Shown here piece after piece: positions 1-64,000 of a stretch of DNA of 64,000 nt. Under the pieces are notes generated by a model, which saw only the letters and a program-made list of their open reading frames with translations, searched no databases and was not told the origin of the DNA. Each line of letters opens with the position of its first letter. Position 1 is the first letter of the stretch. Source of the DNA: Hymenobacter ruricola. GTDB taxonomy: Bacteria; Bacteroidota; Bacteroidia; Cytophagales; Hymenobacteraceae. The stretch spans positions 124,001 through 188,000 of the forward strand of contig NZ_JADQDM010000004.1 in the NCBI RefSeq assembly GCF_015694525.1, written 5' to 3'. The position numbers and the translations under genes were made by a program.

Positions 1-1706
1 TTTTTGACGGACTTGAATTTATTGAGGAGTTTTTCGGCGGTGACGGGGCCGAGACCTTTCACGTCGGTTAACTCAGTTTTGAGGGTGGCGGCGTCGCGGC
101 GCGAGCGGTGGAAGGTGATGCCGAAGCGGTGGACTTCGTCGCGCATGCGCTGAAAAAGGCGCAGGGATTCGCTCTTCTTGTCGATGTAGAGGGGGAGGGG
201 GTCGTTGGGCACGTAGATTTCCTCGAGGCGTTTGGCAATGCCGATGACGGGAATCTGACCCCAGAGGTTGAGGTCTTTCAGGGCTTTGACAGCCATGCTG
301 AGCTGACCTTTGCCGCCGTCGACAATAACTAACTGCGGGAGGCTGGCGCCTTCGTCCACGAGGCGGCGGTAGCGGCGGGTCACGACTTCGTACATCGAAT
401 CGAAGTCGTTGGGGCCGATAACGGTTTTGATGTGGTAGTGGCGGTAGTCCTTCTTGCTGGGCTTGGCGTTGCGGAAGCAGACCATGGCGGCCACCGGGTT
501 ATCGCCCTGGAAGTTGGAGTTGTCGAAGCACTCGATGTGCTTGGGGAGCTCGGTGAGGCGCAGGTCCTTTTTGATGGTTTCCATGATGCGCACTTCGTTT
601 ACGTCCTTGCTGCGCTCGTTCATGCTTTCCTTTTCTTTGCGGGCGTAGAGCACGTTTTTGATAGCTAAATCGAGGAGCTTGCGCTTGTCGCCGATTTGGG
701 GGACGGCGACGGTGACGCCCGGCAGCGGCAGCTCCAGGGCCACGTTGGTGAGGATTTCGCGCGATTCGCTTTCAAACTCCTGGCGCATCTGCATGATGAG
801 CGGGGCCAGGATTTCGGCGTCTTCCTCATCCAGCTTTTTAGTAACTTCCAGGCTTTGGGTGAGGATGATGGACCCATTCATCACCTTGAGGTAAGTGATG
901 AAGCCCGATTTTTCGTTGCTGGCGATGGCGAAAACGTCGATGTTGGTCAGGGACGCGTTGACGATGGTCGACTTCACCTGGAAGGCCTCAATCTTGTCGA
1001 GTTTGACCTTGAACTGGTGGGCCAACTCGTACTGCATTTCCTGGGCGGCGGCGGTCATCTTCTCCCGGAAGTACTGCTTGGGGATGCGCAGGTCGCCGTT
1101 GAGGATGTTGCGGATTTGCTGGATGTAGCCGTTGTAGGTGGCCTCGTCTTCCTTGGCCACGCAGGGGGCGTTGCAGTTGCCGAGCTGCAGCTCCAGGCAG
1201 GGCCGAAACTTACCGGCTTCGACGTTGGCTACGCTCAGGTTGAAGTTGCAGGTGCGGAGCGGGTAGAGGGCCCGGATGAGCTCCAGCAGCACGTTGAGGG
1301 CGGTGCCGTTAGCGTAGGGGCCGTAGTAGCGCGAGCCGTCGTTAATCTTGTTGCGGGTGGGAATGAGACGCGGGAACCGCTCGTTGGTGAGGCAGAGGTA
1401 AGGATAGGTTTTGCCGTCTTTTAACAGAATGTTGTACTTGGGCTGGTGCTGCTTGATGAGGTTGTTTTCAAGCAGAAAGGCGTCGGACTCGCTATCCACG
1501 ATGGTAAACTCCAGGCGCTTGATGTTGCGGACCAGCTGCTGGGTTTTCTTGTTGTGGTCCTGCTTGGTGAAGTAGCTGCTCACGCGCTTGCGCAAGTCGA
1601 TGGCCTTGCCCACGTAGATGATGCCCTCGTCGTCGAAGTACTTGTACACGCCAGGCTTGTGAGGCAGGGCGTTGATTTGGGCTTGGAGCTCGGGATTGGC
1701 GGCCAT
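1..1706 (-). CDS. uvrC: UvrABC system protein C (excinuclease subunit C), 3' end cut by window edge
   Basis: UvrC makes the two incisions beside a DNA lesion held by UvrA/UvrB in nucleotide excision repair. About 568 residues are visible from the ATG at 1706. The N-terminal GIY-YIG nuclease is clear (PGVYKYFDDEGIIYVGKA near residues 17-34). It is followed by a cysteine cluster (CLELQLGNCNAPC), a UVR helix pair that contacts UvrB, and the RNase H-like second nuclease (IECFDNSNFQG; LVIVDGGKGQLSMA). The last visible residues (VKGLGPVTAEKLLNKF) begin the helix-hairpin-helix DNA-binding domain, so perhaps 30-50 residues lie outside the window. The frame is unbroken. It lies downstream of the penicillin-binding protein gene on the same strand, separated by a repeat array. 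Confidence 0.95.
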   Translation of the reverse strand, partial: MAANPELQAQINALPHKPGVYKYFDDEGIIYVGKAIDLRKRVSSYFTKQDHNKKTQQLVRNIKRLEFTIVDSESDAFLLENNLIKQHQPKYNILLKDGKTYPYLCLTNERFPRLIPTRNKINDGSRYYGPYANGTALNVLLELIRALYPLRTCNFNLSVANVEAGKFRPCLELQLGNCNAPCVAKEDEATYNGYIQQIRNILNGDLRIPKQYFREKMTAAAQEMQYELAHQFKVKLDKIEAFQVKSTIVNASLTNIDVFAIASNEKSGFITYLKVMNGSIILTQSLEVTKKLDEEDAEILAPLIMQMRQEFESESREILTNVALELPLPGVTVAVPQIGDKRKLLDLAIKNVLYARKEKESMNERSKDVNEVRIMETIKKDLRLTELPKHIECFDNSNFQGDNPVAAMVCFRNAKPSKKDYRHYHIKTVIGPNDFDSMYEVVTRRYRRLVDEGASLPQLVIVDGGKGQLSMAVKALKDLNLWGQIPVIGIAKRLEEIYVPNDPLPLYIDKKSESLRLFQRMRDEVHRFGITFHRSRRDAATLKTELTDVKGLGPVTAEKLLNKFKSVK

Positions 1707-1834
1707 AGTTTTTGCAGGGCGGGGGAGTGTTGCTTAACGCGGGGACGAGGGGAATTTGTTCAGCCAGAAATACGTAGCTGTCGGCGGCGTGGCCGAAAGC
1801 GCGGAAGGCAAGTGGTTTGGGTCAGAACCGGCCC

Positions 1835-2002
1835 AGTTGCCTTCCGAAAGGAGTTAGTTGCTCTCGGAACCGAACAAGTTACCTTCCAAGCCGAACTAGT
1901 TGCCTTCCGAATCGAAGTAATTGCCTGAGAAGCGAAACTAGTTCGGTTTTTTCCTAAACCAGTTGCCCTCCAGGGGCAGTGAGTTTCGCTTTTCGGGCAA
2001 CT
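1835..2002. repeat. Array of eight degenerate 21-bp repeats
   Basis: Eight consecutive 21-bp units start at 1835, 1856, 1877, 1898, 1919, 1940, 1961 and 1982. Seven begin AGTT and one AATT. The consensus is roughly AGTTGCCTTCCGAANCGAAC plus T. The register is exact although individual units differ at many positions. Because 21 bp is seven codons, several frames through it encode degenerate seven-residue repeats. No start signal or family supports translation. The last two units form the left part of a hairpin. Together with 1707-1834 and 2003-2042, which show nothing else, this fills the 336-bp gap between uvrC and the penicillin-binding protein gene. Confidence 0.8.
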
Positions 2003-2028
2003 CACTGCCCCTGGAGGGCAACTGGTTT
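1956..2028. repeat. Perfect 30-bp inverted repeat (hairpin)
   Basis: Bases 1956-1985 and 1999-2028 are perfect reverse complements (30 bp each) with a 13-base loop. The arm carries the core TTGCCCTCCAGGGGCAGT. The hairpin starts 15 bases downstream of the penicillin-binding protein stop codon on the minus strand, so it could end that transcript or protect its 3' end. There is no clean U-tract on either side. It is continuous with the 21-bp array: the left arm is made of repeat units 6 to 8. Confidence 0.85.
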
Positions 2029-2042
2029 GAGGCGGACTGGTA

Positions 2043-4382
2043 TTAAATGTCCTTGTCGTCCAACTCAGATGCGTCGGGCACAGTCATCTTCTGGTCGTAG
2101 GGAATGGTGTCGCGCTGGCCGCCGTAGTACCTCGAGCAGTCGAGCTCGATGGTGAGCGGGGCGGCGGGCTTGGGGAAAGGGCCGGTTTCGATGCCGATGC
2201 TCTTGTCCTTGTACACCTTCTGCATGAAGAGGCCGTAGAGCGGCAAGGCGGCGCGGGCGCCCTGGCCGTAGGCGCCGGTGCGGAAGTGGATGCTGCGGTC
2301 TTCGCCGCCTATCCACATGCCGCACACCAGGTCCGGGGTGATGCCCATGAACCAGGCGTCGGAGTAGTTGGAGGTGGTGCCGGTTTTGGCCCCGATTTCA
2401 TATGGAAACTTGAAGCCCGTGTGCAGGATGGTGCTGGTGCCGCCGGGCTCGGTGGTGCTGGCCTGCAGCATGTTGGTCATGATGTAGGCAGTTTCCTCGT
2501 TGAGGACTTCCTTGGTCTGGGGCACGAATTCGCGCAGCACGTTGCCATTCTTGTCTTCGATACGGGTGACCATGATGGGCGAAGTCCAGACGCCCTTGTT
2601 CACGAAGGTGCTATACACCCCGCACAGCTCGAAAATGCTGCAATCGGACGTGCCAAAGCCCATGGACGGCACGGCGTCGACGGGCGAGGTGATGCCCAGC
2701 TTCTTGGCTTCTTGGGCCACGGTTTCGGGGCCCAGCTTCATCACCAGCCACGCCGTGATGGAATTCATGGAGCGGGCCAGGGCTTGGCGCAGCGTGAAGG
2801 TGCGGCCCGAGAAATTGCCCTCGAAGTTGCGGGGCGTGTAGGGCGCCCGGCCGGCCACGGCGGGGAAGGTAGTGGCCACGTCGGGCCGCGGAAAGCAGGG
2901 CGAGTAGCCGGCCTCGATGGCCGCCGTGTACACAATGGGCTTGAACGTGGAGCCGGGCTGGCGCTTGCCCTGCCGCACGTGGTCGAACTTGAAGAACTTG
3001 TAGTTGGGGCCGCCCACCCAGGCCTTCACCTGGCCGTTCAGGGGGTTCATGGCCATGAACCCGCCCTGCAGGTAGCGCTTGTAGTAAGCCAGCGAATCAA
3101 GCGGCGACATCAACATCTCTTTCTCGCCCTGCCAGGTAAACACGGGCATCTTGTACTTCTTGCGCAGGTAGTAGTTCACCGAGTCGCGGTTGCCGTCGTA
3201 CTGCACCATCAGCGACTTATAGCGCTGGGTGCGGCGCATGGCCACGTTCAGAAAGTCGGGGATGACCTTGCCGTTCTCGTCGCGCCAGGGCAGCTGCCCC
3301 TTCCACTGCGCGTTGAACCACTTCTGCTGCAAGGCCAGGTGCTCGGCCAGCGACTTCTCGGCGTAGGCCTGCATGCGCGAGTCGATGGTGGTGTAGATTT
3401 TCAGGCCGTCGGCGTACAGGTCGTGGTCGGTTTCCTTGGCCCAGGCAATGAGCGACTTCACCACCTCGGCCCGGAAGTAGGGCGCCAGGCCCTTGCTGGG
3501 GTTTTCCACGGAGTAGTGCAGCACAATGGCCTTGGCTGTGTCCTGGGCCAGCTCGGCGTCGGTGATGTAGTGCGACTTGGCCATTTGGCGCAGCACCCAG
3601 TTGCGGCGCTTGCGCGAGCGGTCGGGGTGCACCACGGGGCTGAAGCGGCCGGGCGCGTTCACGATGCCCACCAGCGTGGCGGCCTCGGGCGTGCTCAGGT
3701 CTTTGGGGCGCTTGTTGAAGAAGGTTTTGGCCGCCGTGTTGATGCCGAACGAGTTCGAGCCGTACTCCACCGTGTTGAGGTACATGCGCATGATTTCGCG
3801 CTTGGTGTAGTTGCGCTCCAGCCGGATGGCCAGAATCCATTCCTTGGCTTTGGTGATGAGCATGCCCAGCTTGCCAGTGCCGTTCAGGGCGCCATCGTTG
3901 AGGTCCTGGCGGGTTTTGAAGAGCACCTTGGCCACCTGCTGCGTGAGCGTGGAGCCGCCGCCGTTGTGCGAGAAGGTGAGCACGCCGGTCACGGCCCGCA
4001 GCACGCTCTTGGCATCGATGCCGGAGTGCTGCTCAAAGCGCACGTCTTCGGTGGCAATGAGGGCGTCAATCAGGTTCTGGGGTAGGTCCTTGAACTCGAC
4101 GGGGGTGCGGTTTTCGCGGAAGTACTTGCCCAGCAGCACGCCATCGGCCGAATAAATTTCCGAGGCCAGCTCCGAGCGCGGGTTTTCCAGGGTCTTCAGG
4201 TTGGGCATGCGCCCGAACAGGTTCAGGAAGTTGCCGCTCACGGCCAGCACAAACAGGCCCAGCCCCACCACGCCCGCGCCAAACAGCACCCACATGGTCC
4301 GGATGAAAGCCGTGAACCGGCCCCGGCGCGCGGGTTTCAGCGGCGTGGGCTTGGGGCGGCGGGCAGGGGAGGAGGTCGGCAT
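2043..4382 (-). CDS. Class A penicillin-binding protein (bifunctional glycosyltransferase/transpeptidase, PBP1A type)
   Basis: This enzyme polymerises glycan strands from lipid II and cross-links their stem peptides on the outer face of the inner membrane. The 779-residue protein has a basic N-terminus, one membrane anchor near residues 25-50, then a GT51 domain with the catalytic EDVRFEQHSGID (Glu112) and GGSTLTQQVAK motifs. The transpeptidase domain follows, with GSTFKP (nucleophile Ser478), SMN and KTGTTSN (Lys666). Length is usual for the family. The start was set at the ATG at 4382 because the open frame upstream (to 4712) reads as low-complexity sequence over a terminator, and a TATTTTTG promoter element lies 26-33 bases before this ATG. 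Transcribed toward uvrC. Confidence 0.95.
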   Translation of the reverse strand: MPTSSPARRPKPTPLKPARRGRFTAFIRTMWVLFGAGVVGLGLFVLAVSGNFLNLFGRMPNLKTLENPRSELASEIYSADGVLLGKYFRENRTPVEFKDLPQNLIDALIATEDVRFEQHSGIDAKSVLRAVTGVLTFSHNGGGSTLTQQVAKVLFKTRQDLNDGALNGTGKLGMLITKAKEWILAIRLERNYTKREIMRMYLNTVEYGSNSFGINTAAKTFFNKRPKDLSTPEAATLVGIVNAPGRFSPVVHPDRSRKRRNWVLRQMAKSHYITDAELAQDTAKAIVLHYSVENPSKGLAPYFRAEVVKSLIAWAKETDHDLYADGLKIYTTIDSRMQAYAEKSLAEHLALQQKWFNAQWKGQLPWRDENGKVIPDFLNVAMRRTQRYKSLMVQYDGNRDSVNYYLRKKYKMPVFTWQGEKEMLMSPLDSLAYYKRYLQGGFMAMNPLNGQVKAWVGGPNYKFFKFDHVRQGKRQPGSTFKPIVYTAAIEAGYSPCFPRPDVATTFPAVAGRAPYTPRNFEGNFSGRTFTLRQALARSMNSITAWLVMKLGPETVAQEAKKLGITSPVDAVPSMGFGTSDCSIFELCGVYSTFVNKGVWTSPIMVTRIEDKNGNVLREFVPQTKEVLNEETAYIMTNMLQASTTEPGGTSTILHTGFKFPYEIGAKTGTTSNYSDAWFMGITPDLVCGMWIGGEDRSIHFRTGAYGQGARAALPLYGLFMQKVYKDKSIGIETGPFPKPAAPLTIELDCSRYYGGQRDTIPYDQKMTVPDASELDDKDI

Positions 4383-4407
4383 GGGAAATAAAACAGAAAT
4401 AGTCCGG

Positions 4408-4415
4408 CAAAAATA
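4408..4415 (-). promoter_or_regulatory. Putative -7 element (TATTTTTG) for the penicillin-binding protein gene
   Basis: Read on the minus strand the octamer is TATTTTTG, an exact match to the Bacteroidota -7 element TAnnTTTG. It predicts a transcript start about 20 bases before the ATG at 4382. It coincides with the U-tract of the terminator of the upstream gene. No good -33 TTG was found, so this is a suggestion only. Confidence 0.4.
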
Positions 4416-4442
4416 AAGCCTCCGAGGGCGGGCGGAGGCTTT
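4415..4442 (-). terminator. Rho-independent terminator of the PorW/SprE-like gene
   Basis: Stem arms at 4415-4424 and 4433-4442 (AAGCCTCCG/CGGAGGCTT) are followed on the minus strand by an AT-rich tract containing TATTTTTG. It lies 56 bases after the stop codon of the 4498-7590 gene. Confidence 0.8.
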
Positions 4443-4497
4443 ATACGGTTTCAAGGCATTGGTCACCCATGCGCGCCGGGCAACTACCGGCGCTCCG

Positions 4498-7400
4498 CTA
4501 CTTGTACACGCGCTGGTAAAAAGCCGAATACCCCGCCAGGTCCCCGCTCGCCTGCAGCAAAGCCAGGTTTTCCAGGCTGATAACCAACGCCTGGTACCCG
4601 GCCCCGCGCAAGCGCGCCAGCGGCGACTGCGGCCCGCGCAGCTTGGTGGCGTAGCTCTGGGCCACTTTGGCGCCCGGCAGCGTCCGGATAACCACCATGG
4701 ATTGGTCGGCACTTGGCGGCGGCGTTTCCATTTGCAGGTTGTTGGCCCGGAAGAAGCGGTTGTTGTAGGCCGTCAGCTGCGTCACCAAGTCGGCGGCGGG
4801 CGGTGTGGCCTTCGGAAACACCAGCACCACGGCGTGGGCACCGCTGAGCTGCGTGGTGTAAGCCACTGCCGGGGCAACAGGAGGCGGCGCAACGGTGGCG
4901 GCCGACGGAGTGCCGGCCGGAGCTCCCGAAGCTGCCGTAGCCGGCGCGGGAGCTGGGCTGGTAGGCGCGGGAGCCGGGGCGGGGGCTTTCTTCTGGTCTT
5001 TGAGGTCTTTGGCGGGAGTCACCTTCGTCGGGGCCGGGCCGGCAGAGCCCGCAGGTGCCAGCGCTTCCGTCTTGGCTACCGGCGCCGCAATGGCTGTCGA
5101 AGTTGGGGCGGGGGCCGGGGCTGCCGTTGCGGGCGCGGGCGCCGCGTCAGGCGCCACGGGGTTCAGGGCTTTGTAGGGCGTCTCGTCTTCGCGGTAGAAG
5201 ATGCGCATGCGGTTGTCCACCTCGCCGGGCCGGAAAAGCGAAATCACCGGCTTTTCGGTCGAAGCCAGCGCCCCGGCCAGTTGGCCGGCGCTCTGCTTTT
5301 TGTAGGATTCGGCCAAAGCCTGGGCCTGGGGCACCAGGGGGCTGTCCGGGTAGTCTTTGTAGAACTTCTCCACCGACGAGCGGGCCGTGAGCGGGGCCTG
5401 GGTGCGCACCACCAGCAGGGTTTTCAGGTAGGCCACCCGGTCGTTGAGGTCGCTCTTCGGGTACTGCTTTTCGGTGCGGGCCAGCACGGCCGAAGCCTTT
5501 TTGAATTCCTGGTTTTTATAGTGCGTAAACGCCGAATCGACGCGGCTGGCCACGGCGTTGTGCAGGGCCAGCTCGTGCTCGCGGTACAAAGGGTCGGCAA
5601 TCAGCTTGGCGTAGAGCGAAGTGGGAAATTCCTTTTGCAACGCCGCCGCGTACTGTGCCATTTTCGCCGCATCGGGTTTGTCCTTGTAATAGAGGTAAAG
5701 AAGGTAATAAGCGTCAGGGGCGTGCTCGCCGCGAACGTAGCGCGCCACTTGCTTTTCGTACGTCTCGAAGCCTTTCTCACGCTCCTTCAACTGCTCTTTG
5801 TAAATCCCGCCCAGCTCGTACATGGCCGCTTCCACCTGCTTGTCGGAGGCTTGCAACTGCGTAGGGGTGAGCGGCAGGGCGGCGCGGTACTTGGCCACCA
5901 GGGCGTTGCGTTCCGCGCTGGGGTCCACGGCGGCGGCGGTGCGGGCCGAGTCCTGGCCACCGTTCACCGCCGTGGTCGAATTGCCGGTCACGGACAGCGG
6001 CGCGCCGCCGTTGTTTGCGGCATTGGGCGAGCTGCTGATTTGGCGGTTGGTGCGCCAGTTGTCCTGCAGCTGCCGGTTGTTCCATTTCCGGATGAAGTCG
6101 GCCCGCGCCGTCCCCAGGGTGGCGGGGTTGTCGAAGTACCACTTGGCGCCGCTGGCCACGGCCGTGGGGTCGAAAGCCATGGGGTCGGGGGCAGCCCCGC
6201 CGCCGGGCAGCGAACCGAACGCGCTGGGCGGGTTGCTGCCCGCGGCGCGCGCGGCAAACTCCGCGTCTTTGGCCTGGGCCTTTTGCTGCGCCGCCAGCCG
6301 GGCAGCTTCCTTTTTCTTAAAAGCTATTTCGGCGTCAGCGTACTGGTTCAGCTTCTCGTCCAGGGCCTCTTTGGGCAGCTGGGCCAGAGCCTGCAGGCTG
6401 TCCTGCGTTTCAATGATGGTCCACTGCTTGGCGAAATCCCGCAGAATGTCGCTGCGCTCCTTGATGGCGGCGTAGGTCTTGGCTTCCTTATTGAGGCTCT
6501 GCACCGTGCTGTCGTAGTAGGCGGCCGCCAAGCGGTACTTCTGCAGGTTCTCGTAGTAAATCCGGCCCGCCAGCAGGTAGGTGTAGCTCTTCTGCAAGCG
6601 GTTGGTGGTGGTGGCCGCAATGGACTGCCGCACCAGCTTCAAAGCCTCGGGGTAGTTTTGCTCCCGGTAGTTCAGCCGCGCCATCTCGTAGTAAATCTTG
6701 TCGCGGTAGTCCTTGTTCTTCGGGTCTTTCAGCAAGCCCGCGAAGGTCTTATTTAGCCGCGCCCGGTTCTCGGGGCTCAGGTCCGATACCTGCGGCAGCA
6801 TCAGCTTGGCCTGAAAATCCAGCTCATACGGCGGGTTGCGCGCCAGCAGCAGGTCGAGTTGCTCGTACGCCTTCTTGTTCTCGCCCGCGTCCTGGTACAA
6901 CTGCGCCAGAATGTATCGCGTCCGCGACCGTTCGTTTTTAAATTCAATCAGCGGAATGGCCTTTTCCAGCTGCGGAATGGCCTTGGCCGGCTCATCGGTC
7001 CGGATGTAATAATCGGCCCGCGTCAGAAACAGCTGCCGGGCGTCTTTGGGCAGGCCCACTTCCTTGTCCAGCAAATCCGAAACGGCCTTGGCGCTTTCCA
7101 TTTCGCCCTGCGCCACAAAGGTGCGCATCAGCCCAATCAGCGCCTCGTGCTTGGCGTTGGCGTCCTTGCTGGTCGAGTTGACGTACTTAAACGTCAGCGC
7201 CGCGTCGTTGAACTGCATCTGGTAAAAGCGCGCCCACGCCACCAGAATGTAGGCGTCGTCGGTCCAGTCCGAGCCCGGCCGGTGCTGAATCGGCATCGAG
7301 GCTTTCTTAATGATATCGTTCAAATCGGCCCGGTTGGCGCGCACCGTCGTGCTGTCCAGCGTCGGAAACAGCGGCAGCGTCTGGTTGTAGTCGTTGATGC

Positions 7401-7590
7401 GCGCGGCGTACAGCTTGTCTTCCGCAGCTAGGAGCTTCTCGCGGGCCAGGAAGTACGCATTGTCGCGCGCGGCCACGTTGTTAAAGGCGTGCGCCACCAG
7501 GTTTTTGTCCGAAGCGCAGCCCGCTGCCCCCAGTCCCAGCAGGAAAAGGAAGAGCGCGGCCCAACGGTATGTCAGCAGATGTTGTGTCAA
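4498..7590 (-). CDS. PorW/SprE-like TPR lipoprotein of the type IX secretion system
   Basis: PorW/SprE lipoproteins are periplasmic parts of the T9SS and gliding machinery. From the TTG at 7590 the protein has 1030 residues. A hydrophobic segment ending LGAAGC gives a lipidated Cys25. The N-terminal region (DNAYFLAREKLLAAEDKL, a NYNQTLPLFP-like stretch, DDAYILVAWARFY) matches the SprE pattern. Long alpha-helical TPR-like repeats follow, then an Ala/Pro-rich linker (roughly residues 800-920) and a C-terminal domain ending near the VISLENLALLQASGDLAGY type sequence seen in this family. ATG codons at 7728 and 7713 are in frame, but they put 46 or 41 extra residues before the signal peptide, so the TTG is preferred. 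Family call is by remembered architecture. Confidence 0.8.
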   Translation of the reverse strand: MTQHLLTYRWAALFLFLLGLGAAGCASDKNLVAHAFNNVAARDNAYFLAREKLLAAEDKLYAARINDYNQTLPLFPTLDSTTVRANRADLNDIIKKASMPIQHRPGSDWTDDAYILVAWARFYQMQFNDAALTFKYVNSTSKDANAKHEALIGLMRTFVAQGEMESAKAVSDLLDKEVGLPKDARQLFLTRADYYIRTDEPAKAIPQLEKAIPLIEFKNERSRTRYILAQLYQDAGENKKAYEQLDLLLARNPPYELDFQAKLMLPQVSDLSPENRARLNKTFAGLLKDPKNKDYRDKIYYEMARLNYREQNYPEALKLVRQSIAATTTNRLQKSYTYLLAGRIYYENLQKYRLAAAYYDSTVQSLNKEAKTYAAIKERSDILRDFAKQWTIIETQDSLQALAQLPKEALDEKLNQYADAEIAFKKKEAARLAAQQKAQAKDAEFAARAAGSNPPSAFGSLPGGGAAPDPMAFDPTAVASGAKWYFDNPATLGTARADFIRKWNNRQLQDNWRTNRQISSSPNAANNGGAPLSVTGNSTTAVNGGQDSARTAAAVDPSAERNALVAKYRAALPLTPTQLQASDKQVEAAMYELGGIYKEQLKEREKGFETYEKQVARYVRGEHAPDAYYLLYLYYKDKPDAAKMAQYAAALQKEFPTSLYAKLIADPLYREHELALHNAVASRVDSAFTHYKNQEFKKASAVLARTEKQYPKSDLNDRVAYLKTLLVVRTQAPLTARSSVEKFYKDYPDSPLVPQAQALAESYKKQSAGQLAGALASTEKPVISLFRPGEVDNRMRIFYREDETPYKALNPVAPDAAPAPATAAPAPAPTSTAIAAPVAKTEALAPAGSAGPAPTKVTPAKDLKDQKKAPAPAPAPTSPAPAPATAASGAPAGTPSAATVAPPPVAPAVAYTTQLSGAHAVVLVFPKATPPAADLVTQLTAYNNRFFRANNLQMETPPPSADQSMVVIRTLPGAKVAQSYATKLRGPQSPLARLRGAGYQALVISLENLALLQASGDLAGYSAFYQRVYK

Positions 7591-7801
7591 AGCAGAAAGG
7601 AGTAAAGGCAACCCGTAGGCCCCGCAACGCCGGAGGCCACCCGAAATGTTCGTTCGGCCGCCCTCGCGCTGGCAAGCTAACGGCAGCAGACCGGTAAAAT
7701 TACGTTTTTTCATTCCAGCTCGCGTCATACCGTATATGGCCGGGGCGGCCTGCTGGAAATTTGCCCGTTACCTTGTCGTACCCATTGCCATTTGCCGCGC
7801 C

Positions 7802-8029
7802 ATGACCCCCGACCCGCCCAAGCCCGAAACCCCCGCCGACCAGGCCAACACCGTGGCCAAATACTCCGGCATTGCCTTCACCATGCTGGCCATCATTGGC
7901 GGCAGCGCCTGGCTGGGTAGCTGGCTCGACGGCCACTTCCACAACAAAACCCCCTACTACACCGTGGGCCTGATGCTGCTGGGCTTGTTCGCCGCCCTCT
8001 ACCACGTCATTCGCTCGCTGACGAAATAA
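7802..8029 (+). CDS. AtpZ/AtpI-family small membrane protein of the ATP synthase operon
   Basis: A 75-residue protein with a polar proline-rich N-terminus and two membrane segments (about residues 20-40 and 50-70): AKYSGIAFTMLAIIGGSAWLG, then a short loop DGHFHNKTPYY, then the second helix. AtpZ/AtpI proteins accompany F-type ATP synthase genes and are linked to Mg2+/Ca2+ transport or c-ring assembly. Which role applies here is not visible. The ATG at 7802 was chosen because the open frame upstream encodes unrelated basic sequence that overlaps the divergent promoter region. First gene of the atp cluster; only 6 bases separate it from the next gene. Confidence 0.8.
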   Translation: MTPDPPKPETPADQANTVAKYSGIAFTMLAIIGGSAWLGSWLDGHFHNKTPYYTVGLMLLGLFAALYHVIRSLTK

Positions 8030-8035
8030 CGCCCG

Positions 8036-8431
8036 ATGCCCCGCTTCCTGCTGCACTTAGCCCTGTTCACCCTGGCCCTGGCCGCCGTCCTTTACCTCCT
8101 CGGGAGCCAGCTTGGGCCGCACGTCATCCACCCGTATGCGGGTCGGGTGCTGCTGCTCATGGCGGTGCTCACGGCTGCTACTTACTACATCACGGCGCGC
8201 GTCACGGCCGCCAATAAGGACTATTTTATCGCCGGGTATTTTGGCGGGGTAGTGCTGCGTTTCCTGGGGTCCATTCTGGTGCTGGGCATCTACTTGTACC
8301 GCGCCGGCGGGGTGCGCGGCGAGGGCACCATGAGCCTGTTAATTACCTTCTTCGTTCTGTACTTTTTGTATGCCGGGTTTGAAATCTGGGCCATTCTTAG
8401 TAACTTGCGCCCGTTTTCAAAATCAGGGTAA
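8036..8431 (+). CDS. Small four-helix membrane protein between atpZ and atpB
   Basis: A 131-residue protein with four predicted membrane segments (about residues 5-25, 37-55, 65-85 and 98-120) and short charged loops (TAANKDYF, RAGGVRGEG). I do not recognise a motif. Its position, six bases after the AtpZ-like gene and before atpB, is where an AtpI-like assembly helper sits in many operons, so a role in ATP synthase assembly is a reasonable guess from context. The sequence itself does not show it. Confidence 0.75.
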   Translation: MPRFLLHLALFTLALAAVLYLLGSQLGPHVIHPYAGRVLLLMAVLTAATYYITARVTAANKDYFIAGYFGGVVLRFLGSILVLGIYLYRAGGVRGEGTMSLLITFFVLYFLYAGFEIWAILSNLRPFSKSG

Positions 8432-8478
8432 TCGGCCCGCTGGCTCCTTTCGCCGCCGCCGTCCCTAAGTCAGCCTTA

Positions 8479-9552
8479 ATGAAGCATTTACTGCTCGCCC
8501 TCTGTTTTCTCTTCACGCTGCCTTCATTTGCAGTTCAGCCCGAAACCGGTGCTGCTGAAGCCGCCGAGACCGAAAATTTCGACCCCGGCAAAGTAATCAT
8601 GGAGCACGTGGCCGACGAGCACGAATGGCACTTCGCCACGTTGGGCAACGAGCACACCGGCACCCACGTCACCCTGCCGCTGCCCATCATCGCCTACCAG
8701 CCCAGCAAGGGCGTGTCGGTGTTCTCCTCGAGCCAGTTTCATCACTCGGCCAACGGCACCTACAACGGCCTCAAGATTGAAGAAGGCCACCTCGTGGCTG
8801 AAGACGGCAGCAAGGTCTACGACTTCTCCATCACCAAAAACGTGGCCTCGCTCATCCTGAGCTGCCTCATCCTCATTCTGGTGTTCCGCGCCGTAGCCAG
8901 CGGCTACCGCAAGCGCCACGGCAGTGCCCCCAAAGGCATTCAGTCGTTCCTGGAGCCCGTCGTGATGTTCATCCGCGACGAAGTGGCCAAGAAGAGCATC
9001 GGCCCGAAGTACGAGCGTTACATGCCGTACCTGCTCACCATTTTCTTCTTTATCTGGTTCAACAACCTGCTGGGCCTCACGCCCGGCGCGGCCAATCTGA
9101 GCGGCAACATTACCGTGACGTTCATGCTGGCCGTGGCCACGCTGCTCATCACGCTGTTCAGTTCCAACAAGTACTATTGGTCGCACATCTTCAAGCCCCC
9201 GGGAGTACCGGCCTGGCTGCTGCCCATCATCGTGCCCGTTGAAATCGTCGGCATTTTCATCAAGCCGATTTCGCTGATGGTTCGACTCTTCGCCAACATC
9301 ACGGCCGGTCACATCATCATCCTGAGTTTTATCAGCCTGATTTTCCTCTTCAAGTCGGTGGCTGTGAGCCCGCTGTCGCTCGCCTTCGGCTTGTTCATCA
9401 GCATGCTTGAGCTGCTGGTGGCGCTGTTGCAGGCCTACATCTTCACGCTGCTGTCGGCCATGTACATCGGCGGCGCGGTGGAAGACCACCACGATGCCGA
9501 CTACCAGATGGGCTACGACGACGGTTCGGAAACGACCCACGCCACCCACTAA
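8479..9552 (+). CDS. atpB: F0F1 ATP synthase subunit a
   Basis: Subunit a forms the proton half-channels beside the c-ring. The protein has 357 residues, longer than the 271 of E. coli. It begins with a signal-peptide-like segment (MKHLLLALCFLFTLPSFAV) and an extra ~100-residue periplasmic region before the first core helix, as is common in Bacteroidota. The essential arginine is in LMVRLFANITAGH (Arg269), and later helices contain ISMLELLVALLQAYIFTLL. The C-terminus is His/Asp-rich. It is followed by 92 bases with a pyrimidine-rich run, then atpE. Confidence 0.96.
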   Translation: MKHLLLALCFLFTLPSFAVQPETGAAEAAETENFDPGKVIMEHVADEHEWHFATLGNEHTGTHVTLPLPIIAYQPSKGVSVFSSSQFHHSANGTYNGLKIEEGHLVAEDGSKVYDFSITKNVASLILSCLILILVFRAVASGYRKRHGSAPKGIQSFLEPVVMFIRDEVAKKSIGPKYERYMPYLLTIFFFIWFNNLLGLTPGAANLSGNITVTFMLAVATLLITLFSSNKYYWSHIFKPPGVPAWLLPIIVPVEIVGIFIKPISLMVRLFANITAGHIIILSFISLIFLFKSVAVSPLSLAFGLFISMLELLVALLQAYIFTLLSAMYIGGAVEDHHDADYQMGYDDGSETTHATH

Positions 9553-9644
9553 TTCCCGTTTTTCCTGCGAACCCGCGGCGCTCCCCCCCCCAGTCGTGGT
9601 CTAGCTGATTTTCAATTTTTTTCTTTTTTCTTTTTCCAAGTTCT

Positions 9645-9917
9645 ATGCTTCTCTCTTTGTTCTTGCAGGCTGTGGCCGCAGTAGCCGGCAACGGTAACAA
9701 CCTCGCTGTAATGGGTGCCTGTATCGGTGCTGGTCTGGTAGCCCTCGGCGCTGGTGTTGGTATCGGCCGCATCGGCGGCTCGGCCATGGACGCCATCGGC
9801 CGTCAGCCCGACGCTTCGGGTAAAATCCAGACGGTGATGCTGATTGCCGCTGCTCTTATCGAAGGTCTGGCCCTGTTCGCAGTGGTAGTCTGCCTGCTGG
9901 TGAGCTTCAAACTGTAG
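9645..9917 (+). CDS. atpE: F0F1 ATP synthase subunit c
   Basis: A 90-residue two-helix protein that oligomerises into the rotor ring. The first helix has the Gly-rich packing motif GAGLVALGAGVGIGRIG, the loop is RQPDASGK, and the second helix carries the ion-binding carboxylate in ALIEGLALF (Glu73). Gly, not Ser or Thr, follows the Glu, which argues for protons rather than sodium as the coupling ion. That is an inference from known c-ring signatures. The N-terminal extension MLLSLFLQAVAAVAGNGNN may include a short signal sequence. Confidence 0.97.
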   Translation: MLLSLFLQAVAAVAGNGNNLAVMGACIGAGLVALGAGVGIGRIGGSAMDAIGRQPDASGKIQTVMLIAAALIEGLALFAVVVCLLVSFKL

Positions 9918-9998
9918 AAGTAGCCGCTACAAGTTCGGCAGCCCGCTGGCGCGTCCGCCCCTCGCGGCGCGGCGCGGGCTGCTTGACTTTTGAGCCAC

Positions 9999-10077
9999 TG
10001 GCTAATAGCCGTTAGCTGATAGTTTGTTCAGTTTGGTTAAAAAAGCTAACGGCTAACAGCTATTAGCTAACAGCTTA
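9999..10077. repeat. Heptanucleotide-type inverted repeat in the atpE-atpF gap
   Basis: The words GCTAATAGCCGTTAGCT (10001-10017) and the AGCTAACGGCT...ATTAGC run (10044 onward) are complementary, with one extra 7-base unit (AACAGCT) in the right arm. The right arm itself reads as 7-base steps (GGCTAAC, AGCTATT, AGCTAAC, AGCTTAC). It ends 12 bases before atpF. Confidence 0.65.
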
Positions 10078-10089
10078 CATAACGATACT

Positions 10090-10584
10090 ATGGACTTAAT
10101 CACCCCCCAATTAGGGCTGCTGTTCTGGCAGACGGTCCTGTTCTTACTGCTTCTTTTCATCCTGACCAAGTTCGCCTGGAAGCCCATCATGGCTTCGCTG
10201 CGCGAGCGGGAAGACAGCATCGAAAGCGCCCTGCGCATGGCCGACCAGGCCAAAATTGAGATGCAGCAGCTGAAAGCCGGCAACGAGAAGTTGCTCGCCG
10301 ACGCCCGCCAGGAGCGCGACCGCATGATGCAGGAAGCCACCATCATGGCCAACCAGCATCGCGAGACCGAAAAGGCCCGCGCCACGGAAGAAGCCAACCG
10401 CATCATCACCCAAGCCCGCGAAGCCATCCAGCAGGAGAAAAACGCCGCGCTGGCCGAGGTGAAAAACACCGCCGCCCAACTGTCGGTCGACATCGCCGAG
10501 CGCATTCTGCGCCGCGAGCTGGCCGAGCCCGCTGCCCAAACGCAGCTGGTGGATTCGTATTTGAAAGACGTTAAACTGAACTAG
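10090..10584 (+). CDS. atpF: F0F1 ATP synthase subunit b
   Basis: A 164-residue peripheral-stalk protein that ties the membrane sector to the F1 head. There is one N-terminal membrane helix (about residues 8-27, LLFWQTVLFLLLLFILTKF), the typical KFAWKPIMASLRERED junction, then a long charged coiled coil with many Glu, Lys and Arg residues up to about residue 140. The C-terminal part (LSVDIAERILRREL) resembles the delta-binding region. Length is usual. Stands between hairpin-containing gaps before atpF and after it. Confidence 0.96.
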   Translation: MDLITPQLGLLFWQTVLFLLLLFILTKFAWKPIMASLREREDSIESALRMADQAKIEMQQLKAGNEKLLADARQERDRMMQEATIMANQHRETEKARATEEANRIITQAREAIQQEKNAALAEVKNTAAQLSVDIAERILRRELAEPAAQTQLVDSYLKDVKLN

Positions 10585-10598
10585 TTGCTAGCTTTTCG

Positions 10599-10671
10599 TT
10601 GTCAGTTGTTAGGCTGTGTGCAGCCCTCGTTAACAAGCCTGGCAACTGACAATCAATCAACTGACAACTAA
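10599..10671. repeat. Inverted repeat of TTGTCAGTTG words in the atpF-atpH gap
   Basis: TTGTCAGTTGTTAGGCT (10599-10615) pairs with AGCCTGGCAACTGACAA (10636-10652) with two mismatches. A further copy of the word (CAACTGACAACTAA, 10658-10671) follows, spaced roughly in 7-base steps. It ends nine bases before atpH. Confidence 0.65.
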
Positions 10672-10680
10672 TACTAACCA

Positions 10681-11241
10681 ATGGCTGACCAACGAGTAGC
10701 GGCCCGCTACGCCAAGTCGCTCCTCGACTTGGGCAAGGAGATGGGCACGCTGGATAGCGTGAAAGAGGACATGGACCTGCTGAGCAAGACCATGTCCGAA
10801 AGCCGCGAATTGCGGCTGTTGCTGCGCAACCCGATTGTGAAGCACGACAAGAAGCTGGCCATCCTGAACGCCATCTTCAAAGGCAAGGTGTCGGACATGA
10901 CCATGCGTTTCTTCACCATCCTCACCGAGAAAAACCGGGAGGCGGCGCTGGAAAGCATGGGCACCGAATTCCAGGTGCAGTACAACGCCATGCAGGGCAT
11001 CCAGATGGCGGAAGTGACTTCGGCCACGCCGCTCACGCCGGCTTCGCGCGCGGAGATGGAAAAGCTGGTGACCCAACAAACCGGCCTCACCGAAGTGAAG
11101 CTGACCGAGAAGGTGGACCCCAGCCTGATTGGCGGGTTTATTCTGCGTGTCGGCGACAATCAGATTGACGATTCCGTGCGCACCAGCCTCCGCAAGATGC
11201 GCATCTCTTTGCAAGAAAATTCTTACCAACAACAACTGTAG
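10681..11241 (+). CDS. atpH: F0F1 ATP synthase subunit delta
   Basis: A 186-residue stalk subunit linking the b dimer to the top of F1. The N-terminal helical bundle starts with the family-typical ADQRVAARYAKSLLDLGKEMG. The C-terminal part has LTEKVDPSLIGGFILRVGDNQIDDSVRTSL, here noted only as VDPSLIGGFILRVGD and IDDSVR, which is the hallmark of the family. Length is normal. The stop codon TAG (11239-11241) is the start of a GTAGGGTATAGGG repeat word. Confidence 0.95.
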   Translation: MADQRVAARYAKSLLDLGKEMGTLDSVKEDMDLLSKTMSESRELRLLLRNPIVKHDKKLAILNAIFKGKVSDMTMRFFTILTEKNREAALESMGTEFQVQYNAMQGIQMAEVTSATPLTPASRAEMEKLVTQQTGLTEVKLTEKVDPSLIGGFILRVGDNQIDDSVRTSLRKMRISLQENSYQQQL

Positions 11242-11349
11242 GGTATAGGGCAGAAGGGATAGGGGATAAGCAACCGGTTGCGGCACTAACGTGCTGATTT
11301 GCTGGTTTTCTCCAAGTCCCCGCACCTTATCCCTTGTCCCCTATACCTT
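11238..11349. repeat. Inverted repeat of AGGGGATA-type words in the atpH-atpA gap
   Basis: The left arm (11238-11270) repeats words like AGGGTAT, AGGGAT, AGGGGAT. The right arm (11325-11349) has the complementary words CTTATCC, CTTGTCC, CCTATAC in 7-base steps. The arms can pair imperfectly across a 54-base middle. The left arm includes the atpH stop codon. Confidence 0.65.
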
Positions 11350-11361
11350 ATTCCCAAAACC

Positions 11362-12942
11362 ATGGCAGAAGTACGTCCGGACGAAGTATCCGCAATCCTG
11401 CGGCAGCAGTTGTCCAATTTCAAGTCCGAAGCCGAGCTGGAAGAAGTCGGCACCGTGTTGCAAATCGGCGACGGCGTGGCCCGCATCTACGGACTGAGCA
11501 AGGCCCAGGCGGGCGAATTGATTGAGTTCGAGAACGGCCTGCAAGGTCTCGTGCTCAACCTCGAAGAAGACAACGTGGGTGCTGTACTGCTCGGCGACTA
11601 CTCGGAAATCCGGGAAGGCGCCACAGTGAAACGCACCAACAAAATTGCCTCCATCAAGGTGGGCGAAGGCATCGTGGGCCGCGTGGTGAACACCCTCGGG
11701 CAGCCCATCGACGGCCGTGGGCCTATCACCGGCGAGCTGTACGAGATGCCTTTGGAGCGCAAGGCTCCCGGCGTAATCTACCGTCAGCCGGTGACCGAGC
11801 CGATGCAAACGGGCATCAAGTCGATTGACGCCATGATTCCGATTGGCCGTGGTCAGCGCGAGCTGATTATCGGTGACCGTCAGACTGGTAAGTCGGCCGT
11901 GGCCATCGATACCATCATCAACCAGCGCGAGTTTTACGAAGCCGGCCAGCCGGTGTTCTGCATCTACGTGGCCATCGGCCAGAAGGCTTCGACCATCGCC
12001 CAGGTGGTGCAGTCGCTGACCAAAGGCGGTGCCATGGACTACACCGTGGTGGTAGCTGCTCCGGCCGCCGACCCCGCGCCGCTGCAGTTCTACGCGCCCT
12101 TCACCGGTGCTGCTATCGGTGAGTTCTTTCGCGACACGGGCCGTCCGGCTCTAGTGGTGTATGATGACTTGTCGAAGCAGGCTGTGGCTTACCGCGAGGT
12201 GTCGCTGCTGCTCCGTCGTCCTCCCGGACGCGAGGCTTATCCCGGCGACGTATTCTACCTGCACAGCCGCTTGCTCGAGCGCGCCGCTAAAATCAACTCG
12301 TCGGACGAAATCGCCCGCGACATGAACGACCTGCCCGACAGCATCAAGCACTTGGTGAAAGGCGGCGGCTCGCTGACGGCTTTGCCCCTGATTGAGACGC
12401 AGGCCGGTGACGTATCGGCGTACATCCCGACCAACGTGATTTCTATCACCGACGGCCAGATTTTCCTTGAGACGAACTTGTTCAACTCGGGGGTGCGTCC
12501 GGCCATCAACGTGGGTATTTCGGTGTCGCGCGTGGGTGGTAACGCTCAGATTAAGTCGATGAAGAAGGTATCGGGTACCTTGAAGCTTGACCAGGCCCAG
12601 TTCCGCGAGCTGGAAGCCTTCGCCAAGTTCGGCTCCGACCTCGATGCCTCGACCAAGCTCACCATTGAGCGCGGCCGTCGCAACCTCGAAATCCTGAAGC
12701 AGCCCCAGTTTTCGCCCGTGAAGGTGGAAGACCAAGTGGCCATCATCTACGCCGCCACCAACGGCCTCCTCGATAGTGTGCCGGTTAACCGCGTGCGGGA
12801 GTTCGAGAAGGAGTTCGGCCAGGTGATGAACTCGCGCTACCCCGACGTGCTGAAGGCCCTGAAGGCTGGCAAGCTGGAGGACGCAGGCACCAAGGCCATC
12901 CGCGAGGTAGCCAAGGACGTGTCGGCGAGCTACGCGTCGTAG
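11362..12942 (+). CDS. atpA: F0F1 ATP synthase subunit alpha
   Basis: The non-catalytic nucleotide-binding subunit of the F1 hexamer, 526 residues. The N-terminus [17 protein letters not shown] is typical and fixes the ATG at 11362; the open frame upstream translates the repeat arm. The beta-barrel domain ([14 protein letters not shown]) is followed by the P-loop GDRQTGKS (residues 171-178), the ATP synthase signature [14 protein letters not shown] and a C-terminal helical domain ending KDVSASYAS. All core motifs are intact. The catalytic beta subunit is not encoded nearby, in keeping with the split atp operons of Bacteroidota. Confidence 0.97.
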
Positions 12943-12957
12943 TAAAAATTAAGTACA

Positions 12958-13048
12958 GAACGTCATGCAGAGCGCAGCGAAGCATCTCGCATGAGTTAGT
13001 AACTCAACGATGCGAGCAAGATGCTTCGCTGCGCTCTGCATGACGTTC
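12958..13048. repeat. REP-like palindrome in the atpA-atpG gap
   Basis: Perfect 30-bp arms at 12958-12987 and 13019-13048, outer word AACGTCATGCAGAGCGCAGC. The middle has a smaller nested stem (CTCGCAT/ATGCGAG). Three other copies of the same design lie at 21148, 52500 and 57595. Confidence 0.85.
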
Positions 13049-13081
13049 AAACGCTTAGTTTATAATAATTAACAAGGATAA

Positions 13082-13966
13082 ATGGCAAGCTTAAAAGAAG
13101 TCCGCAACCGCATTCAGTCGGTGACGAGCACGCAGCAGATTACCAAAGCCATGAAAATGGTGGCGGCGGCCAAGCTGCGTCGTGCCCAGGACAACATCAT
13201 CCGGATGCGGCCTTACGCCCAGCGCCTGAACACCATTCTGGCGAACCTGACGCGCACGGCCGACGCCGACATCGTGAGCGACTACGGCGTGGCCCGCGAG
13301 GTGCGCCGCGTGCTGGTCATTGCCGTGACTTCGGACCGTGGCCTGGCCGGCGCGTTCAACTCGAACGTGTTCAAGGGCGTGAACGCGGCCATTGCCGAGC
13401 GTTATGCTAACCTGCCGGCCGCGAACATTTCGTTCATGGCCATCGGCAAGAAGGCGCACGACTACTATGGTCGCCGGGGCTCTTTGGTGGGCAACTACAC
13501 CCACGTCTTCGCCAAGCTGTCGTTTGAGACGGTGCGCGAGGCCGCCGAAGTGGCCATGGACGGTTTCCGCAACGGCACCTACGACGAGGTGGTGATGGTG
13601 TACAACGAATTCCGCAACGTGGCCACGCAGATTATCCGCACCGAGCAGCTGCTGCCGCTGGTGCCGGCCGCCCAGCCCGCTTCGGCCACGCCGACGGCTA
13701 ATGTGGACTACCTGTTCGAGCCGAACAAGGAGGAAATCGTGCAGACGCTGATTCCGCAGTCCATCAAAATTCAACTCTACAAGGCGGTGTTAGAAAGCAA
13801 CGCTTCGGAGCACGGCGCCCGCATGACGGCCATGGACAAAGCCACCGACAACGCCGGTGAGCTGCTCAAAGCCCTCAAGCTGACCTACAACCGGACGCGT
13901 CAGGCGGCCATCACGACCGAGATTCTTGAAATCGTGGGCGGTGCTGAGGCCTTGGCGGCGGGGTAA
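13082..13966 (+). CDS. atpG: F0F1 ATP synthase subunit gamma
   Basis: The central rotor shaft, 294 residues. The N-terminal helix MASLKEVRNRIQSVTSTQQI...KAMKMVAAAKLRRAQ and the C-terminal helix (MTAMDKATDNAGELLKALKL, then YNRTRQAAITTEILEIVGGAEAL) form the family's antiparallel coiled coil. The middle has the Rossmann-like segment VLVIAVTSDRGLAGAFN. Complete and of normal length. Last gene of the cluster, closed by a terminator 24 bases after the stop. Confidence 0.97.
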   Translation: MASLKEVRNRIQSVTSTQQITKAMKMVAAAKLRRAQDNIIRMRPYAQRLNTILANLTRTADADIVSDYGVAREVRRVLVIAVTSDRGLAGAFNSNVFKGVNAAIAERYANLPAANISFMAIGKKAHDYYGRRGSLVGNYTHVFAKLSFETVREAAEVAMDGFRNGTYDEVVMVYNEFRNVATQIIRTEQLLPLVPAAQPASATPTANVDYLFEPNKEEIVQTLIPQSIKIQLYKAVLESNASEHGARMTAMDKATDNAGELLKALKLTYNRTRQAAITTEILEIVGGAEALAAG

Positions 13967-13990
13967 GGCATCGATTCGGTAAAATTAAAA

Positions 13991-14023
13991 AAAGCCTGTC
14001 TTCCTTGAAGACGGGCTTTTTTG
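13991..14023 (+). terminator. Terminator after atpG
   Basis: Stem AAAGCCTGTCTT (13991-14002) pairs with AAGACGGGCTTT (14008-14019) and is followed by a T-run. It ends the atp cluster. The rest of the gap to 14203 shows no other feature. Confidence 0.9.
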
Positions 14024-14203
14024 TTGAGTTATAGGAAAGGCCGTTAGGCAGCAGATTGCCAGGGGGAAAAGAAATGCAGCAAGCCGAAATGAGGGTGTTC
14101 AACTTATGCTCGCCATACCATATTACAGAGCGCTTGCGTTAGCAGTGCCCTGCGGCCGATGGCCTAAGGAATTATTTTTTATTCTTGTTCCTCCTATTAC
14201 GCT

Positions 14204-14569
14204 ATGCTTACGCTTTCCTCCCCGGAGCCCTTTACCGGGCGACGTCCACTGGCCTTGCTGACATTGCTGGTGTTGTTGGCGGCACCGAAGGTTCGGGCCC
14301 AGGCGTCGGAGCCCCTGGCCGACCTGCACCTATACCCCAACCCTGCCCACATCCGGGCTACCGTGGAAGTGCCCGCGGTGCCCGGCGCCACGCAGGCCAC
14401 GGTCACACTCCTCAATGCGCAGGGCACGGCGGTATTTGAGCAACCCGTGAGCCTGCCGGAAACCGGCGGCACGGCCGAAATACCCCTGCTGGGCCGGGCC
14501 CCCGGCCTCTACCGGGTGCAGGTGCAGGTGGGGGAGGTGCGCACGGCCAGGACTTTGAAAGTGGAATAA
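14204..14569 (+). CDS. Minimal T9SS sorting-domain protein
   Basis: A 121-residue protein made of a signal peptide (hydrophobic stretch about residues 15-32, cleaved near VRAQA) and then only a type A T9SS C-terminal domain: LHLYPNPA, ATVEVP, VTLLNAQGTAVFEQPVSL, GLYRVQVQVG, and the terminal TLKVE. Such domains direct secreted cargo through the T9SS and are normally the last ~80 residues of much larger proteins. Here there is no cargo. It might be a remnant of a longer gene, a fusion partner, or a small surface protein of its own. No promoter is clear (TATTCTTG upstream is one base off the -7 consensus). Upstream of the M36 protease gene. Confidence 0.75.
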   Translation: MLTLSSPEPFTGRRPLALLTLLVLLAAPKVRAQASEPLADLHLYPNPAHIRATVEVPAVPGATQATVTLLNAQGTAVFEQPVSLPETGGTAEIPLLGRAPGLYRVQVQVGEVRTARTLKVE

Positions 14570-14889
14570 ACAAGGAGTGGTTTTGGTGACCCTATTGGCC
14601 TGGGTGGGGTATGCTCATCTTGAGCGAGGCTGCTGGCGGGGTGTTGGGAGAACTGTCGCAATGACAGCACGGGCAACTTTGAAAAAGCGCGATATCGGCT
14701 GGTGCCAACACGCTGATTATGAACGTGTGTAGAGTCGGCGAAATGGGGGTAAATGTGGCCAGACGCCACCGGCTCTAGGAAGCGCTTAGCAATTATCAGG
14801 AAAGCACAGAAACAGTGCTTGTACTATCGCCGGATAAACATAGATTTGTACAAAGTCAGCTTTTTCTTTTCTTAAGCCAACTCCCTTTG
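14570..14889. other. Gap between the CTD-only gene and the M36 protease gene
   Basis: 320 bases without a supported gene. Bases 14610-14670 contain CTCATCTTGAGCGAG and GAACTGTCGCAATGACAG, which resemble worn fragments of the REP-like palindromes in this window. The promoter of the protease gene lies near the end. Nothing else was recognised. Confidence 0.5.
14819..14848 (+). promoter_or_regulatory. Promoter of the M36 protease gene (TTG-N19-TAGATTTG)
   Basis: TTG at 14819-14821, a 19-base spacer, and TAGATTTG at 14841-14848 match the Bacteroidota housekeeping consensus TTG-N(17-20)-TAnnTTTG exactly. Transcription would begin near 14855, about 35 bases before the ATG at 14890. This supports that start over in-frame codons further upstream. 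Confidence 0.7.
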
Positions 14890-17800
14890 ATGAGAAATCT
14901 CTACGCCCATTGTCTGGTAGCCACGGGGCTGCTAGCTGTCGCCTGGCAGCCCGCCAGAGCCCAATCCGAAGCCGCCAGGCAGGCCACCGAGCTGGCCTGG
15001 CAAACCCGCCAGCAGTGGGCCAACTCCGACGTGGCCCAAAAGGACCTGCGCATTTCCAGCGCCCACGCCGAAGCGGCAGGAATCCTCTATGCTTATCCAC
15101 AACAGCTGCAGGACGGCATCCCGGTGTATAACCAAGTCGTTACGCTCGTTTTTAAAGGGGGCAAGCTGGCCAACCATGCGGGCAGCTTTGTGCCGGCTAA
15201 GGCCTTTGCGGGCCTGTCGGCTGTGCCCCAGGTGCCCGCCGCTACGGCCGTAGCCACGGCCATTGCGGCGCTGCCGGGCCACCCCGACGCCCGGCCCGCC
15301 GCCCAGGAAAGCCCCAACGGCCCCGACCAGCAGCAGCGCTTCGCCCCGGCTGGGGTGGCGCGCCGGCCCATTGTGGCCCGCTTGGTGTGGGCCAAGGATA
15401 AAAACCAACGCCCCCACCTGGCCTGGAACGTGAACGTGGACGTACTGGCCTCGGCCGACTGGCTCAACATCCGGGTGGATGCCACCACCGGGCAGGTGCT
15501 GGACCAGGACAACTGGACCGTGAGCGAAAAGGCCGCACACCCGGCTGCGGCGCCCGGGCGCCAGGCCACGGCCAGTGCCCGCCCGCAGGCACCCTTCTTG
15601 CGCCGCCCGAGCGGGGCCAAAGGCATTTTGGCGGTGACGCCGGCCAGCTACATTGTGGTGCCTTTCCCGGGCGAGCGGCCCGACGTGACCACGCCCACCA
15701 CCGAAACCAACCCCTGGCTGCGGGCCGGGGCCGGCAATGCCGCCACTACCCACGGCTGGCACTTCGACGGCACCACCAACTACACCGACACCCGCGGCAA
15801 CAACGTGTGGGCCTACGACGATAGCCTCAAGCAGAACGCGCCGGGCCGCTTGGTTACTTCTACCGGTACGGCCGGCTCGCTGGTGTTCAACGACGTGCCC
15901 AACTTCTCGGCGAAGCCGACGCTGGGCAGAAACCGCCGGGCCGCCACGGTGAACCTGTTTTACTGGAACAACCTGATGCACGACGTGATGTATCAGTACG
16001 GCTTCAACGAAGCCAGCGCCAACTTCCAGACCGACAACATCGGCCGGGGCGGCGTGGGGGCCGACCACGTGCGCGCGGAGGCCCAGGACGGCCTTGGCTT
16101 GAACAATGCCAACTTCAACACCCCGCCCGATGGCACCAGCGGGCGCATGCAGATGTACCTGTTCAACCCCGTCACGAGTAATACCTTGGTGGTGACGGCC
16201 CCGGCGGCCATTGCGAGAACCTACACCATGGCCGAGGGCGCCTTCAGCACCCAAAACCTGCTGGCTAACAAGGGGCCTGTTTCCGGCACCCTGGCGTATT
16301 ATACCGACCCGGGCGCGGGCACACACATTGCCTGCACGTCGCCTTCTTCCACCAGCGTGAGCGGGAAGATTGCGCTCATCTACCGGGGCTCCTGCAACTA
16401 CGTCGTGAAAGTGAAGGCGGCCCAGAACGAGGGCGCCATTGCCGTGGTGATGGTGAACAACGCACCCGGCCCGCCCGTGACGATGGGCGGCACCGACAAC
16501 ACCGTCGTCATTCCGGCCGTGATGGTGTCGCAGGCCGACGGCGCCACCTTGGCGGGACAGCTCAATGCGGGGGCCACCGTGCAGCTCACGCTGAACGCCC
16601 CCCTGCAGCTCGACGGCGACTTTGACAGCGGCATCATGGCCCACGAGTACGGCCACGGCATCAGCAACCGCCTCACCGGCGGCGGCCCCAACGTGAGCTG
16701 CCTGGGCAATGCCGAGCAGGCCGGCGAGGGCTGGAGCGACTTCTTCGCCCTGATGATGACCACCGACTGGACCGCTACGCCCCTCACCGACGGCCCCCGC
16801 GCCCGGCCCATGGGCACCTACGTTCAGGGCCAGGCCACCAGCGGCAGCGGCATCCGGCGCTACCCTTACAGCACCAGCCTGGCCGTGAACCCGCTGACCT
16901 ACGCCGACATGGCCGCCAGCACGGAGGTGCACAACATCGGCGAAATCTGGGCCGCCACGCTCTGGGACATGACCTGGAACATCATCCAGCAGCAAAGCAG
17001 CATCGAGCCCAACCTCTACAACAGCGCCAGCACCGGCGGCAACGCCGTGGCCCTGCAGCTGGTGATGCAAGGCCTGAAAATGCAGCCCTGCGAGCCCGGC
17101 TACCTCGACGGCCGCGACGCCATTCTGGCCGCCGACTCGCTGCTGTACGGCGGGCGCTACCACTGCGCCATCTGGGGGGCCTTTGCCCGCCGGGGCATGG
17201 GCTACAGCGCCCGCGAAGGCTCCTCGAACAGCGCCACCGACCAGACGGCGGCCTATGACCTGCCCGGCGTGCGCCTGCGCCGCCGCAGCACGCCGCTGGT
17301 GGGCAATCAGTTTGCCATCAACCTCGCGGCCACCTGCGAGTGCCAGACCCAGACGCCGGTTACTATTACTGACGAACTGCCGGCCGGCCTGCAATACATC
17401 AGCAGCACGGGCGGCACGCTCAGCGGCAGCACCGTCACCTTCCCGGCCCTGAGCTTCGCGACGGGCCAGCAGCGCAACTTCCAGATTGTGGCCCAAACGG
17501 CGGCCGGTGCGGGCTGCGCCGTGACCATGCCCGTGAACGACGACCGCGAAGCCAACACCGTGGGCGGCTTCACGCCCGCCGTGGTGGCCGGCGGCGCCAG
17601 CAACGCCTGGGCTCCCAGCACAACCCGCGCCCACAGCGGCACCGCCGCTTGGCGCGCCGGCGACCCCGACGCCGCTTCCGACGTCACCCTGACCTCAGCC
17701 GCGTTCACGCCGGGCGCCTTCTCAGTGCTGTCGTTCTACCACTACTTCAACTCGGAAGCGCGGTACGACGGCGGCCTGGTGGCCATTTCGGTGAACAACG

Positions 17801-20328
17801 GGGCCTGGCAGGACGCGGGTGCCTTGTTCCTGCAAAACGGCTACAACAACACCTTCGACAGCGGCACGGCTTCGTCGGGCAAGCCCTGCTTCTCCGGCAA
17901 ATCGTCGGGCCTGGAGGGGACTGCGGCTTTCCAACAGTCCCTGGTCAACCTCGCTTCGTTTAGCGGGCAGTCCATCCGGGTGCGCTTCCAGTTCCAGTCC
18001 GACTCGAACAATCCCTCCGCGAATGCCCTGCCGGGCTGGTTCGTGGACGACATTCAGGTGATGAGCGGCTGCGGCGGCTTGCAGCAGGTGCAGCTGCTGA
18101 ACAGCGCGGGCGCCCTGACGGGCAGCTACGCCCAGGCCACCTTCCTCACCCCGCTGGCCGTGCCCGTCATCACCCTGCTCAACCCGAACAGCGGGCCGGT
18201 GGGCACGAGCGTCATCGTCACGGGCACGGACCTGGCCAACGCCACCGGCCTGACCCTGAACGGCGCAACCATTGCCTTGAGCAACGTTACGGCCAACACT
18301 GCTACGAGCCTGACCTTCACGCTGCCCGCCGGCGCCACCACCGGCCTGCTGACCGTGGCCACCGCCGGTGGCACCAGCAACGGCCTCACCTTCACGGTGC
18401 TGCCGGCAATCAATACCTGGACCGGCGCCCTGAGCACCGACTGGAACACGGCCGGCAACTGGACCAACGGACTGCCCACGGCCACCACCGATGCCCTGAT
18501 TCCGGGCAACGTGACCAACATGCCTGCCATTGCCTCGGCCACGGCCGACGTCCGCAACCTGACCCTGAACGCGGGCGCTACGCTCTCGCAAACGGCCGGC
18601 ACCCTCAACGTGCTGGGCAACCTGACCAACAACGGCACCTTCCGGCCCACGGGCGGCACGGTGGTGCTGGGCACCACCTTCCAAACCAACGGCCCCAACC
18701 TGCTGGGCAGCGCCGCCGTGCGCTTCTGGGACCTGACCGTGAACCCCAACGGCGTGCTGCTGAGTACCTCGGCCGGCGCTTCGGTGCAGCACTTGCTCAC
18801 GTTGAACGGGGCTTTTGTGACGCAGGGCAATACGTTCACGCTGGAAAGCAACGCCACGAACACGGCCCTGGTGGTGAACAATGCCGGGGGCTTCGTCTTT
18901 GGCGCGGCCACGGTGCAGCGCTACATCGACCCTAGTCAGAACCCGAACCGGGGCTATCGCCACGTCTCGGCGCCCGTGGGCACCGCCACGGTGGCCAGCC
19001 TGACCACCAGCACCTTCACGCCGGTGGTGAACCCGGCCTATAACACGGTGGGCAACACCGTGACGACCTTCCCCACGGTGTTCGGCTACGACCAGACCCG
19101 CCTGGCCACGGCCGCCACCCCAGCGGCCGCCTTCGACAAGGGCTGGTACTCGCCCGGCGCCCTCACCGACCCACTGGCCGTGGGCCGGGGCTACACCGTG
19201 AACCTGGCCGCCAACCAGACCTGGAACTTCACCGGCGCGCTCACCAACGGTGACGTGACGCAAACCCTGGCCCGCAACGCCGGGGCCACGGCCGCCGACG
19301 CGGGCCTGCACTTGGTGGGCAACCCCTACCCCGCGCCCCTGGACTGGAGCCGGGTGGCCGCCGCCGACCGCCCCAACGTGGACGGCGTCATGTACGTGTT
19401 CACCAGCGACGACCCGGCCAACCCCTACGCCGGCACCTACCGCTTCTACCAAGTAAACCCCGGCGGCGACTTTGGCACCGTGAGCCCGGTGCTGCCGCTG
19501 GGCAAGGCCTTCTTCGTGCGCGTGACCCCGGGCCAGACCAGCGGCACGCTCGCCTTCAAGAACGCCCACCGCGTGACCAGCTTTGCCGCCCCCGTCCCCG
19601 TCTTCCAGCGCCCGGCCGACGCCCGCCCGGCCGCGCACCTGACCCTGCGCGCCGCCGCCGGCAGCGCCCCGACCGACGACGCCTTCGTCTACTTTGACGG
19701 CGCCGCCACCGACGGCTTCGACGCCGCCTACGACGCCGAGAAGCTGGCCAACCCCTCGGGGCTGAACCTGAGCAGCAGCGGCACGGCCACTCCGCGCCTG
19801 TGCGTCAACGGCCTGGCCCCGCTCACCGCCACGCAACGCGTGGTGCCGCTGGCCGTGGGCGTGCCCGCGGCCGGCAGCTACACGCTGAACGCCGCCGAGC
19901 TGCGGAACCTGGGCAGCACCCCCACCTACCTGCGCGACTTGCAGACGGGGGCGGTGGTGGACCTGGCCCAGCAGCCCAGCTACTCGTTCACGGTGAGCAA
20001 CGCCGCGGCGCTCATCACCGGCCGCTTCGAATTGGTGTTCTCGCCGCAGGCCGTGCTGGCCACGGCCCCGGCCGCGCTCGCCGCCCAGGTGGGCCTGTAT
20101 CCCAACCCGGCCAGCACGGCGGTGACGGTGGAACTGCCCGCCTTGCTGGGCCGCAAGGCCGTGACGGCGGGCCTAGTGGATGCCCTGGGCCGCGTGGTGC
20201 GCACGCAGGTGCTGCCCGCCGGCCTGGCCATCCACACGCTGCCGCTCACCGGCCTGGCCACGGGCGTGTACTCGCTGCGCCTGCAAACCGACGTCGGCGT
20301 CATTGTGAAGAAGCTGGTCGTGGAATAG
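14890..20328 (+). CDS. T9SS-exported M36 (fungalysin-like) metallopeptidase, 1812 residues
   Basis: A secreted zinc protease. After the signal peptide (ends near QPARAQS) comes an FTP-type propeptide, then the M36 catalytic domain. Zinc ligands are HEYGH (residues 585-589) and Glu613 in GEGWSD. A PA domain is inserted near residues 440-560 (IALIYRGSCNYVVKVKAAQ). After the catalytic part come a DUF11-like beta domain (TITDELPAGLQY, ~820), a jelly-roll-like region, an IPT/TIG domain (~1090-1175), a WxxAxNW-type strand repeat region, and a T9SS sorting domain (LYPNPAS near 1735 to KLVVE at the end). The start follows the promoter at 14819. A large tail beyond the protease suggests a surface or adhesive function; substrate unknown. 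Confidence 0.92.
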   Translation: MRNLYAHCLVATGLLAVAWQPARAQSEAARQATELAWQTRQQWANSDVAQKDLRISSAHAEAAGILYAYPQQLQDGIPVYNQVVTLVFKGGKLANHAGSFVPAKAFAGLSAVPQVPAATAVATAIAALPGHPDARPAAQESPNGPDQQQRFAPAGVARRPIVARLVWAKDKNQRPHLAWNVNVDVLASADWLNIRVDATTGQVLDQDNWTVSEKAAHPAAAPGRQATASARPQAPFLRRPSGAKGILAVTPASYIVVPFPGERPDVTTPTTETNPWLRAGAGNAATTHGWHFDGTTNYTDTRGNNVWAYDDSLKQNAPGRLVTSTGTAGSLVFNDVPNFSAKPTLGRNRRAATVNLFYWNNLMHDVMYQYGFNEASANFQTDNIGRGGVGADHVRAEAQDGLGLNNANFNTPPDGTSGRMQMYLFNPVTSNTLVVTAPAAIARTYTMAEGAFSTQNLLANKGPVSGTLAYYTDPGAGTHIACTSPSSTSVSGKIALIYRGSCNYVVKVKAAQNEGAIAVVMVNNAPGPPVTMGGTDNTVVIPAVMVSQADGATLAGQLNAGATVQLTLNAPLQLDGDFDSGIMAHEYGHGISNRLTGGGPNVSCLGNAEQAGEGWSDFFALMMTTDWTATPLTDGPRARPMGTYVQGQATSGSGIRRYPYSTSLAVNPLTYADMAASTEVHNIGEIWAATLWDMTWNIIQQQSSIEPNLYNSASTGGNAVALQLVMQGLKMQPCEPGYLDGRDAILAADSLLYGGRYHCAIWGAFARRGMGYSAREGSSNSATDQTAAYDLPGVRLRRRSTPLVGNQFAINLAATCECQTQTPVTITDELPAGLQYISSTGGTLSGSTVTFPALSFATGQQRNFQIVAQTAAGAGCAVTMPVNDDREANTVGGFTPAVVAGGASNAWAPSTTRAHSGTAAWRAGDPDAASDVTLTSAAFTPGAFSVLSFYHYFNSEARYDGGLVAISVNNGAWQDAGALFLQNGYNNTFDSGTASSGKPCFSGKSSGLEGTAAFQQSLVNLASFSGQSIRVRFQFQSDSNNPSANALPGWFVDDIQVMSGCGGLQQVQLLNSAGALTGSYAQATFLTPLAVPVITLLNPNSGPVGTSVIVTGTDLANATGLTLNGATIALSNVTANTATSLTFTLPAGATTGLLTVATAGGTSNGLTFTVLPAINTWTGALSTDWNTAGNWTNGLPTATTDALIPGNVTNMPAIASATADVRNLTLNAGATLSQTAGTLNVLGNLTNNGTFRPTGGTVVLGTTFQTNGPNLLGSAAVRFWDLTVNPNGVLLSTSAGASVQHLLTLNGAFVTQGNTFTLESNATNTALVVNNAGGFVFGAATVQRYIDPSQNPNRGYRHVSAPVGTATVASLTTSTFTPVVNPAYNTVGNTVTTFPTVFGYDQTRLATAATPAAAFDKGWYSPGALTDPLAVGRGYTVNLAANQTWNFTGALTNGDVTQTLARNAGATAADAGLHLVGNPYPAPLDWSRVAAADRPNVDGVMYVFTSDDPANPYAGTYRFYQVNPGGDFGTVSPVLPLGKAFFVRVTPGQTSGTLAFKNAHRVTSFAAPVPVFQRPADARPAAHLTLRAAAGSAPTDDAFVYFDGAATDGFDAAYDAEKLANPSGLNLSSSGTATPRLCVNGLAPLTATQRVVPLAVGVPAAGSYTLNAAELRNLGSTPTYLRDLQTGAVVDLAQQPSYSFTVSNAAALITGRFELVFSPQAVLATAPAALAAQVGLYPNPASTAVTVELPALLGRKAVTAGLVDALGRVVRTQVLPAGLAIHTLPLTGLATGVYSLRLQTDVGVIVKKLVVE

Positions 20329-20351
20329 CCGCCCGCCGCTTCACGGACCTG

Positions 20352-20390
20352 AAAAAGGCCCCGACTGCTTTGGCAGTCGGGGCCTTTTTT
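20352..20390. terminator. Bidirectional terminator between the M36 protease and HAD genes
   Basis: AAAAAGGCCCCGACTGC pairs with GCAGTCGGGGCCTTTTTT around a 4-base loop. A-rich and T-rich flanks serve both convergent genes. Confidence 0.9.
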
Positions 20391-20407
20391 GTGGGCAGGT
20401 CTGATGG

Positions 20408-21127
20408 CTAGGTGAGTTGCATGTAGTTGCGCTGGGCGCGCTGCTTGTCGGGCTTGGGCACCCGGGGCTGCCCGGCCAACAGTTCCAGCAGGTGCTCGGG
20501 CGTGAGGCCAGTGAAGTCCTTGATGACGGTGAGCGGGGCCTGGAAGGCCTTGGCGGGCAGGAAGGACGCCACGGCCACGCAGCGCATGCCGGCCTTGTAG
20601 GCAGCCTGCTCGCCCAGCACGGCGTCTTCAAACACGATGCATTCTTCGGGTTTGGCGCCCAGCTTGGCGGCGGCGATGGAGAAGGTGTCGCCGTGGGGCT
20701 TGCCGCGCTCCACGTCTTCCTTGCCGATGACGACATCGAAGAAGCGGCGCAGGTTGAGGTGGTCGACGATGTAGGCAATGGTTTCGGGCGGCGAGCTGGT
20801 GCCCAGGGCAAGGCGGAAGCCGGCCGCCCGGGCCGCTTCCAGGAACCGGCTGAGGCCGGGCGTCTCGCGGCGCTTGCTCCAGTACAGCGTGCGGTAGAGA
20901 AACTCGCGCTGCGAGGAATACTCCTTGAGCTGTTTCTCGGGCACGGGGTCGCGGAAGACGGTTTTGAGGATGTTGGTGGCCGGCATGCCGTTGAGGCGAA
21001 CCAGGAGTTTGCGGGCGTTGGTGGTCAGGCCCAAGTCGCGGAACAGGAGTTGGAAGGCGCGGGCCTGGTAGGGCGTGTTGTCGATGAGCACGCCGTCCAT
21101 GTCGAAGATGAGGGCTGGGGTTGGCAT
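20408..21127 (-). CDS. HAD-superfamily hydrolase (beta-phosphoglucomutase-like)
   Basis: A 239-residue phosphatase or phosphomutase of the HAD superfamily. Motif I is DMDGVLIDN near residue 9, motif II is LGTSSPPET, and motifs III and IV are in GKPHGDTFSIAAAKLG and CIVFEDAVLGEQAAYKAGM. The four-helix cap between motifs I and II makes it subfamily I, like PgmB and PhnX/Gph relatives. The substrate cannot be told. The ATG at 21127 was chosen because MPTPALIFDMDGV is the usual short N-terminus. The frame stays open further upstream, but it runs through a REP-like palindrome and the divergent alkaline phosphatase gene. Confidence 0.88.
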   Translation of the reverse strand: MPTPALIFDMDGVLIDNTPYQARAFQLLFRDLGLTTNARKLLVRLNGMPATNILKTVFRDPVPEKQLKEYSSQREFLYRTLYWSKRRETPGLSRFLEAARAAGFRLALGTSSPPETIAYIVDHLNLRRFFDVVIGKEDVERGKPHGDTFSIAAAKLGAKPEECIVFEDAVLGEQAAYKAGMRCVAVASFLPAKAFQAPLTVIKDFTGLTPEHLLELLAGQPRVPKPDKQRAQRNYMQLT

Positions 21128-21147
21128 AAGTAGAGCATTTGAAAGAA

Positions 21148-21247
21148 CGTCAGGCGGAGCGCAGCGAAGCATCTTTACCGCGAGAGTAAATCTGGTCGAT
21201 GGGATTGCATTGCGCGGTAAAGATGCTTCGCTGCGCTCTGCATGACG
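21148..21247. repeat. REP-like palindrome between the HAD and alkaline phosphatase genes
   Basis: 35-bp arms at 21148-21182 and 21213-21247 with two mismatches, core GAGCGCAGCGAAGCATCTTT. It lies between two divergent genes, just upstream of the TATCTTTG element of the phosphatase gene. Confidence 0.85.
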
Positions 21248-21264
21248 AGGCCGGGGCCCGAGGG

Positions 21265-21272
21265 TATCTTTG
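21265..21272 (+). promoter_or_regulatory. Putative -7 element (TATCTTTG) of the alkaline phosphatase gene
   Basis: Exact match to TAnnTTTG, about 28 bases before the TTG at 21300. It overlaps the alternative TTG start at 21270, which makes that start unlikely. No clear -33 TTG at the usual distance. Confidence 0.5.
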
Positions 21273-21299
21273 CGGCTGCTTAGCCTTACCCGCTTTCCA

Positions 21300-23015
21300 T
21301 TGAAAAAGATACTACCGTTCACCTTGGCCGCCGTGCTGGCCGCTGCCCCGGCCTTCGCCCAGAAGGCCGGCAAGCCCGTGCCCCGCCCCAAGCTGGTGGT
21401 CGGCATTGTGGTCGACCAGATGCGCTACGACTACATCTACCGCTACTGGAACAAATACCCGGCCGGCGGCTTCCGGCGGCTGCTGGGCCAGGGATTCAGC
21501 TACGAAAGCTGCCACTACAACTACGTGCCCACCTACACCGGCCCCGGCCACGCCAGCGTGTACACGGGCACCACGCCGGCCGTGCACGGCATCATCGGCA
21601 ACAACTGGTGGGTGCGCGAGGAAGGCCGCGAAACCTACGTGACCGAGGACAAGACCGTGCAGGCCGTGGGCGGCACCGAAGCCGCCGGCCAGATGTCGCC
21701 GCGCCACCTGCTGGCCACCACCATCACCGACGAGCTGCGGCTGGCCACGAACTTTCAGGCCAAAACCATCGGCCTCAGCATGAAGGACCGGGGCAGCATC
21801 CTGCCGGCCGGGCACTCGGCCACGGCCGCCTACTGGTACGACGGCACCAACGGCGCCTTCATCAGCAGCACGTTCTATCAGCCGGCTTTGCCCGATTGGG
21901 TCACCAAATTTAACGCCGCCGGCCACGCCGCCGAGTACCTGGCCAAGCCCTGGAATACGCTGCTGCCCCTCGCCGACTACACCGAAAGCTCGCCTGACGA
22001 CGTGCCCTGGGAAGGCGCTTACAAAGGCGAAAGCAAGCCCGTGTTTCCGCACGACCTGCCCACGCTGGCGGCCGGCGCGCCCGCCTCAGTGCAGCCCGCC
22101 CTGAAGAACTCGGGCGAAACCAGGAACCCGCAGGCGCCCACCCAGAACCTCGACCTCATCCGCAGCACGCCCTTCGGCAACTCGCTCACCACCGACTTCG
22201 CTCTTGAAGCCCTGCGCCAGGAGCAGATGGGCCAGCGCGGCGTGACCGACTTCCTGGCCATCAGCTTCAGCAGCACCGACTACGTGGGCCACCAGTTCGG
22301 CCCCAATTCCATCGAAGCCGAAGACACCTACCTGCGCCTCGACCGCGAGCTGGCCCGCCTCCTCGACGCGCTGGACCAGCAGGTGGGCAAGGGCCAGGCC
22401 CTCGTCTTCCTGACCGCCGACCACGCCGCGGCCCACGCCGTGGGCTTCAACCAGGCCCACCGGCTGCCCGGCGGCGGCGTGGGCCCCAGCGTGATGCGCG
22501 ACTCGGTGCAGCGCGCCCTCACGCGCCAGTACGGCCCCGGCCAATGGGTGCTCAGCTACGAAAACCAGCAGGTCTACCTCAACCGCCAGCTGCTGCGCAA
22601 GAAGAACATCGACCTGGCCAAGGCCCAGCAGGACGTGGCCGCCGCGCTGCTCACGCTGCCCGGCGTCACGCAGGCCCTCACGGCGCTGGATTTGCAGCGC
22701 GCCCATTGGAGCGAGGGCCTGGGCATGTACCAGGAAAACGGCTTTTTCGCCCCGCGCTCCGGCGACGTGCTCACCGTGCTGGCCCCCGGCTGGCTCGAAG
22801 CGTATGCCTACCCGGTGGTGAAGGGCACCACCCACGGCTCGAGCGGCGCCTACGACACGCACGTGCCGCTGCTGTTCTGGGGCTGGGGCGTGAAGCACGG
22901 CGAGTCGGCCGCCGCGGTGCGCATCGTGGACATCGCGCCCACCATCGCGCGCTTCCTCCACATCCAGGAACCTAGCGGTTGTTCGGGGGTTCCTTTGGTG
23001 GAGGTGCTGCGTTGA
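21300..23015 (+). CDS. PafA-like alkaline phosphatase (alkaline phosphatase superfamily)
   Basis: A secreted phosphomonoesterase of the PafA/NPP-like group. Residues 1-20 form a signal peptide (ILPFTLAAVLAAAPAFA). The mature enzyme has VVGIVVDQMRYDYIYRYW with a metal-binding Asp, the nucleophile threonine in VPTYTGPGHASVYTG (Thr80), the ligand motif SFSSTDYVGHQFGPNS, TADHAAAHAVG, and a late STHGS-like HGSSGAYDTHVPLLFWG. Length 571 is normal. The start is TTG, chosen because the next in-frame TTG upstream (21270) overlaps the likely promoter. Expected to release phosphate from organic phosphoesters in the periplasm or outside. Confidence 0.9.
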   Translation: MKKILPFTLAAVLAAAPAFAQKAGKPVPRPKLVVGIVVDQMRYDYIYRYWNKYPAGGFRRLLGQGFSYESCHYNYVPTYTGPGHASVYTGTTPAVHGIIGNNWWVREEGRETYVTEDKTVQAVGGTEAAGQMSPRHLLATTITDELRLATNFQAKTIGLSMKDRGSILPAGHSATAAYWYDGTNGAFISSTFYQPALPDWVTKFNAAGHAAEYLAKPWNTLLPLADYTESSPDDVPWEGAYKGESKPVFPHDLPTLAAGAPASVQPALKNSGETRNPQAPTQNLDLIRSTPFGNSLTTDFALEALRQEQMGQRGVTDFLAISFSSTDYVGHQFGPNSIEAEDTYLRLDRELARLLDALDQQVGKGQALVFLTADHAAAHAVGFNQAHRLPGGGVGPSVMRDSVQRALTRQYGPGQWVLSYENQQVYLNRQLLRKKNIDLAKAQQDVAAALLTLPGVTQALTALDLQRAHWSEGLGMYQENGFFAPRSGDVLTVLAPGWLEAYAYPVVKGTTHGSSGAYDTHVPLLFWGWGVKHGESAAAVRIVDIAPTIARFLHIQEPSGCSGVPLVEVLR

Positions 23016-23537
23016 TTTGCTGGTTACCCGATGTGTTGATGTGCTTTATCCTCCGTGGGAGTGGGGCTGCCAGCGCGGGCAGAGGAAATGATTTTCGACA
23101 AAATCTTGCGAATGCTCAGCAGGCGCGGCAGCAGCTCGCCGGGGCTTTCGTAGGACGGGGCGTGGTGGCAGAGCAGCAGCCAGTAGTCGGTTTCTTCGGC
23201 TTCTTTGGCCGCAATTTTACATTTGTGCACAAAGTCGGCGCGGCTTTCGGAACTTTGCGCCTCCCGAACGTTCGCACCAATCGCCGTGCCGCTCCTTATC
23301 AGCTGTTTTGCCATGACGTAGCGCCGCTACGCTTCCAGGCGCTCGGTGTAGTCAATAATCAACAGCGAAAATTCAAAAGTCAGCCGAACAATCAGGTTGT
23401 CGGTTTCAGGAATTGCCACGGCAGAGCTTTTAAGAATCAACAAATTATACTTCAAACATAACTTTCGCTTCGGCTTTCAGGCGGCCTTTTGCTCCGCAGC
23501 CACGCAGCACATCAGCACATCAAGTAATCAGCAAATC
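23011..23537. repeat. ~33-bp imperfect inverted repeats flanking a broken gene
   Basis: The segment 23011-23044 and the reverse complement of 23505-23537 agree at about 27 of 33 positions; both contain AGCACATCA-type and CAGCAAATC words. They lie on either side of the four-helix-bundle pseudogene. The left copy overlaps the end of the alkaline phosphatase gene and of the pseudogene. Confidence 0.55.
23024..23443 (-). pseudogene. Four-helix-bundle protein (23S rRNA intervening-sequence family), broken by an amber codon
   Basis: The downstream part reads MAKQLIRSGTAIGANVREAQ, then a helix with ESRADFVHKCKIAAKEAEET, the signature of the four-helix-bundle/IVS family. Continuing upstream in the same frame gives the expected first helix ([19 protein letters not shown], then TERLEA) but a TAG codon at 23327-23329 interrupts it just before RRYVMAKQ. 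In this family that site is usually a coding residue, and CAG to TAG is a single change. So it is either a pseudogene or a sequencing error. The upstream start is uncertain (TTG near 23443). A 97-residue product from the internal ATG at 23314 is possible but would lack helix 1. Function of the family is not settled. Confidence 0.7.
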
Positions 23538-23543
23538 CAAAGA

Positions 23544-24110
23544 ATGGCCCATTTTAATCCCTGGCACGACGTGTCGCGCGGCGACGAGACGCCCACCATC
23601 GTGCAATCCATCATCGAAATCCCCAAAGGCAGCAAGGGCAAATACGAGCTCGACAAAGAAAGCGGCCTGCTGAAGCTGGACCGCGTGCTGTTCTCGGCCG
23701 TGCACTACCCGGCCGCCTACGGCTTCATCCCCCAAACGTATTGCGACGACAAGGACCCGCTCGACATCCTGGTGCTGTGCTCGGTCGACATCGTGCCCAT
23801 GTGCCTGGTGGAGGCCAAAGTCATCGGCGTGATGCAGATGGTGGACCAGGACGAGGAGGACGACAAAATCATCGCCGTGGCCGCCCACGACATTTCCGTC
23901 AATCACTACAACGACATTTCCGACCTGCCCCCGCACACGCTGCTCGAAATGCAGCGCTTCTTCGAGGATTACAAAGCTCTGGAGCACAACAAGCACGTGG
24001 TGGTGGAGCGCTTCATGGGCAAGGAAGACGCCTACCGCATCATCAACGACAGCATCACGCTCTATAATACCACCTTCGGCGAGCAAAAGGCGGTGCTGGC
24101 AGAAAAATAG
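23544..24110 (+). CDS. ppa: Inorganic pyrophosphatase (family I)
   Basis: Hydrolyses pyrophosphate made by nucleotide polymerisation and activation reactions, pulling these forward. 188 residues. Family I features are visible: [17 protein letters not shown] (substrate-binding Lys/Glu), [23 protein letters not shown] with the metal-binding Asp cluster, and a later [10 protein letters not shown]. The ATG at 23544 gives [10 protein letters not shown], the usual start in Bacteroidota; the open frame upstream runs into the inverted repeat. A hairpin 31 bases after the stop probably ends its transcript and overlaps the next gene's start. Confidence 0.93.
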
Positions 24111-24141
24111 CCCAAGCCCGACCTTAGCAGCGTTTTTTCGT

Positions 24142-24185
24142 AAAGGCGAAGCATGACCATTCAGCGTCCTGCTTCGCCTTTTTGG
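24142..24185 (+). terminator. Terminator-like hairpin spanning the ppa end and the next start codon
   Basis: AAAGGCGAAGC (24142-24152) pairs with GCTTCGCCTTT (24171-24181) and is followed by T residues. The ATG of the next gene (24153) is in the loop side, so its first codons form part of the hairpin. Confidence 0.7.
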
Positions 24186-24836
24186 CGTTTTATCTACGAA
24201 AACAGTCTGCTACTGGTGATTACCGCCATGGTAGTGCTGACCTTGGGCGGCCAGTTCCTCACCGGCTGGCACGACTACAACGACGAGCTGCAGGAAATGG
24301 GCCTGGCCCAGCTGTCGGCCGGGCAGTACTTCACGTCGGGCCATTTCCTCGAAGCCACGTTTGAGAACTGGGAAAGCGAGTTTCTGCAAATGGGCCTCTA
24401 CGTGCTGCTAACTGTGTGGCTGCGCCAAAAAGGCTCTTCGGAATCGAAAAAACTCTACGAAGAGGAAGAAGTGGACGCCGAACCCGACCCCACTAAAAAG
24501 GACGCGCCCTGGCCCGTGAAGCAGGGCGGCTGGGTGCTGGCGCTGTACAAGAACTCGCTGAGCATCGCCTTCTTTCTGCTGTTTTTTGCCTCGTTCTGGC
24601 TGCACGCCAAGGGCGGGGCCGAAGTTTACAGCATCGAGCAGGTGCACGACGGCAAGCCGCCCGTCGACACGCTGGAATACATGGCCACCTCGCGGTTCTG
24701 GTTCGAGTCGTTGCAGAACTGGCAGAGCGAGTTTCTCAGCATCGTGAGCGTGGTCGGGCTCAGCATCTTCCTGCGGCAGCACGGCTCGCCCCAGAGCAAG
24801 CCCGTGGACGCCCCGTACAGCGAAACCGGGGACTAG
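24153..24836 (+). CDS. DUF6766-family membrane protein
   Basis: A 227-residue protein of unknown function. Two halves repeat the same plan: a membrane helix, then a loop with an (E/Q)NW(E/Q)SEFL motif, then another helix ending in LRQ(K/H)GS. The first copy is FENWESEFLQMGLYVLLTVWLRQKGS, cited here as NWESEFL and LRQKGS; the second is NWQSEFL with LRQHGS. A charged loop (EEEEVDAEPDPTKK) separates them. This looks like an internal duplication. The only ATG in frame lies inside the terminator-like hairpin after ppa. Its stop codon is directly followed by the GTG start of the next gene, so the two are probably cotranscribed. Confidence 0.8.
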   Translation: MTIQRPASPFWRFIYENSLLLVITAMVVLTLGGQFLTGWHDYNDELQEMGLAQLSAGQYFTSGHFLEATFENWESEFLQMGLYVLLTVWLRQKGSSESKKLYEEEEVDAEPDPTKKDAPWPVKQGGWVLALYKNSLSIAFFLLFFASFWLHAKGGAEVYSIEQVHDGKPPVDTLEYMATSRFWFESLQNWQSEFLSIVSVVGLSIFLRQHGSPQSKPVDAPYSETGD

Positions 24837-25742
24837 GTGCGGCCCAGTGGCGCTCCGGCGCTAATTTCGGCCGTGCCCACGCCGTCGGTTCCTGCTTCTC
24901 GTTTGTCGTGGCCCCGGCGGGGGCTCGACGCCGTGCTGTTCAGCAGCGTGTGGCTGTCGGCCGCCGCGGCGGCCCAAACGGCGTACAGCCTGCACCTGTG
25001 GCCCCCGCTCCACGCGGCCGGCTACCGCCTGGTGCTGCTGGTGTTCGCGGCCACGTTGTTGGTGTATAATCTTGACGCGGCGCTGCCTTTCAAGCACCGG
25101 CAGCCGGCGGGCACCTCGGGGCGCAAGGCCTGGCAGCAGCGCCACCGCCGCGGGCTGGCCCTGCTGGCGGCCGGGGCGGCGCTGGTGTCGGGCGGGTTGT
25201 TTCTGGCCGATGGCTGGTGGCGCTACCTGCCCCAACTGCTGCCGCTGGCGGCGCTGGCGCTGCTGTACTCGTGGCCGCTGCTGCGCTGGCGCGGGCAGCG
25301 CCGGGCCCTGCGCGAAGTGCCCCTGCTGAAGGTGTTTCTCATTGCGGGGGTGTGGTCACTGGTCACGGTGGGGCTGCCGGCGCTGTTGCTGCGCCACCCG
25401 GTGGCGGCGGTGGCGGGCCTGCTGGCGCTGCGCTTTTGCCTGGTGCTGGCCCTGGCCATCGTGTTCGACATCCGGGACCTGAGCCGCGACCGGGCCGCGG
25501 GCACGCCCACGTTTCCGGTGGTGCTGGGGCTGCGGGGCGCCAAAGCCGTGGCGCTGGCCTTTCTGGGCGCGGCCATGGGCCTGGGCGTGGCGTGGGGGCT
25601 GCCCACGCTGGGCTTGCTGCTCACGGGGCTGCTGGCGGCCGTGGTCATTGTGCTGGCCGATGAGCGGCGCGACGACTACTTCTTTGCCCTGCTGGCCGAT
25701 GGCGTGCTGCTGGTGCCGCCCGTGCTGTATTTCCTGAGCTGA
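24837..25742 (+). CDS. UbiA-like prenyltransferase-family membrane protein
   Basis: A 301-residue protein with about eight membrane segments. UbiA enzymes attach isoprenoid chains to aromatic or other acceptors using two Asp-rich motifs. Here the first is weakened (VYNLDAALPFKHR instead of NDxxDxxxD) and the second is DIRDLSRDRAAGTPTFPVVLG, which fits better. With the first motif degenerate, activity and substrate are uncertain. GTG start abuts the previous stop (TAG-GTG), which suggests translational coupling. It ends nine bases from the convergent nnr gene, with no terminator between. Confidence 0.65.
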   Translation: MRPSGAPALISAVPTPSVPASRLSWPRRGLDAVLFSSVWLSAAAAAQTAYSLHLWPPLHAAGYRLVLLVFAATLLVYNLDAALPFKHRQPAGTSGRKAWQQRHRRGLALLAAGAALVSGGLFLADGWWRYLPQLLPLAALALLYSWPLLRWRGQRRALREVPLLKVFLIAGVWSLVTVGLPALLLRHPVAAVAGLLALRFCLVLALAIVFDIRDLSRDRAAGTPTFPVVLGLRGAKAVALAFLGAAMGLGVAWGLPTLGLLLTGLLAAVVIVLADERRDDYFFALLADGVLLVPPVLYFLS

Positions 25743-25751
25743 AACCAATCC

Positions 25752-27287
25752 TCAGGCCTGCGTAAGTTCCGCCAGCGCCGGGCCGATGTGGCGCACGATG
25801 TCGCCGGCCACCAGCCCGGCCTGCCCGGTTGCGGCCGCGGCCACATCGCCGGCCCGGCCGTGGGCGTACACCGCCAGCCGCACGGCCTCAAACGGCGGCA
25901 GTTGCGCGTGGGCGCGCAGGGCCAACATCAGGCCCGTGAGCACGTCGCCGCTGCCGCCGGTGGCCATGCCGGCGTTGCCGGTGCTGTTGAAGTGCAGCTC
26001 GCCGGTGGGCGTGGCCAGGCAGGTGTAGGCCCCTTTCAGTACCACCAGGCACTTGTGCTTTTGAGCAAAGTCGCGCAGCAGGTCCAGGCGGTGGTAGTCG
26101 TCGCGCGCCGGCTCGGTGAGGCGTTCAAATTCCTTGGGGTGGGGGGTGAGCACGGCGTTTTCGGGCAGCAGGTCCAGTAGTTCGCGGTGCGCGCCTAGCA
26201 GGTTCAGCGCGTCGGCGTCGATGACGAGCGGCAGGGGAGTGGGGCGCTTATCGGTGGGTTTGCCCGCGGCTTCCAGCAACTGGCGCAGCACTGCCACGCC
26301 CGCTTCGGCCTGGCCCAGGCCAGGGCCCATGCCCACGGCTTGGTACGGTTTCAAGTCCGGCAATTCGCTAATGAAATCGGCCTGTGCGTCGGTCAGGCAC
26401 ATGGCTTCGGGCTGGCTGATTTGGAAGATGTCGTAGCCGCAGCCGGGAACGTGGGCCGTGAGCAGCCCCACGCCGCCGCGCAGGCAGGCGCCCGCCGCCA
26501 GCACGGCCGCGCCCATCTTGCCCCGGCTGCTGGCCAGCAGCAAAGCGTGGCCGAAGGTGCCCTTGTGGCTGAATTTGGGGCGCGCAGGCAGCGCGCCGGC
26601 CACGGCAGCAGCATCGGTATAGTGCCAGGGCGTGGCCGTTTCGTTGATGAATCTTTCGCTCAGCCCAATGTCTTTCACTTGCCATTCGCCCACAAAATCT
26701 GCATTCTGCGGCAGCAGGAAAGCCAGCTTGGGCAGGCCGAAAGCGACGGTGTGCCGGGCCCGCACCACGGGGCTGTCGGCCGGCTGGGGCGCGTCGGCGA
26801 AGAGGCCGCTGGGCAAGTCGATGGCCACTACGCGGGCCTGGGCCTGGTTGAGGTGCTGCACCAGCTGGGCCGCTAGGCCCACAAGCGGCCGGCTGAGGCC
26901 GGTACCAAAAAGCGCGTCAACGACAACGGCGCCGGCTGGAATTTCCGGCAGACTTTCTGCGCTGATTTCGGCCACGGGCACGGCTTCGGGCAGCAGCTGG
27001 CGGTTGTGCTGCCAGTCGGTCGACTGCTTTTCGGCGGGCAGCAGAGCCACGCGCGGCCGGTAGCCGGCCTGGTGCAGCATGCGGGCCGCCGCGAGACCGT
27101 CGCCGCCGTTGTTGCCGGGGCCGCAGAGCAGCAGGATTTCGCCGGCTTCGTCCTGGTCAAATTGCCTGAAAAACCATTCGACAAAAGCACCGGCAGCCCG
27201 CTCCATCAACTGAGCCGAAGTGATGCCTTGTTCCTGGATGGTAGCCTGGTCAAGCTGGCGGGTTTGGGTAGCAGTCAGGATTTTCAT
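25752..27287 (-). CDS. nnr: Bifunctional NAD(P)H-hydrate epimerase/dehydratase
   Basis: Repairs hydrated NAD(P)H. 511 residues. The N-terminal NnrE epimerase has MKILTATQTRQLDQATI at the start and the GPGNNGGDGLAAARML motif near residue 55-70. The C-terminal NnrD dehydratase, a ribokinase-like fold, has AVGMGPGLGQ, LTPHPKEFERLT and GNAGMATGGSGDVLTG. The full bifunctional layout is intact. Divergent from the RBBP9-like hydrolase gene with about 36-57 bases between them, so promoters must lie within or close to that space. Confidence 0.95.
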   Translation of the reverse strand: MKILTATQTRQLDQATIQEQGITSAQLMERAAGAFVEWFFRQFDQDEAGEILLLCGPGNNGGDGLAAARMLHQAGYRPRVALLPAEKQSTDWQHNRQLLPEAVPVAEISAESLPEIPAGAVVVDALFGTGLSRPLVGLAAQLVQHLNQAQARVVAIDLPSGLFADAPQPADSPVVRARHTVAFGLPKLAFLLPQNADFVGEWQVKDIGLSERFINETATPWHYTDAAAVAGALPARPKFSHKGTFGHALLLASSRGKMGAAVLAAGACLRGGVGLLTAHVPGCGYDIFQISQPEAMCLTDAQADFISELPDLKPYQAVGMGPGLGQAEAGVAVLRQLLEAAGKPTDKRPTPLPLVIDADALNLLGAHRELLDLLPENAVLTPHPKEFERLTEPARDDYHRLDLLRDFAQKHKCLVVLKGAYTCLATPTGELHFNSTGNAGMATGGSGDVLTGLMLALRAHAQLPPFEAVRLAVYAHGRAGDVAAAATGQAGLVAGDIVRHIGPALAELTQA

Positions 27288-27344
27288 GAAAGTACGTACG
27301 GTTAAGTCTCGGTCTGGTAAAGAATGGCAAACCTACTTTTGGGC

Positions 27345-27884
27345 ATGCAGGAAACCACTCAAGTCTTTATTGTGCCGGGCCTTGGCAGTTCGGGCCCTGA
27401 GCATTGGCAAACCTGTTTCGAGCGCGCACTGCCCGATTGTACGCGCATTGAGCAGCGCGAGTGGGACGTGCCCGACCGTGCCGAATGGGTCGAGCGGCTC
27501 GAAGATGCCCTCAACGGCCAGGACCTGAGCGAAGTGGTGCTGGTGGCCCACAGCTTGGGCTGTGCCACCATTGCGCACTGGGCCGCGAAGTACGGCCACC
27601 GCATAAAAGGCGCGCTGCTGGTAGCCCCGAGCGACGTGGAAACCGCCCACTACGCCGCGTTTCCCACCACCGGCTTCGCGCCCATGCCGCTGGCCCGGCT
27701 GCCTTTTCCGAGCAAAGTGGTATTTAGCCAAAACGACGAATGGGTGACGCCGGACCGCGCCCGGCAGTTTGCCAAGGCCTGGGGCAGCGAGCTGGTGGAC
27801 ATTGGCGAGGCCGGCCACGTCAACGCGGCCAGCGGCCACGGCGAGTGGCCGGCCGGGCTGGCGCTGCTGCGCGCGTGGCTGTAA
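27345..27884 (+). CDS. RBBP9/YdeN-family alpha/beta hydrolase
   Basis: A small serine hydrolase of 179 residues. The N-terminal strand reads VFIVPGLGSSGPEHW, the nucleophile elbow is VAHSLGC, an acid is likely the Asp in SQNDEWV, and the catalytic His is in GEAGHVNAASGHGEW. Family members are esterases or of unknown function; the substrate is not visible. Two starts fit: ATG 27324 (seven more residues) and ATG 27345. A TAnnTTTG match (27334-27341) between them would favour the second, but it may be chance. Confidence 0.85.
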   Translation: MQETTQVFIVPGLGSSGPEHWQTCFERALPDCTRIEQREWDVPDRAEWVERLEDALNGQDLSEVVLVAHSLGCATIAHWAAKYGHRIKGALLVAPSDVETAHYAAFPTTGFAPMPLARLPFPSKVVFSQNDEWVTPDRARQFAKAWGSELVDIGEAGHVNAASGHGEWPAGLALLRAWL

Positions 27885-27985
27885 GGAAAACTGCGCCGCC
27901 ACGTCTGACCCGGAGCAAGGGCAAACATCCCGGCCACAGCTGCGTTTACCTTTTTTAGCCCGCAACTTTCCCTTATTCTTTCGAT

Positions 27986-28444
27986 ATGCAAACCTGGAAC
28001 GACGTCATCCGCCTCGCCAATAACCCCATCCCCTCGCCGCGCCGCGTCGAGAAAACGCCCGCCGAATGGCGCGCCCAGCTCACGGCCGAGCAGTTCCACG
28101 TCACGCGCGAGCACGGCACCGAGCGCGCCTTCACTGGCGAGTACTGCGAAGCCCACGAAGCCGGCCTCTACGCCTGCGTGTGCTGCGGCACCCCGCTCTA
28201 CGACTCGCGCACCAAGTTCGAGTCGGGCACCGGCTGGCCCTCGTTCACGCAGCCCGTCGACGAAAGCGCCATTCGCTACAAGAAAGACACCAGCTACGGC
28301 ATGACCCGCGTGGAGGTGCTCTGCAACGTGTGCGACGCCCACCAGGGCCACGTGTTCCCCGATGGGCCGGCGCCCAGCGGCCTGCGCCTGTGCATCAACT
28401 CGGCCAGCATCAAGCTGGTGCAGGGCGAAGGTCAGCCGGCATAA
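27986..28444 (+). CDS. msrB: Peptide-methionine (R)-S-oxide reductase
   Basis: Reduces R-methionine sulfoxide in proteins, repairing oxidative damage. 152 residues. Structural zinc sites are C64-x2-C67 (CVCC) and C113-x2-C116 (CNVC); the catalytic cysteine is Cys136 in RLCINSASIKL. ESGTGWPSF and the GHVFPDGPAPSGLR segment are typical. A standalone MsrB with no fused MsrA. No signal peptide, so cytosolic. The gap after it (28445-28673) holds a short repeat array. Confidence 0.95.
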   Translation: MQTWNDVIRLANNPIPSPRRVEKTPAEWRAQLTAEQFHVTREHGTERAFTGEYCEAHEAGLYACVCCGTPLYDSRTKFESGTGWPSFTQPVDESAIRYKKDTSYGMTRVEVLCNVCDAHQGHVFPDGPAPSGLRLCINSASIKLVQGEGQPA

Positions 28445-28497
28445 GTTTCGCAAGCCCACATCCCGGAAAGAGACAATTTCTGACAACGGAGCCAGTT

Positions 28498-28563
28498 CGA
28501 ACAATCCTCGAAGCGACCTCGAAGAAGCCTCGAACAAAGCCGAACCGCCTTCGCAACGCGCTT
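28498..28563. repeat. Degenerate ~11-bp (21/22-bp) repeat array between msrB and sdaAA
   Basis: CGAA words occur at 28498, 28509, 28520, 28531 and 28541, with a CGCA at 28552, i.e. steps of 11, 11, 11, 10 and 11 bases. The flanking sequence (CCTCGAA, CCTTCGC) resembles the 21-bp arrays at 1835 and 58850. Register is looser than in those arrays. Confidence 0.5.
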
Positions 28564-28673
28564 TCCCGGCAAAAGCCAATTCCTCCCGCGCCCCCTACTT
28601 TTAAGCCCCGGTTGAAGACACCTTCGGCCGGGGCTTTGCGTTACGGTTCTAATCCCACTCCATCCCACCCGCC

Positions 28674-29573
28674 ATGTCTTTGCTCTTCACCGATTTTGCT
28701 TCCTGGCAAGCGCACTGCGCCGCCACCGGCGAGCCCCTTTACCAACCCGTGCTGGCCTACGAGGTCGAGCAAAAGGGCCGCACCGAAGACGAAATCTGGA
28801 CCGGCCTGCAGCGCGCCTACGACGTGATGCGCGACGCCGTGCACGAGGGCCTGACCGGCGACATGACCTCCCGCTCGGGCATGATAAACAACGGCGCCAA
28901 GAAGATTGCCGCCTCGCCCGTCACCGTTCTCTCGCCCGAATTCAAGCAGCTCGTGACCCGCGCGCTGGGCGCCAAGGAAGTAAATTCCTGCATGGGCCGT
29001 GTGGTGGCCGCGCCCACGGCCGGCGCTTCCGGCATCCTGCCCGGCGTGCTGGTCACCATACAGGACATCCACAAGCTTTCCGACCGGCAAATTCTGGAAG
29101 GCCTGCTGGTAGCGGCCGGCATTGCCCTCATCATCGAGCAAAATGCCTCGCTGGCCGGGGCCGTGGGCGGCTGCCAGGCCGAAACCGGCTCGGCCGCGGC
29201 CATGGGCAGCGGCGCCATCGTGTACTGCCTGGGCGGGCCCGTGGAGCAGGTGTTTGCCGCCGTGGCCGTCACCATTCAGTGCATGCTCGGGCTGGTGTGC
29301 GACCCTGTGGCCGGCCTGGTGGAAGTGCCCTGCGTGGTGCGCAATGCCTCGGCAGCGGCCATTGCCTTCTCCTCGGCCCAGATTGCCATCGCCGGCATCG
29401 ACCCGGTGATTCCCGTCGACCAGTGCGTGGCGGCGCTGGGCGAAGTGGGCCAGGCCATGGAAACCCGCTACAAGGAAACCGCCCTCGGTGGCCTGGCCGC
29501 CACCAAGCGTGGCAAAGAAATAGAGAAAATGGTGCTAGTACAGGACGTGAACATCCTGCCCGACGACGAGTAA
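28674..29573 (+). CDS. sdaAA: L-serine ammonia-lyase, iron-sulfur-dependent, alpha subunit
   Basis: Converts L-serine to pyruvate and ammonia with a 4Fe-4S cluster. 299 residues, the length of the separate alpha subunit. Diagnostic segments are TSRSGM, NSCMGRVVAAPTAGASG, GGCQAETGSAAAMGSG and CDPVAGLVEVPC, which include the cluster cysteines. The beta subunit gene is not next to it and must lie outside the window. The strong bidirectional terminator after it separates it from the convergent giant T9SS gene. Confidence 0.93.
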   Translation: MSLLFTDFASWQAHCAATGEPLYQPVLAYEVEQKGRTEDEIWTGLQRAYDVMRDAVHEGLTGDMTSRSGMINNGAKKIAASPVTVLSPEFKQLVTRALGAKEVNSCMGRVVAAPTAGASGILPGVLVTIQDIHKLSDRQILEGLLVAAGIALIIEQNASLAGAVGGCQAETGSAAAMGSGAIVYCLGGPVEQVFAAVAVTIQCMLGLVCDPVAGLVEVPCVVRNASAAAIAFSSAQIAIAGIDPVIPVDQCVAALGEVGQAMETRYKETALGGLAATKRGKEIEKMVLVQDVNILPDDE

Positions 29574-29620
29574 ATCAGTTAAGAGTTAAGCATTTCTGAA
29601 CTTCTCTTTTAATCCTTAAC

Positions 29621-29658
29621 AAAAAAGCCCCGCCGGCATTGCCAGCGGGGCTTTTTTG
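29621..29658. terminator. Bidirectional terminator between sdaAA and giant T9SS protein A
   Basis: AAAAAAGCCCCGC pairs with GCGGGGCTTTTTTG around a short middle. Nearly the same hairpin (34492-34526) follows the paralogous gene B. Confidence 0.9.
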
Positions 29659-29674
29659 TTAAGCGCCGAAAGCG

Positions 29675-32600
29675 CTATTCGCGCACGATGCGGCGGATGT
29701 CGGTACCGCCTTCGGTGGTCACGCGCAGCGTGTACACGCCCGAGGCCGCGGCCGACAGGTTCAGTTGCGTTTGCGTCTGGCCGGCGGCCACCTGCTGGGT
29801 GAGCACCACGCGGCCCATGGCATCATACACGCTCAGTTGCACGGCTTTGGAGTAGCCTTTGAACTGCAGCGTGAGCAGGCCCGTGGTGGTGGGGTTCGGG
29901 AACAGGTGCAGCGCCGAGCCGGCCAGCGGCTGCGTCGTCGCCGTCACGGTCACCGCCGTCGAGGGCGCCGACTGGCAGCCGCTCGCCGTGGCGATGAAGC
30001 GCACCGAGTAGGTGCTCGGGGTGGTGGTGCCCACAGCCGTGTAGGTCTGGTTGGTGGCGCCGGTGATGGGCGTTGTGCCCTGGTACCACTGGTAGGTGGT
30101 GCCGGCCGGGGCCGCGCTGCTCGTGAACACGGCCGTGCCGCTCGTCGGGTAGGCCACCGTCACGGTGGGCGTGGCCGGCAGCGGGATGGCCGTCACTTGG
30201 ATGGGCGTGCGGGTGGCCGCCGCGCAGGGGGTGCTTATCTGGATGTTGTACAGGAAGTAGTAGGCGGCCAGGGCCGAACCCACGTTCACCCCCGTCGTGA
30301 TGGTGAAGCCCCCGGGCGAAGTGGCGAAGGGGAACGTCACGCCGGCCGGCAGCGGGTTGTCGCGGACCAGGCCGGTCAGGCCGGTAATGGCTTTGATTTG
30401 AACGACGTAGCCCGTGACGGCGGCCGGCAGGCTGAGGTTAATCGGAATGGTCACGGGGGTGGCCAAACCAGTGCCCGTGACAGAAATAGGGGCCGTGGCC
30501 GCTACTTCTGTGCCGCTCAAGCCGTTCAGGATGGACACCACCACCGTGCCCGTGCCCGCCGGGTAGATGACGGCCGAGTTGAAGGTGGTGGGGCCGGTGG
30601 TGCTGAACTGCAGGCCCGAAGGCACGTTGGCGGTGCCCGTCACCGAGCCCGAAGCGCCGGGCGCGGTTAGTCCCACCGTCTCGGCACTCTCCACATATGC
30701 CTCGGCGTAGTACGTGGTGGTAGCGGCAACGGCCGGCGTCACCACGGTGGTAGTAGTACCCGTTGTGGTGGCCCCCGTCAGGACCGTGCCGCCCGTGGCG
30801 GTGCTAAAGAACTGCACTTTGGTGCCGGTCGGCGCATTGGCCGTGAGGGTGGCCGTGCTGCCAGTACAAACGGATACCGGCGCCGGCGTGCCGGTCAGTT
30901 GCGGGTTGTTCACCGTCACCGCCACGACGTTCGATGTCACCGTGGTCGAGCCGCAGGTTACCTGGGCGCGGTAGTAAGTGGTGCTGTTGATAACCGCCGT
31001 GGTGTAGCTGGCCGACGTGGCGCCCGTGACGTTGGCAAAGGGGCCCGTGGCGCTCGTGCTCGACTGCAACTGGATGTTGCCGTTGAGGAAGCCGCTCAGG
31101 TTGAGCACCGTGGTGCCCGAGTTACACAGCGACGTCGACGTGGCCGCCAGCGTGCCCGCCACCGGCGCTGCCACCGTGATGGTGGGGCTGGGCGTGAGGG
31201 TGTTGTTGGCCGTGTTGGCGTCGCCGGTCACCGAGGCCGTGATGGCAAACGAATAGGTGCCCACGGTCGAGAGGTTTACGGTGGTGCCCGCGCCGGTCAG
31301 CGGCACACTCAGGGTGGCGCCACCGGCCAGCGTGCCGGTGTTCAGGGTGAAGCTCAGCGTTTGGGTGGCCACGCCGGTGGGGCCGGTCACGACCACCGAG
31401 ATGGTGGCGGGCGTGGTGGCAAAGTTGAGCGCGGCGGTGCCGGCGTTGCGGATGCTCACCGTCACGGCTTCGGCCGAGCCGTAGCACGCGCCCGAGGTGC
31501 CCGGTGCGGCCGGAGCCACCAGGCCAGCGGCCGCGATGTCGACGGCCACCACGGTGAATTCATAGGCACCGATGTCGGGCGTGGTGCCGCGCGCGGCGCC
31601 GGTGTAGTCCACCGTGACGCCGGTAATGGGCGTGCCGGTGTTGTTGAGGGCCACGTTGGTGGGCGTCAGGTTGTAGGGCAACGCGGTGGTTTGCACAAAC
31701 TGCGGGTCCACGCTCAGCGAGTTGGCTTCCTGGCCGGTGGCGGTTTGCCAGGCGGCCAGCGTGGCAGCGTCGGCGTTGTTGAGGCGGCCGATGCGGGCCG
31801 CGCCCGTGGCGCCCACGCTCACGTACAGGTCGTTGTAGTTCAAGGTGCTGCCCGTCACGTTGGTGCCCTGCTCGTAGTGCGCGTACAGCGGCGTGGTGGC
31901 CGTGCCGCCCGTGCCGCCGATGATGCTGAAGATGTTGTTGCGCACGTCGATGTTGGTGGCCGAAGTCGTCACGCTGGGGTTGCCGTTGGCAAAGGCGGCC
32001 GAGCCGGCCGTGCCGCCGGCCGCGCTCAGCTGCCCGGTCAGGTACACCGTGTTGTAATAGAACTGGTCGCCATAGCCGCCGCCCAGGTTCAGGCCCACCG
32101 TGTTCCAGGTGGCGCTGGCGGCCGTCGAGTTGATACCGTACACCAGGTTGTTGTCGAATCGGTTGGCACTGGCGTTGGCGGCGGTGTTGAACGTGGCCGA
32201 GGCGCTGTTGATGGCCCACACCTTGGTGGTGGAGGTGCCCGTGTAGCTGAGGCCGTGCACGACGTTGCGGCTGACGACGGCGCCCTTGCAGTCGGCCAGG
32301 AAAATGCCGTACAGGTTGGAAGCGGCGGTGCTGCTGGTCAGGTTTTGAATGTCGTTGTTGCGCAGCGTCAGGCCCTGCTGGTACACCACCCGCACGGCTT
32401 CCTGGCCAAAGCCTTCGCCGGCGGCCGCCTGCCCAATCTTGTTGTCAGTGAAGGAATTGTTCTGGTCCAGGGTCGTGGTCGACCCGCCAAACACGAACAA
32501 GCCGTAGAAGCCTTTCGAGATGACGTTGTTGATGAAAACGTTGTTGGAGTTGGCCGCTGCGGGGGTGGCAGCCGTCGGCGGTGTTGGCGTGGCCACTCCC

Positions 32601-34156
32601 GCGCCGCCGCCCAAGAATACCGTGAACTGCGGAAAGCCGGTGTTCGAGTTGCCGCGAATGACGGTGTTCTTCACCGTGTTGAACGTGGCGCCGTCCGTAG
32701 CCGAAGCCGCCGCTACCCACAGCACCGTATTGCCCGAGCCCGTGGCGCTGGTGTTCTCAATGGTCAGGTTCTGCGACGTCGTGCCGTTGTTCGAGCCGTC
32801 AATGGTCACGTAGTCCGCGCCATTCAGCATGAGCACCGCCCCGGTGGCCACGCTGCCCGAAATGCTGGCCGTCACGCCCGTGTTGGGCTTGATGGTAAGC
32901 GTATTGGTGGCCGAGGCCGTGCTCACCGAGCCAAACCGGATGGGGAAGGTTTCGGCGGTGCCGTAGGAGTTGTCCAGCAGCACAAACGTGACCGCGCCCG
33001 CCAGCGTGGCGGTGTTGTAGGCACTGGCGGCGGCGGTCAGGGTGGCGTAGGTGCGCGTGGGCTGGGGCGAGGTGCCGGTGCCCACGTAATAGACGCCGCT
33101 GAGCGTGGCCCCCGACGCCGTGGTGAACGTACCCGTCGCGGCGGTGCTGGCCCGGCCCTGGCCCAGCGCCAGCACCCGCACGGTGTAGGCCGTGTTGGCC
33201 GAGAGCCCGGTGAACGTCGTAGAGTACGAAGTGCCCGTGCCGGCCGTCGTCGTCGAGGGCACGTTGTTGGTGAAGGAGGAGCCCCCCGCCGTGGGCGTGA
33301 CGGTCACGGCAAAGCCGAACTCGTTGGTCGAGTTATCCGTGAACGTGACCGTGCCGCCCGTCGTGGTGATGGCGCTGATGACGGGGGTGGAAGGCGCCAG
33401 CACCGCCGCCCCGGCCGGGGTGAAGGTGTACACCTGGCCCGAAGCCGGCTTGGTGGCAATGGAAGTGGTTTCGGCGGCGGAGCTGGCTGTGGGCGTTGCC
33501 GTGGCATCGCTCAACGACAGGTAGTTGCCGGCCCCCGTGGCCACGGCCGAGAGGCCGATGGAAGCGCTGGGCGTGTCGAGGGCGCCGGTTTCCTGCCGGT
33601 ACACGTATTCGATGTGGCCGTCGGCTTCGTACAGCTTGGCCTGGAACGAGATGCCGGGCGTCGCGGCCGTATAGCGCCAATAGACATTCACCCACTCCAC
33701 GGTCAGCACCCGGCTGCCGGCGGTGCCGGTGGTCAGGTACGAGATGTCGGAGGTGGTGGAAAGTTCGAGGTCGTCCCACAGCGGCGCAATGAAAGGCCGC
33801 ACACCCGTGCCGGTCGCCAGATTGTTGCTCGCGTTGGCCGTCACCTGGCCGCCGAGGCCAATGAAGCCGTTGGTGCTGGCCGAGAATGAAGTGTAAGCCA
33901 CACCGTTGTACACAAACGTGAACCCAATGGGCAGCACGGCCGTCACGTCGTCGTCGGTGGAGGGGACCGTAGCCACCGTGGCGCCGCTCAGGGCCGTGAA
34001 CGTCCCCGTACTGGCCGCGAACGTGTAGTTGGCCACGCTCTGCGCCTGGGCGCCCACCGCGCCCAGCAAGGGCAAAGCCAGGGCCATCATTGAACGGGCC
34101 CAGCGCCGCCGGGTCCGGCTCCAGCCGGAGTCGGGAGAATGTAAAGTTGTGTGCAT
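29675..34156 (-). CDS. Giant T9SS-exported beta-helix protein A (1493 residues)
   Basis: A secreted, probably surface-attached protein. The signal peptide ends near VGAQAQS (residue ~39). Then come a beta-rich domain found in Bacteroidota surface proteins (TFVYNGVAYTSFSASTNGFIG), a fibronectin-III-like module (~250-350), a right-handed parallel beta-helix of about 500 residues (355-870) rich in NN and G repeats such as FDNNLVYG and IDVRNNIFSIIGG, a CARDB-like domain, Ig-like modules, and a type A sorting domain (LFPNPTT to DIRRIVRE, last ~78 residues). Thr, Ala, Ser and Gly dominate. The beta-helix to sorting domain is closely related to gene B. Role could be adhesion, gliding or polysaccharide binding; no catalytic motif was recognised. 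Confidence 0.85.
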   Translation of the reverse strand: MHTTLHSPDSGWSRTRRRWARSMMALALPLLGAVGAQAQSVANYTFAASTGTFTALSGATVATVPSTDDDVTAVLPIGFTFVYNGVAYTSFSASTNGFIGLGGQVTANASNNLATGTGVRPFIAPLWDDLELSTTSDISYLTTGTAGSRVLTVEWVNVYWRYTAATPGISFQAKLYEADGHIEYVYRQETGALDTPSASIGLSAVATGAGNYLSLSDATATPTASSAAETTSIATKPASGQVYTFTPAGAAVLAPSTPVISAITTTGGTVTFTDNSTNEFGFAVTVTPTAGGSSFTNNVPSTTTAGTGTSYSTTFTGLSANTAYTVRVLALGQGRASTAATGTFTTASGATLSGVYYVGTGTSPQPTRTYATLTAAASAYNTATLAGAVTFVLLDNSYGTAETFPIRFGSVSTASATNTLTIKPNTGVTASISGSVATGAVLMLNGADYVTIDGSNNGTTSQNLTIENTSATGSGNTVLWVAAASATDGATFNTVKNTVIRGNSNTGFPQFTVFLGGGAGVATPTPPTAATPAAANSNNVFINNVISKGFYGLFVFGGSTTTLDQNNSFTDNKIGQAAAGEGFGQEAVRVVYQQGLTLRNNDIQNLTSSTAASNLYGIFLADCKGAVVSRNVVHGLSYTGTSTTKVWAINSASATFNTAANASANRFDNNLVYGINSTAASATWNTVGLNLGGGYGDQFYYNTVYLTGQLSAAGGTAGSAAFANGNPSVTTSATNIDVRNNIFSIIGGTGGTATTPLYAHYEQGTNVTGSTLNYNDLYVSVGATGAARIGRLNNADAATLAAWQTATGQEANSLSVDPQFVQTTALPYNLTPTNVALNNTGTPITGVTVDYTGAARGTTPDIGAYEFTVVAVDIAAAGLVAPAAPGTSGACYGSAEAVTVSIRNAGTAALNFATTPATISVVVTGPTGVATQTLSFTLNTGTLAGGATLSVPLTGAGTTVNLSTVGTYSFAITASVTGDANTANNTLTPSPTITVAAPVAGTLAATSTSLCNSGTTVLNLSGFLNGNIQLQSSTSATGPFANVTGATSASYTTAVINSTTYYRAQVTCGSTTVTSNVVAVTVNNPQLTGTPAPVSVCTGSTATLTANAPTGTKVQFFSTATGGTVLTGATTTGTTTTVVTPAVAATTTYYAEAYVESAETVGLTAPGASGSVTGTANVPSGLQFSTTGPTTFNSAVIYPAGTGTVVVSILNGLSGTEVAATAPISVTGTGLATPVTIPINLSLPAAVTGYVVQIKAITGLTGLVRDNPLPAGVTFPFATSPGGFTITTGVNVGSALAAYYFLYNIQISTPCAAATRTPIQVTAIPLPATPTVTVAYPTSGTAVFTSSAAPAGTTYQWYQGTTPITGATNQTYTAVGTTTPSTYSVRFIATASGCQSAPSTAVTVTATTQPLAGSALHLFPNPTTTGLLTLQFKGYSKAVQLSVYDAMGRVVLTQQVAAGQTQTQLNLSAAASGVYTLRVTTEGGTDIRRIVRE

Positions 34157-34491
34157 AAGTGTGAGAAATTTGGTGAGGGAAAAAGTGAAGGAAACAGCGG
34201 CAGAGAAAGCAGGGCAGGAGCCCGTTGGCCCGAATGGGATGTAAAATAGGAATTATTATGATACTTACATGAAACGAAAGGAATTAAGGACAGATTTTAT
34301 CTGCTTTTTCTTCTATAAAGCGCTAGCCGGCAGGCTTGGTATTCCATGTATGCCGGTGGTTTCAACGCCCTTCGACCCTTAGATGCAGTTTGTTGAGATG
34401 ATATAAGACCGCAAGGAGAATTAAAAGAAGGTATTCAGTTTATCAACTGACTTACCCGTACTGGTGAGCTGCCCGCAGGTGGCCAAAACGC
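34157..34491. other. Gap between giant genes A and B
   Basis: 335 bases upstream of gene A. AT-rich between 34245 and 34330. It must hold gene A's promoter, but no clear TTG-N19-TAnnTTTG was found on the minus strand. No gene was recognised. Confidence 0.5.
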
Positions 34492-34526
34492 AAAAAAGCC
34501 CCGCCGGCACTGCCAGCGGGGCTTTT
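34492..34526 (-). terminator. Terminator after giant T9SS protein B
   Basis: AAAAAAGCCCCGC pairs with GCGGGGCTTTT; on the minus strand it ends in a run of T. It is almost identical to the hairpin after gene A, including the GCCGGCA...TGCC middle. Confidence 0.9.
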
Positions 34527-34544
34527 CAATGAAGCTGCGAAACG

Positions 34545-37500
34545 CTATTCGCGCACGATGCGGCGCAGGTCGGTGCCGCCTTCGGTGGTGGCGCGCAGCA
34601 GGTACACGCCCGAGGCCGAACCCGACAGGTCCAGCTGGGCTTGCGTCTGACCGGCGGCCACTTTCTGCGTCAGCACCACACGGCCCAGCGCGTCGATAAC
34701 CGTCAGCTGCACGGCTTTGGCGTAGCCGGTGAGCTGCAGGGTCACCTTGCCATCGGCGGTGGGGTTCGGGAACAAGGTCAGTGACGAGCCAGCCAGCGGC
34801 TGGGCCGTGGCCGTCACCGGGAGCGCCGTCGATGGCGCCGACTGGCAACCCGTGGTCGAGTTGATGAACCGCACCGTGTAGGCACCCGGCGCCGTGGCGC
34901 CGTCGGCCGTGTACGTCTGGCCCGTGGCCCCAGCAATAGCCGTGGTGGTCGTGCCCGTGGTCAGGTACCACTGGTAGGTGGTGCCAGCCGGCGCTGCGCT
35001 GCTGGTGAAGAGCACTGTGCTACGCGTGGGGTAGGTGTAGGTATACGTCGGCGTAGCGGGCAGCGCGTTGATGGTCACCGTCGCGGTGCTCGTGGCCGCC
35101 GCGCAGCCGCTGGCGGCGGCTACCGTGTTGGTCACGGTGTACGTGCCAGCCGTCGAGGTAGCCGGGTTCACCGCGCCCGTCGTGGCGTTGATGGTCAGGC
35201 CCGCGGTCGAGCTGAACGTACCCGCCGTGGCACCCGTGCCCAGCGTGGGCGTGAGCAGCGTGGCCGAGCCGGCGCAAGCATTGGCGTTGGCGTAGCTGAA
35301 CGTGGCCACCGGGGCCGCCGTGATGGTCACCTGAGCCGTGGCCGTAGCCGCCGCGCAGCCGCCGCTGGCCGCGATGGTGTTGGTCACAGTGTACGTGCCG
35401 GGCGTCGACGAGCTGAGTGTAATCACGCCGGTGGTGGCGTTGATGGTCAGGCCCGTGGTCGAACTAAACACGCCGCCGCTGGCACCCGCGCCGAAGCTGG
35501 GGGCCGGGTTGGTGGTGCCGCTCACGCAGTAGGTGGGGCTGGTGCCGTAGCTGAACGTGGCCAACGGCGCCGTGGTGATGGTCACCGACTGGGTGCTGCT
35601 GCTGCCGCAGGCGCCGGCCACCGTGTAGGTCACGGTGTAGGTGCCGGGCGTCGAAGCGCTCAGGTTGATGGCGCCGGTGCTGGCGTTCAGGCTCAGGCCG
35701 GTGGTCGAGCTGAATACGCCGCCGGTGGTGCCCGTCACGGTGGCCGTGGGGTTGGTGCCGCTCACGCAGAACGTGCCGCCCGCATAGGCGAACGTGGCCG
35801 ACGTGGCCGGTGTGATGGTGACCGTGCTGGTGGCCGTGGCCGCGGCGCAAGCGCCCGAAGCCGCGATGGTGTTCGTCACGGTGTAGGTGCCGGCCGTCGA
35901 GTTAGCCAGGCTGATGATACCGCTAAACGGGTCAATGCTCAGGCCCGTGGTCGAGCTGAACGTGCCGGCGGTAGCGCCCGTGCCCAGGGTGGGCGTCACG
36001 GTGCTGGTGCTGCCAGCGCAATAGGTCGTGGCCGTGGGGTAGCTGAACGTGGCTACCGGCGCGGGGCTGATGCCCAGGGCCAGCGTGGCCGTGGCGCCTG
36101 CGCAGGGGCCCGAAGCCGCCGACGTCAGCGTGATGGTCACCGAGCCGGCGGCCACGTCAGCGGCCGAAGGCGTGTAGGTGGCCCCCAGCGTGGTCGCGTT
36201 GGGCGAGAACGTGCCCGTGCCGCTGGTGGTGTAGGTGCCGGTGGTGGCCGAGCCGCCCACCGTGCCGGCCAGCGTGTAGGCCGAGGTGCCGCAGGTGCTG
36301 GCCGTAGCGGCCGGGAAGCTGGCCGTGGCCGGCTGCGTCACGTTCACCTGGATGGCCGTGCGGGCAGCGCTGCCCACGCACTCGTTGCTAAACTGCAGGT
36401 TGTAGAAGAAGTAGTAAGAGGTGCTCGTGCTGGGCGGGGTCAGGGTGCCATTCACCGTCGTTACCGAGCCGCTGGGCGTCGAGTAGTTGGCGGCGCTGGC
36501 CGTGCCCCGTATCAGCGCGATGCCGGTGTAGGCCTTCACCAGCAGGCGGTAGTTGGTGCCGTTCGGAATGTTGGCGAAGTTCAGCGGCACCACCACCGGG
36601 GTGCTCACCCCCGTGCCGGTTACGTTCACGTTGCCCGTTTCCTGCGGTACGCCGCCTATCGTTACCTGCGTCCCGGTATTGTCGTAGAGCGCAATGTTTA
36701 TCGTGCCCGTGCCCACCGGATAGATGGTGGTGGAAACCAGCGTAGCGGAACTGGCCGCCACCGTGAACAATACCCCCGACTGGGTGAAGATGGTACTGCC
36801 GTCGGTCGCGTTGGGCGCCGGCATGCCGGTGGCCTCGGTTCCTCCCGTGTAGGCCTCGGCATAGTAGGTCGTGCTGGCCGTGAGCGCCGGCGTGGTGTAG
36901 CTGCCGGCCGTGGGGGTGGCCAGGGCCGTGCCGCCGGTGGCGGCGCTGAAGAAGCGCACCGAAGCCCCGGCCGAAGCCGCAGCCGTGAGCGTGGCCGTGT
37001 TGCCCGCGCAAATGCTAACCGGCGTGTTGGTCGAAGCCACCGTCGGGTTATTCACCGTGATGGTGCTCACGTTGGAAGTGGCCGTGCCCGTGTTGCAGCG
37101 CACCTGGGCGCGGAAATACGTGGTGCTGGTGAGCACCGGCGTGGTGTACGCGGCGCTGGTGGCGCCGGCAATGTCCGTGAACGTCACGTTGTCCGGGCTG
37201 CGCTGGTACTGGATGCTGCCGTTGGCGGCTCCCGTCAGGGTGAGCGTGGCCGTGCCGCTCACGCAGATGTTCGAAGCAGCCGGAGCCAGCGTGCCGGCCA
37301 CCGGAGCCAGCACCGTGCGGGTGGGCGCCGGCGTCAGCACGTCGTTGGCGGTGTTGCCGTCGCCGGCCACCGTGGCCGTGATGGCAAACGAGTAGGTACC
37401 CACGGTGCTCATGTTGAGCGTGCCGGGCAGCACCACGGTCTGGGTAGCGCCAGCGGCCAGCGTGCCGGTGTTCACCGTGGCCGTGAGGGGAGCCGTGGTG

Positions 37501-40500
37501 GTGCCGCCGGGCAGCGTCACCACCACGCTGATGGTGGCGGGGCTGGTGGCGAAGTTCAACGAAGCCGTGCCCGCGTTGCGAATGCTCACGCTCACCGGCT
37601 CGGCCGTGCCGTAGCAGGTGCTGGTTGTGGCCGGAGCCACCAAGGCCGCCGGGGCCAGGTCGTTGGTGAGGGGCGTGAATTCATAGGCACCGATGTCGGG
37701 CACCGTGCCGCGCGTGGCGCCGGTGTAGTCCACCGTGACGCCGGTAATGGGCGTACCCATGTTGTTGAGGGCCACGTTGGCGGGCGTCAAATCGTAGGGC
37801 ACCGCGGTGGTTTGCACGAATTGCGGGTCGAGGCTCAGCGAGTTGGCTTCCTGGCCGGTGGCCGTGCGCCAATCGGCCAGCGTGGTGGCGTCGGCGCTGT
37901 TGACGCGGCCGATGCGGGCCACGCCGGTGGCGCCCACCGTCACGTACAGGTCGTTGTAGTTCAGGGTGCTGCCCGTGTAGTTGGCCAGCGTGGTGTAGTG
38001 CGCGTAGAGGGGCGTAGTCGCCAGGCCCGTGCCGCCGATGATGCTGAAAATGTTATTCCGCACATCGATGTTGGCTGCGGCCGTGCTGGTGATGCCGTTG
38101 CCGTTGCTGAAGGCCGCCGAGCCGGCCGTGCCGTTGCTCAGCTGCCCGGTCAGGTACACCGCGTTGTAGTAGTACTGGTCGCCGTAGCCGCCGTTGTTGT
38201 TGATGCCGCTGGTGTTCCACGAAGCGCTGGTGGCCGTCGAGTTCAGGGCGTACACCAGGTTGTTGTCGAAGCGGTTGACCGAGGCGTTGGCTGCCGTGTT
38301 GAAGGTGCTGGTCGACAGCTGAGTCGAGATGCCGTAGAGCTTCGCCGTGCTCGTGCCCGTGTAGGCCAGGTTGTGCACCGAGTTGCGGGTCACGCTAGCC
38401 GTTTGCACGTCCTGGAGCAGGATGCCGGTCATGTTCGAAGCGAACGTGGCCGTGGGGTTCACGATGTTTTGCACCTCGTTGCGGCTCACCACGGGGCTCA
38501 GGGCGCTGGCCACCACAATGCCGTACTGGTTGATGTTGGCACCGGTCGTGGCCGTGGCCGGTCCCACCACGTTGCCCGTAATAACCAGGTTGTCGAGGCC
38601 GCCCACCGACGTGTTGGTGCTGCCAAACGCCTGAATGCCGGTCGTCACGCCCTGCACGCTGTTGTTTTGCAGCGTCACGTTGTCGTTGTCGGCGCCGCCC
38701 AGCGCGATGCCGATGGTGGCGTTGGCCGTAACGCCGCCGCCCACCACGTTCACGTTGCGAACCGTGGCAAACAGGTTGGACTGCGCCAGGCCGCTTTGCG
38801 TAAGCAGGCCCAGCCCGTAGGTGCTGGCCGTGAGCGTCGTGTTGGTCAGCGTCAGGTTGCGCGTGGTGCCGCCCGCCGTGTTCGAGCCGTCGATGGTCAC
38901 GTAGCGGGTGCTGGCCAGGGCCAGCACGCTGCCCGCCGCTGTCACTACCGGGGTAGCCCCCGCGTTGGGCTTGATGAGCAGCGTGTTGGTGGCGCTGGCA
39001 TCGGGGTTGTTGAAGAAAATGACGGGGAAGGTTTCGCCCGTTGCCGTCGAGTAGGCGTTGTCGAGGAGCAGGAAGGTCACCGCGCCGCTCATGCCGCTGC
39101 TGCTATACGCATTGGCCGCCGCCGTGAGGGTGGCGTACGTGCGGGTGGGGTCGGGCGAGGTGCTGGTGCCCACGTAGTACACCCCGCTCAGCGCGCTCAA
39201 GATGGTGAATTGATTCACCGTGGCGGGGGTGGTGGTGAAGGTGCCGCCGACCGGGCTGGTCGACGTGTTGCCGGGCACGTCCTGCGCGGCCACGTAGTAC
39301 TGAATGACGTCGTTGGCGGCCACCCCGCCCAGGGCGGAGTAGTCGAACGTGAACGTGTAAGTGCTGCCGCTCACGGCCGTGGCCAGGGCCGACGTGAAAG
39401 CGCCGGTGGTGCCTTTGCGGTAGAACAAGCGCGGCGGCGTGGTGGTCGAAACGCCGCTGAAGTCGGTGATGGTCACGGCCAGGGTCCGGTTGGCCGTGCT
39501 GGCGGTGCTGTTGAGGGCCGTAAACGAAATGGCCGGGCCGGTCAGGTCAAGCGGGGTGAAGGTGCCTTCGTCGGCGCCGATATCGGGCGTGCTGGCGTTG
39601 CGCACGTCGCCGTCAAAGTCGACGGTGATGCCGCTCACGGCCTGCGCGCTGCTTTCTACCTGGGTGGGCGTGGTGGGGTTGATGTGCAGGAAGGTGGCCG
39701 CCGTGCCCGTCGTGCTCAAGAAGGCCACATCTTCCGTCACCGCCAATTGCTCGCGGTTCACCAGGAAGGCTTTGTAGGCGGCCAGCGTTTGCTGGGCGTT
39801 GGTGGCCGTGGTGGTGCCTTCCACGTAAATCAGGTTCGTGGCCGACGGCGTGCCGGCGTAGTAGAGGTTGTTGTTGGTGGTGGCGGCCAGGTTGGCCGGG
39901 GCCGTGCCCGCGGTGCCGCTCACGCGGCGCAGGGCCACGGTGTAGCCGCCTGTGCCCACGGCCGTGCTTTTGTTCACCACAATGTTGTTGCGTAGGTCCA
40001 GCACGGCGCTGGTCGAGTTCAGGTAGATGCCCGACGAGCCGAACGTGGCGCCGGTGCTGGTGGCGGCCAGGTTGATGGTGTTGTAGTAGGCGTTGACGGT
40101 GGTGCCGCCGCTCACCAGCAGGCCGGTGACGCCCAGCAGGCTGGTCGACGTCGCCGCGCGCAGGTCCCCAATCAGGTTGTTCGTCACGGTGGTCGTGGTG
40201 CCGCCCGTCAGCCAGATGCCCGTGCTGAGAGTGGCCACCGTGCCGGCTGCGGCGCTGCCGCCGGCCAGGTTGTAGATTTTGTTGCGGCTGATGGTGGGCG
40301 AGCCCGTCGACGACAGAATGCCGGCCACGTTCACGGCCACCGTGGCGGTGCCCGCGCCGGTGATGTTGCTGATGGTGTTGCCGGAAATAGTGATGGCGCC
40401 CGACGAAGCCGACGAGATGCCGAAGGCGTAGCCGCCGGTGGAGGTACCGGTCACCGTAATGGGGGCCGCGGCCCCGCCGATGGTGTTGCCGGCGGTGGTG

Positions 40501-42578
40501 CCGATGTTCACGTCACCGCTGCTCACGTAAATGCCCGACAGGATGCCGTAGGTAGTGCTGGCGGTGCTACTGCTCGTCCAGGCGATGTTGCCCACGCTGT
40601 TTCCCTGCACGCTGGTGGCCGTGCCGGTGGTGGTGGCCAGGTAAATGCCCGCGTAGCGGTAAGCCGACGTGCCGGTGGTGGTGAGCGGCGTGCCGCCCAG
40701 GCTCGGGGCCGAGCCGCCCAGGAAGTTACCCGACACGGTGTGGCCGTTGTTGGCGTTGATAAAAATGCCGTACATCGTGCCACTCACGCTGGCGCGGCTG
40801 GCCGTCTGGTAAAAGCTGTTGCCGCTGATAATCCAGCCCGCACCGGTTTGGTTGAGGTAGATGCCGTAGGTGCTGGCCGTGCTGTAGTTGTTGAACAGGT
40901 TGTTGTTCAAAATGCTGTTGCGGGCGTTCAGCGCGTTGCCGCCGTAAATCAGCGTCACGGGCGTGGTGGCGCCGTCGCCGATGTTGCAGTACTGCACCGT
41001 GTTGTCGCTGTTGCCGGTGGTGGTCACCGTGCCGGTGAAGTTCACGTCGGGCGAACCCGAGTCGCTGGTGCCCACGCCTTTGATTTGCACGTGCTGCACC
41101 GTGTTGAAGGTGGCGTCGCTGGTGAACTGCAGCGGGATGCCGCTGGTGCTCGTGCTGCTGATGGTCAGGTCGGTGGCCGCGGCCGCGCCGCTCACCGTGG
41201 CGCCCGAGCCGCCGGGGCGGCCGTCAATAATGAGGTATTTGCCCCCGGCGATGCTCATCACCGCCGTGGCGCCCGTACCCGTAATGCTCAGGCCCGTGGC
41301 GCCGGCCGCCGGCCGCACCGTCACGGTGTTGGTGGCCGTGGCGCCCGTGTAGTTGTAGATTATCGGGAAAGTTTCGGTGCTGCTCACGTAGCCGCTTTGC
41401 AGCTCCAGCACCAGCGGCCCGCACAGGCCGTTGACGTTGAGGGCCGTGAAAGCAGCAGTCAGCGTCGCGTAGTCGGCGCCGGGGCCCACGGTTTTGGTGC
41501 CGCAAACCGGCACGGCCGGCAGCGTCGTAGCGGTAACGTTGGCGGGGCCCGACACGCCGGCCGCTTCGTTGTTGGCCGTCACGCGGTAGTAGTAGGCCGT
41601 GCCCGGCGTCAGGCCGGTTTGCGAAAAGGTGAGCGCGCCGCCCGTGGCCGCGCTGCCCGTGGTGAGGAGGGTGCCCACCGCAGCGAAGGTGACGTTATCC
41701 GTGGAGCGGGAAATGACAAAGTAGCCCTCGTTCGTCGAGTTGTCCGTGATGGTCAGGGTGGCGTTGGTTTGCCCCACGGTGGTGGCGGCCACGGCCGGAG
41801 CCACGGGCGTGCCCGAGGGCGGCGTGAACGCGAACACCGTGCGCGAGCCGTCAGCTGCCGAGTTCAACACCCCAATTGCGGCGTTGTCGGCCAGCGAAGT
41901 GGTCGTGGCCGACGTCACCGTGGCGTCGTAGGTCGGCGTCGTGTTGAAGGTTTTCACCACGCCAATCTGGCTGGCGCTGGTGCCGGACGAGATGAAGATG
42001 GCGCGCGTTACGCTCGTGCTGTTGTTGTAGGCGGTGCCGTAGCGGTACTCAATCCTGCCGGTGTTTTCTTCGAGCACCACCTGCACCTGCGTGGGGGTGC
42101 CCGCAGCCGGGTCGCCCGCGTAGGGGATGCGCAAGCCCGTCCATTCCACCACCAGGGTGCGGTTGGTGCCGGGCACCACTTTATACACCACGCGGCCCGC
42201 AGCCTGCATGGCGTTGTCGCCCCCGAACGCGCCCAGAATGGCCGCGCCCGAAGCCGGCGTTGCGTTGGTGCCCGAAATGACGGTGGCGCCCAGGCGCAGC
42301 TGCCCGTTGGAGTTCACGCTGAATTGGGTGTAGGCCGTGCCCATGAAGCCGAACGTGAACCCGATGGGTTGCACCGTCGAAGCGTCGTCGTCGCGGTAAA
42401 CGCCGGTGGCCAATGCGTTGGTCGTGCCCGTCGACATATCCACCAACGAGCCGGTGCTGCTCGTGGTGAAGGCATAGTTGGCTGTGCTTTGCGCCCAGGC
42501 CGCCGAAGTGCTCAGCAGCGCCAGAAGCGTCACGACCAGCCACCGGCTCAGCCGGTTAGCAAGTAAGGGTGTGTGCAT
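34545..42578 (-). CDS. Giant T9SS-exported beta-helix protein B (2677 residues)
   Basis: The largest gene here. A signal peptide (LLALLSTSAAWAQS) is followed by a beta-rich N-terminal domain, a fibronectin-III-like module (~250-355), a first parallel beta-helix (~355-1000), a linker domain, a second beta-helix (~1130-1630) that matches protein A, a CARDB-like domain, Ig-like modules, four tandem ~80-residue repeats (~2170-2510) and a type A sorting domain (LFPNPTA to DLRRIVRE). Almost free of charged catalytic motifs and rich in Thr/Ala/Ser/Gly. The ATG at 42578 gives a normal signal peptide; the open frame upstream adds a Phe/Pro-rich stretch. Likely an extended surface adhesin, by inference from its architecture. 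Confidence 0.87.
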   Translation of the reverse strand: MHTPLLANRLSRWLVVTLLALLSTSAAWAQSTANYAFTTSSTGSLVDMSTGTTNALATGVYRDDDASTVQPIGFTFGFMGTAYTQFSVNSNGQLRLGATVISGTNATPASGAAILGAFGGDNAMQAAGRVVYKVVPGTNRTLVVEWTGLRIPYAGDPAAGTPTQVQVVLEENTGRIEYRYGTAYNNSTSVTRAIFISSGTSASQIGVVKTFNTTPTYDATVTSATTTSLADNAAIGVLNSAADGSRTVFAFTPPSGTPVAPAVAATTVGQTNATLTITDNSTNEGYFVISRSTDNVTFAAVGTLLTTGSAATGGALTFSQTGLTPGTAYYYRVTANNEAAGVSGPANVTATTLPAVPVCGTKTVGPGADYATLTAAFTALNVNGLCGPLVLELQSGYVSSTETFPIIYNYTGATATNTVTVRPAAGATGLSITGTGATAVMSIAGGKYLIIDGRPGGSGATVSGAAAATDLTISSTSTSGIPLQFTSDATFNTVQHVQIKGVGTSDSGSPDVNFTGTVTTTGNSDNTVQYCNIGDGATTPVTLIYGGNALNARNSILNNNLFNNYSTASTYGIYLNQTGAGWIISGNSFYQTASRASVSGTMYGIFINANNGHTVSGNFLGGSAPSLGGTPLTTTGTSAYRYAGIYLATTTGTATSVQGNSVGNIAWTSSSTASTTYGILSGIYVSSGDVNIGTTAGNTIGGAAAPITVTGTSTGGYAFGISSASSGAITISGNTISNITGAGTATVAVNVAGILSSTGSPTISRNKIYNLAGGSAAAGTVATLSTGIWLTGGTTTTVTNNLIGDLRAATSTSLLGVTGLLVSGGTTVNAYYNTINLAATSTGATFGSSGIYLNSTSAVLDLRNNIVVNKSTAVGTGGYTVALRRVSGTAGTAPANLAATTNNNLYYAGTPSATNLIYVEGTTTATNAQQTLAAYKAFLVNREQLAVTEDVAFLSTTGTAATFLHINPTTPTQVESSAQAVSGITVDFDGDVRNASTPDIGADEGTFTPLDLTGPAISFTALNSTASTANRTLAVTITDFSGVSTTTPPRLFYRKGTTGAFTSALATAVSGSTYTFTFDYSALGGVAANDVIQYYVAAQDVPGNTSTSPVGGTFTTTPATVNQFTILSALSGVYYVGTSTSPDPTRTYATLTAAANAYSSSGMSGAVTFLLLDNAYSTATGETFPVIFFNNPDASATNTLLIKPNAGATPVVTAAGSVLALASTRYVTIDGSNTAGGTTRNLTLTNTTLTASTYGLGLLTQSGLAQSNLFATVRNVNVVGGGVTANATIGIALGGADNDNVTLQNNSVQGVTTGIQAFGSTNTSVGGLDNLVITGNVVGPATATTGANINQYGIVVASALSPVVSRNEVQNIVNPTATFASNMTGILLQDVQTASVTRNSVHNLAYTGTSTAKLYGISTQLSTSTFNTAANASVNRFDNNLVYALNSTATSASWNTSGINNNGGYGDQYYYNAVYLTGQLSNGTAGSAAFSNGNGITSTAAANIDVRNNIFSIIGGTGLATTPLYAHYTTLANYTGSTLNYNDLYVTVGATGVARIGRVNSADATTLADWRTATGQEANSLSLDPQFVQTTAVPYDLTPANVALNNMGTPITGVTVDYTGATRGTVPDIGAYEFTPLTNDLAPAALVAPATTSTCYGTAEPVSVSIRNAGTASLNFATSPATISVVVTLPGGTTTAPLTATVNTGTLAAGATQTVVLPGTLNMSTVGTYSFAITATVAGDGNTANDVLTPAPTRTVLAPVAGTLAPAASNICVSGTATLTLTGAANGSIQYQRSPDNVTFTDIAGATSAAYTTPVLTSTTYFRAQVRCNTGTATSNVSTITVNNPTVASTNTPVSICAGNTATLTAAASAGASVRFFSAATGGTALATPTAGSYTTPALTASTTYYAEAYTGGTEATGMPAPNATDGSTIFTQSGVLFTVAASSATLVSTTIYPVGTGTINIALYDNTGTQVTIGGVPQETGNVNVTGTGVSTPVVVPLNFANIPNGTNYRLLVKAYTGIALIRGTASAANYSTPSGSVTTVNGTLTPPSTSTSYYFFYNLQFSNECVGSAARTAIQVNVTQPATASFPAATASTCGTSAYTLAGTVGGSATTGTYTTSGTGTFSPNATTLGATYTPSAADVAAGSVTITLTSAASGPCAGATATLALGISPAPVATFSYPTATTYCAGSTSTVTPTLGTGATAGTFSSTTGLSIDPFSGIISLANSTAGTYTVTNTIAASGACAAATATSTVTITPATSATFAYAGGTFCVSGTNPTATVTGTTGGVFSSTTGLSLNASTGAINLSASTPGTYTVTYTVAGACGSSSTQSVTITTAPLATFSYGTSPTYCVSGTTNPAPSFGAGASGGVFSSTTGLTINATTGVITLSSSTPGTYTVTNTIAASGGCAAATATAQVTITAAPVATFSYANANACAGSATLLTPTLGTGATAGTFSSTAGLTINATTGAVNPATSTAGTYTVTNTVAAASGCAAATSTATVTINALPATPTYTYTYPTRSTVLFTSSAAPAGTTYQWYLTTGTTTTAIAGATGQTYTADGATAPGAYTVRFINSTTGCQSAPSTALPVTATAQPLAGSSLTLFPNPTADGKVTLQLTGYAKAVQLTVIDALGRVVLTQKVAAGQTQAQLDLSGSASGVYLLRATTEGGTDLRRIVRE
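35053..36062 (-). repeat. Four tandem ~80-residue repeats within giant protein B
   Basis: Each unit contains an ATF(S/A)Y start, a C(A/V)(G/S)G site, the near-invariant FSST(T/A)GL...(S/T)G segment, GTYTVT(N/Y)T, then a C-rich step and a VTIT end. The units are similar at DNA level too. Such units are usual sites for copy-number change by recombination. A less similar fifth unit precedes them. Confidence 0.8.
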
Positions 42579-42703
42579 AAAGGGTTGAAAAAGAGTGGGG
42601 GAAAAAGTAGGAAAAATGAAAAAAGAGGGCAAATAGTAGTGAGAACCAACTATCTCAGCAGAGAATAGCGGCGTAAATTAGTCATTATTTCAAGGTGTTT
42701 CAG

Positions 42704-42730
42704 TTATATGAAGCGAAGAACTTCATATAA
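42704..42730. repeat. Short inverted repeat in the gap between giant genes B and C
   Basis: TTATATGAAG (42704-42713) and CTTCATATAA (42721-42730) are perfect reverse complements with a 7-base loop. It could be an operator or part of the promoter of gene B; no supporting evidence. Confidence 0.45.
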
Positions 42731-42750
42731 AGGAATACTCAAAACCTTAA

Positions 42751-42783
42751 AAAAGGCCTCCGACAGTGCATCGGAGGCCTTTT
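42751..42783 (-). terminator. Terminator after giant T9SS protein C
   Basis: AAAAGGCCTCCGA pairs with TCGGAGGCCTTTT around a 7-base loop, 23 bases after the stop codon of gene C. Confidence 0.9.
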
Positions 42784-42805
42784 TACTAACGTAGCACGCG
42801 GCCGG

Positions 42806-45800
42806 CTACTCCTTAATAACCTTGATGCGCACCAGCTGGCCATCCAGCACGGCCTGCACCAGGTACAAGCCCGCGGGCAGGGCCGCCAGGTCGGTCACGG
42901 GCAGCTGGCTGGTGCCGGCCGGCACGTCTAGGCGCAGCGCGCGCACCACCCGGCCCGTGGCGTCGGTGAAGGTGAGCGCCGTGGCCGGCTGGGCGGTGCG
43001 GGCCCGCACCGTGAAAGTGAGCGCGGCCCCAAACGGCACGGGCGCCGCGCTGAGTGCCGCCGCGGCCCCAGCAAATTCCAGCTCGCGCACGGCCGAGTAG
43101 GTGGTGGTGCCGTCCTGGTCCTGCTGGCGCAGGCGGTAGTAGCGGCGGCCGGCTTTGCCGGCTTCGTCGTCGAGGTAAGCGTAGCGGTGCGCGGTGCTGC
43201 TCGACCCCGCGCCGGCCACGAAGGCCAACTCCCGGAAGGTGCGGCCGTCGGTGCTCACCTGCACCCCGAAGCCGCGATTGTGGCGCTCGGTGGCGGTGGT
43301 CCAGGTCAGGGCCGCGCGGTCGCCCTGGCGGGTGGCTTCGAAAGCGGTGAGCTCCACGGGCAGGGGGGCAAGCTCGTTGCCCAGCGTCCAGATGGAGAAA
43401 TCGGTGATGCCGGTTTTGCTTATCACGTTGCCGGCCGCGGTGATGGGGCGCTGGTTGGCCCAGGGGCCGGCCGGGCCGCTCACCGACTTGAACAAGGCCA
43501 GGTTGGCGGCCGGAATGCCGTTGAGCTCGTGGTCGAGGTAGGCAAAATCCATGGCCACGCTCAGGCCCGCGTTGGTGGTGGGCTGAATGTCGAAGTTGCG
43601 CTTGATGCTCACGCTGGCGCCCACGCCCGTGAGGACGGCGCCCGTGGTGCGCACCACCGTGGTCAGACCGGGGAAAGCAGCGGAAGCCGCATCAGGCGTC
43701 AGCGTCAGGCCGATGTTGCCGAAGGTTTCGGCGGTGGCGGTGCTCAGGTCGCGGCCGGGCACGGCCACCCGGCCCAACACGTAGCTCAGGTCGGTTTCGG
43801 CCGGCGAGAGGGCGGCGGTAGTGGGCAGGGTGAGGGTGTTGGCGCCGGTGCTGAGCACGCCCTGGGTCATGGTCAGGGTATTGTTCACCGTCAGGTCGTT
43901 GGCCAGCGTGAGGGTGGCGGTGGCGCTGCTCAGGTTCACCGTGAGGCCGTAGAAAGCGGCCACGCCGGTGCTGCTGGGCGCCGCGCCGCGGAAGCTCACC
44001 ATGCCTCCCGTCAAACTCAGGTTGGCGGCGGGCGTGCTGCTGACCAGGTCGCCGTAGATGCTCAGAGTGCCGCCGCTTTGGGCGAGGCGGGCACCGCTGG
44101 CCAGGGTGAGGGTGCGCACCCTGGCGCTGCCCGCCGCAATGCTGGGGTAGTTGGCCCCGAGGCCGGCCGGAATCACGGCATCCAGCAGGCTGGTGGGTAC
44201 GCAGTTGGTCCAGTTGGCGGCGTTAAACCAGTTGGTGGCGTCGCCGGGGGCTGCGCCGGTGTAGGTGGTGGTGCCACTCACGGTGATGATGACCGGGGCC
44301 AGCGTGTTGTTGGCCGGGTTGGTGTCGCGGGTGGCCGCGGCCGTGAGGCTGATGGTGTAAGTGCCCGGCGCGGTCAGGTCCGCCGTCGTCACGAAGCTCA
44401 CCGCCCGGGTGGCGTTGGGTGCCAAGGTGCCCGTGCTCACCACCACCGGCGCGAGGGTCGTGGTGCCGTTTGGCCCGGTCACGGTTCCGGTCAGGGTCAC
44501 GGGGTTGGCGCCGAAATAAATGTCGGTGGCAGCCTCGTTTTTCAGGGTCACGGTCACCGTTTGGGTGGCGCTGAAGCAGGTTTGGGTGGTGAGCGGGGCC
44601 GTCAGGGCCGTGAGGCTGACGTCGAAGGAGGGCGGCGCGAAGTCGCCTTCGTCGGCGCCGATGTCGGGGCCGGTGCCGCCACCGTTGGCTTGGCCGGCCA
44701 GCGGGTAGCCGGTGCGCACGTTATTGGTTTCAAAGTCGTCGGTGAGGCCGCCGATGGCCACGCCGCCGCTTTCCACGCGGGTGCCCAGGCCCGAAGCGGG
44801 CACGGCTTTCACCCGCAGAAAGTCGGCGCTGGTGCCGTCGGTGCTCACAAATTCTACGTCCTCGGCCTGCGAGTTCGACTCGCGGGTGTTGGCCCCGCCG
44901 GCCTGGATAAAGGTTTTGTAGGCGCCCACGGTAGCCTGCGCGTTGGTGGGGGTGGCCGCGGCGCTTTCGCCGTACACGTAAGCGTTGGTGCCGCTCACGA
45001 AGTAGATGTTGTTGTTGGTGGTGCCGGCCAGGTTGGTGGTGGCTGGCACGGTGCCGGCCGTGCCCGAAGCCCGGCGCAGCGCCACGGTGCTGCCCGTGGC
45101 GCCGGCCACCGATTTGTTGATGACGATGTTGTTGCGCAAATCAACCAATCCGCTTGCTGGGTACGCAATGCCTGTGCTGCCGAAAGCGCCCGCCGTGCTG
45201 CTGGCCGTGAGGCGAATCGAGTTGTAGTAAATGTTGTACGTGGCAGTAGCGTTCAGGCCCAGGCCGGTAACGCCAGTGCTGCTGGTGGCCGCCGGCGCCC
45301 GCAGGTCGGCAATGCGGTTGTTGCTGACATTGAAAACGGCAGCAGATAAAGCCGAAAGACTAATGCCGCTGAGAGTAGACCCGGAAGCACTGGTGCTGAG
45401 GTCGTAAACGCTGTTGCGCGCCACGTTCACCGTCGTGCCATCGGTCACACTGATGCCGCTTACGCTGCCCGTGGTGCCATTGCCGTGGCTAAGGCTGGCA
45501 ATGGTGTTGCGCGAGGCCGTGAGGGTAGTGCCACTATTGAAGCGGATGCCGAACAGCTGCCCGGTGGAGGCGCTGCCGCCGCGAAGCCCGGTAATGGTGT
45601 TTTGGTCAACCGTAACAGCCGAGCCGCCCTGAATCAAAACCCCGTAAACCACCGTGTTGCCCGAGCTGGAGCTTGACAGACCCAGAATATTATTGGTTGC
45701 TACGGTGGCTTCCAGCGAGGAACTGGCGTTGAGCGCAACGCCCGCCACCGGGCTGGGCCCTGCGTTGTTCAGGGGGCTGGCCAGCGTGCCGATGTTGTTC

Positions 45801-48058
45801 GAATTGATGCTGACGTACTTCGCGTTTTGGCTGGCGCCTAAGGCAGCACCCACGAAGATGCCGTAAATCCCTGTGCCGGTGCTGCTGGCCACCGTGCCTG
45901 TCAGGCCATAAATGGTGTTGCCGTTCACGGTGGAAATGTTGGCGGTGGCGCCGCTCGTATCCCCGTAGTTGAAGTTGATGCCGAAAAGCGAGCTGGTGCC
46001 GCCGGTGATATTGGTAATGGTGTTGCCGTTGATGATGCCCTGGGGGCCGTTCAGCACGCCCACTACCTGCCTGATGCCATAGAATACCGTGGCTCCCGTG
46101 AGCGTGATGTTGCTAACGGTGTTGCCGGTAATGGTGTGCACAATCGGGGTGGTAGCCGGCGCGTTGCCCGTGTTGCTATACCCATAAAAAGTGGCGCCGG
46201 CGGCTTTGGTCACATTCGTTACCGTGTTGTTGGTGAACGTGATGGTGGCCGTGGGCGTCGAAGCGGCGACGTTCGCGAAATACGCGCTGCCGGAGGTGGC
46301 AAGGGTCTTGTTCGAGTTATCCCAGGTGTTGGCGTTGGCCGTCCAGGTATTCAGCGACCCATCAATCAGAAAGCACTGCACCGGGGCCGAAGAACTCAGG
46401 GTGGCTTCTATGGTGAACGTGTTGTTGCTCGTGGTGAGCGTCAGCCCATTGGCGGAAGCCTGAATGCCCCGAATTTCGGTATTCGAGCCGGAGTTGTTCA
46501 GCGTCAGGGTATTGTTGCTCGCGGTGATAATGCCTGCGGTCCCGTTATCAAAACTAATGCCGCGCAACAACCGAATGGCGGGGCTGCCGCCAGCCGCGTT
46601 GTCCACCGTGTTATACTTCACGGTCAGGTTGTTCTGGTAGCTTCCCCGAATGCCCGCCACGTCCTGGCCCCCCGCAAACGCGTTGAGGTTGCGAAGCAGG
46701 TTGCCGGAACCCGTGCCGCCCACGCCGGGCGTGCCGGCAGTGCTGCCGCCGATGTTGTTGTCCTGGTCGTAATTGGCGTAAGGCGCGGCGTCAACCAGCC
46801 CCAGCAGCGAAATGCCCTGGTTGCAGTTCTCAATGGTGTTGTTGGTGAACGCGTTGCCGGAGTTCTGGGCCGCCACAGTGGCCCCGGTCGCCGCTACGGC
46901 GGTCAGGCTGGCGTTCGTTGAGTTGGCCCCGTAAATGCCCGTGGTGTTGTTGGCGATGGCTTTCGGTTTCTGCAACACAATATTGCAGTTGCGGATGATG
47001 TTGTTCTGGCACCCGTCGGCGGTGGCGCCCGCACCCGTCCGGAACAGGGCGTACCCCATTTCCATCTGCAATGCCTGCGTGCCGTTCGAGGCGGGGTCGT
47101 TTAGGTCAATGCCGTCGAAGGTCACGAAATCGGTGCCGTTCAAGGCCACAATGGCGTCAACCGTAGTGCTGGTAGGGCCCGCCGGCGCAATGATTTTCGG
47201 AGCCGTGCTGCCGGTATTCGAGCGGATGAACGTGACGCGGTTGGTAGCACTGGCGCCGGCAATGGCGTTGAGCACCATTTTCTCGGTGTAGGTGGTGCCG
47301 TCCTTCACCACGAAGGTGGTGGCGCAGGTCACGCCAAAGTTGTTCAGGGCCGTGGCGGCAGCGGAGAAGGAAACAAAGTTGGTGGCCGAGGCCGGCAGCG
47401 TACTGTCGATGGTGTACACCGAGCCGCACAGGCTGCTGACGGAGAACGTGGCCGTGTAGTTGAAGCTGTTGTTGCTGAAGAAGTTGGTGCCCGAGCCGCA
47501 GCCATCGTAGTAGGACTCGGCATACACCTCCAGGGTGTAGTTGCCGGCGGCCAGGCCGGTCAGCACGTTGGCGGTGTTGCCCTGGTTGGTCCACTGCTGG
47601 TCGCCGTTGGTGGGGTTGTTGAGCTCCCCGTCGTAGTTCAGCGTCACCTGCGCGAAGCTGGGCGTGGCGGGCCGGGCCCCGGTAGGGTACACCACGTAGT
47701 TAATCTTGCTGCCCGTCACGTTGGTGCCGTTGCCGGGGCAGGTGCTGTTTTTGAAGGTCTTGAGCTGGCCCCCGCTGAAATTCAGCACGCCGCCGTTGGT
47801 GGCCAGCGCCAGGGTGCCCAGGTTGGTGCCGTTGAACGGGATGTTGGGCGACACCGTCTGCGGGTTCAGGCGGTAATAGGTTTGGTTGGCCGGGTTGCCA
47901 AAATGGAGCACCACGTAGCCTTCGAAAACCCCGGTGTTGGCCCAGGCCCGCGCGGCCGGCAGCAGCACCAGGGCCGCCAGCAGCAAGCCCAGCAGCGGCC
48001 GCCGGAACGCGCGCCGACTGCCAAAAACCCGTGAAAGAGAACGTAAAAAGTGTTGCAT
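42806..48058 (-). CDS. Giant T9SS-exported beta-helix protein C (1750 residues)
   Basis: A basic N-terminus and hydrophobic signal peptide (LLGLLLAALVLLPAARAWA) lead to a beta-rich N-terminal domain different from those of A and B (residues ~41-215). A very long right-handed beta-helix follows (~220-1130; many NNTI, NTV and GNT steps), then a CARDB-like domain, a WxxAxNW-type strand module also seen in the M36 protease (~1270), a fibronectin-like region with WTTATE, and a divergent sorting domain. That domain has APVPFG in place of the usual PNP and ends in KVIKE. Function is probably surface attachment, judged from the architecture. Less related to A and B than they are to each other. Confidence 0.85.
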   Translation of the reverse strand: MQHFLRSLSRVFGSRRAFRRPLLGLLLAALVLLPAARAWANTGVFEGYVVLHFGNPANQTYYRLNPQTVSPNIPFNGTNLGTLALATNGGVLNFSGGQLKTFKNSTCPGNGTNVTGSKINYVVYPTGARPATPSFAQVTLNYDGELNNPTNGDQQWTNQGNTANVLTGLAAGNYTLEVYAESYYDGCGSGTNFFSNNSFNYTATFSVSSLCGSVYTIDSTLPASATNFVSFSAAATALNNFGVTCATTFVVKDGTTYTEKMVLNAIAGASATNRVTFIRSNTGSTAPKIIAPAGPTSTTVDAIVALNGTDFVTFDGIDLNDPASNGTQALQMEMGYALFRTGAGATADGCQNNIIRNCNIVLQKPKAIANNTTGIYGANSTNASLTAVAATGATVAAQNSGNAFTNNTIENCNQGISLLGLVDAAPYANYDQDNNIGGSTAGTPGVGGTGSGNLLRNLNAFAGGQDVAGIRGSYQNNLTVKYNTVDNAAGGSPAIRLLRGISFDNGTAGIITASNNTLTLNNSGSNTEIRGIQASANGLTLTTSNNTFTIEATLSSSAPVQCFLIDGSLNTWTANANTWDNSNKTLATSGSAYFANVAASTPTATITFTNNTVTNVTKAAGATFYGYSNTGNAPATTPIVHTITGNTVSNITLTGATVFYGIRQVVGVLNGPQGIINGNTITNITGGTSSLFGINFNYGDTSGATANISTVNGNTIYGLTGTVASSTGTGIYGIFVGAALGASQNAKYVSINSNNIGTLASPLNNAGPSPVAGVALNASSSLEATVATNNILGLSSSSSGNTVVYGVLIQGGSAVTVDQNTITGLRGGSASTGQLFGIRFNSGTTLTASRNTIASLSHGNGTTGSVSGISVTDGTTVNVARNSVYDLSTSASGSTLSGISLSALSAAVFNVSNNRIADLRAPAATSSTGVTGLGLNATATYNIYYNSIRLTASSTAGAFGSTGIAYPASGLVDLRNNIVINKSVAGATGSTVALRRASGTAGTVPATTNLAGTTNNNIYFVSGTNAYVYGESAAATPTNAQATVGAYKTFIQAGGANTRESNSQAEDVEFVSTDGTSADFLRVKAVPASGLGTRVESGGVAIGGLTDDFETNNVRTGYPLAGQANGGGTGPDIGADEGDFAPPSFDVSLTALTAPLTTQTCFSATQTVTVTLKNEAATDIYFGANPVTLTGTVTGPNGTTTLAPVVVSTGTLAPNATRAVSFVTTADLTAPGTYTISLTAAATRDTNPANNTLAPVIITVSGTTTYTGAAPGDATNWFNAANWTNCVPTSLLDAVIPAGLGANYPSIAAGSARVRTLTLASGARLAQSGGTLSIYGDLVSSTPAANLSLTGGMVSFRGAAPSSTGVAAFYGLTVNLSSATATLTLANDLTVNNTLTMTQGVLSTGANTLTLPTTAALSPAETDLSYVLGRVAVPGRDLSTATAETFGNIGLTLTPDAASAAFPGLTTVVRTTGAVLTGVGASVSIKRNFDIQPTTNAGLSVAMDFAYLDHELNGIPAANLALFKSVSGPAGPWANQRPITAAGNVISKTGITDFSIWTLGNELAPLPVELTAFEATRQGDRAALTWTTATERHNRGFGVQVSTDGRTFRELAFVAGAGSSSTAHRYAYLDDEAGKAGRRYYRLRQQDQDGTTTYSAVRELEFAGAAAALSAAPVPFGAALTFTVRARTAQPATALTFTDATGRVVRALRLDVPAGTSQLPVTDLAALPAGLYLVQAVLDGQLVRIKVIKE

Positions 48059-48255
48059 AGAAAAAAGATGAGGAAAACGAAATGCAGCGCTGACCAGGAA
48101 CTGAAAAGCCCTTCACCAACAAGTTTCTGCCGCAGGCATACCGGGCCGAATTTCAAAGGTCACACTTTGATGAGCGCAAATCAAAGTTTTCCACCATCTA
48201 TCATTGCCCGGCGAATGCTTATGACGAAAGCCCGAAGCCCGCGCGCCGGCGTGGG

Positions 48256-49314
48256 CTATATATCGGCCTTCGCGTTGGGGGCCATGGTCAGCCGGGCCAG
48301 AAAGTGCAGGGCCGACGTGTAGCGGCCGCGCAACTCGCGGTATTGCGCAAACGCCGCGCCGCGGTCGGGGCACAGGGCCAGGCCCTGTTCGGCCAGAAAC
48401 TGGCAGGCGTCGTCGAAGTCGGCCCGGCCGGGGTCTTCCGGGCCTTCGTCGGGCAGCAGGGCGCTGGGCTCGGCGCCGGCTTTAGTGTTGAAAAAGCGGT
48501 ACACGCGGTTCAGGGCCAGGCAGCCGGCCTTGAAGGTGATTTCGGCCTGGCGGGGCCGCGGGCCATCCACGGCGGCAAACAGCAGGGCGGCCGCGTCCAG
48601 AATCAGCCCGCCGGCCGTGACCCAGGAGCGCCCCGGCTGCGGCGAGCGGAAGAACGAGAGAATGGGCAGCGAGGTGTGGCTTTCCTCAATCTCGACAAAC
48701 CACTGCTCCCAGGCCGCCCACTGCGCGTCGTCGTTCTGCACCGAGCCGTCGTGGTTGAGCCAGCCCAGCAGGCAGGCGGCGGTGGGCGGGGTGCCGGCGC
48801 GCAGCTCCAGCAGGGCCACCGTGGTTTCGCGCCGCGCAAATGCCTGGTAGATGGTGGGCAGGTACGAGAGCAGCAGCGTGAGCAGCAGCAGCCCCAGCGC
48901 CGCTTCGGAGTAGGTGAAGGCCGCGATGAAAACGTGGCGGGTATCGGTGGTGCCCAGCGTGGTGAGGGAGCTGCTGCTCAGTTCGTAGCAACGCAGCCAG
49001 CTGCCTTCACCCAGCGCCCAGTACAGGCCGGTGTAGCCCACCCCAACCAGAAACTCCCAGGCCACGGGCAGCGCCACCAGCGCCACGGGCGCGTAGTGCG
49101 CCATAATGCGGTCGCGCCGCTCGTAAGAGTTGGCCAGCTTCGCGGCGAAGTCGAACACGACGCGGATGCCCATGAACACCCACACGTTCAGCCGCACCAC
49201 CTCGTTGCGCGGCAGCACAAACGAGCGAATGGCGGCCGACAGCGTGGTGACGACGAGCATGACGCCGCCCAAGCCAGTCACGATGCGCAAAGCCACAAAC
49301 AGAAAATCCGACAT
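48256..49314 (-). CDS. Membrane protein resembling a two-helix ion channel with an altered filter
   Basis: A 352-residue protein. The N-terminal half has about four membrane segments (near residues 5-28, 40-60, 72-95, 125-150). Between two of them is a pore-loop-like stretch SSSSLTTLGTTDT (filter-like LTTLGTTD at residues 117-124), comparable with the TTVGYGD of potassium channels but with GYG replaced by GTT. The C-terminal half (residues ~160-352) is soluble and contains a WAAWEQWFVEIEESHTSL segment. I would call it channel-like only. It follows the giant genes on the same strand, with no shared function visible. Confidence 0.55.
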   Translation of the reverse strand: MSDFLFVALRIVTGLGGVMLVVTTLSAAIRSFVLPRNEVVRLNVWVFMGIRVVFDFAAKLANSYERRDRIMAHYAPVALVALPVAWEFLVGVGYTGLYWALGEGSWLRCYELSSSSLTTLGTTDTRHVFIAAFTYSEAALGLLLLTLLLSYLPTIYQAFARRETTVALLELRAGTPPTAACLLGWLNHDGSVQNDDAQWAAWEQWFVEIEESHTSLPILSFFRSPQPGRSWVTAGGLILDAAALLFAAVDGPRPRQAEITFKAGCLALNRVYRFFNTKAGAEPSALLPDEGPEDPGRADFDDACQFLAEQGLALCPDRGAAFAQYRELRGRYTSALHFLARLTMAPNAKADI

Positions 49315-49380
49315 ACGCAGGCAAAAGCCCTGATACGGGCAACCGCCACAAACCGCCGGCCGCCCAACGAATTAGCAAAA

Positions 49381-50778
49381 TTAGCGCGGGGCCTGCCGCG
49401 CTTTCCACAGCTCGCGGAACGACTGCGGTGCAATGGCCAGCGCCGCGCGCCGCTTGCTCCAGCCCACCTGGCCCAGCAAGCGGCCGAGGCTCCAGTCCTT
49501 CACCCGGGCGGGCAGCACATCCAGGGCCCAGCGGTGCTGCATGCTCCACTTCCACAGGCCAATGGCTATTTTTTCCTCCGTCGGCGCGTGGCCTTCCTCC
49601 ACGCTCTGCTTGCGGTTGAGCAAGAGCAGGTTGTGCAGCGGAATGCGGACCGGGCACACCGTGGTGCAGGCGCCGCACAGGCTGCTGGCGTAGCTCAGGT
49701 GCTTGTGCTCGGGCAGGCCGCTCAGGTGCGGGCTGATGACCGAGCCGATGGGGCCGGAGTAGGTGGTTTCGTAGGTGTGCCCGCCGATGTTTTTGTACAC
49801 GGGGCACACGTTCAGGCAAGCGCCGCAGCGGATGCAGCGCAGGGCGGCGCGCTTGTCGGGCTGGGCCAGCAGGTTGGTGCGGCCGTTGTCGAGCAGGATG
49901 ACCACCATTTCCTCCGGGCCGTCCGCTTCACTCGCTTGGCGCGGGCCAAAGTACACTGTGTTGTACACCGTCACTTGCTGGCCGGTGCCGCTAGTGCTGA
50001 GCAGGGGCCAGAACAAGTCCAAATCGGTGAGCTGCGGAATCACTTTCTCAATGCCCACAATGGCAATGTGCAGCTTGGGGAAGGTGGCCGATAGCCGGGC
50101 ATTGCCTTCGTTCTCAGTCACGGCGATGGCGCCTTCTTTGGCAATGAGGAAGTTGCCGCCGGTCACGCCCACCTCGGCGCTGGTGTACTTGTTCCGCAGC
50201 AGGTGCCGGGCCGTGAGCACCAGCTGCTGGGCGTCGTCGGTGTGCTCGATGCCCAGGTGCTTCACGAAAATGGCGGCGATGTCGGCCTTGCTCAGGTGCA
50301 TGGCCGGCGTCACAATGTGGTAAGGCCGCTCGCCGTTCAGCTGCACGATGTATTCGCCCAGGTCCGTCTCCACCGACTCGATGCCCTGCGTGGCCAGGTA
50401 CTTGTTGAGGTGGATTTCTTCGGTGGTCATGCTCTTGGCTTTCACCACCGTTTTGGTGTTGCGCGCCGCCGTCAGCTTGCCGATTTCGGCCAGCGCTTCG
50501 GCGGCGTCGCGCGCCCAAATCACCCGGCCGCCGCGGGCCGTGAAGGCAGCTTCGAACTGCAGCAGGTGCTCGTCCAGCTTTTCCAGCACGGTGGCTTTGA
50601 GGTAGGCGCCGCGGTCGCGGGCCAGCTCGTGCTGGTCGTAGAGCTTGAGGCCGGCGCTCACGGCCGCGTCGTACTTGCCGATGTTGAACCGGATTTTGCG
50701 GCGGTGCTCGCGGTCGAAGGCTTTGGTTTCGGCGTCGAGCTGAAACTGCTCGGCTTTGGCTTTGGGGGCGTTGGTCAT
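49381..50778 (-). CDS. lutB: LutB/LldF-family lactate utilisation iron-sulfur protein
   Basis: Part of the LutABC-type oxidation of L-lactate to pyruvate. 465 residues. An N-terminal LUD domain (VVKAKSMTTEEIHLN; VGVTGGNFLIAKEGAIAVTE) is followed by two 4Fe-4S clusters, CIRCGACLNVCPVY near residue 310 and CGACTTVCPV near 360, and a LutB C-terminal helix pair. Length is normal. LutA and LutC genes are not adjacent. Its ATG overlaps the stop codon of the upstream M28 peptidase by four bases (ATGA), so the two are translationally coupled. Confidence 0.88.
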   Translation of the reverse strand: MTNAPKAKAEQFQLDAETKAFDREHRRKIRFNIGKYDAAVSAGLKLYDQHELARDRGAYLKATVLEKLDEHLLQFEAAFTARGGRVIWARDAAEALAEIGKLTAARNTKTVVKAKSMTTEEIHLNKYLATQGIESVETDLGEYIVQLNGERPYHIVTPAMHLSKADIAAIFVKHLGIEHTDDAQQLVLTARHLLRNKYTSAEVGVTGGNFLIAKEGAIAVTENEGNARLSATFPKLHIAIVGIEKVIPQLTDLDLFWPLLSTSGTGQQVTVYNTVYFGPRQASEADGPEEMVVILLDNGRTNLLAQPDKRAALRCIRCGACLNVCPVYKNIGGHTYETTYSGPIGSVISPHLSGLPEHKHLSYASSLCGACTTVCPVRIPLHNLLLLNRKQSVEEGHAPTEEKIAIGLWKWSMQHRWALDVLPARVKDWSLGRLLGQVGWSKRRAALAIAPQSFRELWKARQAPR

Positions 50779-52460
50779 GGCTTGTTGGAATCAACCACGA
50801 TGCGCTGCTCGCGGTTCGCCAGCTCCCAGGCCGTGTGGAACACCAGCTGGGCGCGCTCCGCTAATTTATCGAACTCGATTTTCTCCACGTCGTCGGTGGC
50901 CTTGTGGTAGTCGGCGTGCTCGCCGGTGGTGTAGAAAATGACCGGGATTTTGCGCCGCGCAAAGTTGTAGTGGTCCGAGCGGTAGTAGATGTGCTCCGGC
51001 TCGCCGGGGATATTGAAGCGGTAGTCCAGCTCCAAGTGCGTGTAGTCGCGGTTGGCCGCCTCGTTGATGCGGTGCAGGTCCGACGACAATTTATCCGAAC
51101 CCACAATGCACACGAAATGCTTCTTGGGGCTGTGTTTGCGGTCGGTGCGGCCCACCATGTCAATGTTCAAGTCGGCAATGGTCTGGGCCAGCGGCAGCAC
51201 CGGGTGGGCCGTGTAGTATTCGGAGCCGAAGAGGCCTTCCTCCTCGGCCGTCATGGTAATGAACAGGATGCTGCGCCGCGGCCCGTGGCCTTCTTTTTTG
51301 GCCTGGGCAAACGCCTTTGCCAGCTGCAGCACCGCCACCGTGCCGGAGCCGTCGTCGTCGGCCCCGTTGTAAATGGTGTCGTGTTTCACGCCCAAATGGT
51401 CGTAGTGGGCCGAAATCACCAGCACCTCGTCCTTCTTGTCGCTGCCTTCCAGGAAGCCCAGCACGTTTTCGGTGGTCAGCTGCTCCTGCGCCTGCGGCAA
51501 ATAAAAGGTGGCCGAAGGGGCCCGAAACGCCGGCCGTACCGACTGCCCGGCGGCCTGGCCCAGCGCCTGCACGTAGCCCAGCAGCTCGGGCATGGTGGCG
51601 CCGGCCAGCTGCAGGCCCAGCTCCTGCGAGGTCAAGTACACGCCAATGCCCGGCGGAATGCTCTCGCTCACCGTGTCGACGATGGCCGGGCCGGGGTCGG
51701 GCAGCGAAAAGGCCAGCTCGCTCAGCGACGCGCCAAACTGCTGGCCTTCCTGCCGAAACGCCGCCGTGGGCGCAAACGTGACCAGGAAAATGCTGCGCGC
51801 GCCCTTGGCCTTCGCCAGCGCCGCCTTCCGCAGGCCCGATTCCCAGTAGTCCGCCTTGCGGCCGTAGGGCTTCAGCAGCTGGCGGCCCCGCTCGTCCTGC
51901 GGCGCGCCCATCAGGGCCACCACGTCCTTGCCCGTCACATCCAGCCCGGCGTAATCGGAATACGGCCCCTGCTCCACCCCAAAACCCACAAACACCGGCT
52001 GGGCCGCCGTAGGAACGAGAAACGGCGAAGGCATGGGCCCGTAGCTGAAAAAGTCATTCAGCCACTCGTAGCGCTGGCCGTTCACCTGCACGTAGCCGCC
52101 CGGCGCGGGCGTGCCCCGGGTCAGCGGGAAGTGCTGCAAATACGGACTGTCGCCGCCCGTCACGGGCCCCTGCAGGCCCAGCGCCGCAAACTGCTTCACC
52201 AGAAACTCGGCCGCCAGCTTCTGGCCCGGCTGGCCCGCCTCGCGACCCTGAAAGGCATCGGAAGCCACCACGGTCAGGTTCTGGCGCAGCTCGTCGGGAA
52301 GGATGGTAGCGGCGTAAGTGCGGGCCCAGTCGGTGGGAGCGGGCGTGGCGCTGGGCGCGGCGGCTTTGGTCTTGATTTTGACCTTGGTAGGTGCTTGCTG
52401 AGCCGCGGCGGGCAAGCCGGTGATTAAGGTGAGTTGCCCGAAAAGTAGTAGTGGCTTCAT
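50775..52460 (-). CDS. M28-family peptidase (periplasmic aminopeptidase), copy 1
   Basis: A 561-residue zinc aminopeptidase-type protein. The signal peptide is MKPLLLFGQLTLITGLPAAA. A PA-like domain is inserted before the catalytic core. Metal and catalytic residues are visible: SAHYDHLG (His352), GADDDGSG, the AEEEGLFGSEYY glutamates, NIDMVGR and GEHADYH. About half of its residues match copy 2 at 52630-54324, so these are tandem paralogues. The start at 52460 was chosen for the signal peptide; upstream codons lie in a REP palindrome. No T9SS domain is present, so it acts in the periplasm or stays anchored. Confidence 0.9.
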   Translation of the reverse strand: MKPLLLFGQLTLITGLPAAAQQAPTKVKIKTKAAAPSATPAPTDWARTYAATILPDELRQNLTVVASDAFQGREAGQPGQKLAAEFLVKQFAALGLQGPVTGGDSPYLQHFPLTRGTPAPGGYVQVNGQRYEWLNDFFSYGPMPSPFLVPTAAQPVFVGFGVEQGPYSDYAGLDVTGKDVVALMGAPQDERGRQLLKPYGRKADYWESGLRKAALAKAKGARSIFLVTFAPTAAFRQEGQQFGASLSELAFSLPDPGPAIVDTVSESIPPGIGVYLTSQELGLQLAGATMPELLGYVQALGQAAGQSVRPAFRAPSATFYLPQAQEQLTTENVLGFLEGSDKKDEVLVISAHYDHLGVKHDTIYNGADDDGSGTVAVLQLAKAFAQAKKEGHGPRRSILFITMTAEEEGLFGSEYYTAHPVLPLAQTIADLNIDMVGRTDRKHSPKKHFVCIVGSDKLSSDLHRINEAANRDYTHLELDYRFNIPGEPEHIYYRSDHYNFARRKIPVIFYTTGEHADYHKATDDVEKIEFDKLAERAQLVFHTAWELANREQRIVVDSNKP

Positions 52461-52499
52461 GAAAAGAAGAGCGCAGGAAAGTATAACACGCAATAAACA

Positions 52500-52604
52500 G
52501 AACGTCATGTCGAGCTGGTCGAGACATCTCGCCTGGGGCAGTAATCCATTCAAGTGAGTTACTGCCCCCACGCGAGATGTCTCGACCAGCTCGACATGAC
52601 GTTC
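52500..52604. repeat. REP-like palindrome between the two M28 peptidase genes
   Basis: Arms of 33 bp at 52500-52532 and 52572-52604 are perfect reverse complements (GAACGTCATGTCGAGCTGG at the outside), and inner GGGGCAGTAA/TTACTGCCCC words extend the pairing. Confidence 0.85.
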
Positions 52605-52629
52605 GTGGCTTTTGGCTACTTATTTAGCT

Positions 52630-54324
52630 TTACGGCTTGTTCGAGTCAACGGCGATGCGGCCGTCGCGGTTGGCCAGCTCCCAAGCCAGGTGGAACACCA
52701 GCTGGGCGCGCTTCTCCATTTTCGGAAACTCGATTTTGTCAATTTCGTCGGTTTCCTTGTGGTAGTCGGCGTGCACGCCGTTGAAGAAGAAGGCCACCGG
52801 CACCTTGTTCACCGCGAAGTTATAGTGGTCCGAACGGTAGTAGAAGCGGTTCGGGTCGGCGGGGTCGTCGAAGCGGTAGTCCAGGTCGAGGTGGGTGTAC
52901 TTCTGGTTCTGTTCTTCCTGAATCACCTTCAGCTGCGACGCCAGCTTGTCGGAGCCGATGACGTACACGTAGTCCGGCTTGCCTTCGTGCTCCACGTCGG
53001 TGCGCCCAATCATGTCCACGTTCAAATCTGCCTCCGTCTGGGCCAGCGGGAAAATGGGGTGCTTGGAGTAGTACTCCGAGCCAAACAGGCCCTTTTCCTC
53101 GCCCGTCACGCTCAGGAACAGCAGGCTGCGGCGCGGCCCGTGGCCCTCGGCCTTGGCCTTGGCAAACGCCTCCGCAATGGCAATGATGCCCGAAGTGCCC
53201 GAGCCGTCGTCATCGGCCCCGTTGAACACCTTGCCCTCCTGAATGCCCAAGTGGTCGTGGTGGGCCGAAATCACAATGATGTCTTCCTTCTTATCCGTGC
53301 CTTCGATGAAGCCCAGCGCGTTTTCCGTGTCCAGCGGCGTGCGCTTGCGCTCGGCCTTAATCTGCATCGGCACCACTTTGAAGGCCGGTTTCACGGGCTG
53401 CTTCGTGGCGTTAATTTTGGCCAGGTAGGCCTGCATGGCGGCCTCCTTGGTGCCCAGCACCGCCATGCCCACGGCCGGCGACACGAAGAACGACGGCACC
53501 CGGCTCGGCTTTTCGGTGGTCGGCAGCACCGTCGAAGGGCGCGAGATGTAGGGCGCCATCCGGGCGGCCAGCTTGGCAAAGTTGTCGTTGGGGTTGAAGC
53601 TCACGAAAATGGCCGTGCGGGCGCCTTTCTGGGCGGCCAGCTGGGCTTTGGCGCGGTAGTCGTTGCCCCATTTCGTGGGCGCGCCGTCGGCGCTGAGCAG
53701 GGCTTTGCCGCCGTCGCCGGTGGGCTCGCCCAGCATAATCAGCACGTCCTTGCCCTTCACGTCCACGCCGGCGTAATCGGAGTAGCCCGGCTGCTCAATG
53801 CCGTAGCCCACAAACACCGGCGTCACCGTCGTTACCGTGGCAAAAGGCGAGTCGCCCATGCCGTAGAAATCCACCAGCCACTGGTAGCTGGTTTTGCCCA
53901 CTTTCAGGCTGGCGCCGTCGGCCCAGGTCACCTGCTCCACGTTGAAATGCTGCTGGTAGGGGTCGGAACCCGTGGTCACGGGCCCAGTCAGGCCGGCGTT
54001 TTTGAACTGCGTGGCCACGTAGGCCGCGGCCATGTGCTGGCCTTTCATGCCCGTTTCGCGGCCCTCGTACTCGTCCGAGGCCAGCACCGACAGGTGCGCG
54101 CGCAGGCGCTCGGCGTTCACCAGGTCGGCGTATTTCACGCTCCAGTCTTCTGCGACCGGTGCCACGGGCTGGGTGGCCGGCGCGGCCTGGCCCTCTTTCA
54201 TTTTGGTTTTGGCCGCGGGCGCCGTCACGTTGCCTTTGGTCTTGACTTTGATTTTGCCCTGGGCGTGGGCCGAGGAGGCGCTGGCCAAAGCCAGCAGGGC
54301 AAGCAGCAACGTTTTATTCGTCAT
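52630..54324 (-). CDS. M28-family peptidase (periplasmic aminopeptidase), copy 2
   Basis: A 564-residue paralogue of the downstream gene. Signal peptide LLLALLALASASSAHAQ, a Lys/Ala/Pro-rich linker (KIKVKTKGNVTAPAAKTKM), a PA-like region, then the M28 core. Motifs: SAHHDHLG (His355), GADDDGSG, TGEEKGLFGSEYY, NVDMIGRTD and FNGVHADYH. The C-terminal ends of both copies are almost the same (AQLVFHxAWELANRxxRIxVDSNKP). Substrate unknown; M28 enzymes of this group are usually aminopeptidases or carboxypeptidases. The gene lies between ispF and copy 1, each gap holding a hairpin repeat. Confidence 0.9.
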   Translation of the reverse strand: MTNKTLLLALLALASASSAHAQGKIKVKTKGNVTAPAAKTKMKEGQAAPATQPVAPVAEDWSVKYADLVNAERLRAHLSVLASDEYEGRETGMKGQHMAAAYVATQFKNAGLTGPVTTGSDPYQQHFNVEQVTWADGASLKVGKTSYQWLVDFYGMGDSPFATVTTVTPVFVGYGIEQPGYSDYAGVDVKGKDVLIMLGEPTGDGGKALLSADGAPTKWGNDYRAKAQLAAQKGARTAIFVSFNPNDNFAKLAARMAPYISRPSTVLPTTEKPSRVPSFFVSPAVGMAVLGTKEAAMQAYLAKINATKQPVKPAFKVVPMQIKAERKRTPLDTENALGFIEGTDKKEDIIVISAHHDHLGIQEGKVFNGADDDGSGTSGIIAIAEAFAKAKAEGHGPRRSLLFLSVTGEEKGLFGSEYYSKHPIFPLAQTEADLNVDMIGRTDVEHEGKPDYVYVIGSDKLASQLKVIQEEQNQKYTHLDLDYRFDDPADPNRFYYRSDHYNFAVNKVPVAFFFNGVHADYHKETDEIDKIEFPKMEKRAQLVFHLAWELANRDGRIAVDSNKP

Positions 54325-54352
54325 CAGAAAAGGAAATGGTGGGAGTAGTAAG

Positions 54353-54438
54353 GTAGGGGCGGGGCTTGCCCCCGCCCGTCGTTGAACAAATTCGATAAAT
54401 TGGCGGGAACACCGGACGGGGGCAAGCCCCGCCCCTAC
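54353..54438. repeat. Hairpin repeat overlapping the ispF stop codon
   Basis: GTAGGGGCGGGGCTTGCCCC (54353-54372) and its complement (to 54438) form long arms with a 4-base indel and a ~36-base middle. The TAG stop of ispF (54435-54437, minus strand) is the first triplet inside the outer word GTAGGGG. A distinct family from the GTCATxxxGAGC palindromes. Confidence 0.8.
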
Positions 54439-54914
54439 ATTTTTTGGATAAGCACGGTGGCATACGCCGCCACGCCTTCCTGCCGCCCCACAAACCCCAG
54501 TTTCTCGGTGGTGGTTGCTTTAATAGAGATATCATCGGCATCAATTCCCATCACGGCGGCCAGCACGCGCTGCATTTCGGCGATGTGCGGGTTCACTTTG
54601 GGCCGTTCCAGGCAGATGGTCGAGTCGATGTTGCCGACTTCGTAGCCTTTCGCGCGCAGCAGGCGCAGCACCTCGCTCAGCAGGCGCTTCGAGTCGATTC
54701 CCTTGTACTGCGGGTCGGTGTCGGGGAAGTGAAAGCCAATGTCGCGCAGGTTGGCGGCGCCCAGCAGCGCGTCGCAGATGACGTGGATGAGCACGTCGGC
54801 GTCGGAGTGGCCAAGGGCGCCGTGGGTGTGCGGCACCTGAATGCCGCCAAGCCAGAACGGCAGGCCTTCCTGCAATTGGTGAACGTCGTAGCCGAAGCCG
54901 GTGCGAATTTTCAT
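54435..54914 (-). CDS. ispF: 2-C-methyl-D-erythritol 2,4-cyclodiphosphate synthase
   Basis: Makes the cyclic diphosphate of the methylerythritol phosphate pathway to isoprenoids. 159 residues, the usual length. The N-terminal MKIRTGFGYDVHQL has the metal ligands Asp and His. GGIQVPHTHGALGHSDADVLIH and the ATTTEKLGFVGRQEGV segment are diagnostic. The start at 54914 matches the family N-terminus; a longer frame reading is Cys/Arg-rich and lies in the AT-rich region. Its stop codon falls inside a hairpin repeat arm. Confidence 0.96.
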   Translation of the reverse strand: MKIRTGFGYDVHQLQEGLPFWLGGIQVPHTHGALGHSDADVLIHVICDALLGAANLRDIGFHFPDTDPQYKGIDSKRLLSEVLRLLRAKGYEVGNIDSTICLERPKVNPHIAEMQRVLAAVMGIDADDISIKATTTEKLGFVGRQEGVAAYATVLIQKM

Positions 54915-55242
54915 AAGGTCGGAGGAATGTCGGGCTTCAAAGCGCCGCTGCAAAAGTACCCGGCGCCCGCTGCCCGCGCTACGCCAACATTTTGGGCGTG
55001 TTAACAAAATAATAATCGGATTATACGATGCTATTAAACTAAATTTATTAGCTTTGTATTGCTACTGTAATTAGTTGCATGTCGAGGGCACCACGAAAAA
55101 TTTCCGTTATGGTCAAAATATCCCGTCCGCTCATCCGTCCCTCTTCGAGGCAAAAGCGCTGATACCGATAGCTGGCCGCAAAAAAACAGCTGGAAACTTT
55201 GGGCACGATAAAAGTTTCCGTTGTATCTTTGCGGCGTTAGTT
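54915..55242. other. Gap between the divergent ispF and tetR genes
   Basis: 328 bases. 55000-55080 is AT-rich and contains a plus-strand TAnnTTTG match (TAGCTTTG, 55049-55056). It probably carries the ispF promoter on the minus strand, though no clean match was found. The tetR promoter element is at 55224. No gene was recognised. Confidence 0.5.
55224..55231 (+). promoter_or_regulatory. Putative -7 element (TATCTTTG) of the tetR gene
   Basis: Exact match to TAnnTTTG. A TTG at 55199-55201 is 22 bases upstream, a little longer than the usual 17-20. A transcript would start about five bases before the ATG at 55243, so nearly leaderless. Confidence 0.45.
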
Positions 55243-55857
55243 ATGGAAATCAAAGACCGAATCCTGAACCACGCCCAGGCGCTTTTTATGCGCAACGGCA
55301 TCAAAAGCGTGAGCATGGACGACATCGCGGCCGACATGGCCATGTCGAAAAAGACCCTCTACAAGTGGTTCGAGAACAAGGACCAGATTGTATTGGCCAC
55401 CATGAACCGCCACCTCAACCAGGTGCAGGGCGAGTGCGCCGCCGTAGCCGGCCCCGCCGCCAACGCCATCGAGGAGATGCTGACCATTTCGCGCTGGGCC
55501 GATGAACAGTTCAGCAACGTGCACCCCAGTATTTTCAACGACCTGAAGAAGTATCACCCCGTGGCCTGGGAGCTGTTTGGCCGGCACAAAAACTCGTTCA
55601 TTCTGGAGCAAATCACCCGGAACCTGCGCCGCGGCATGGCCGAGGGCCTGTTCCGCCCCGACCTCGACGTGGACGTGCTGGCCCGCCTCAACCTGGCCCA
55701 GATTGAGCTGGCTTTTGACCCCACACTTTATCCCCCGGCGCAGTTCAGCCCAATGCGCGTCAACCGGGTGTTCGACGAGCATTTTCTGCTGGGCGTGGCC
55801 ACGCTCAAGGGCCACAAGCTCATCAACGACTACCGCCAGGTGACTGAAAACGAATAG
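55243..55857 (+). CDS. TetR/AcrR-family transcriptional regulator
   Basis: A 204-residue regulator. The N-terminal helix-turn-helix is typical: MEIKDRILNHAQALFMRNG, VSMDDIAADMAMSKKTLYKWFENKDQIV (shown here in parts: DDIAADMAM, SKKTLYKWF). The C-terminal ligand domain is Arg- and Phe-rich and helical. Directly upstream of a TolC/MFP/RND operon, it is likely its repressor, released by pump substrates or related compounds; this is inferred from position. The ATG at 55243 is chosen because it gives the standard length and has a promoter element just upstream. Confidence 0.9.
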   Translation: MEIKDRILNHAQALFMRNGIKSVSMDDIAADMAMSKKTLYKWFENKDQIVLATMNRHLNQVQGECAAVAGPAANAIEEMLTISRWADEQFSNVHPSIFNDLKKYHPVAWELFGRHKNSFILEQITRNLRRGMAEGLFRPDLDVDVLARLNLAQIELAFDPTLYPPAQFSPMRVNRVFDEHFLLGVATLKGHKLINDYRQVTENE

Positions 55858-55902
55858 CAACTCTCGCCTTTTTTCCGCATACCCGTTACCCTTTTTGCTG
55901 TT

Positions 55903-57582
55903 ATGAAGATGTTTCAACCCAGAGTCCTGCTGCTGGCGGCGCTGAGTGCGGCCGCGCCGCACGGGCTGCTTGCCCAAACCCGGCCCAACCCGGCGCTGGC
56001 ATCTACCCCCACGGCCGGCACCATGCCCCTGAGCCTGCAGCAGGCCGTGAGCTACGCCATCCAGAACAAGCCCACGTTGCTGGCCACCCGCCTGGGCGAG
56101 GCCACGGCCGCCGCGCGGGTGGGCGAAATCAAGAGCGCCGGCCTGCCGCAGGTGAACGTGGCAGCCACGGCCACCGACAACCTCAAGCTGCAAAAGTCGC
56201 TGGTTGACTTTGGGGCGCTGGGCGGCGGCTCGTCGGCCACGCCGCTCACGGCGGCCGATATTGCGGCTGCGCAGGCCGGGCAGACGGTGAACATCAAGCC
56301 CATCTCGCTGCCCTCCGAGCCAGTGCCGCCGCAGGCCTTCGCCTTCGGCCTGCAGTACGCCGGCAACGCCAGCGCCTCGGTGTCGCAGCTGCTGTTCGAC
56401 GGCGCGTACCTGATTGGCTTGAAGGCGGCTAAGGTGTACACCGAGCTGGCCAAGAAGCAGACCCAGCAGGCCGAAATCGACGTGGTGGAGCAGGTGAGCA
56501 AGGCCTATTACAGCACGCTGGTGGCCCGCTCGCGCCTCGCCCTGCTGGCCCGCAACGTGCAGCGCCTCGACACGGTGCTCTACCAAACCAACCAGACGTT
56601 TAAGGCCGGTTTCGCCGAGAAGCTCGACGTAGACCGCCTGCGCGTGCAGCGTAACAACCTGGTGGTGGAGCAGCAGAAAGCCCAGCGCCTCACCGAGCTG
56701 AGCGTGGCCTTGCTGAAGTTTCAGATGGGCCTGCCGCAGCAGCAAAACGTCCAGCTCACCGACTCGCTCGGCGCGGCCGTGGTGGATGCCGGCGCCCTGC
56801 GCCAGCGCCTCGGCGTGGCCAGCCTGAACACCGGCGGCGCCGGCGAAGGCAACGTGCCCACGGCCCCCGCGCCCGTCACGGGCACCGACCAGGCCACCCA
56901 AAACCGCCTCGACCAGCAAACCGCCCTGGCGGGCGGCCTGGCCCCGGCCGCGCTGGGCGCCCTTAACTACAACAACCGCATCGAGTTTACGACGCTGGAA
57001 ACGCAGCAGGCCCTGGCTGGCCTCGACCTGCGCAACCGGCAGGCCGGCGCCTACCCGCGCCTGCTGCTGACCGGCGCCTACGGCTTCACCGGCTCGGCCA
57101 AGACGATGGGCGACTTGTTTGCCTTCCGCGGGCCCGACTCGCGGGCCGGCAACGGCTTCCCCAACCAGAACTGGTTCGGCTTCGGCAACGTGGGCTTGAC
57201 CTTGCAGGTGCCGGTGTTCGACGGGTTCCGCCGCAAGTATCTGGTGCAGCAGAGCCGCATTCAGCAGCAAACCATTGAGAAAGGTTTCGAGACGCTGAAG
57301 CAGAGCATTGACTTGCAGGACGCCCAGAGCCGCACCACGCTCATCAACGCCCTGGACGTGCTCGACAACCAGAAAGCCAACCTCGACCTCGCCACCGACG
57401 TGGCCCGCGTGACGCGCATCAAGTTCAACGCCGGCGTGGGCTCCAACCTGGAGGTCATCACGGCCGAAACCGACCTGCGCTCGGCCCAAACGAACTACTA
57501 CGGCGCCGTGTACGATGTGCTGGTGGCCAAAGTGGACCGCGACAAGGCCACCGGCGAACTGTACAACCAGGTAAAGAAATAA
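55903..57582 (+). CDS. TolC-family outer membrane efflux protein
   Basis: A 559-residue outer membrane factor of a tripartite efflux pump. A signal peptide ends near APHGLLAQT. Two repeated OEP domains follow with long helices ([43 protein letters not shown], cited in part). The characteristic pattern of a TolC barrel is present, with no CTD. It lies 45 bases after tetR. The gap to the adaptor gene holds a REP palindrome, yet the same-strand order supports one transport unit. Confidence 0.88.
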
Positions 57583-57594
57583 CAACGGTGTTGT

Positions 57595-57684
57595 CTGTCA
57601 TCCTGAGCGCAGCGAAGGACCTTCTCAGGTCAGAACGAATTGCTTCAGGCGTGACAAGGTCCTTCGCTCCGCTCAGGATGACAG
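57595..57684. repeat. REP-like palindrome between the TolC and MFP genes
   Basis: Arms at 57595-57623 and 57656-57684 (29 bp each, one mismatch), outer word CTGTCATCCTGAGCGCAGCG. The core AGCGCAGCGAAG.A is shared with the copies at 12958 and 21148. Confidence 0.85.
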
Positions 57685-57718
57685 CCGATTCTCCGATAAT
57701 CTAAAATACCCGTTTCCC

Positions 57719-58849
57719 ATGCGTTTCAACTCCATTCAACCCGCGGCCCTTCTCTTAGCTGGCACCTTGCTCGCTTCCTGCGGCGGCGGCAACAAAGACC
57801 CCAAGGCCGAGCTGGCCAAGCTCAAAAGCGAGCAGGCCGCCAACCAGGCCAAAATCGCCGAGCTAGAAGCCAAAACCGGCGGCCCCGCCACCGTGGCCCC
57901 CACCTCGGTGGCGGTAATGAACGTGCAGCCCGAGAACTTCAAGAGCTTCCTGGAAGTGCAGGGCCGCGTCGACTTCGACCAGAACGCCACCGTGGGTGCC
58001 CGCGCCGCTGGCTCGCTCACCAGCATCCGCGTGCAGCGCGGCGACCGCGTGAGCAAAGGCCAGGTATTGGCCACCGTGGATGCCAGCATCCTCGACGCCA
58101 ACGCCGCCGAGCTGCGCACCCGCATGGACCTGGCCAAGACGGTGTACGAAAAGCAAGCCGGCCTCTGGAAGCAGCAGATTGGCACCGAAATCCAGTACCT
58201 GCAGGCCAAGAACAACTACGAGGCGCTGCAGCGTAACCTGGCCACGCTCAACCAGCAACGCTCCTTGTATAACGTGGTGGCCCCGTTCTCGGGCACCGTG
58301 GACGAGGTGCTGCCCAAGCTGGGCGAAATCACGTCGCCCGGCGCGCCGGTGGTGCGCCTGGCCGGCGGCACGGGCGGCAAAATCCTGGCCGACGTGAGCG
58401 AAGCCTACGGCAACAGCATCAAGGCCGGCGACAACGCCGTGGTGACCATCCCGGACCTGGGCGGGGAGGAGCTGCCCGCCACGGTGCGCGTGGTGAGCCG
58501 CACCATCAACGCCACCAGCCGCACCTTCACGGTGGAGGTTCGCCTGAAAGGCAACAAAGCCGCCGACCTGCGCCCCAACATGGTGGCCACCGTCCGCATC
58601 CAGAACTACGCCCGCCAGAACGCCACGGTCATCCCCGTGGACCTGGTGCAGAAAGACGAAGAAAACAGCTACGTGTACGTGGTGGGCCAGGAAGGCAACA
58701 AGAAAGTAGCCAAGAAGCGCGTCATCAAAACCGGCAACACCTACAACGGCAAAGTGGAAGTCACCAGCGGCCTCACCGCCAACGACCAGGTGATTTCGGC
58801 CGGCTACCAGAACCTCAACGAAGGCCAATCCATCGCCGTGCAAGGGTAG
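57719..58849 (+). CDS. Periplasmic adaptor (membrane fusion protein) of the RND pump
   Basis: A 376-residue lipoprotein that joins the RND permease to the TolC partner. The signal ends in LLASCGGG, so the lipid-bearing Cys is near residue 20. A coiled-coil starts at [18 protein letters not shown]. The lipoyl/barrel-sandwich motif is [24 protein letters not shown], cited in part as [11 protein letters not shown]. The beta-barrel part and a membrane-proximal domain follow ([21 protein letters not shown]). Normal length. Immediately after the stop codon begins a 21-bp repeat array. Confidence 0.9.
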
Positions 58850-58996
58850 CCCAACGTTTGGCGACCCGTGCCGAGTCTTCGGCGGGGAGCGCCAACACTT
58901 CAACTTGCCTCGCCGAACCTTCGGCGACCCCCGCACAACTTTCGGAGGGACGGGCCAAACCTTCGGCGACCCTCGCCGAACGTTCGGCGAGGGTCG
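58850..58996. repeat. Seven 21-bp degenerate repeats directly after the adaptor stop codon
   Basis: Units start at 58850, 58871, 58892, 58913, 58934, 58955 and 58976, all 21 bp with exact register and a common form near CCGAACCTTCGGCGACCCTC plus G. An eighth, degraded unit follows. The array starts one base after the adaptor's stop codon. The frame offset two bases from the adaptor reads as Ala-x-x-Ser-Ala-x-x heptads with no stop until a TGA near 59021. The rest of the gap to 59133 shows nothing. Confidence 0.8.
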
Positions 58997-59133
58997 CCAA
59001 AGAATATTCCTGCCAAGCTTGACAATCAGCGGGGTAGGTTACCAATAAAATCTGCAAGAAACGCCCTCGCAAGAGTCGATTTATTGTAATAAAGTCAACG
59101 CTGCACGTTTAACGCCCTCGCGGCACCCTTCCT

Positions 59134-62100
59134 ATGCAGGATTTAGAAAAAGAATTCGGCCCAACCAGTTGGTCCATCAACAACAAAACCAGCATCTACA
59201 TCATCACGGTGCTGCTGTGCGTGGCGGGCATTTTCGCCTACGTGAAGCTGGGCAAGGAGAAATTCCCCGACATCGTGATTCCGCGCATCATCGTGGCCAC
59301 GGTGTACCCCGGCACGTCGCCCACGGACATCGAAAACCTGGTGACGCGCCAGCTCGAAAAGGAGATTAAGAGCGTGAACGGGGTGAAGCACATCAACTCC
59401 ACCTCCAACCAGGACTATTGCATCGTGGACGTGGAGTTCAACTCCGGCATCGACGTGCAGTACGCCAAGCAGCTCATCAAAGACGCCGTGGACAAGGCCA
59501 GCACCGAGCTGCCCAACGACCTGCCCACGGCTCCCACAGTGAAGGAAATCAACATTTCCGAGCAGCCCATCATGTACGTCAACCTGGCCGGCAACCTGCC
59601 CGCCGCCCAGCTCAAAAAGTTCGCCGACGACTTCCAGGACAAGATTGAGGCCCTGCCCGAAATCACCCGCGTCGACATCATCGGCGCCCTGGACCAGCAG
59701 GTGAACGTGGACGTGGACCTCAACAAGCTGCGCGCCTCGCGCCTGAGCTTTACCGACATTTCGCGCGCCATCGGCGGCGAGAACGTGACCGTGTCGGGTG
59801 GCAGCATCGACGTGGGCGGCCAGAAGCGCGCCGTGCGCGTGGCCGGCCAGTACGTGCGCGCCGAAGATATTGCCGACATCCAGGTGAAAAACCTGAACGG
59901 CTCGCCGGTGCGCCTCGGCGACATTGCCACCGTCACCGACGGCTTCAAGGACCGCGAAAGCTACGCCCGCCTCGACGGCAAGCCCGCCATCACGCTGAAC
60001 GTGGTGAAGCGCCAGGGCGAGAACCTGATTGACGCCTCCGACAAAATCAAGGCCGTCATCAAGGAGTCGAAGGCCAGCCTGCCCAAGGAGTTGACCATCA
60101 CCGTGACCGGCGACACCTCGAACGATACGCGCGTGACGCTGCACGACCTCATCAACACCATCGTCATCGGCTTCCTGCTCGTGACGTTCATCCTGATGTT
60201 CTTCATGGGCACCACCAACGCCATGTTCGTGGGCTTGTCCGTGCCGATTTCGATGTTCCTGGCCTTCCTCATTATCCCGGGCTTCGATTTCACGCTGAAC
60301 ATGATTGTGCTCTTCGCCTTCCTGCTGGCGCTGGGCATCGTGGTCGACGACGCCATTGTGGTCATCGAAAACACCCACCGCCTACTGCACGAGCACCCCG
60401 ACCTGAGCACCCAGAAAGCGGCCAAGTTTGCCGCCGGCGAGGTATTCGTGCCGGTATTGGCCGGCACGCTCACTACGGTGGCGCCGTTTGTGCCGCTCAT
60501 GTTCTGGCCCGGCATCGTGGGCTCGTTCATGTACTACCTGCCCGTGACCCTGATTATCACGCTCATGTCGTCGCTGGTGGTGGCCTTCATCATGAACCCG
60601 GTGTTTGCCGTGAGCTTCATGCAGCGCGAAGAGCATTTTGAAGAAGACCTGCACAGCAAACCCAAAGTCACGCGCGGCTTCCTTATCACCATGGGCGTGC
60701 TCATTGGCCTGGGCGTGCTGTTCAACCTGATGGCCCTGGGCGCCAAGCCCGACGTGTCGCCCGAAGGCGAAGTGAGCGGCCTGATGGGCCACTTCCTCGG
60801 CAACGTCTGCTTGGCCCTGGCCGCCTTCATCGCCCTCGACCGCTTCATTCTCGTGAAGATGATTGCCTGGTTCCAGACCCGCGCCCTGCCGCGCTTCCAG
60901 AACGGCTACGCCAGCCTCGTGCGCTGGGCCATCAGCCACCCCACGTTGGTGATGGTGGGCGTCGTGCTGCTCTTCTTCGGCTCGTTCGTGGCCGTGGGCA
61001 TCCGCAAGCCGGCCATTCAGTTCTTCCCCAAAGGCGACCCCAAGTTCATCTACACCTACCTGAAGATGCCCGTGGGCACCCGCGTAGAAGTAACGGACTC
61101 GATTACGAACGTGCTCGAAAACCGCATCTACGGCGTCATCGGCCGCCACAACCCCGACGTGGAATCGGTGATTACCAACGTGGCCATCGGCGCCGGCGAC
61201 CCCGGCGAAGCCACGGCCCAGGGCGTGTCGCAGTCGCACATGGGCAAAGTGGGCGTGGCCTTCAAAGAACTCAGCGAGCGCAAAGGCCAGGCCACCCACA
61301 TCTACATGGATAAAATCCGCGAGGTGGTGAAAGGCATCCCTGGCGCCGAAGTCTCGGTGGACCAGGAAGCCAGCGGCCCGCCCACCGGCAAGGAAATCGC
61401 CATCGAAGTAGCCGGCGACGACTACCCCAAACTGGCGGCTCTGTCGAAGAAAGTCATTCGCTACGTCGACTCGCTGAAAATCGGCGGCGTGGAGCAATTG
61501 CGCTCCAACCTCGAAGACCGCAACCCGGAAATCGCCGTCAACATCAACCGCACCCGCGCCAACCGCGAGGGCATCAGCACCGGTCAGATTGGTCTGGAAG
61601 TGCGCACCGCCATCTACGGCAGCGAGGCCAGCAAATTCAAGACCCCGGACGACGAATACCCCATCCAGGTGCGCTACGCCAAGCCCTACCGCGAAGACGT
61701 GGACGCTGTGGTGAACGCCCCGCTCACCTTCCGCGACGCCACCGGCGCCATCCGCCAGGTGCCCATTTCCTCGGTGGCCGACGTGACCTACGGCTCTACC
61801 TACGGCGGCATCAAGCGCAAAGACACCAAGCGCGTCATCACGATTTCCTCGAACGTGCTCGGCGGCTACACCGGCCCCGACGTGGTGCGCAACATCCAGA
61901 CGGCCCTCAAGTCGTTCCCGCTGCCGCCCGGCTACACCATCAACATGGGCGGCGCCCAGGAAAACCAGAAAGAAACCAGCGACTTCCTGCCGCTGGCCGG
62001 CATCGGGGCCCTGGCCCTCATCTTCCTCATCCTCGTCACGCAGTTCAACTCGTTCAGCAAGCCGGTCATCATCCTCTCCGAAGTGCTGTTTTCGATTGCG

Positions 62101-62622
62101 GGCGTGTTCTGGGGCCTGGCCATCACAGGCCAGAACGTCAGCATCGTGATGACGGGCGTGGGCATCATCGCCCTGGCCGGCATCGTGGTGAAAAACGGCA
62201 TTCTACTCGTTGAATTCACCGACATCCTGCGGGCCCAGGGCATGCCGCTGCGCGAGGCCATTGTGCTGGCCGGCCGCACCCGCCTCAACCCCGTGATTCT
62301 GACGGCCACCGCCGCCACGCTGGGCCTCATCCCGCTGGCCATCGGCCTGAACATCGACTTCTACGAACTTTTCGCCTCCGGCAACCCGCACTTCTTCATC
62401 GGCGGCGAGTCGGTGACGTTCTGGGGCCCCTTGGCCTGGACCATCATTTTCGGTCTGGTGTTCGCCACGGGCATCACCCTGCTGGTGGTGCCGGTGATGT
62501 ATTTGCTGAGCGAAACGCTGAAGGGAAAAATTTCCGGAAAAAATCCGGATAACGTTGCAACCATTCAGCAGGAGGTGGACTCTGAAGAGGTACAGGCGGC
62601 CCGGCCGCCTGTACTAGCCTAA
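59134..62622 (+). CDS. RND-family efflux permease (AcrB/HAE1 type)
   Basis: The proton-driven inner membrane pump, 1162 residues. It has two copies of the RND layout with TM helices and large periplasmic loops. Proton-relay residues are the Asp pair in VVDDAIVVIEN (Asp405/406, TM4) and the TM10 lysine in VVKNGILLVEF (Lys1020). The start is MQDLEKEFGPTSWSINNKTS. It is somewhat longer than AcrB (1049), largely from a 100-residue stretch near residues 500-610 with two added helices. Together with the TetR, TolC and adaptor genes it forms a complete export system. Substrates not visible. Confidence 0.93.
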   Translation: MQDLEKEFGPTSWSINNKTSIYIITVLLCVAGIFAYVKLGKEKFPDIVIPRIIVATVYPGTSPTDIENLVTRQLEKEIKSVNGVKHINSTSNQDYCIVDVEFNSGIDVQYAKQLIKDAVDKASTELPNDLPTAPTVKEINISEQPIMYVNLAGNLPAAQLKKFADDFQDKIEALPEITRVDIIGALDQQVNVDVDLNKLRASRLSFTDISRAIGGENVTVSGGSIDVGGQKRAVRVAGQYVRAEDIADIQVKNLNGSPVRLGDIATVTDGFKDRESYARLDGKPAITLNVVKRQGENLIDASDKIKAVIKESKASLPKELTITVTGDTSNDTRVTLHDLINTIVIGFLLVTFILMFFMGTTNAMFVGLSVPISMFLAFLIIPGFDFTLNMIVLFAFLLALGIVVDDAIVVIENTHRLLHEHPDLSTQKAAKFAAGEVFVPVLAGTLTTVAPFVPLMFWPGIVGSFMYYLPVTLIITLMSSLVVAFIMNPVFAVSFMQREEHFEEDLHSKPKVTRGFLITMGVLIGLGVLFNLMALGAKPDVSPEGEVSGLMGHFLGNVCLALAAFIALDRFILVKMIAWFQTRALPRFQNGYASLVRWAISHPTLVMVGVVLLFFGSFVAVGIRKPAIQFFPKGDPKFIYTYLKMPVGTRVEVTDSITNVLENRIYGVIGRHNPDVESVITNVAIGAGDPGEATAQGVSQSHMGKVGVAFKELSERKGQATHIYMDKIREVVKGIPGAEVSVDQEASGPPTGKEIAIEVAGDDYPKLAALSKKVIRYVDSLKIGGVEQLRSNLEDRNPEIAVNINRTRANREGISTGQIGLEVRTAIYGSEASKFKTPDDEYPIQVRYAKPYREDVDAVVNAPLTFRDATGAIRQVPISSVADVTYGSTYGGIKRKDTKRVITISSNVLGGYTGPDVVRNIQTALKSFPLPPGYTINMGGAQENQKETSDFLPLAGIGALALIFLILVTQFNSFSKPVIILSEVLFSIAGVFWGLAITGQNVSIVMTGVGIIALAGIVVKNGILLVEFTDILRAQGMPLREAIVLAGRTRLNPVILTATAATLGLIPLAIGLNIDFYELFASGNPHFFIGGESVTFWGPLAWTIIFGLVFATGITLLVVPVMYLLSETLKGKISGKNPDNVATIQQEVDSEEVQAARPPVLA

Positions 62623-62750
62623 CGTTTTCTGCGTTTCAGGTGCCCGTCGGCCGGTTTTTGTTGCAGCACTAACCACTTCATCCCACCCCGACGGGCACCA
62701 ACCGCAACTGCGCTGGTCGCCTTCGCCTCACCATTTTTTTCGCAACTATT

Positions 62751-63017
62751 ATGTACGTATCCACCACTAGCCTCGCCCACACGCCCACCATCGAGCAGCA
62801 AGTATTCCGCATCATCAGCAAGCGCAAAGCCATTCGGGCCAGCCGCGTGCGCAAGACCGCGAGCCTCGCCCGCGACCTGCGCTTCGACACCGTCGACGTC
62901 GTCGACATCATCTTAGAGCTGGAGCGCAACTTCAGCATCACCATCCCCGACGAAGTGCCGCTCTACACCGTGGGCGACTTCGTGCGCTACGTGCGCGAGC
63001 ACGCCGCTGCCGCTTAG
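62751..63017 (+). CDS. Acyl-carrier-protein-like protein with Thr at the usual Ser site
   Basis: An 88-residue protein with an ACP pattern: the motif DTVDVVDIILELERNF (Asp46-Thr47) and IPDEVPLYTVGDFVRYV. Carrier proteins normally have DSL with a serine that receives the 4'-phosphopantetheine arm. Here the triad is DTV and the codons read GAC ACC GTC, so threonine is at that place. It may be unmodified, or a carrier-like partner without acyl transfer. The flanking segments are typical of ACP helices II and III. It is 128 bases after the RND permease and ends in a terminator shared with the YkvA gene. Partner enzymes not visible. Confidence 0.7.
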   Translation: MYVSTTSLAHTPTIEQQVFRIISKRKAIRASRVRKTASLARDLRFDTVDVVDIILELERNFSITIPDEVPLYTVGDFVRYVREHAAAA

Positions 63018-63056
63018 TGGTGACTGAGATATCATTGCTATAGTTGCTATAAATTC

Positions 63057-63090
63057 AAAAGGCCCCGAAACGCAAGTTCCGGGGCCTTTT
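63057..63090. terminator. Bidirectional terminator between the ACP-like and YkvA genes
   Basis: AAAAGGCCCCGAA pairs with TTCCGGGGCCTTTT, with T/A-rich ends on both sides. Confidence 0.9.
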
Positions 63091-63110
63091 TCGTTTGCCT
63101 TGAGGCGAAG

Positions 63111-63896
63111 CTAGCGCACGTTGCCGCCCGCGTCGAGGGCGCTGGCATCGTTGCCATTGCGGCTGCCTTCCCAGGTGCTCACGGTAGGGCCGTTGGTGGC
63201 GCCGGTGGGCTGGGCGTCGTCGCCGGCTTCGTGCACCGGGCGCGGGCTGCTGCTCTCGGGTGAGCCCAGACCGGAATCGGTATTGGATTCGCGCTGCGGG
63301 GAATTAGTAGCGGAATCTGAATGCGTGCCGTGCTGCTTAGCCGACTCGCGCTCGGGCTGCAGGCGGTCAGCATCGGCGCCGGCCGGGGCCGAGCCGGAGC
63401 CCGCCATAGAAGCCGCAGCTTGCTCAGCAGCGGATTTGTGGCTGTTGTCGCCAGCGGCAGCCAGCGCGGGGCGCGTCAGCTCCCACTCGTGGAACTTGTC
63501 CATCTCGTGCTTGAGCGTGGTCGAGAACCAGGCCACCAAGGCCACGTCGTCGAGCAGGCCCAGCACCGGAATGAAATCCGGAATCAAGTCAATGGGGCTC
63601 AGGAAATAAACGAGCACGGCCACGGCTGCCGCCACCGTGCTGGTGGGCACACCCGTGTATTCGCCCGACATGGAGGCTTTAATAAGCCGGAACATGGTTT
63701 GGAGCGTTTCCCAGGCCTCGTGGGCCAGCGTGCCGACTTCGTTTTTCTGGCTGGCTTTTTTGTAAGCGTCCGTCAGCAGCGTTTTCATGCGCGTGGGCTG
63801 CTTGATGTAACCTTCGGCGGTGCTGAGGAATTTCTTGAAAAAGGCCGAACCGGCCACGTCGTTGCCGGTGGGCGGGGTTTGTTGATTTTGAGCCAC
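63111..63896 (-). CDS. YkvA-family (DUF1232) membrane protein with disordered C-terminal tail
   Basis: A 261-residue protein. The N-terminal part (AGSAFFKKFLSTAEGYIKQPTRM, cited in part) and a hydrophobic segment with VYFLSPIDLIPDFIPVLGLLDDVAL near residues 95-120 are the DUF1232/YkvA signature. The C-terminal third is rich in Ser, Ala, Gly, Asn and acidic residues and likely disordered. Function of the family is unknown. A GTG at 63896 was chosen since it gives a family-like start (VAQNQQ). The ATG at 63992 would add 32 residues, and both remain possible. Confidence 0.75.
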   Translation of the reverse strand: MAQNQQTPPTGNDVAGSAFFKKFLSTAEGYIKQPTRMKTLLTDAYKKASQKNEVGTLAHEAWETLQTMFRLIKASMSGEYTGVPTSTVAAAVAVLVYFLSPIDLIPDFIPVLGLLDDVALVAWFSTTLKHEMDKFHEWELTRPALAAAGDNSHKSAAEQAAASMAGSGSAPAGADADRLQPERESAKQHGTHSDSATNSPQRESNTDSGLGSPESSSPRPVHEAGDDAQPTGATNGPTVSTWEGSRNGNDASALDAGGNVR

Positions 63897-64000
63897 GGTA
63901 TGCGGAGTTAGGAAAGACAAAAGGGAATGAGACAAACGGAGTTTATCTGGGCCTGAATACTGAATTTGCCCATTCAAGGTTATCGAAACCAAGCTCGGCA

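Follow-up and report, generated by a model that had tools for sequence, protein, structure and literature searches.

The gap between the ATP synthase genes atpF and atpH holds a hairpin in nearly all Hymenobacter genomes compared here, and the short words of which its arms are built have been replaced wholesale and often, both arms together. We read this gap as a standing "hairpin slot" carrying an mRNA barrier whose spelling hardly matters, an interpretation to which we give slightly less than an even chance. Heptamer repeats as such (STRR, TTGTCAG, TAACTGA) were known already; the kept atpF-atpH hairpin with swapped words is apparently unreported, and a search of titles and abstracts, thin for subscription journals, returned no report of a kept hairpin slot with swapped words. 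The slot amounts to 119 natural replicates in a core operon, with the sequence exchanged while the stem and its place stay the same. These replicates separate "fold matters" from "sequence matters", making the function of seven-letter repeats testable with existing alleles.

Word hairpins in the atp operon of the window

The window, the whole 64,000-nucleotide stretch of DNA analysed, contains an atp operon with hairpins in the gaps between its genes (Table 1).

Table 1. Genes and hairpins of the atp operon, in positions of the window
Feature	Position	Strand	Description
atpE (subunit c)	9645..9917	+	ORF; operon order atpB-E-F-H-A-G
GC-rich hairpin, atpE-atpF gap	9931..9989, arms 9931-9946/9974-9989	+	inverted repeat I12; distinct from word hairpin 1
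Word hairpin 1, atpE-atpF gap	9999..10069, arms 9999-10028/10040-10069	+	word AGCTAAC, period 7
atpF (subunit b)	10090..10584	+	ORF; final ~12 nt and stop codon move with the hairpin in interspecies swaps
Word hairpin 2, atpF-atpH gap	10582..10670, core arms 10599-10615/10636-10652	+	word TTGTCAG/CAACTGA
atpH (subunit delta)	10681..11241	+	ORF
Word hairpin 3, atpH-atpA gap	11242..11347, arms 11242-11264/11325-11347	+	word AGGGGAT/AAGGGAT
atpA (subunit alpha)	11362..12942	+	ORF
Palindromic element of another kind, atpA-atpG gap	12958..13048	+	GTCATGCAGAGCGCAGCGAAGCATCTC arms, 33 nt, 97%
atpG (subunit gamma)	13082..13966	+	ORF

Inverted repeats of distinct ~7-base words in the atpE-atpF, atpF-atpH and atpH-atpA gaps had been claimed by a first-pass annotation, and arms, folds and shuffles all bore this out. 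The period-7 two-arm scores of these gaps (1.70, 0.82 and 1.41, respectively) were each matched by 0 of 300 dinucleotide shuffles, and RNA folds of the gap with a few flanking bases reached −37.5, −37.9 and −56.8 kcal/mol (z of −5.1, −5.0 and −6.2) with no shuffle equally good, which excluded chance as the origin of the repeats and stems. The 7-bp tandem-repeat search proposed in the annotation yielded TRF arrays in two gaps: at atpE-atpF (period 7, 5.1 copies), where the 3′ arm of word hairpin 1 consists of the units AGCTAAC-GGCTAAC-AGCTATT-AGCTAAC-AGCTTAC, and at atpH-atpA, where period 7 was found in both AGGGGAT-like arms. TRF returned no array in the window's atpF-atpH gap, the weakest of the three, in which the units read TTGTCAG-TTGTTAG and the period-7 score scarcely exceeded the period-4 score (0.80). 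The additional claim that the arms differ by whole 7-base units held only roughly, the units being degenerate and the 3′ arm at atpF-atpH containing an 8-base irregularity. The extended fold of this hairpin has its 5′ limit inside the atpF stop codon. No Rfam match at the gathering threshold was obtained across positions 7500-14500.

The atpA-atpG gap gave a period-7 score of 0.11, equalled in 63 of 300 shuffles, and its palindrome, scoring within the shuffle range, is thus of a different kind. Palindromes of this GTCATG type were also observed in the window at 21128-21332, 52461-52629 and 57583-57718, with arms that covary like families of one element; left arms of the forms GTCATGC.., GTCATGT.., GTCATCC.. 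and GTCATTG.. occurred 18, 9, 8 and 2 times in 464 kb of the window's own genome. A separate block of ~250-bp tandem repeats, perhaps coding, lies at 35057-35900.

The atpF-atpH gap across Hymenobacter genomes

An atpH match was found in 119 of the 120 genomes of the genus (G094 had two, of which the better was taken), and all 119 loci yielded three gaps; the genus group, which is outside the cyanobacteria, includes Hymenobacter persicinus (one stretch, L223, is 100% identical to G052 over 1501 bases). The atpF-atpH gap measured at least 40 nt in 119 of 119 genomes (5–95% range 82–121 nt), the shortest being that of L027, with 40 nt and one arm. When folded with 30 nt on each side, 118 of the 119 formed a stem across the gap, with a median of 30 pairs, and the MFE z was below −2 in 114 (median −5.4) and −2 or more in 5. 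The best ungapped hairpin exceeded the 95% shuffle level of 8 in 110 gaps and lay at or below it in nine (L027, L061, L082, L105, L107, L108, L120, L123 and L131); the weak stems, nine by ungapped score and five by MFE z, are possibly decayed ones. Self-match was 0.51 at lag 7 and 0.49 at lag 14 compared to 0.20–0.32 at other lags, and the best period was 7 in 99 gaps and 8 in 9; another 11 gaps had a best period of 5 or 6, eight of these holding the GTCATG palindrome. A hairpin score of at least 12 was attained in 86 of 119 atpF-atpH gaps (72%) versus 169 of 364 co-directional gaps of like length in five genomes (46%).

The word hairpins that the window carries at atpE-atpF and atpH-atpA are of the same kind as the slot hairpin but optional. 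The atpH-atpA gap measured at least 40 nt in 29 of the 119 genomes and 3–11 nt in the other 90. The atpH stop codon was TAA in 89 of the 90 genomes lacking a hairpin-sized gap and TAG in 22, TGA in 2 and TAA in 5 of the 29 with a long one, an association reflecting few independent events since the tree requires just 4 switches between a long and a short gap; the sisters L003 and L004 differ in both hairpin and stop codon. At atpE-atpF, relatives also hold GC-rich hairpins like that of the window. In G008 and G091, the two relatives compared with the window gap by gap, the GC-rich hairpin was present there and a word hairpin was not, and L006 and L007 carry another word than the window's.

The first-pass annotation had suggested that hairpins between the atp genes could set mRNA decay or translation. 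Such an effect is conceivable, but the optional atpH-atpA hairpin and the missing atpE-atpF word hairpin in G008 and G091 fit poorly with a role in all three gaps. The annotation had also named, as evidence against itself, the lack of the window's words in the same gaps of relatives. This lack was found literally, but the hairpin was retained at atpF-atpH, which strengthens the case there.

Where the Fo genes end and the F1 genes begin, a stem of ~30 pairs without a U-tract (0 of 108) would be well placed as a barrier acting at the RNA level, and the finding that any word, and even another palindrome, fits the slot suggests that the fold outweighs the sequence. The sequence of such a barrier would be nearly irrelevant and any stem would suffice; it would most likely halt 3′-to-5′ exonucleases between the Fo (atpB-E-F) and F1 (atpH-A-G) genes and might stop trailing ribosomes there too.

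Stable stems between genes could also be intrinsic terminators or attenuators within the operon, which we consider highly improbable. A run of at least 5 T within 8 nt past the 3′ arm was seen in 0 of the 108 slot hairpins with at least 6 nt there, where the sequence was A/C-rich, indicating that the slot hairpins are not terminators. A consensus scan placed no terminator at the three word hairpins of the window, the single hit in these gaps being the GC-rich hairpin (9969-9982), and in the wider survey described below at least 5 T followed the 3′ arm in 1 of 42 co-directional word hairpins (again those with at least 6 nt there).

Turnover of words and limits of the swapped unit

Gaps were classified by three-unit matches in both arms, with a score of at least 28 required against a shuffled maximum of 27/42; 108 were assigned by score and 8 by the GTCATG motif, giving 116 of 119, with 3 weak. 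The classes, drawn up after inspection of the gaps, with the GTCATG palindrome treated as one class and the one-arm L027 and odd L082 left in their assigned classes, comprised AGTTGTC (28 gaps), AGCTGTT (15), AGCTGCA (6), GAGTATT/GGTAGTA (21), AGGAGCT/AGAAGCT (19), the octamer GGGTCTTG (9), TTAATGG (7), the GTCATG palindrome (8) and three singletons. On a 119-tip FastTree tree of atpF+atpH+atpA, with the three weak gaps placed in their best class and error gauged by FastTree supports, word class changed at least 53 times (Fitch), versus a mean of 78 and a minimum of 70 for shuffled labels, or 39 times with similar classes merged. Partners of different class made up 18 of 36 cherries (12 after merging), as in the swapped sisters L031/L053, L124/L127, L125/L126 and L088/L094. 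Two-sided changes were detected in 2 of 29 pairs among 11 class D gaps; thus, selection on pairing within a class is barely visible.

The swapped unit extends from the last ~15 nt of atpF, including the stop codon, to about the next start. Comparison of 18 swapped with 18 same-word sister pairs, hand-picked from the tree with several rows used twice, revealed a mismatch of 0.222 versus 0.000 at the stop codon and 0.199 versus 0.028 in the 12 nt before it, with nearly equal values upstream beyond −15 (0.033 in both sets, then 0.067 versus 0.061). Inside atpH, the first 15 nt varied little in either set; positions 15–30 showed 0.019 versus 0.004, and the sets were alike thereafter. With a stop codon and synonymous codons inside its limits, the unit seems to be replaced by a process of unusually local reach.

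Stop identity followed word class. Among 116 gaps, the atpF stop was TAG in class A (27/28), D (21/21) and F (8/9) and TAA in class C (6/6), M (8/8), E (16/19), B (12/15) and G (5/7). The gaps' own atpF tails added −3.16 kcal/mol to the fold compared to −2.17 for tails taken from other classes (p=5e-6). Only classes A, D and F showed this effect clearly, and it was absent or reversed in B, E and M, so that the linkage of the stop codon can be put down to tail pairing only in the former three. A pure frame-stop function, for which periods of 7 and 8 would be apt as neither is a multiple of 3, was rejected: stops in all three frames occurred in 78% of slot gaps versus 52% of shuffles, and the enrichment on both strands looks like word composition.

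These features bear on translational coupling, in which terminating ribosomes must open the stem, the atpF stop codon lying at its base and the atpH start just past its 3′ arm. The mean pairing probabilities of the stop codon (0.61) and of the atpH −20..−8 region (0.71), the class-bound stop codons and the stronger pairing of own tails are all consistent with coupling, and coupling or transcript stability is named for cyanobacterial STRR hairpins (PMC2670836). However, the tail effect fails in the three classes mentioned, the 8 nt directly ahead of atpH are largely unpaired (pairing 0.32) and its start codon is paired only half the time, and a 30-pair stem exceeds, in our judgement, what coupling needs, making this explanation improbable.

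Most same-class cassette pairs diverged along with silent sites. Class D cassettes of L077/L083/L087 and of L111/L119 were 0.83–0.88 alike at a four-fold divergence of 0.53–0.61, with similarities of 0.84–0.88 at 0.53–0.58. At divergences of at least 0.45, 14 of 304 same-class atpF-atpH pairs were at least 0.8 alike, representing few independent events; 13 involve L111 or L119 and one is L093/L122. The corresponding figure for atpE-atpF was 2 of 3140 pairs, L100 with L101 and L107 (identity 0.81 at four-fold divergence 0.45–0.47), suggesting that exchange may extend beyond the atpF-atpH slot.

The best matches of a class A cassette were the same slot in other species (85–91%), with dispersed copies at no more than 83% among the matches listed with at least 3/4 of the length aligned; for a class F cassette the values were 86–87% and, among the matches listed at the same length, no more than 79%. 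Short partial matches elsewhere exceeded these slot-to-slot identities. Within-genome ectopic copying was rejected as the sole source, both cassettes being best matched by slots of other species. Same-class pairs displayed no excess identity from −33 to −123 upstream, a small excess of 0.005 at −243..−123 and one of ~0.01 throughout downstream, by permutations that ignore the tree. The lack of shared flanks from −33 to −123, together with the lack of excess mismatch past −15 upstream in swapped pairs, argues against long-tract homologous recombination, which may nevertheless have acted downstream. The likeness of cassettes in diverged lineages and the matches between species suggest horizontal exchange of slot alleles, the simplest reading, with end points near the slot. 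At least some swaps would have occurred in this way, and the heptad repeats themselves would arise by slippage inside the arms.

A more far-reaching proposal is that the hairpin is selected while its spelling is free, the spacers being exchangeable cassettes with their own stop and last codons, swapped precisely from stop to start through cross-species allele exchange or through a dedicated copying process that writes heptads into both arms simultaneously. We regard this as unlikely. If true, the widespread and unexplained prokaryotic heptamer repeats would be the visible trace of word-agnostic spacer hairpins.

Word hairpins elsewhere and known heptamer repeats

A survey of 2.06 Mb, made up of 464 kb from the window's own genome and 400 kb from each of G008, G091, G012 and G074, called word hairpins at period 7 or 8 with a two-arm score of at least 1.0. 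They occupied 58 of 915 co-directional, 5 of 191 convergent and 0 of 228 divergent gaps (co-directional versus divergent, p=2e-6), or 34 of 565, 4 of 119 and 0 of 141 with one genome per sister pair counted (p=0.0007); these counts are approximate because the limit leaves out the atpF-atpH gap of the window itself (0.82) and admits a few gaps without words by eye (such as G008 gap 91). Co-directional word hairpins started a median of 3 nt past the stop codon and ended 9.5 nt ahead of the start. In the first three genomes period 7 was found in 25 cases, period 8 in 10, period 5 in 13 (many of them GTCATG) and other periods in 0–4, compared to 0 in shuffles. A pooled period search over all hairpins gave no period-7 peak (0.238), terminators and GTCATG palindromes dominating the pool, so that the two-arm word score was needed.

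The sister species G008/G091 and G012/G074 share ~96% protein identity. Of their 470 orthologous gaps, 37 held a word hairpin in at least one partner, and at an identity cut-off of 0.6, 18 of these were the same and 19 diverged. A common flank lifted gap 85/202 over the cut-off (0.63, rated the same), and gap 200/84 was rated diverged with its word shared. Unrelated words were recognised by eye in six gaps (45/243, 85/202 and 127/159 of G008/G091; 78/208, 136/152 and 242/41 of G012/G074), and some diverged gaps had merely lost an arm (176/114, 249/54). Diverged partners held a hairpin in 12 of 19 cases compared to a baseline of 118 of 224, which was not significant (Fisher p=0.26), and retention of the slot is therefore supported at atpF-atpH only. 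At G008 gap 151/G091 gap 137 and G012 gap 107/G074 gap 179 an inner loop or terminator was kept, with word arms in one sister and degraded or absent arms in the other; a simple cassette swap is insufficient there. Other repeats observed were a palindrome family, AGTAGCGCGAACTTTGTAGTTCGCG and close variants, in short gaps of the window's own genome (C25a 94667, C25b 96983, C1 68349 and C1 76231, positions in joined pieces), and hairpins of longer words of ~9 (CGGATTGAA) and 10 (GAGGTTTCGC) bases (own genome C25a 26858; G008 277860; G091 114674).

The main rival to a barrier at the slot holds that tolerated selfish or neutral palindromic repeats, STRR- or REP-like, turn over in permissive promoter-free gaps and owe their heptads to slippage, which we take to be a serious though doubtful possibility. 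The word families are indeed dispersed (the class A cassette was matched in 101 of 120 genomes and the class F cassette in 62 of 120), the empty divergent gaps are as expected from promoter damage, and genome-wide retention was not significant. Eight of the 119 atpF-atpH slots are filled by palindromes of the GTCATG kind, the hairpin at atpH-atpA is optional (29/119), and the ungapped score is weak for nine of the slot stems. However, at least 39–53 class changes should leave empty slots, and only that of L027 is reduced (40 nt) and none is absent; in contrast, the atpH-atpA gap is down to 3–11 nt in 90 of the same genomes, and hairpins reach a score of 12 in 46% of like gaps versus 72% at the slot.

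The STRR sequences of filamentous cyanobacteria, to which the first-pass annotation had likened the window's repeats, are reportedly treated by Vioque (1997) in connection with RNase P RNA. The likeness proved good and extends to the word TTGTCAG. The Hymenobacter repeats are tandem heptanucleotides, dispersed, multicopy and intergenic, with a shared word (TTGTCAG tested), and STRR are likewise described as tandem intergenic multicopy heptanucleotides, with hairpins inside operons and the word TTGTCAG (PMC2670836, PMC2408588). In Nostoc PCC 7120, ttgtcagttgtcagttgtca was counted 44 times, csR1.1 being an instance of the shared word (PMC2408588), and for STRR hairpins between hupS and hupL the function was left unexplained, with stability or coupling mentioned (PMC2670836). 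Exact TTGTCAG x3 occurred, among the matches listed (80 of 118), in cyanobacteria, Bacteroidota, Acidobacteria, Planctomycetes, purple sulfur bacteria and others, including Nostoc, Anabaena, Tolypothrix and two Hymenobacter records. In this set of 118 loci, 30 had an inverted partner no more than 150 bp away that matched at 15/21 or better, versus 0 in shuffled flanks (40 versus 3 at 14 or more). The Hymenobacter slot differs from STRR in its hairpin, which stayed while the words changed in a comparison of 119 genomes, in its 8-base words and in the upstream stop codon within the swapped unit; a putative common descent of the two sets of words cannot be proved from words so short.

Each family of REP elements has one conserved palindromic core, and REP/BIME are mobilised by the RAYT / Y1 transposase. 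The Hymenobacter slot, with unrelated words at one position, has no such shared core. REP/BIME are described as dispersed intergenic palindromes with roles in termination or mRNA stability among those proposed (PMC3733652). The direct repeats of TAACTGA in Beggiatoaceae, Cyanobacteria and five Bacteroidetes (MacGregor 2015, PMC4679880) are also heptamer arrays, many just 5′ of start codons, patchy over distant phyla and with horizontal transfer suspected. In contrast to the slot they consist of one word in direct repeats, inverted in a single case in the main genome studied; the Bacteroidetes named in the relevant passages exclude Hymenobacter, and those passages describe no orthologous word swapping (PMC4679880). 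The GGGAATC repeats found in Xanthomonas and Nostoc (Rehm 2015, PMC4692102) share with the slot a heptameric unit, intergenic location in the same gene pairs of related species, variable length and sequence, and inversion in some cases, but are a single G-rich word studied as a quadruplex former, and the passages concerned mention no swap between unrelated words. Heptamer repeats have been called abundant and unexplained (PMC6344855), and heptanucleotide repeats are described in Geobacter (PMC2700814). Protective operon hairpins of E. coli, linked to programmed mRNA decay (Dar and Sorek 2018, PMC5927463), are stable, lack a U-tract and set the stoichiometry of operon segments; the predicted folds at the slot are likewise stable intergenic stems without a U-tract. 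Whereas the E. coli hairpins are generally located in coding regions and conserved among relatives (PMC5927463), the Hymenobacter hairpin lies in a gap, is built of words and has its sequence replaced.

Beyond the genus, 30 loci were surveyed at the family level. In genus g65 of the same family, slot word hairpins were present in 8 of 8 loci, with words resembling classes A, B, D and F by eye; genera g64 and g62 had mostly word-like atpF-atpH gaps, and genera g63 and g66 of the same family had gaps of 50–74 nt without words by eye (13 loci). At the order level the atpF-atpH gap was shorter than 50 nt in 19 of 23 loci. In L146, an order-level locus from another family, the atpH-atpA gap was long and held a hairpin that looks word-like, GGTTATTAGTTTTAG... 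/ ...AACTAAAAAACTATAACC.
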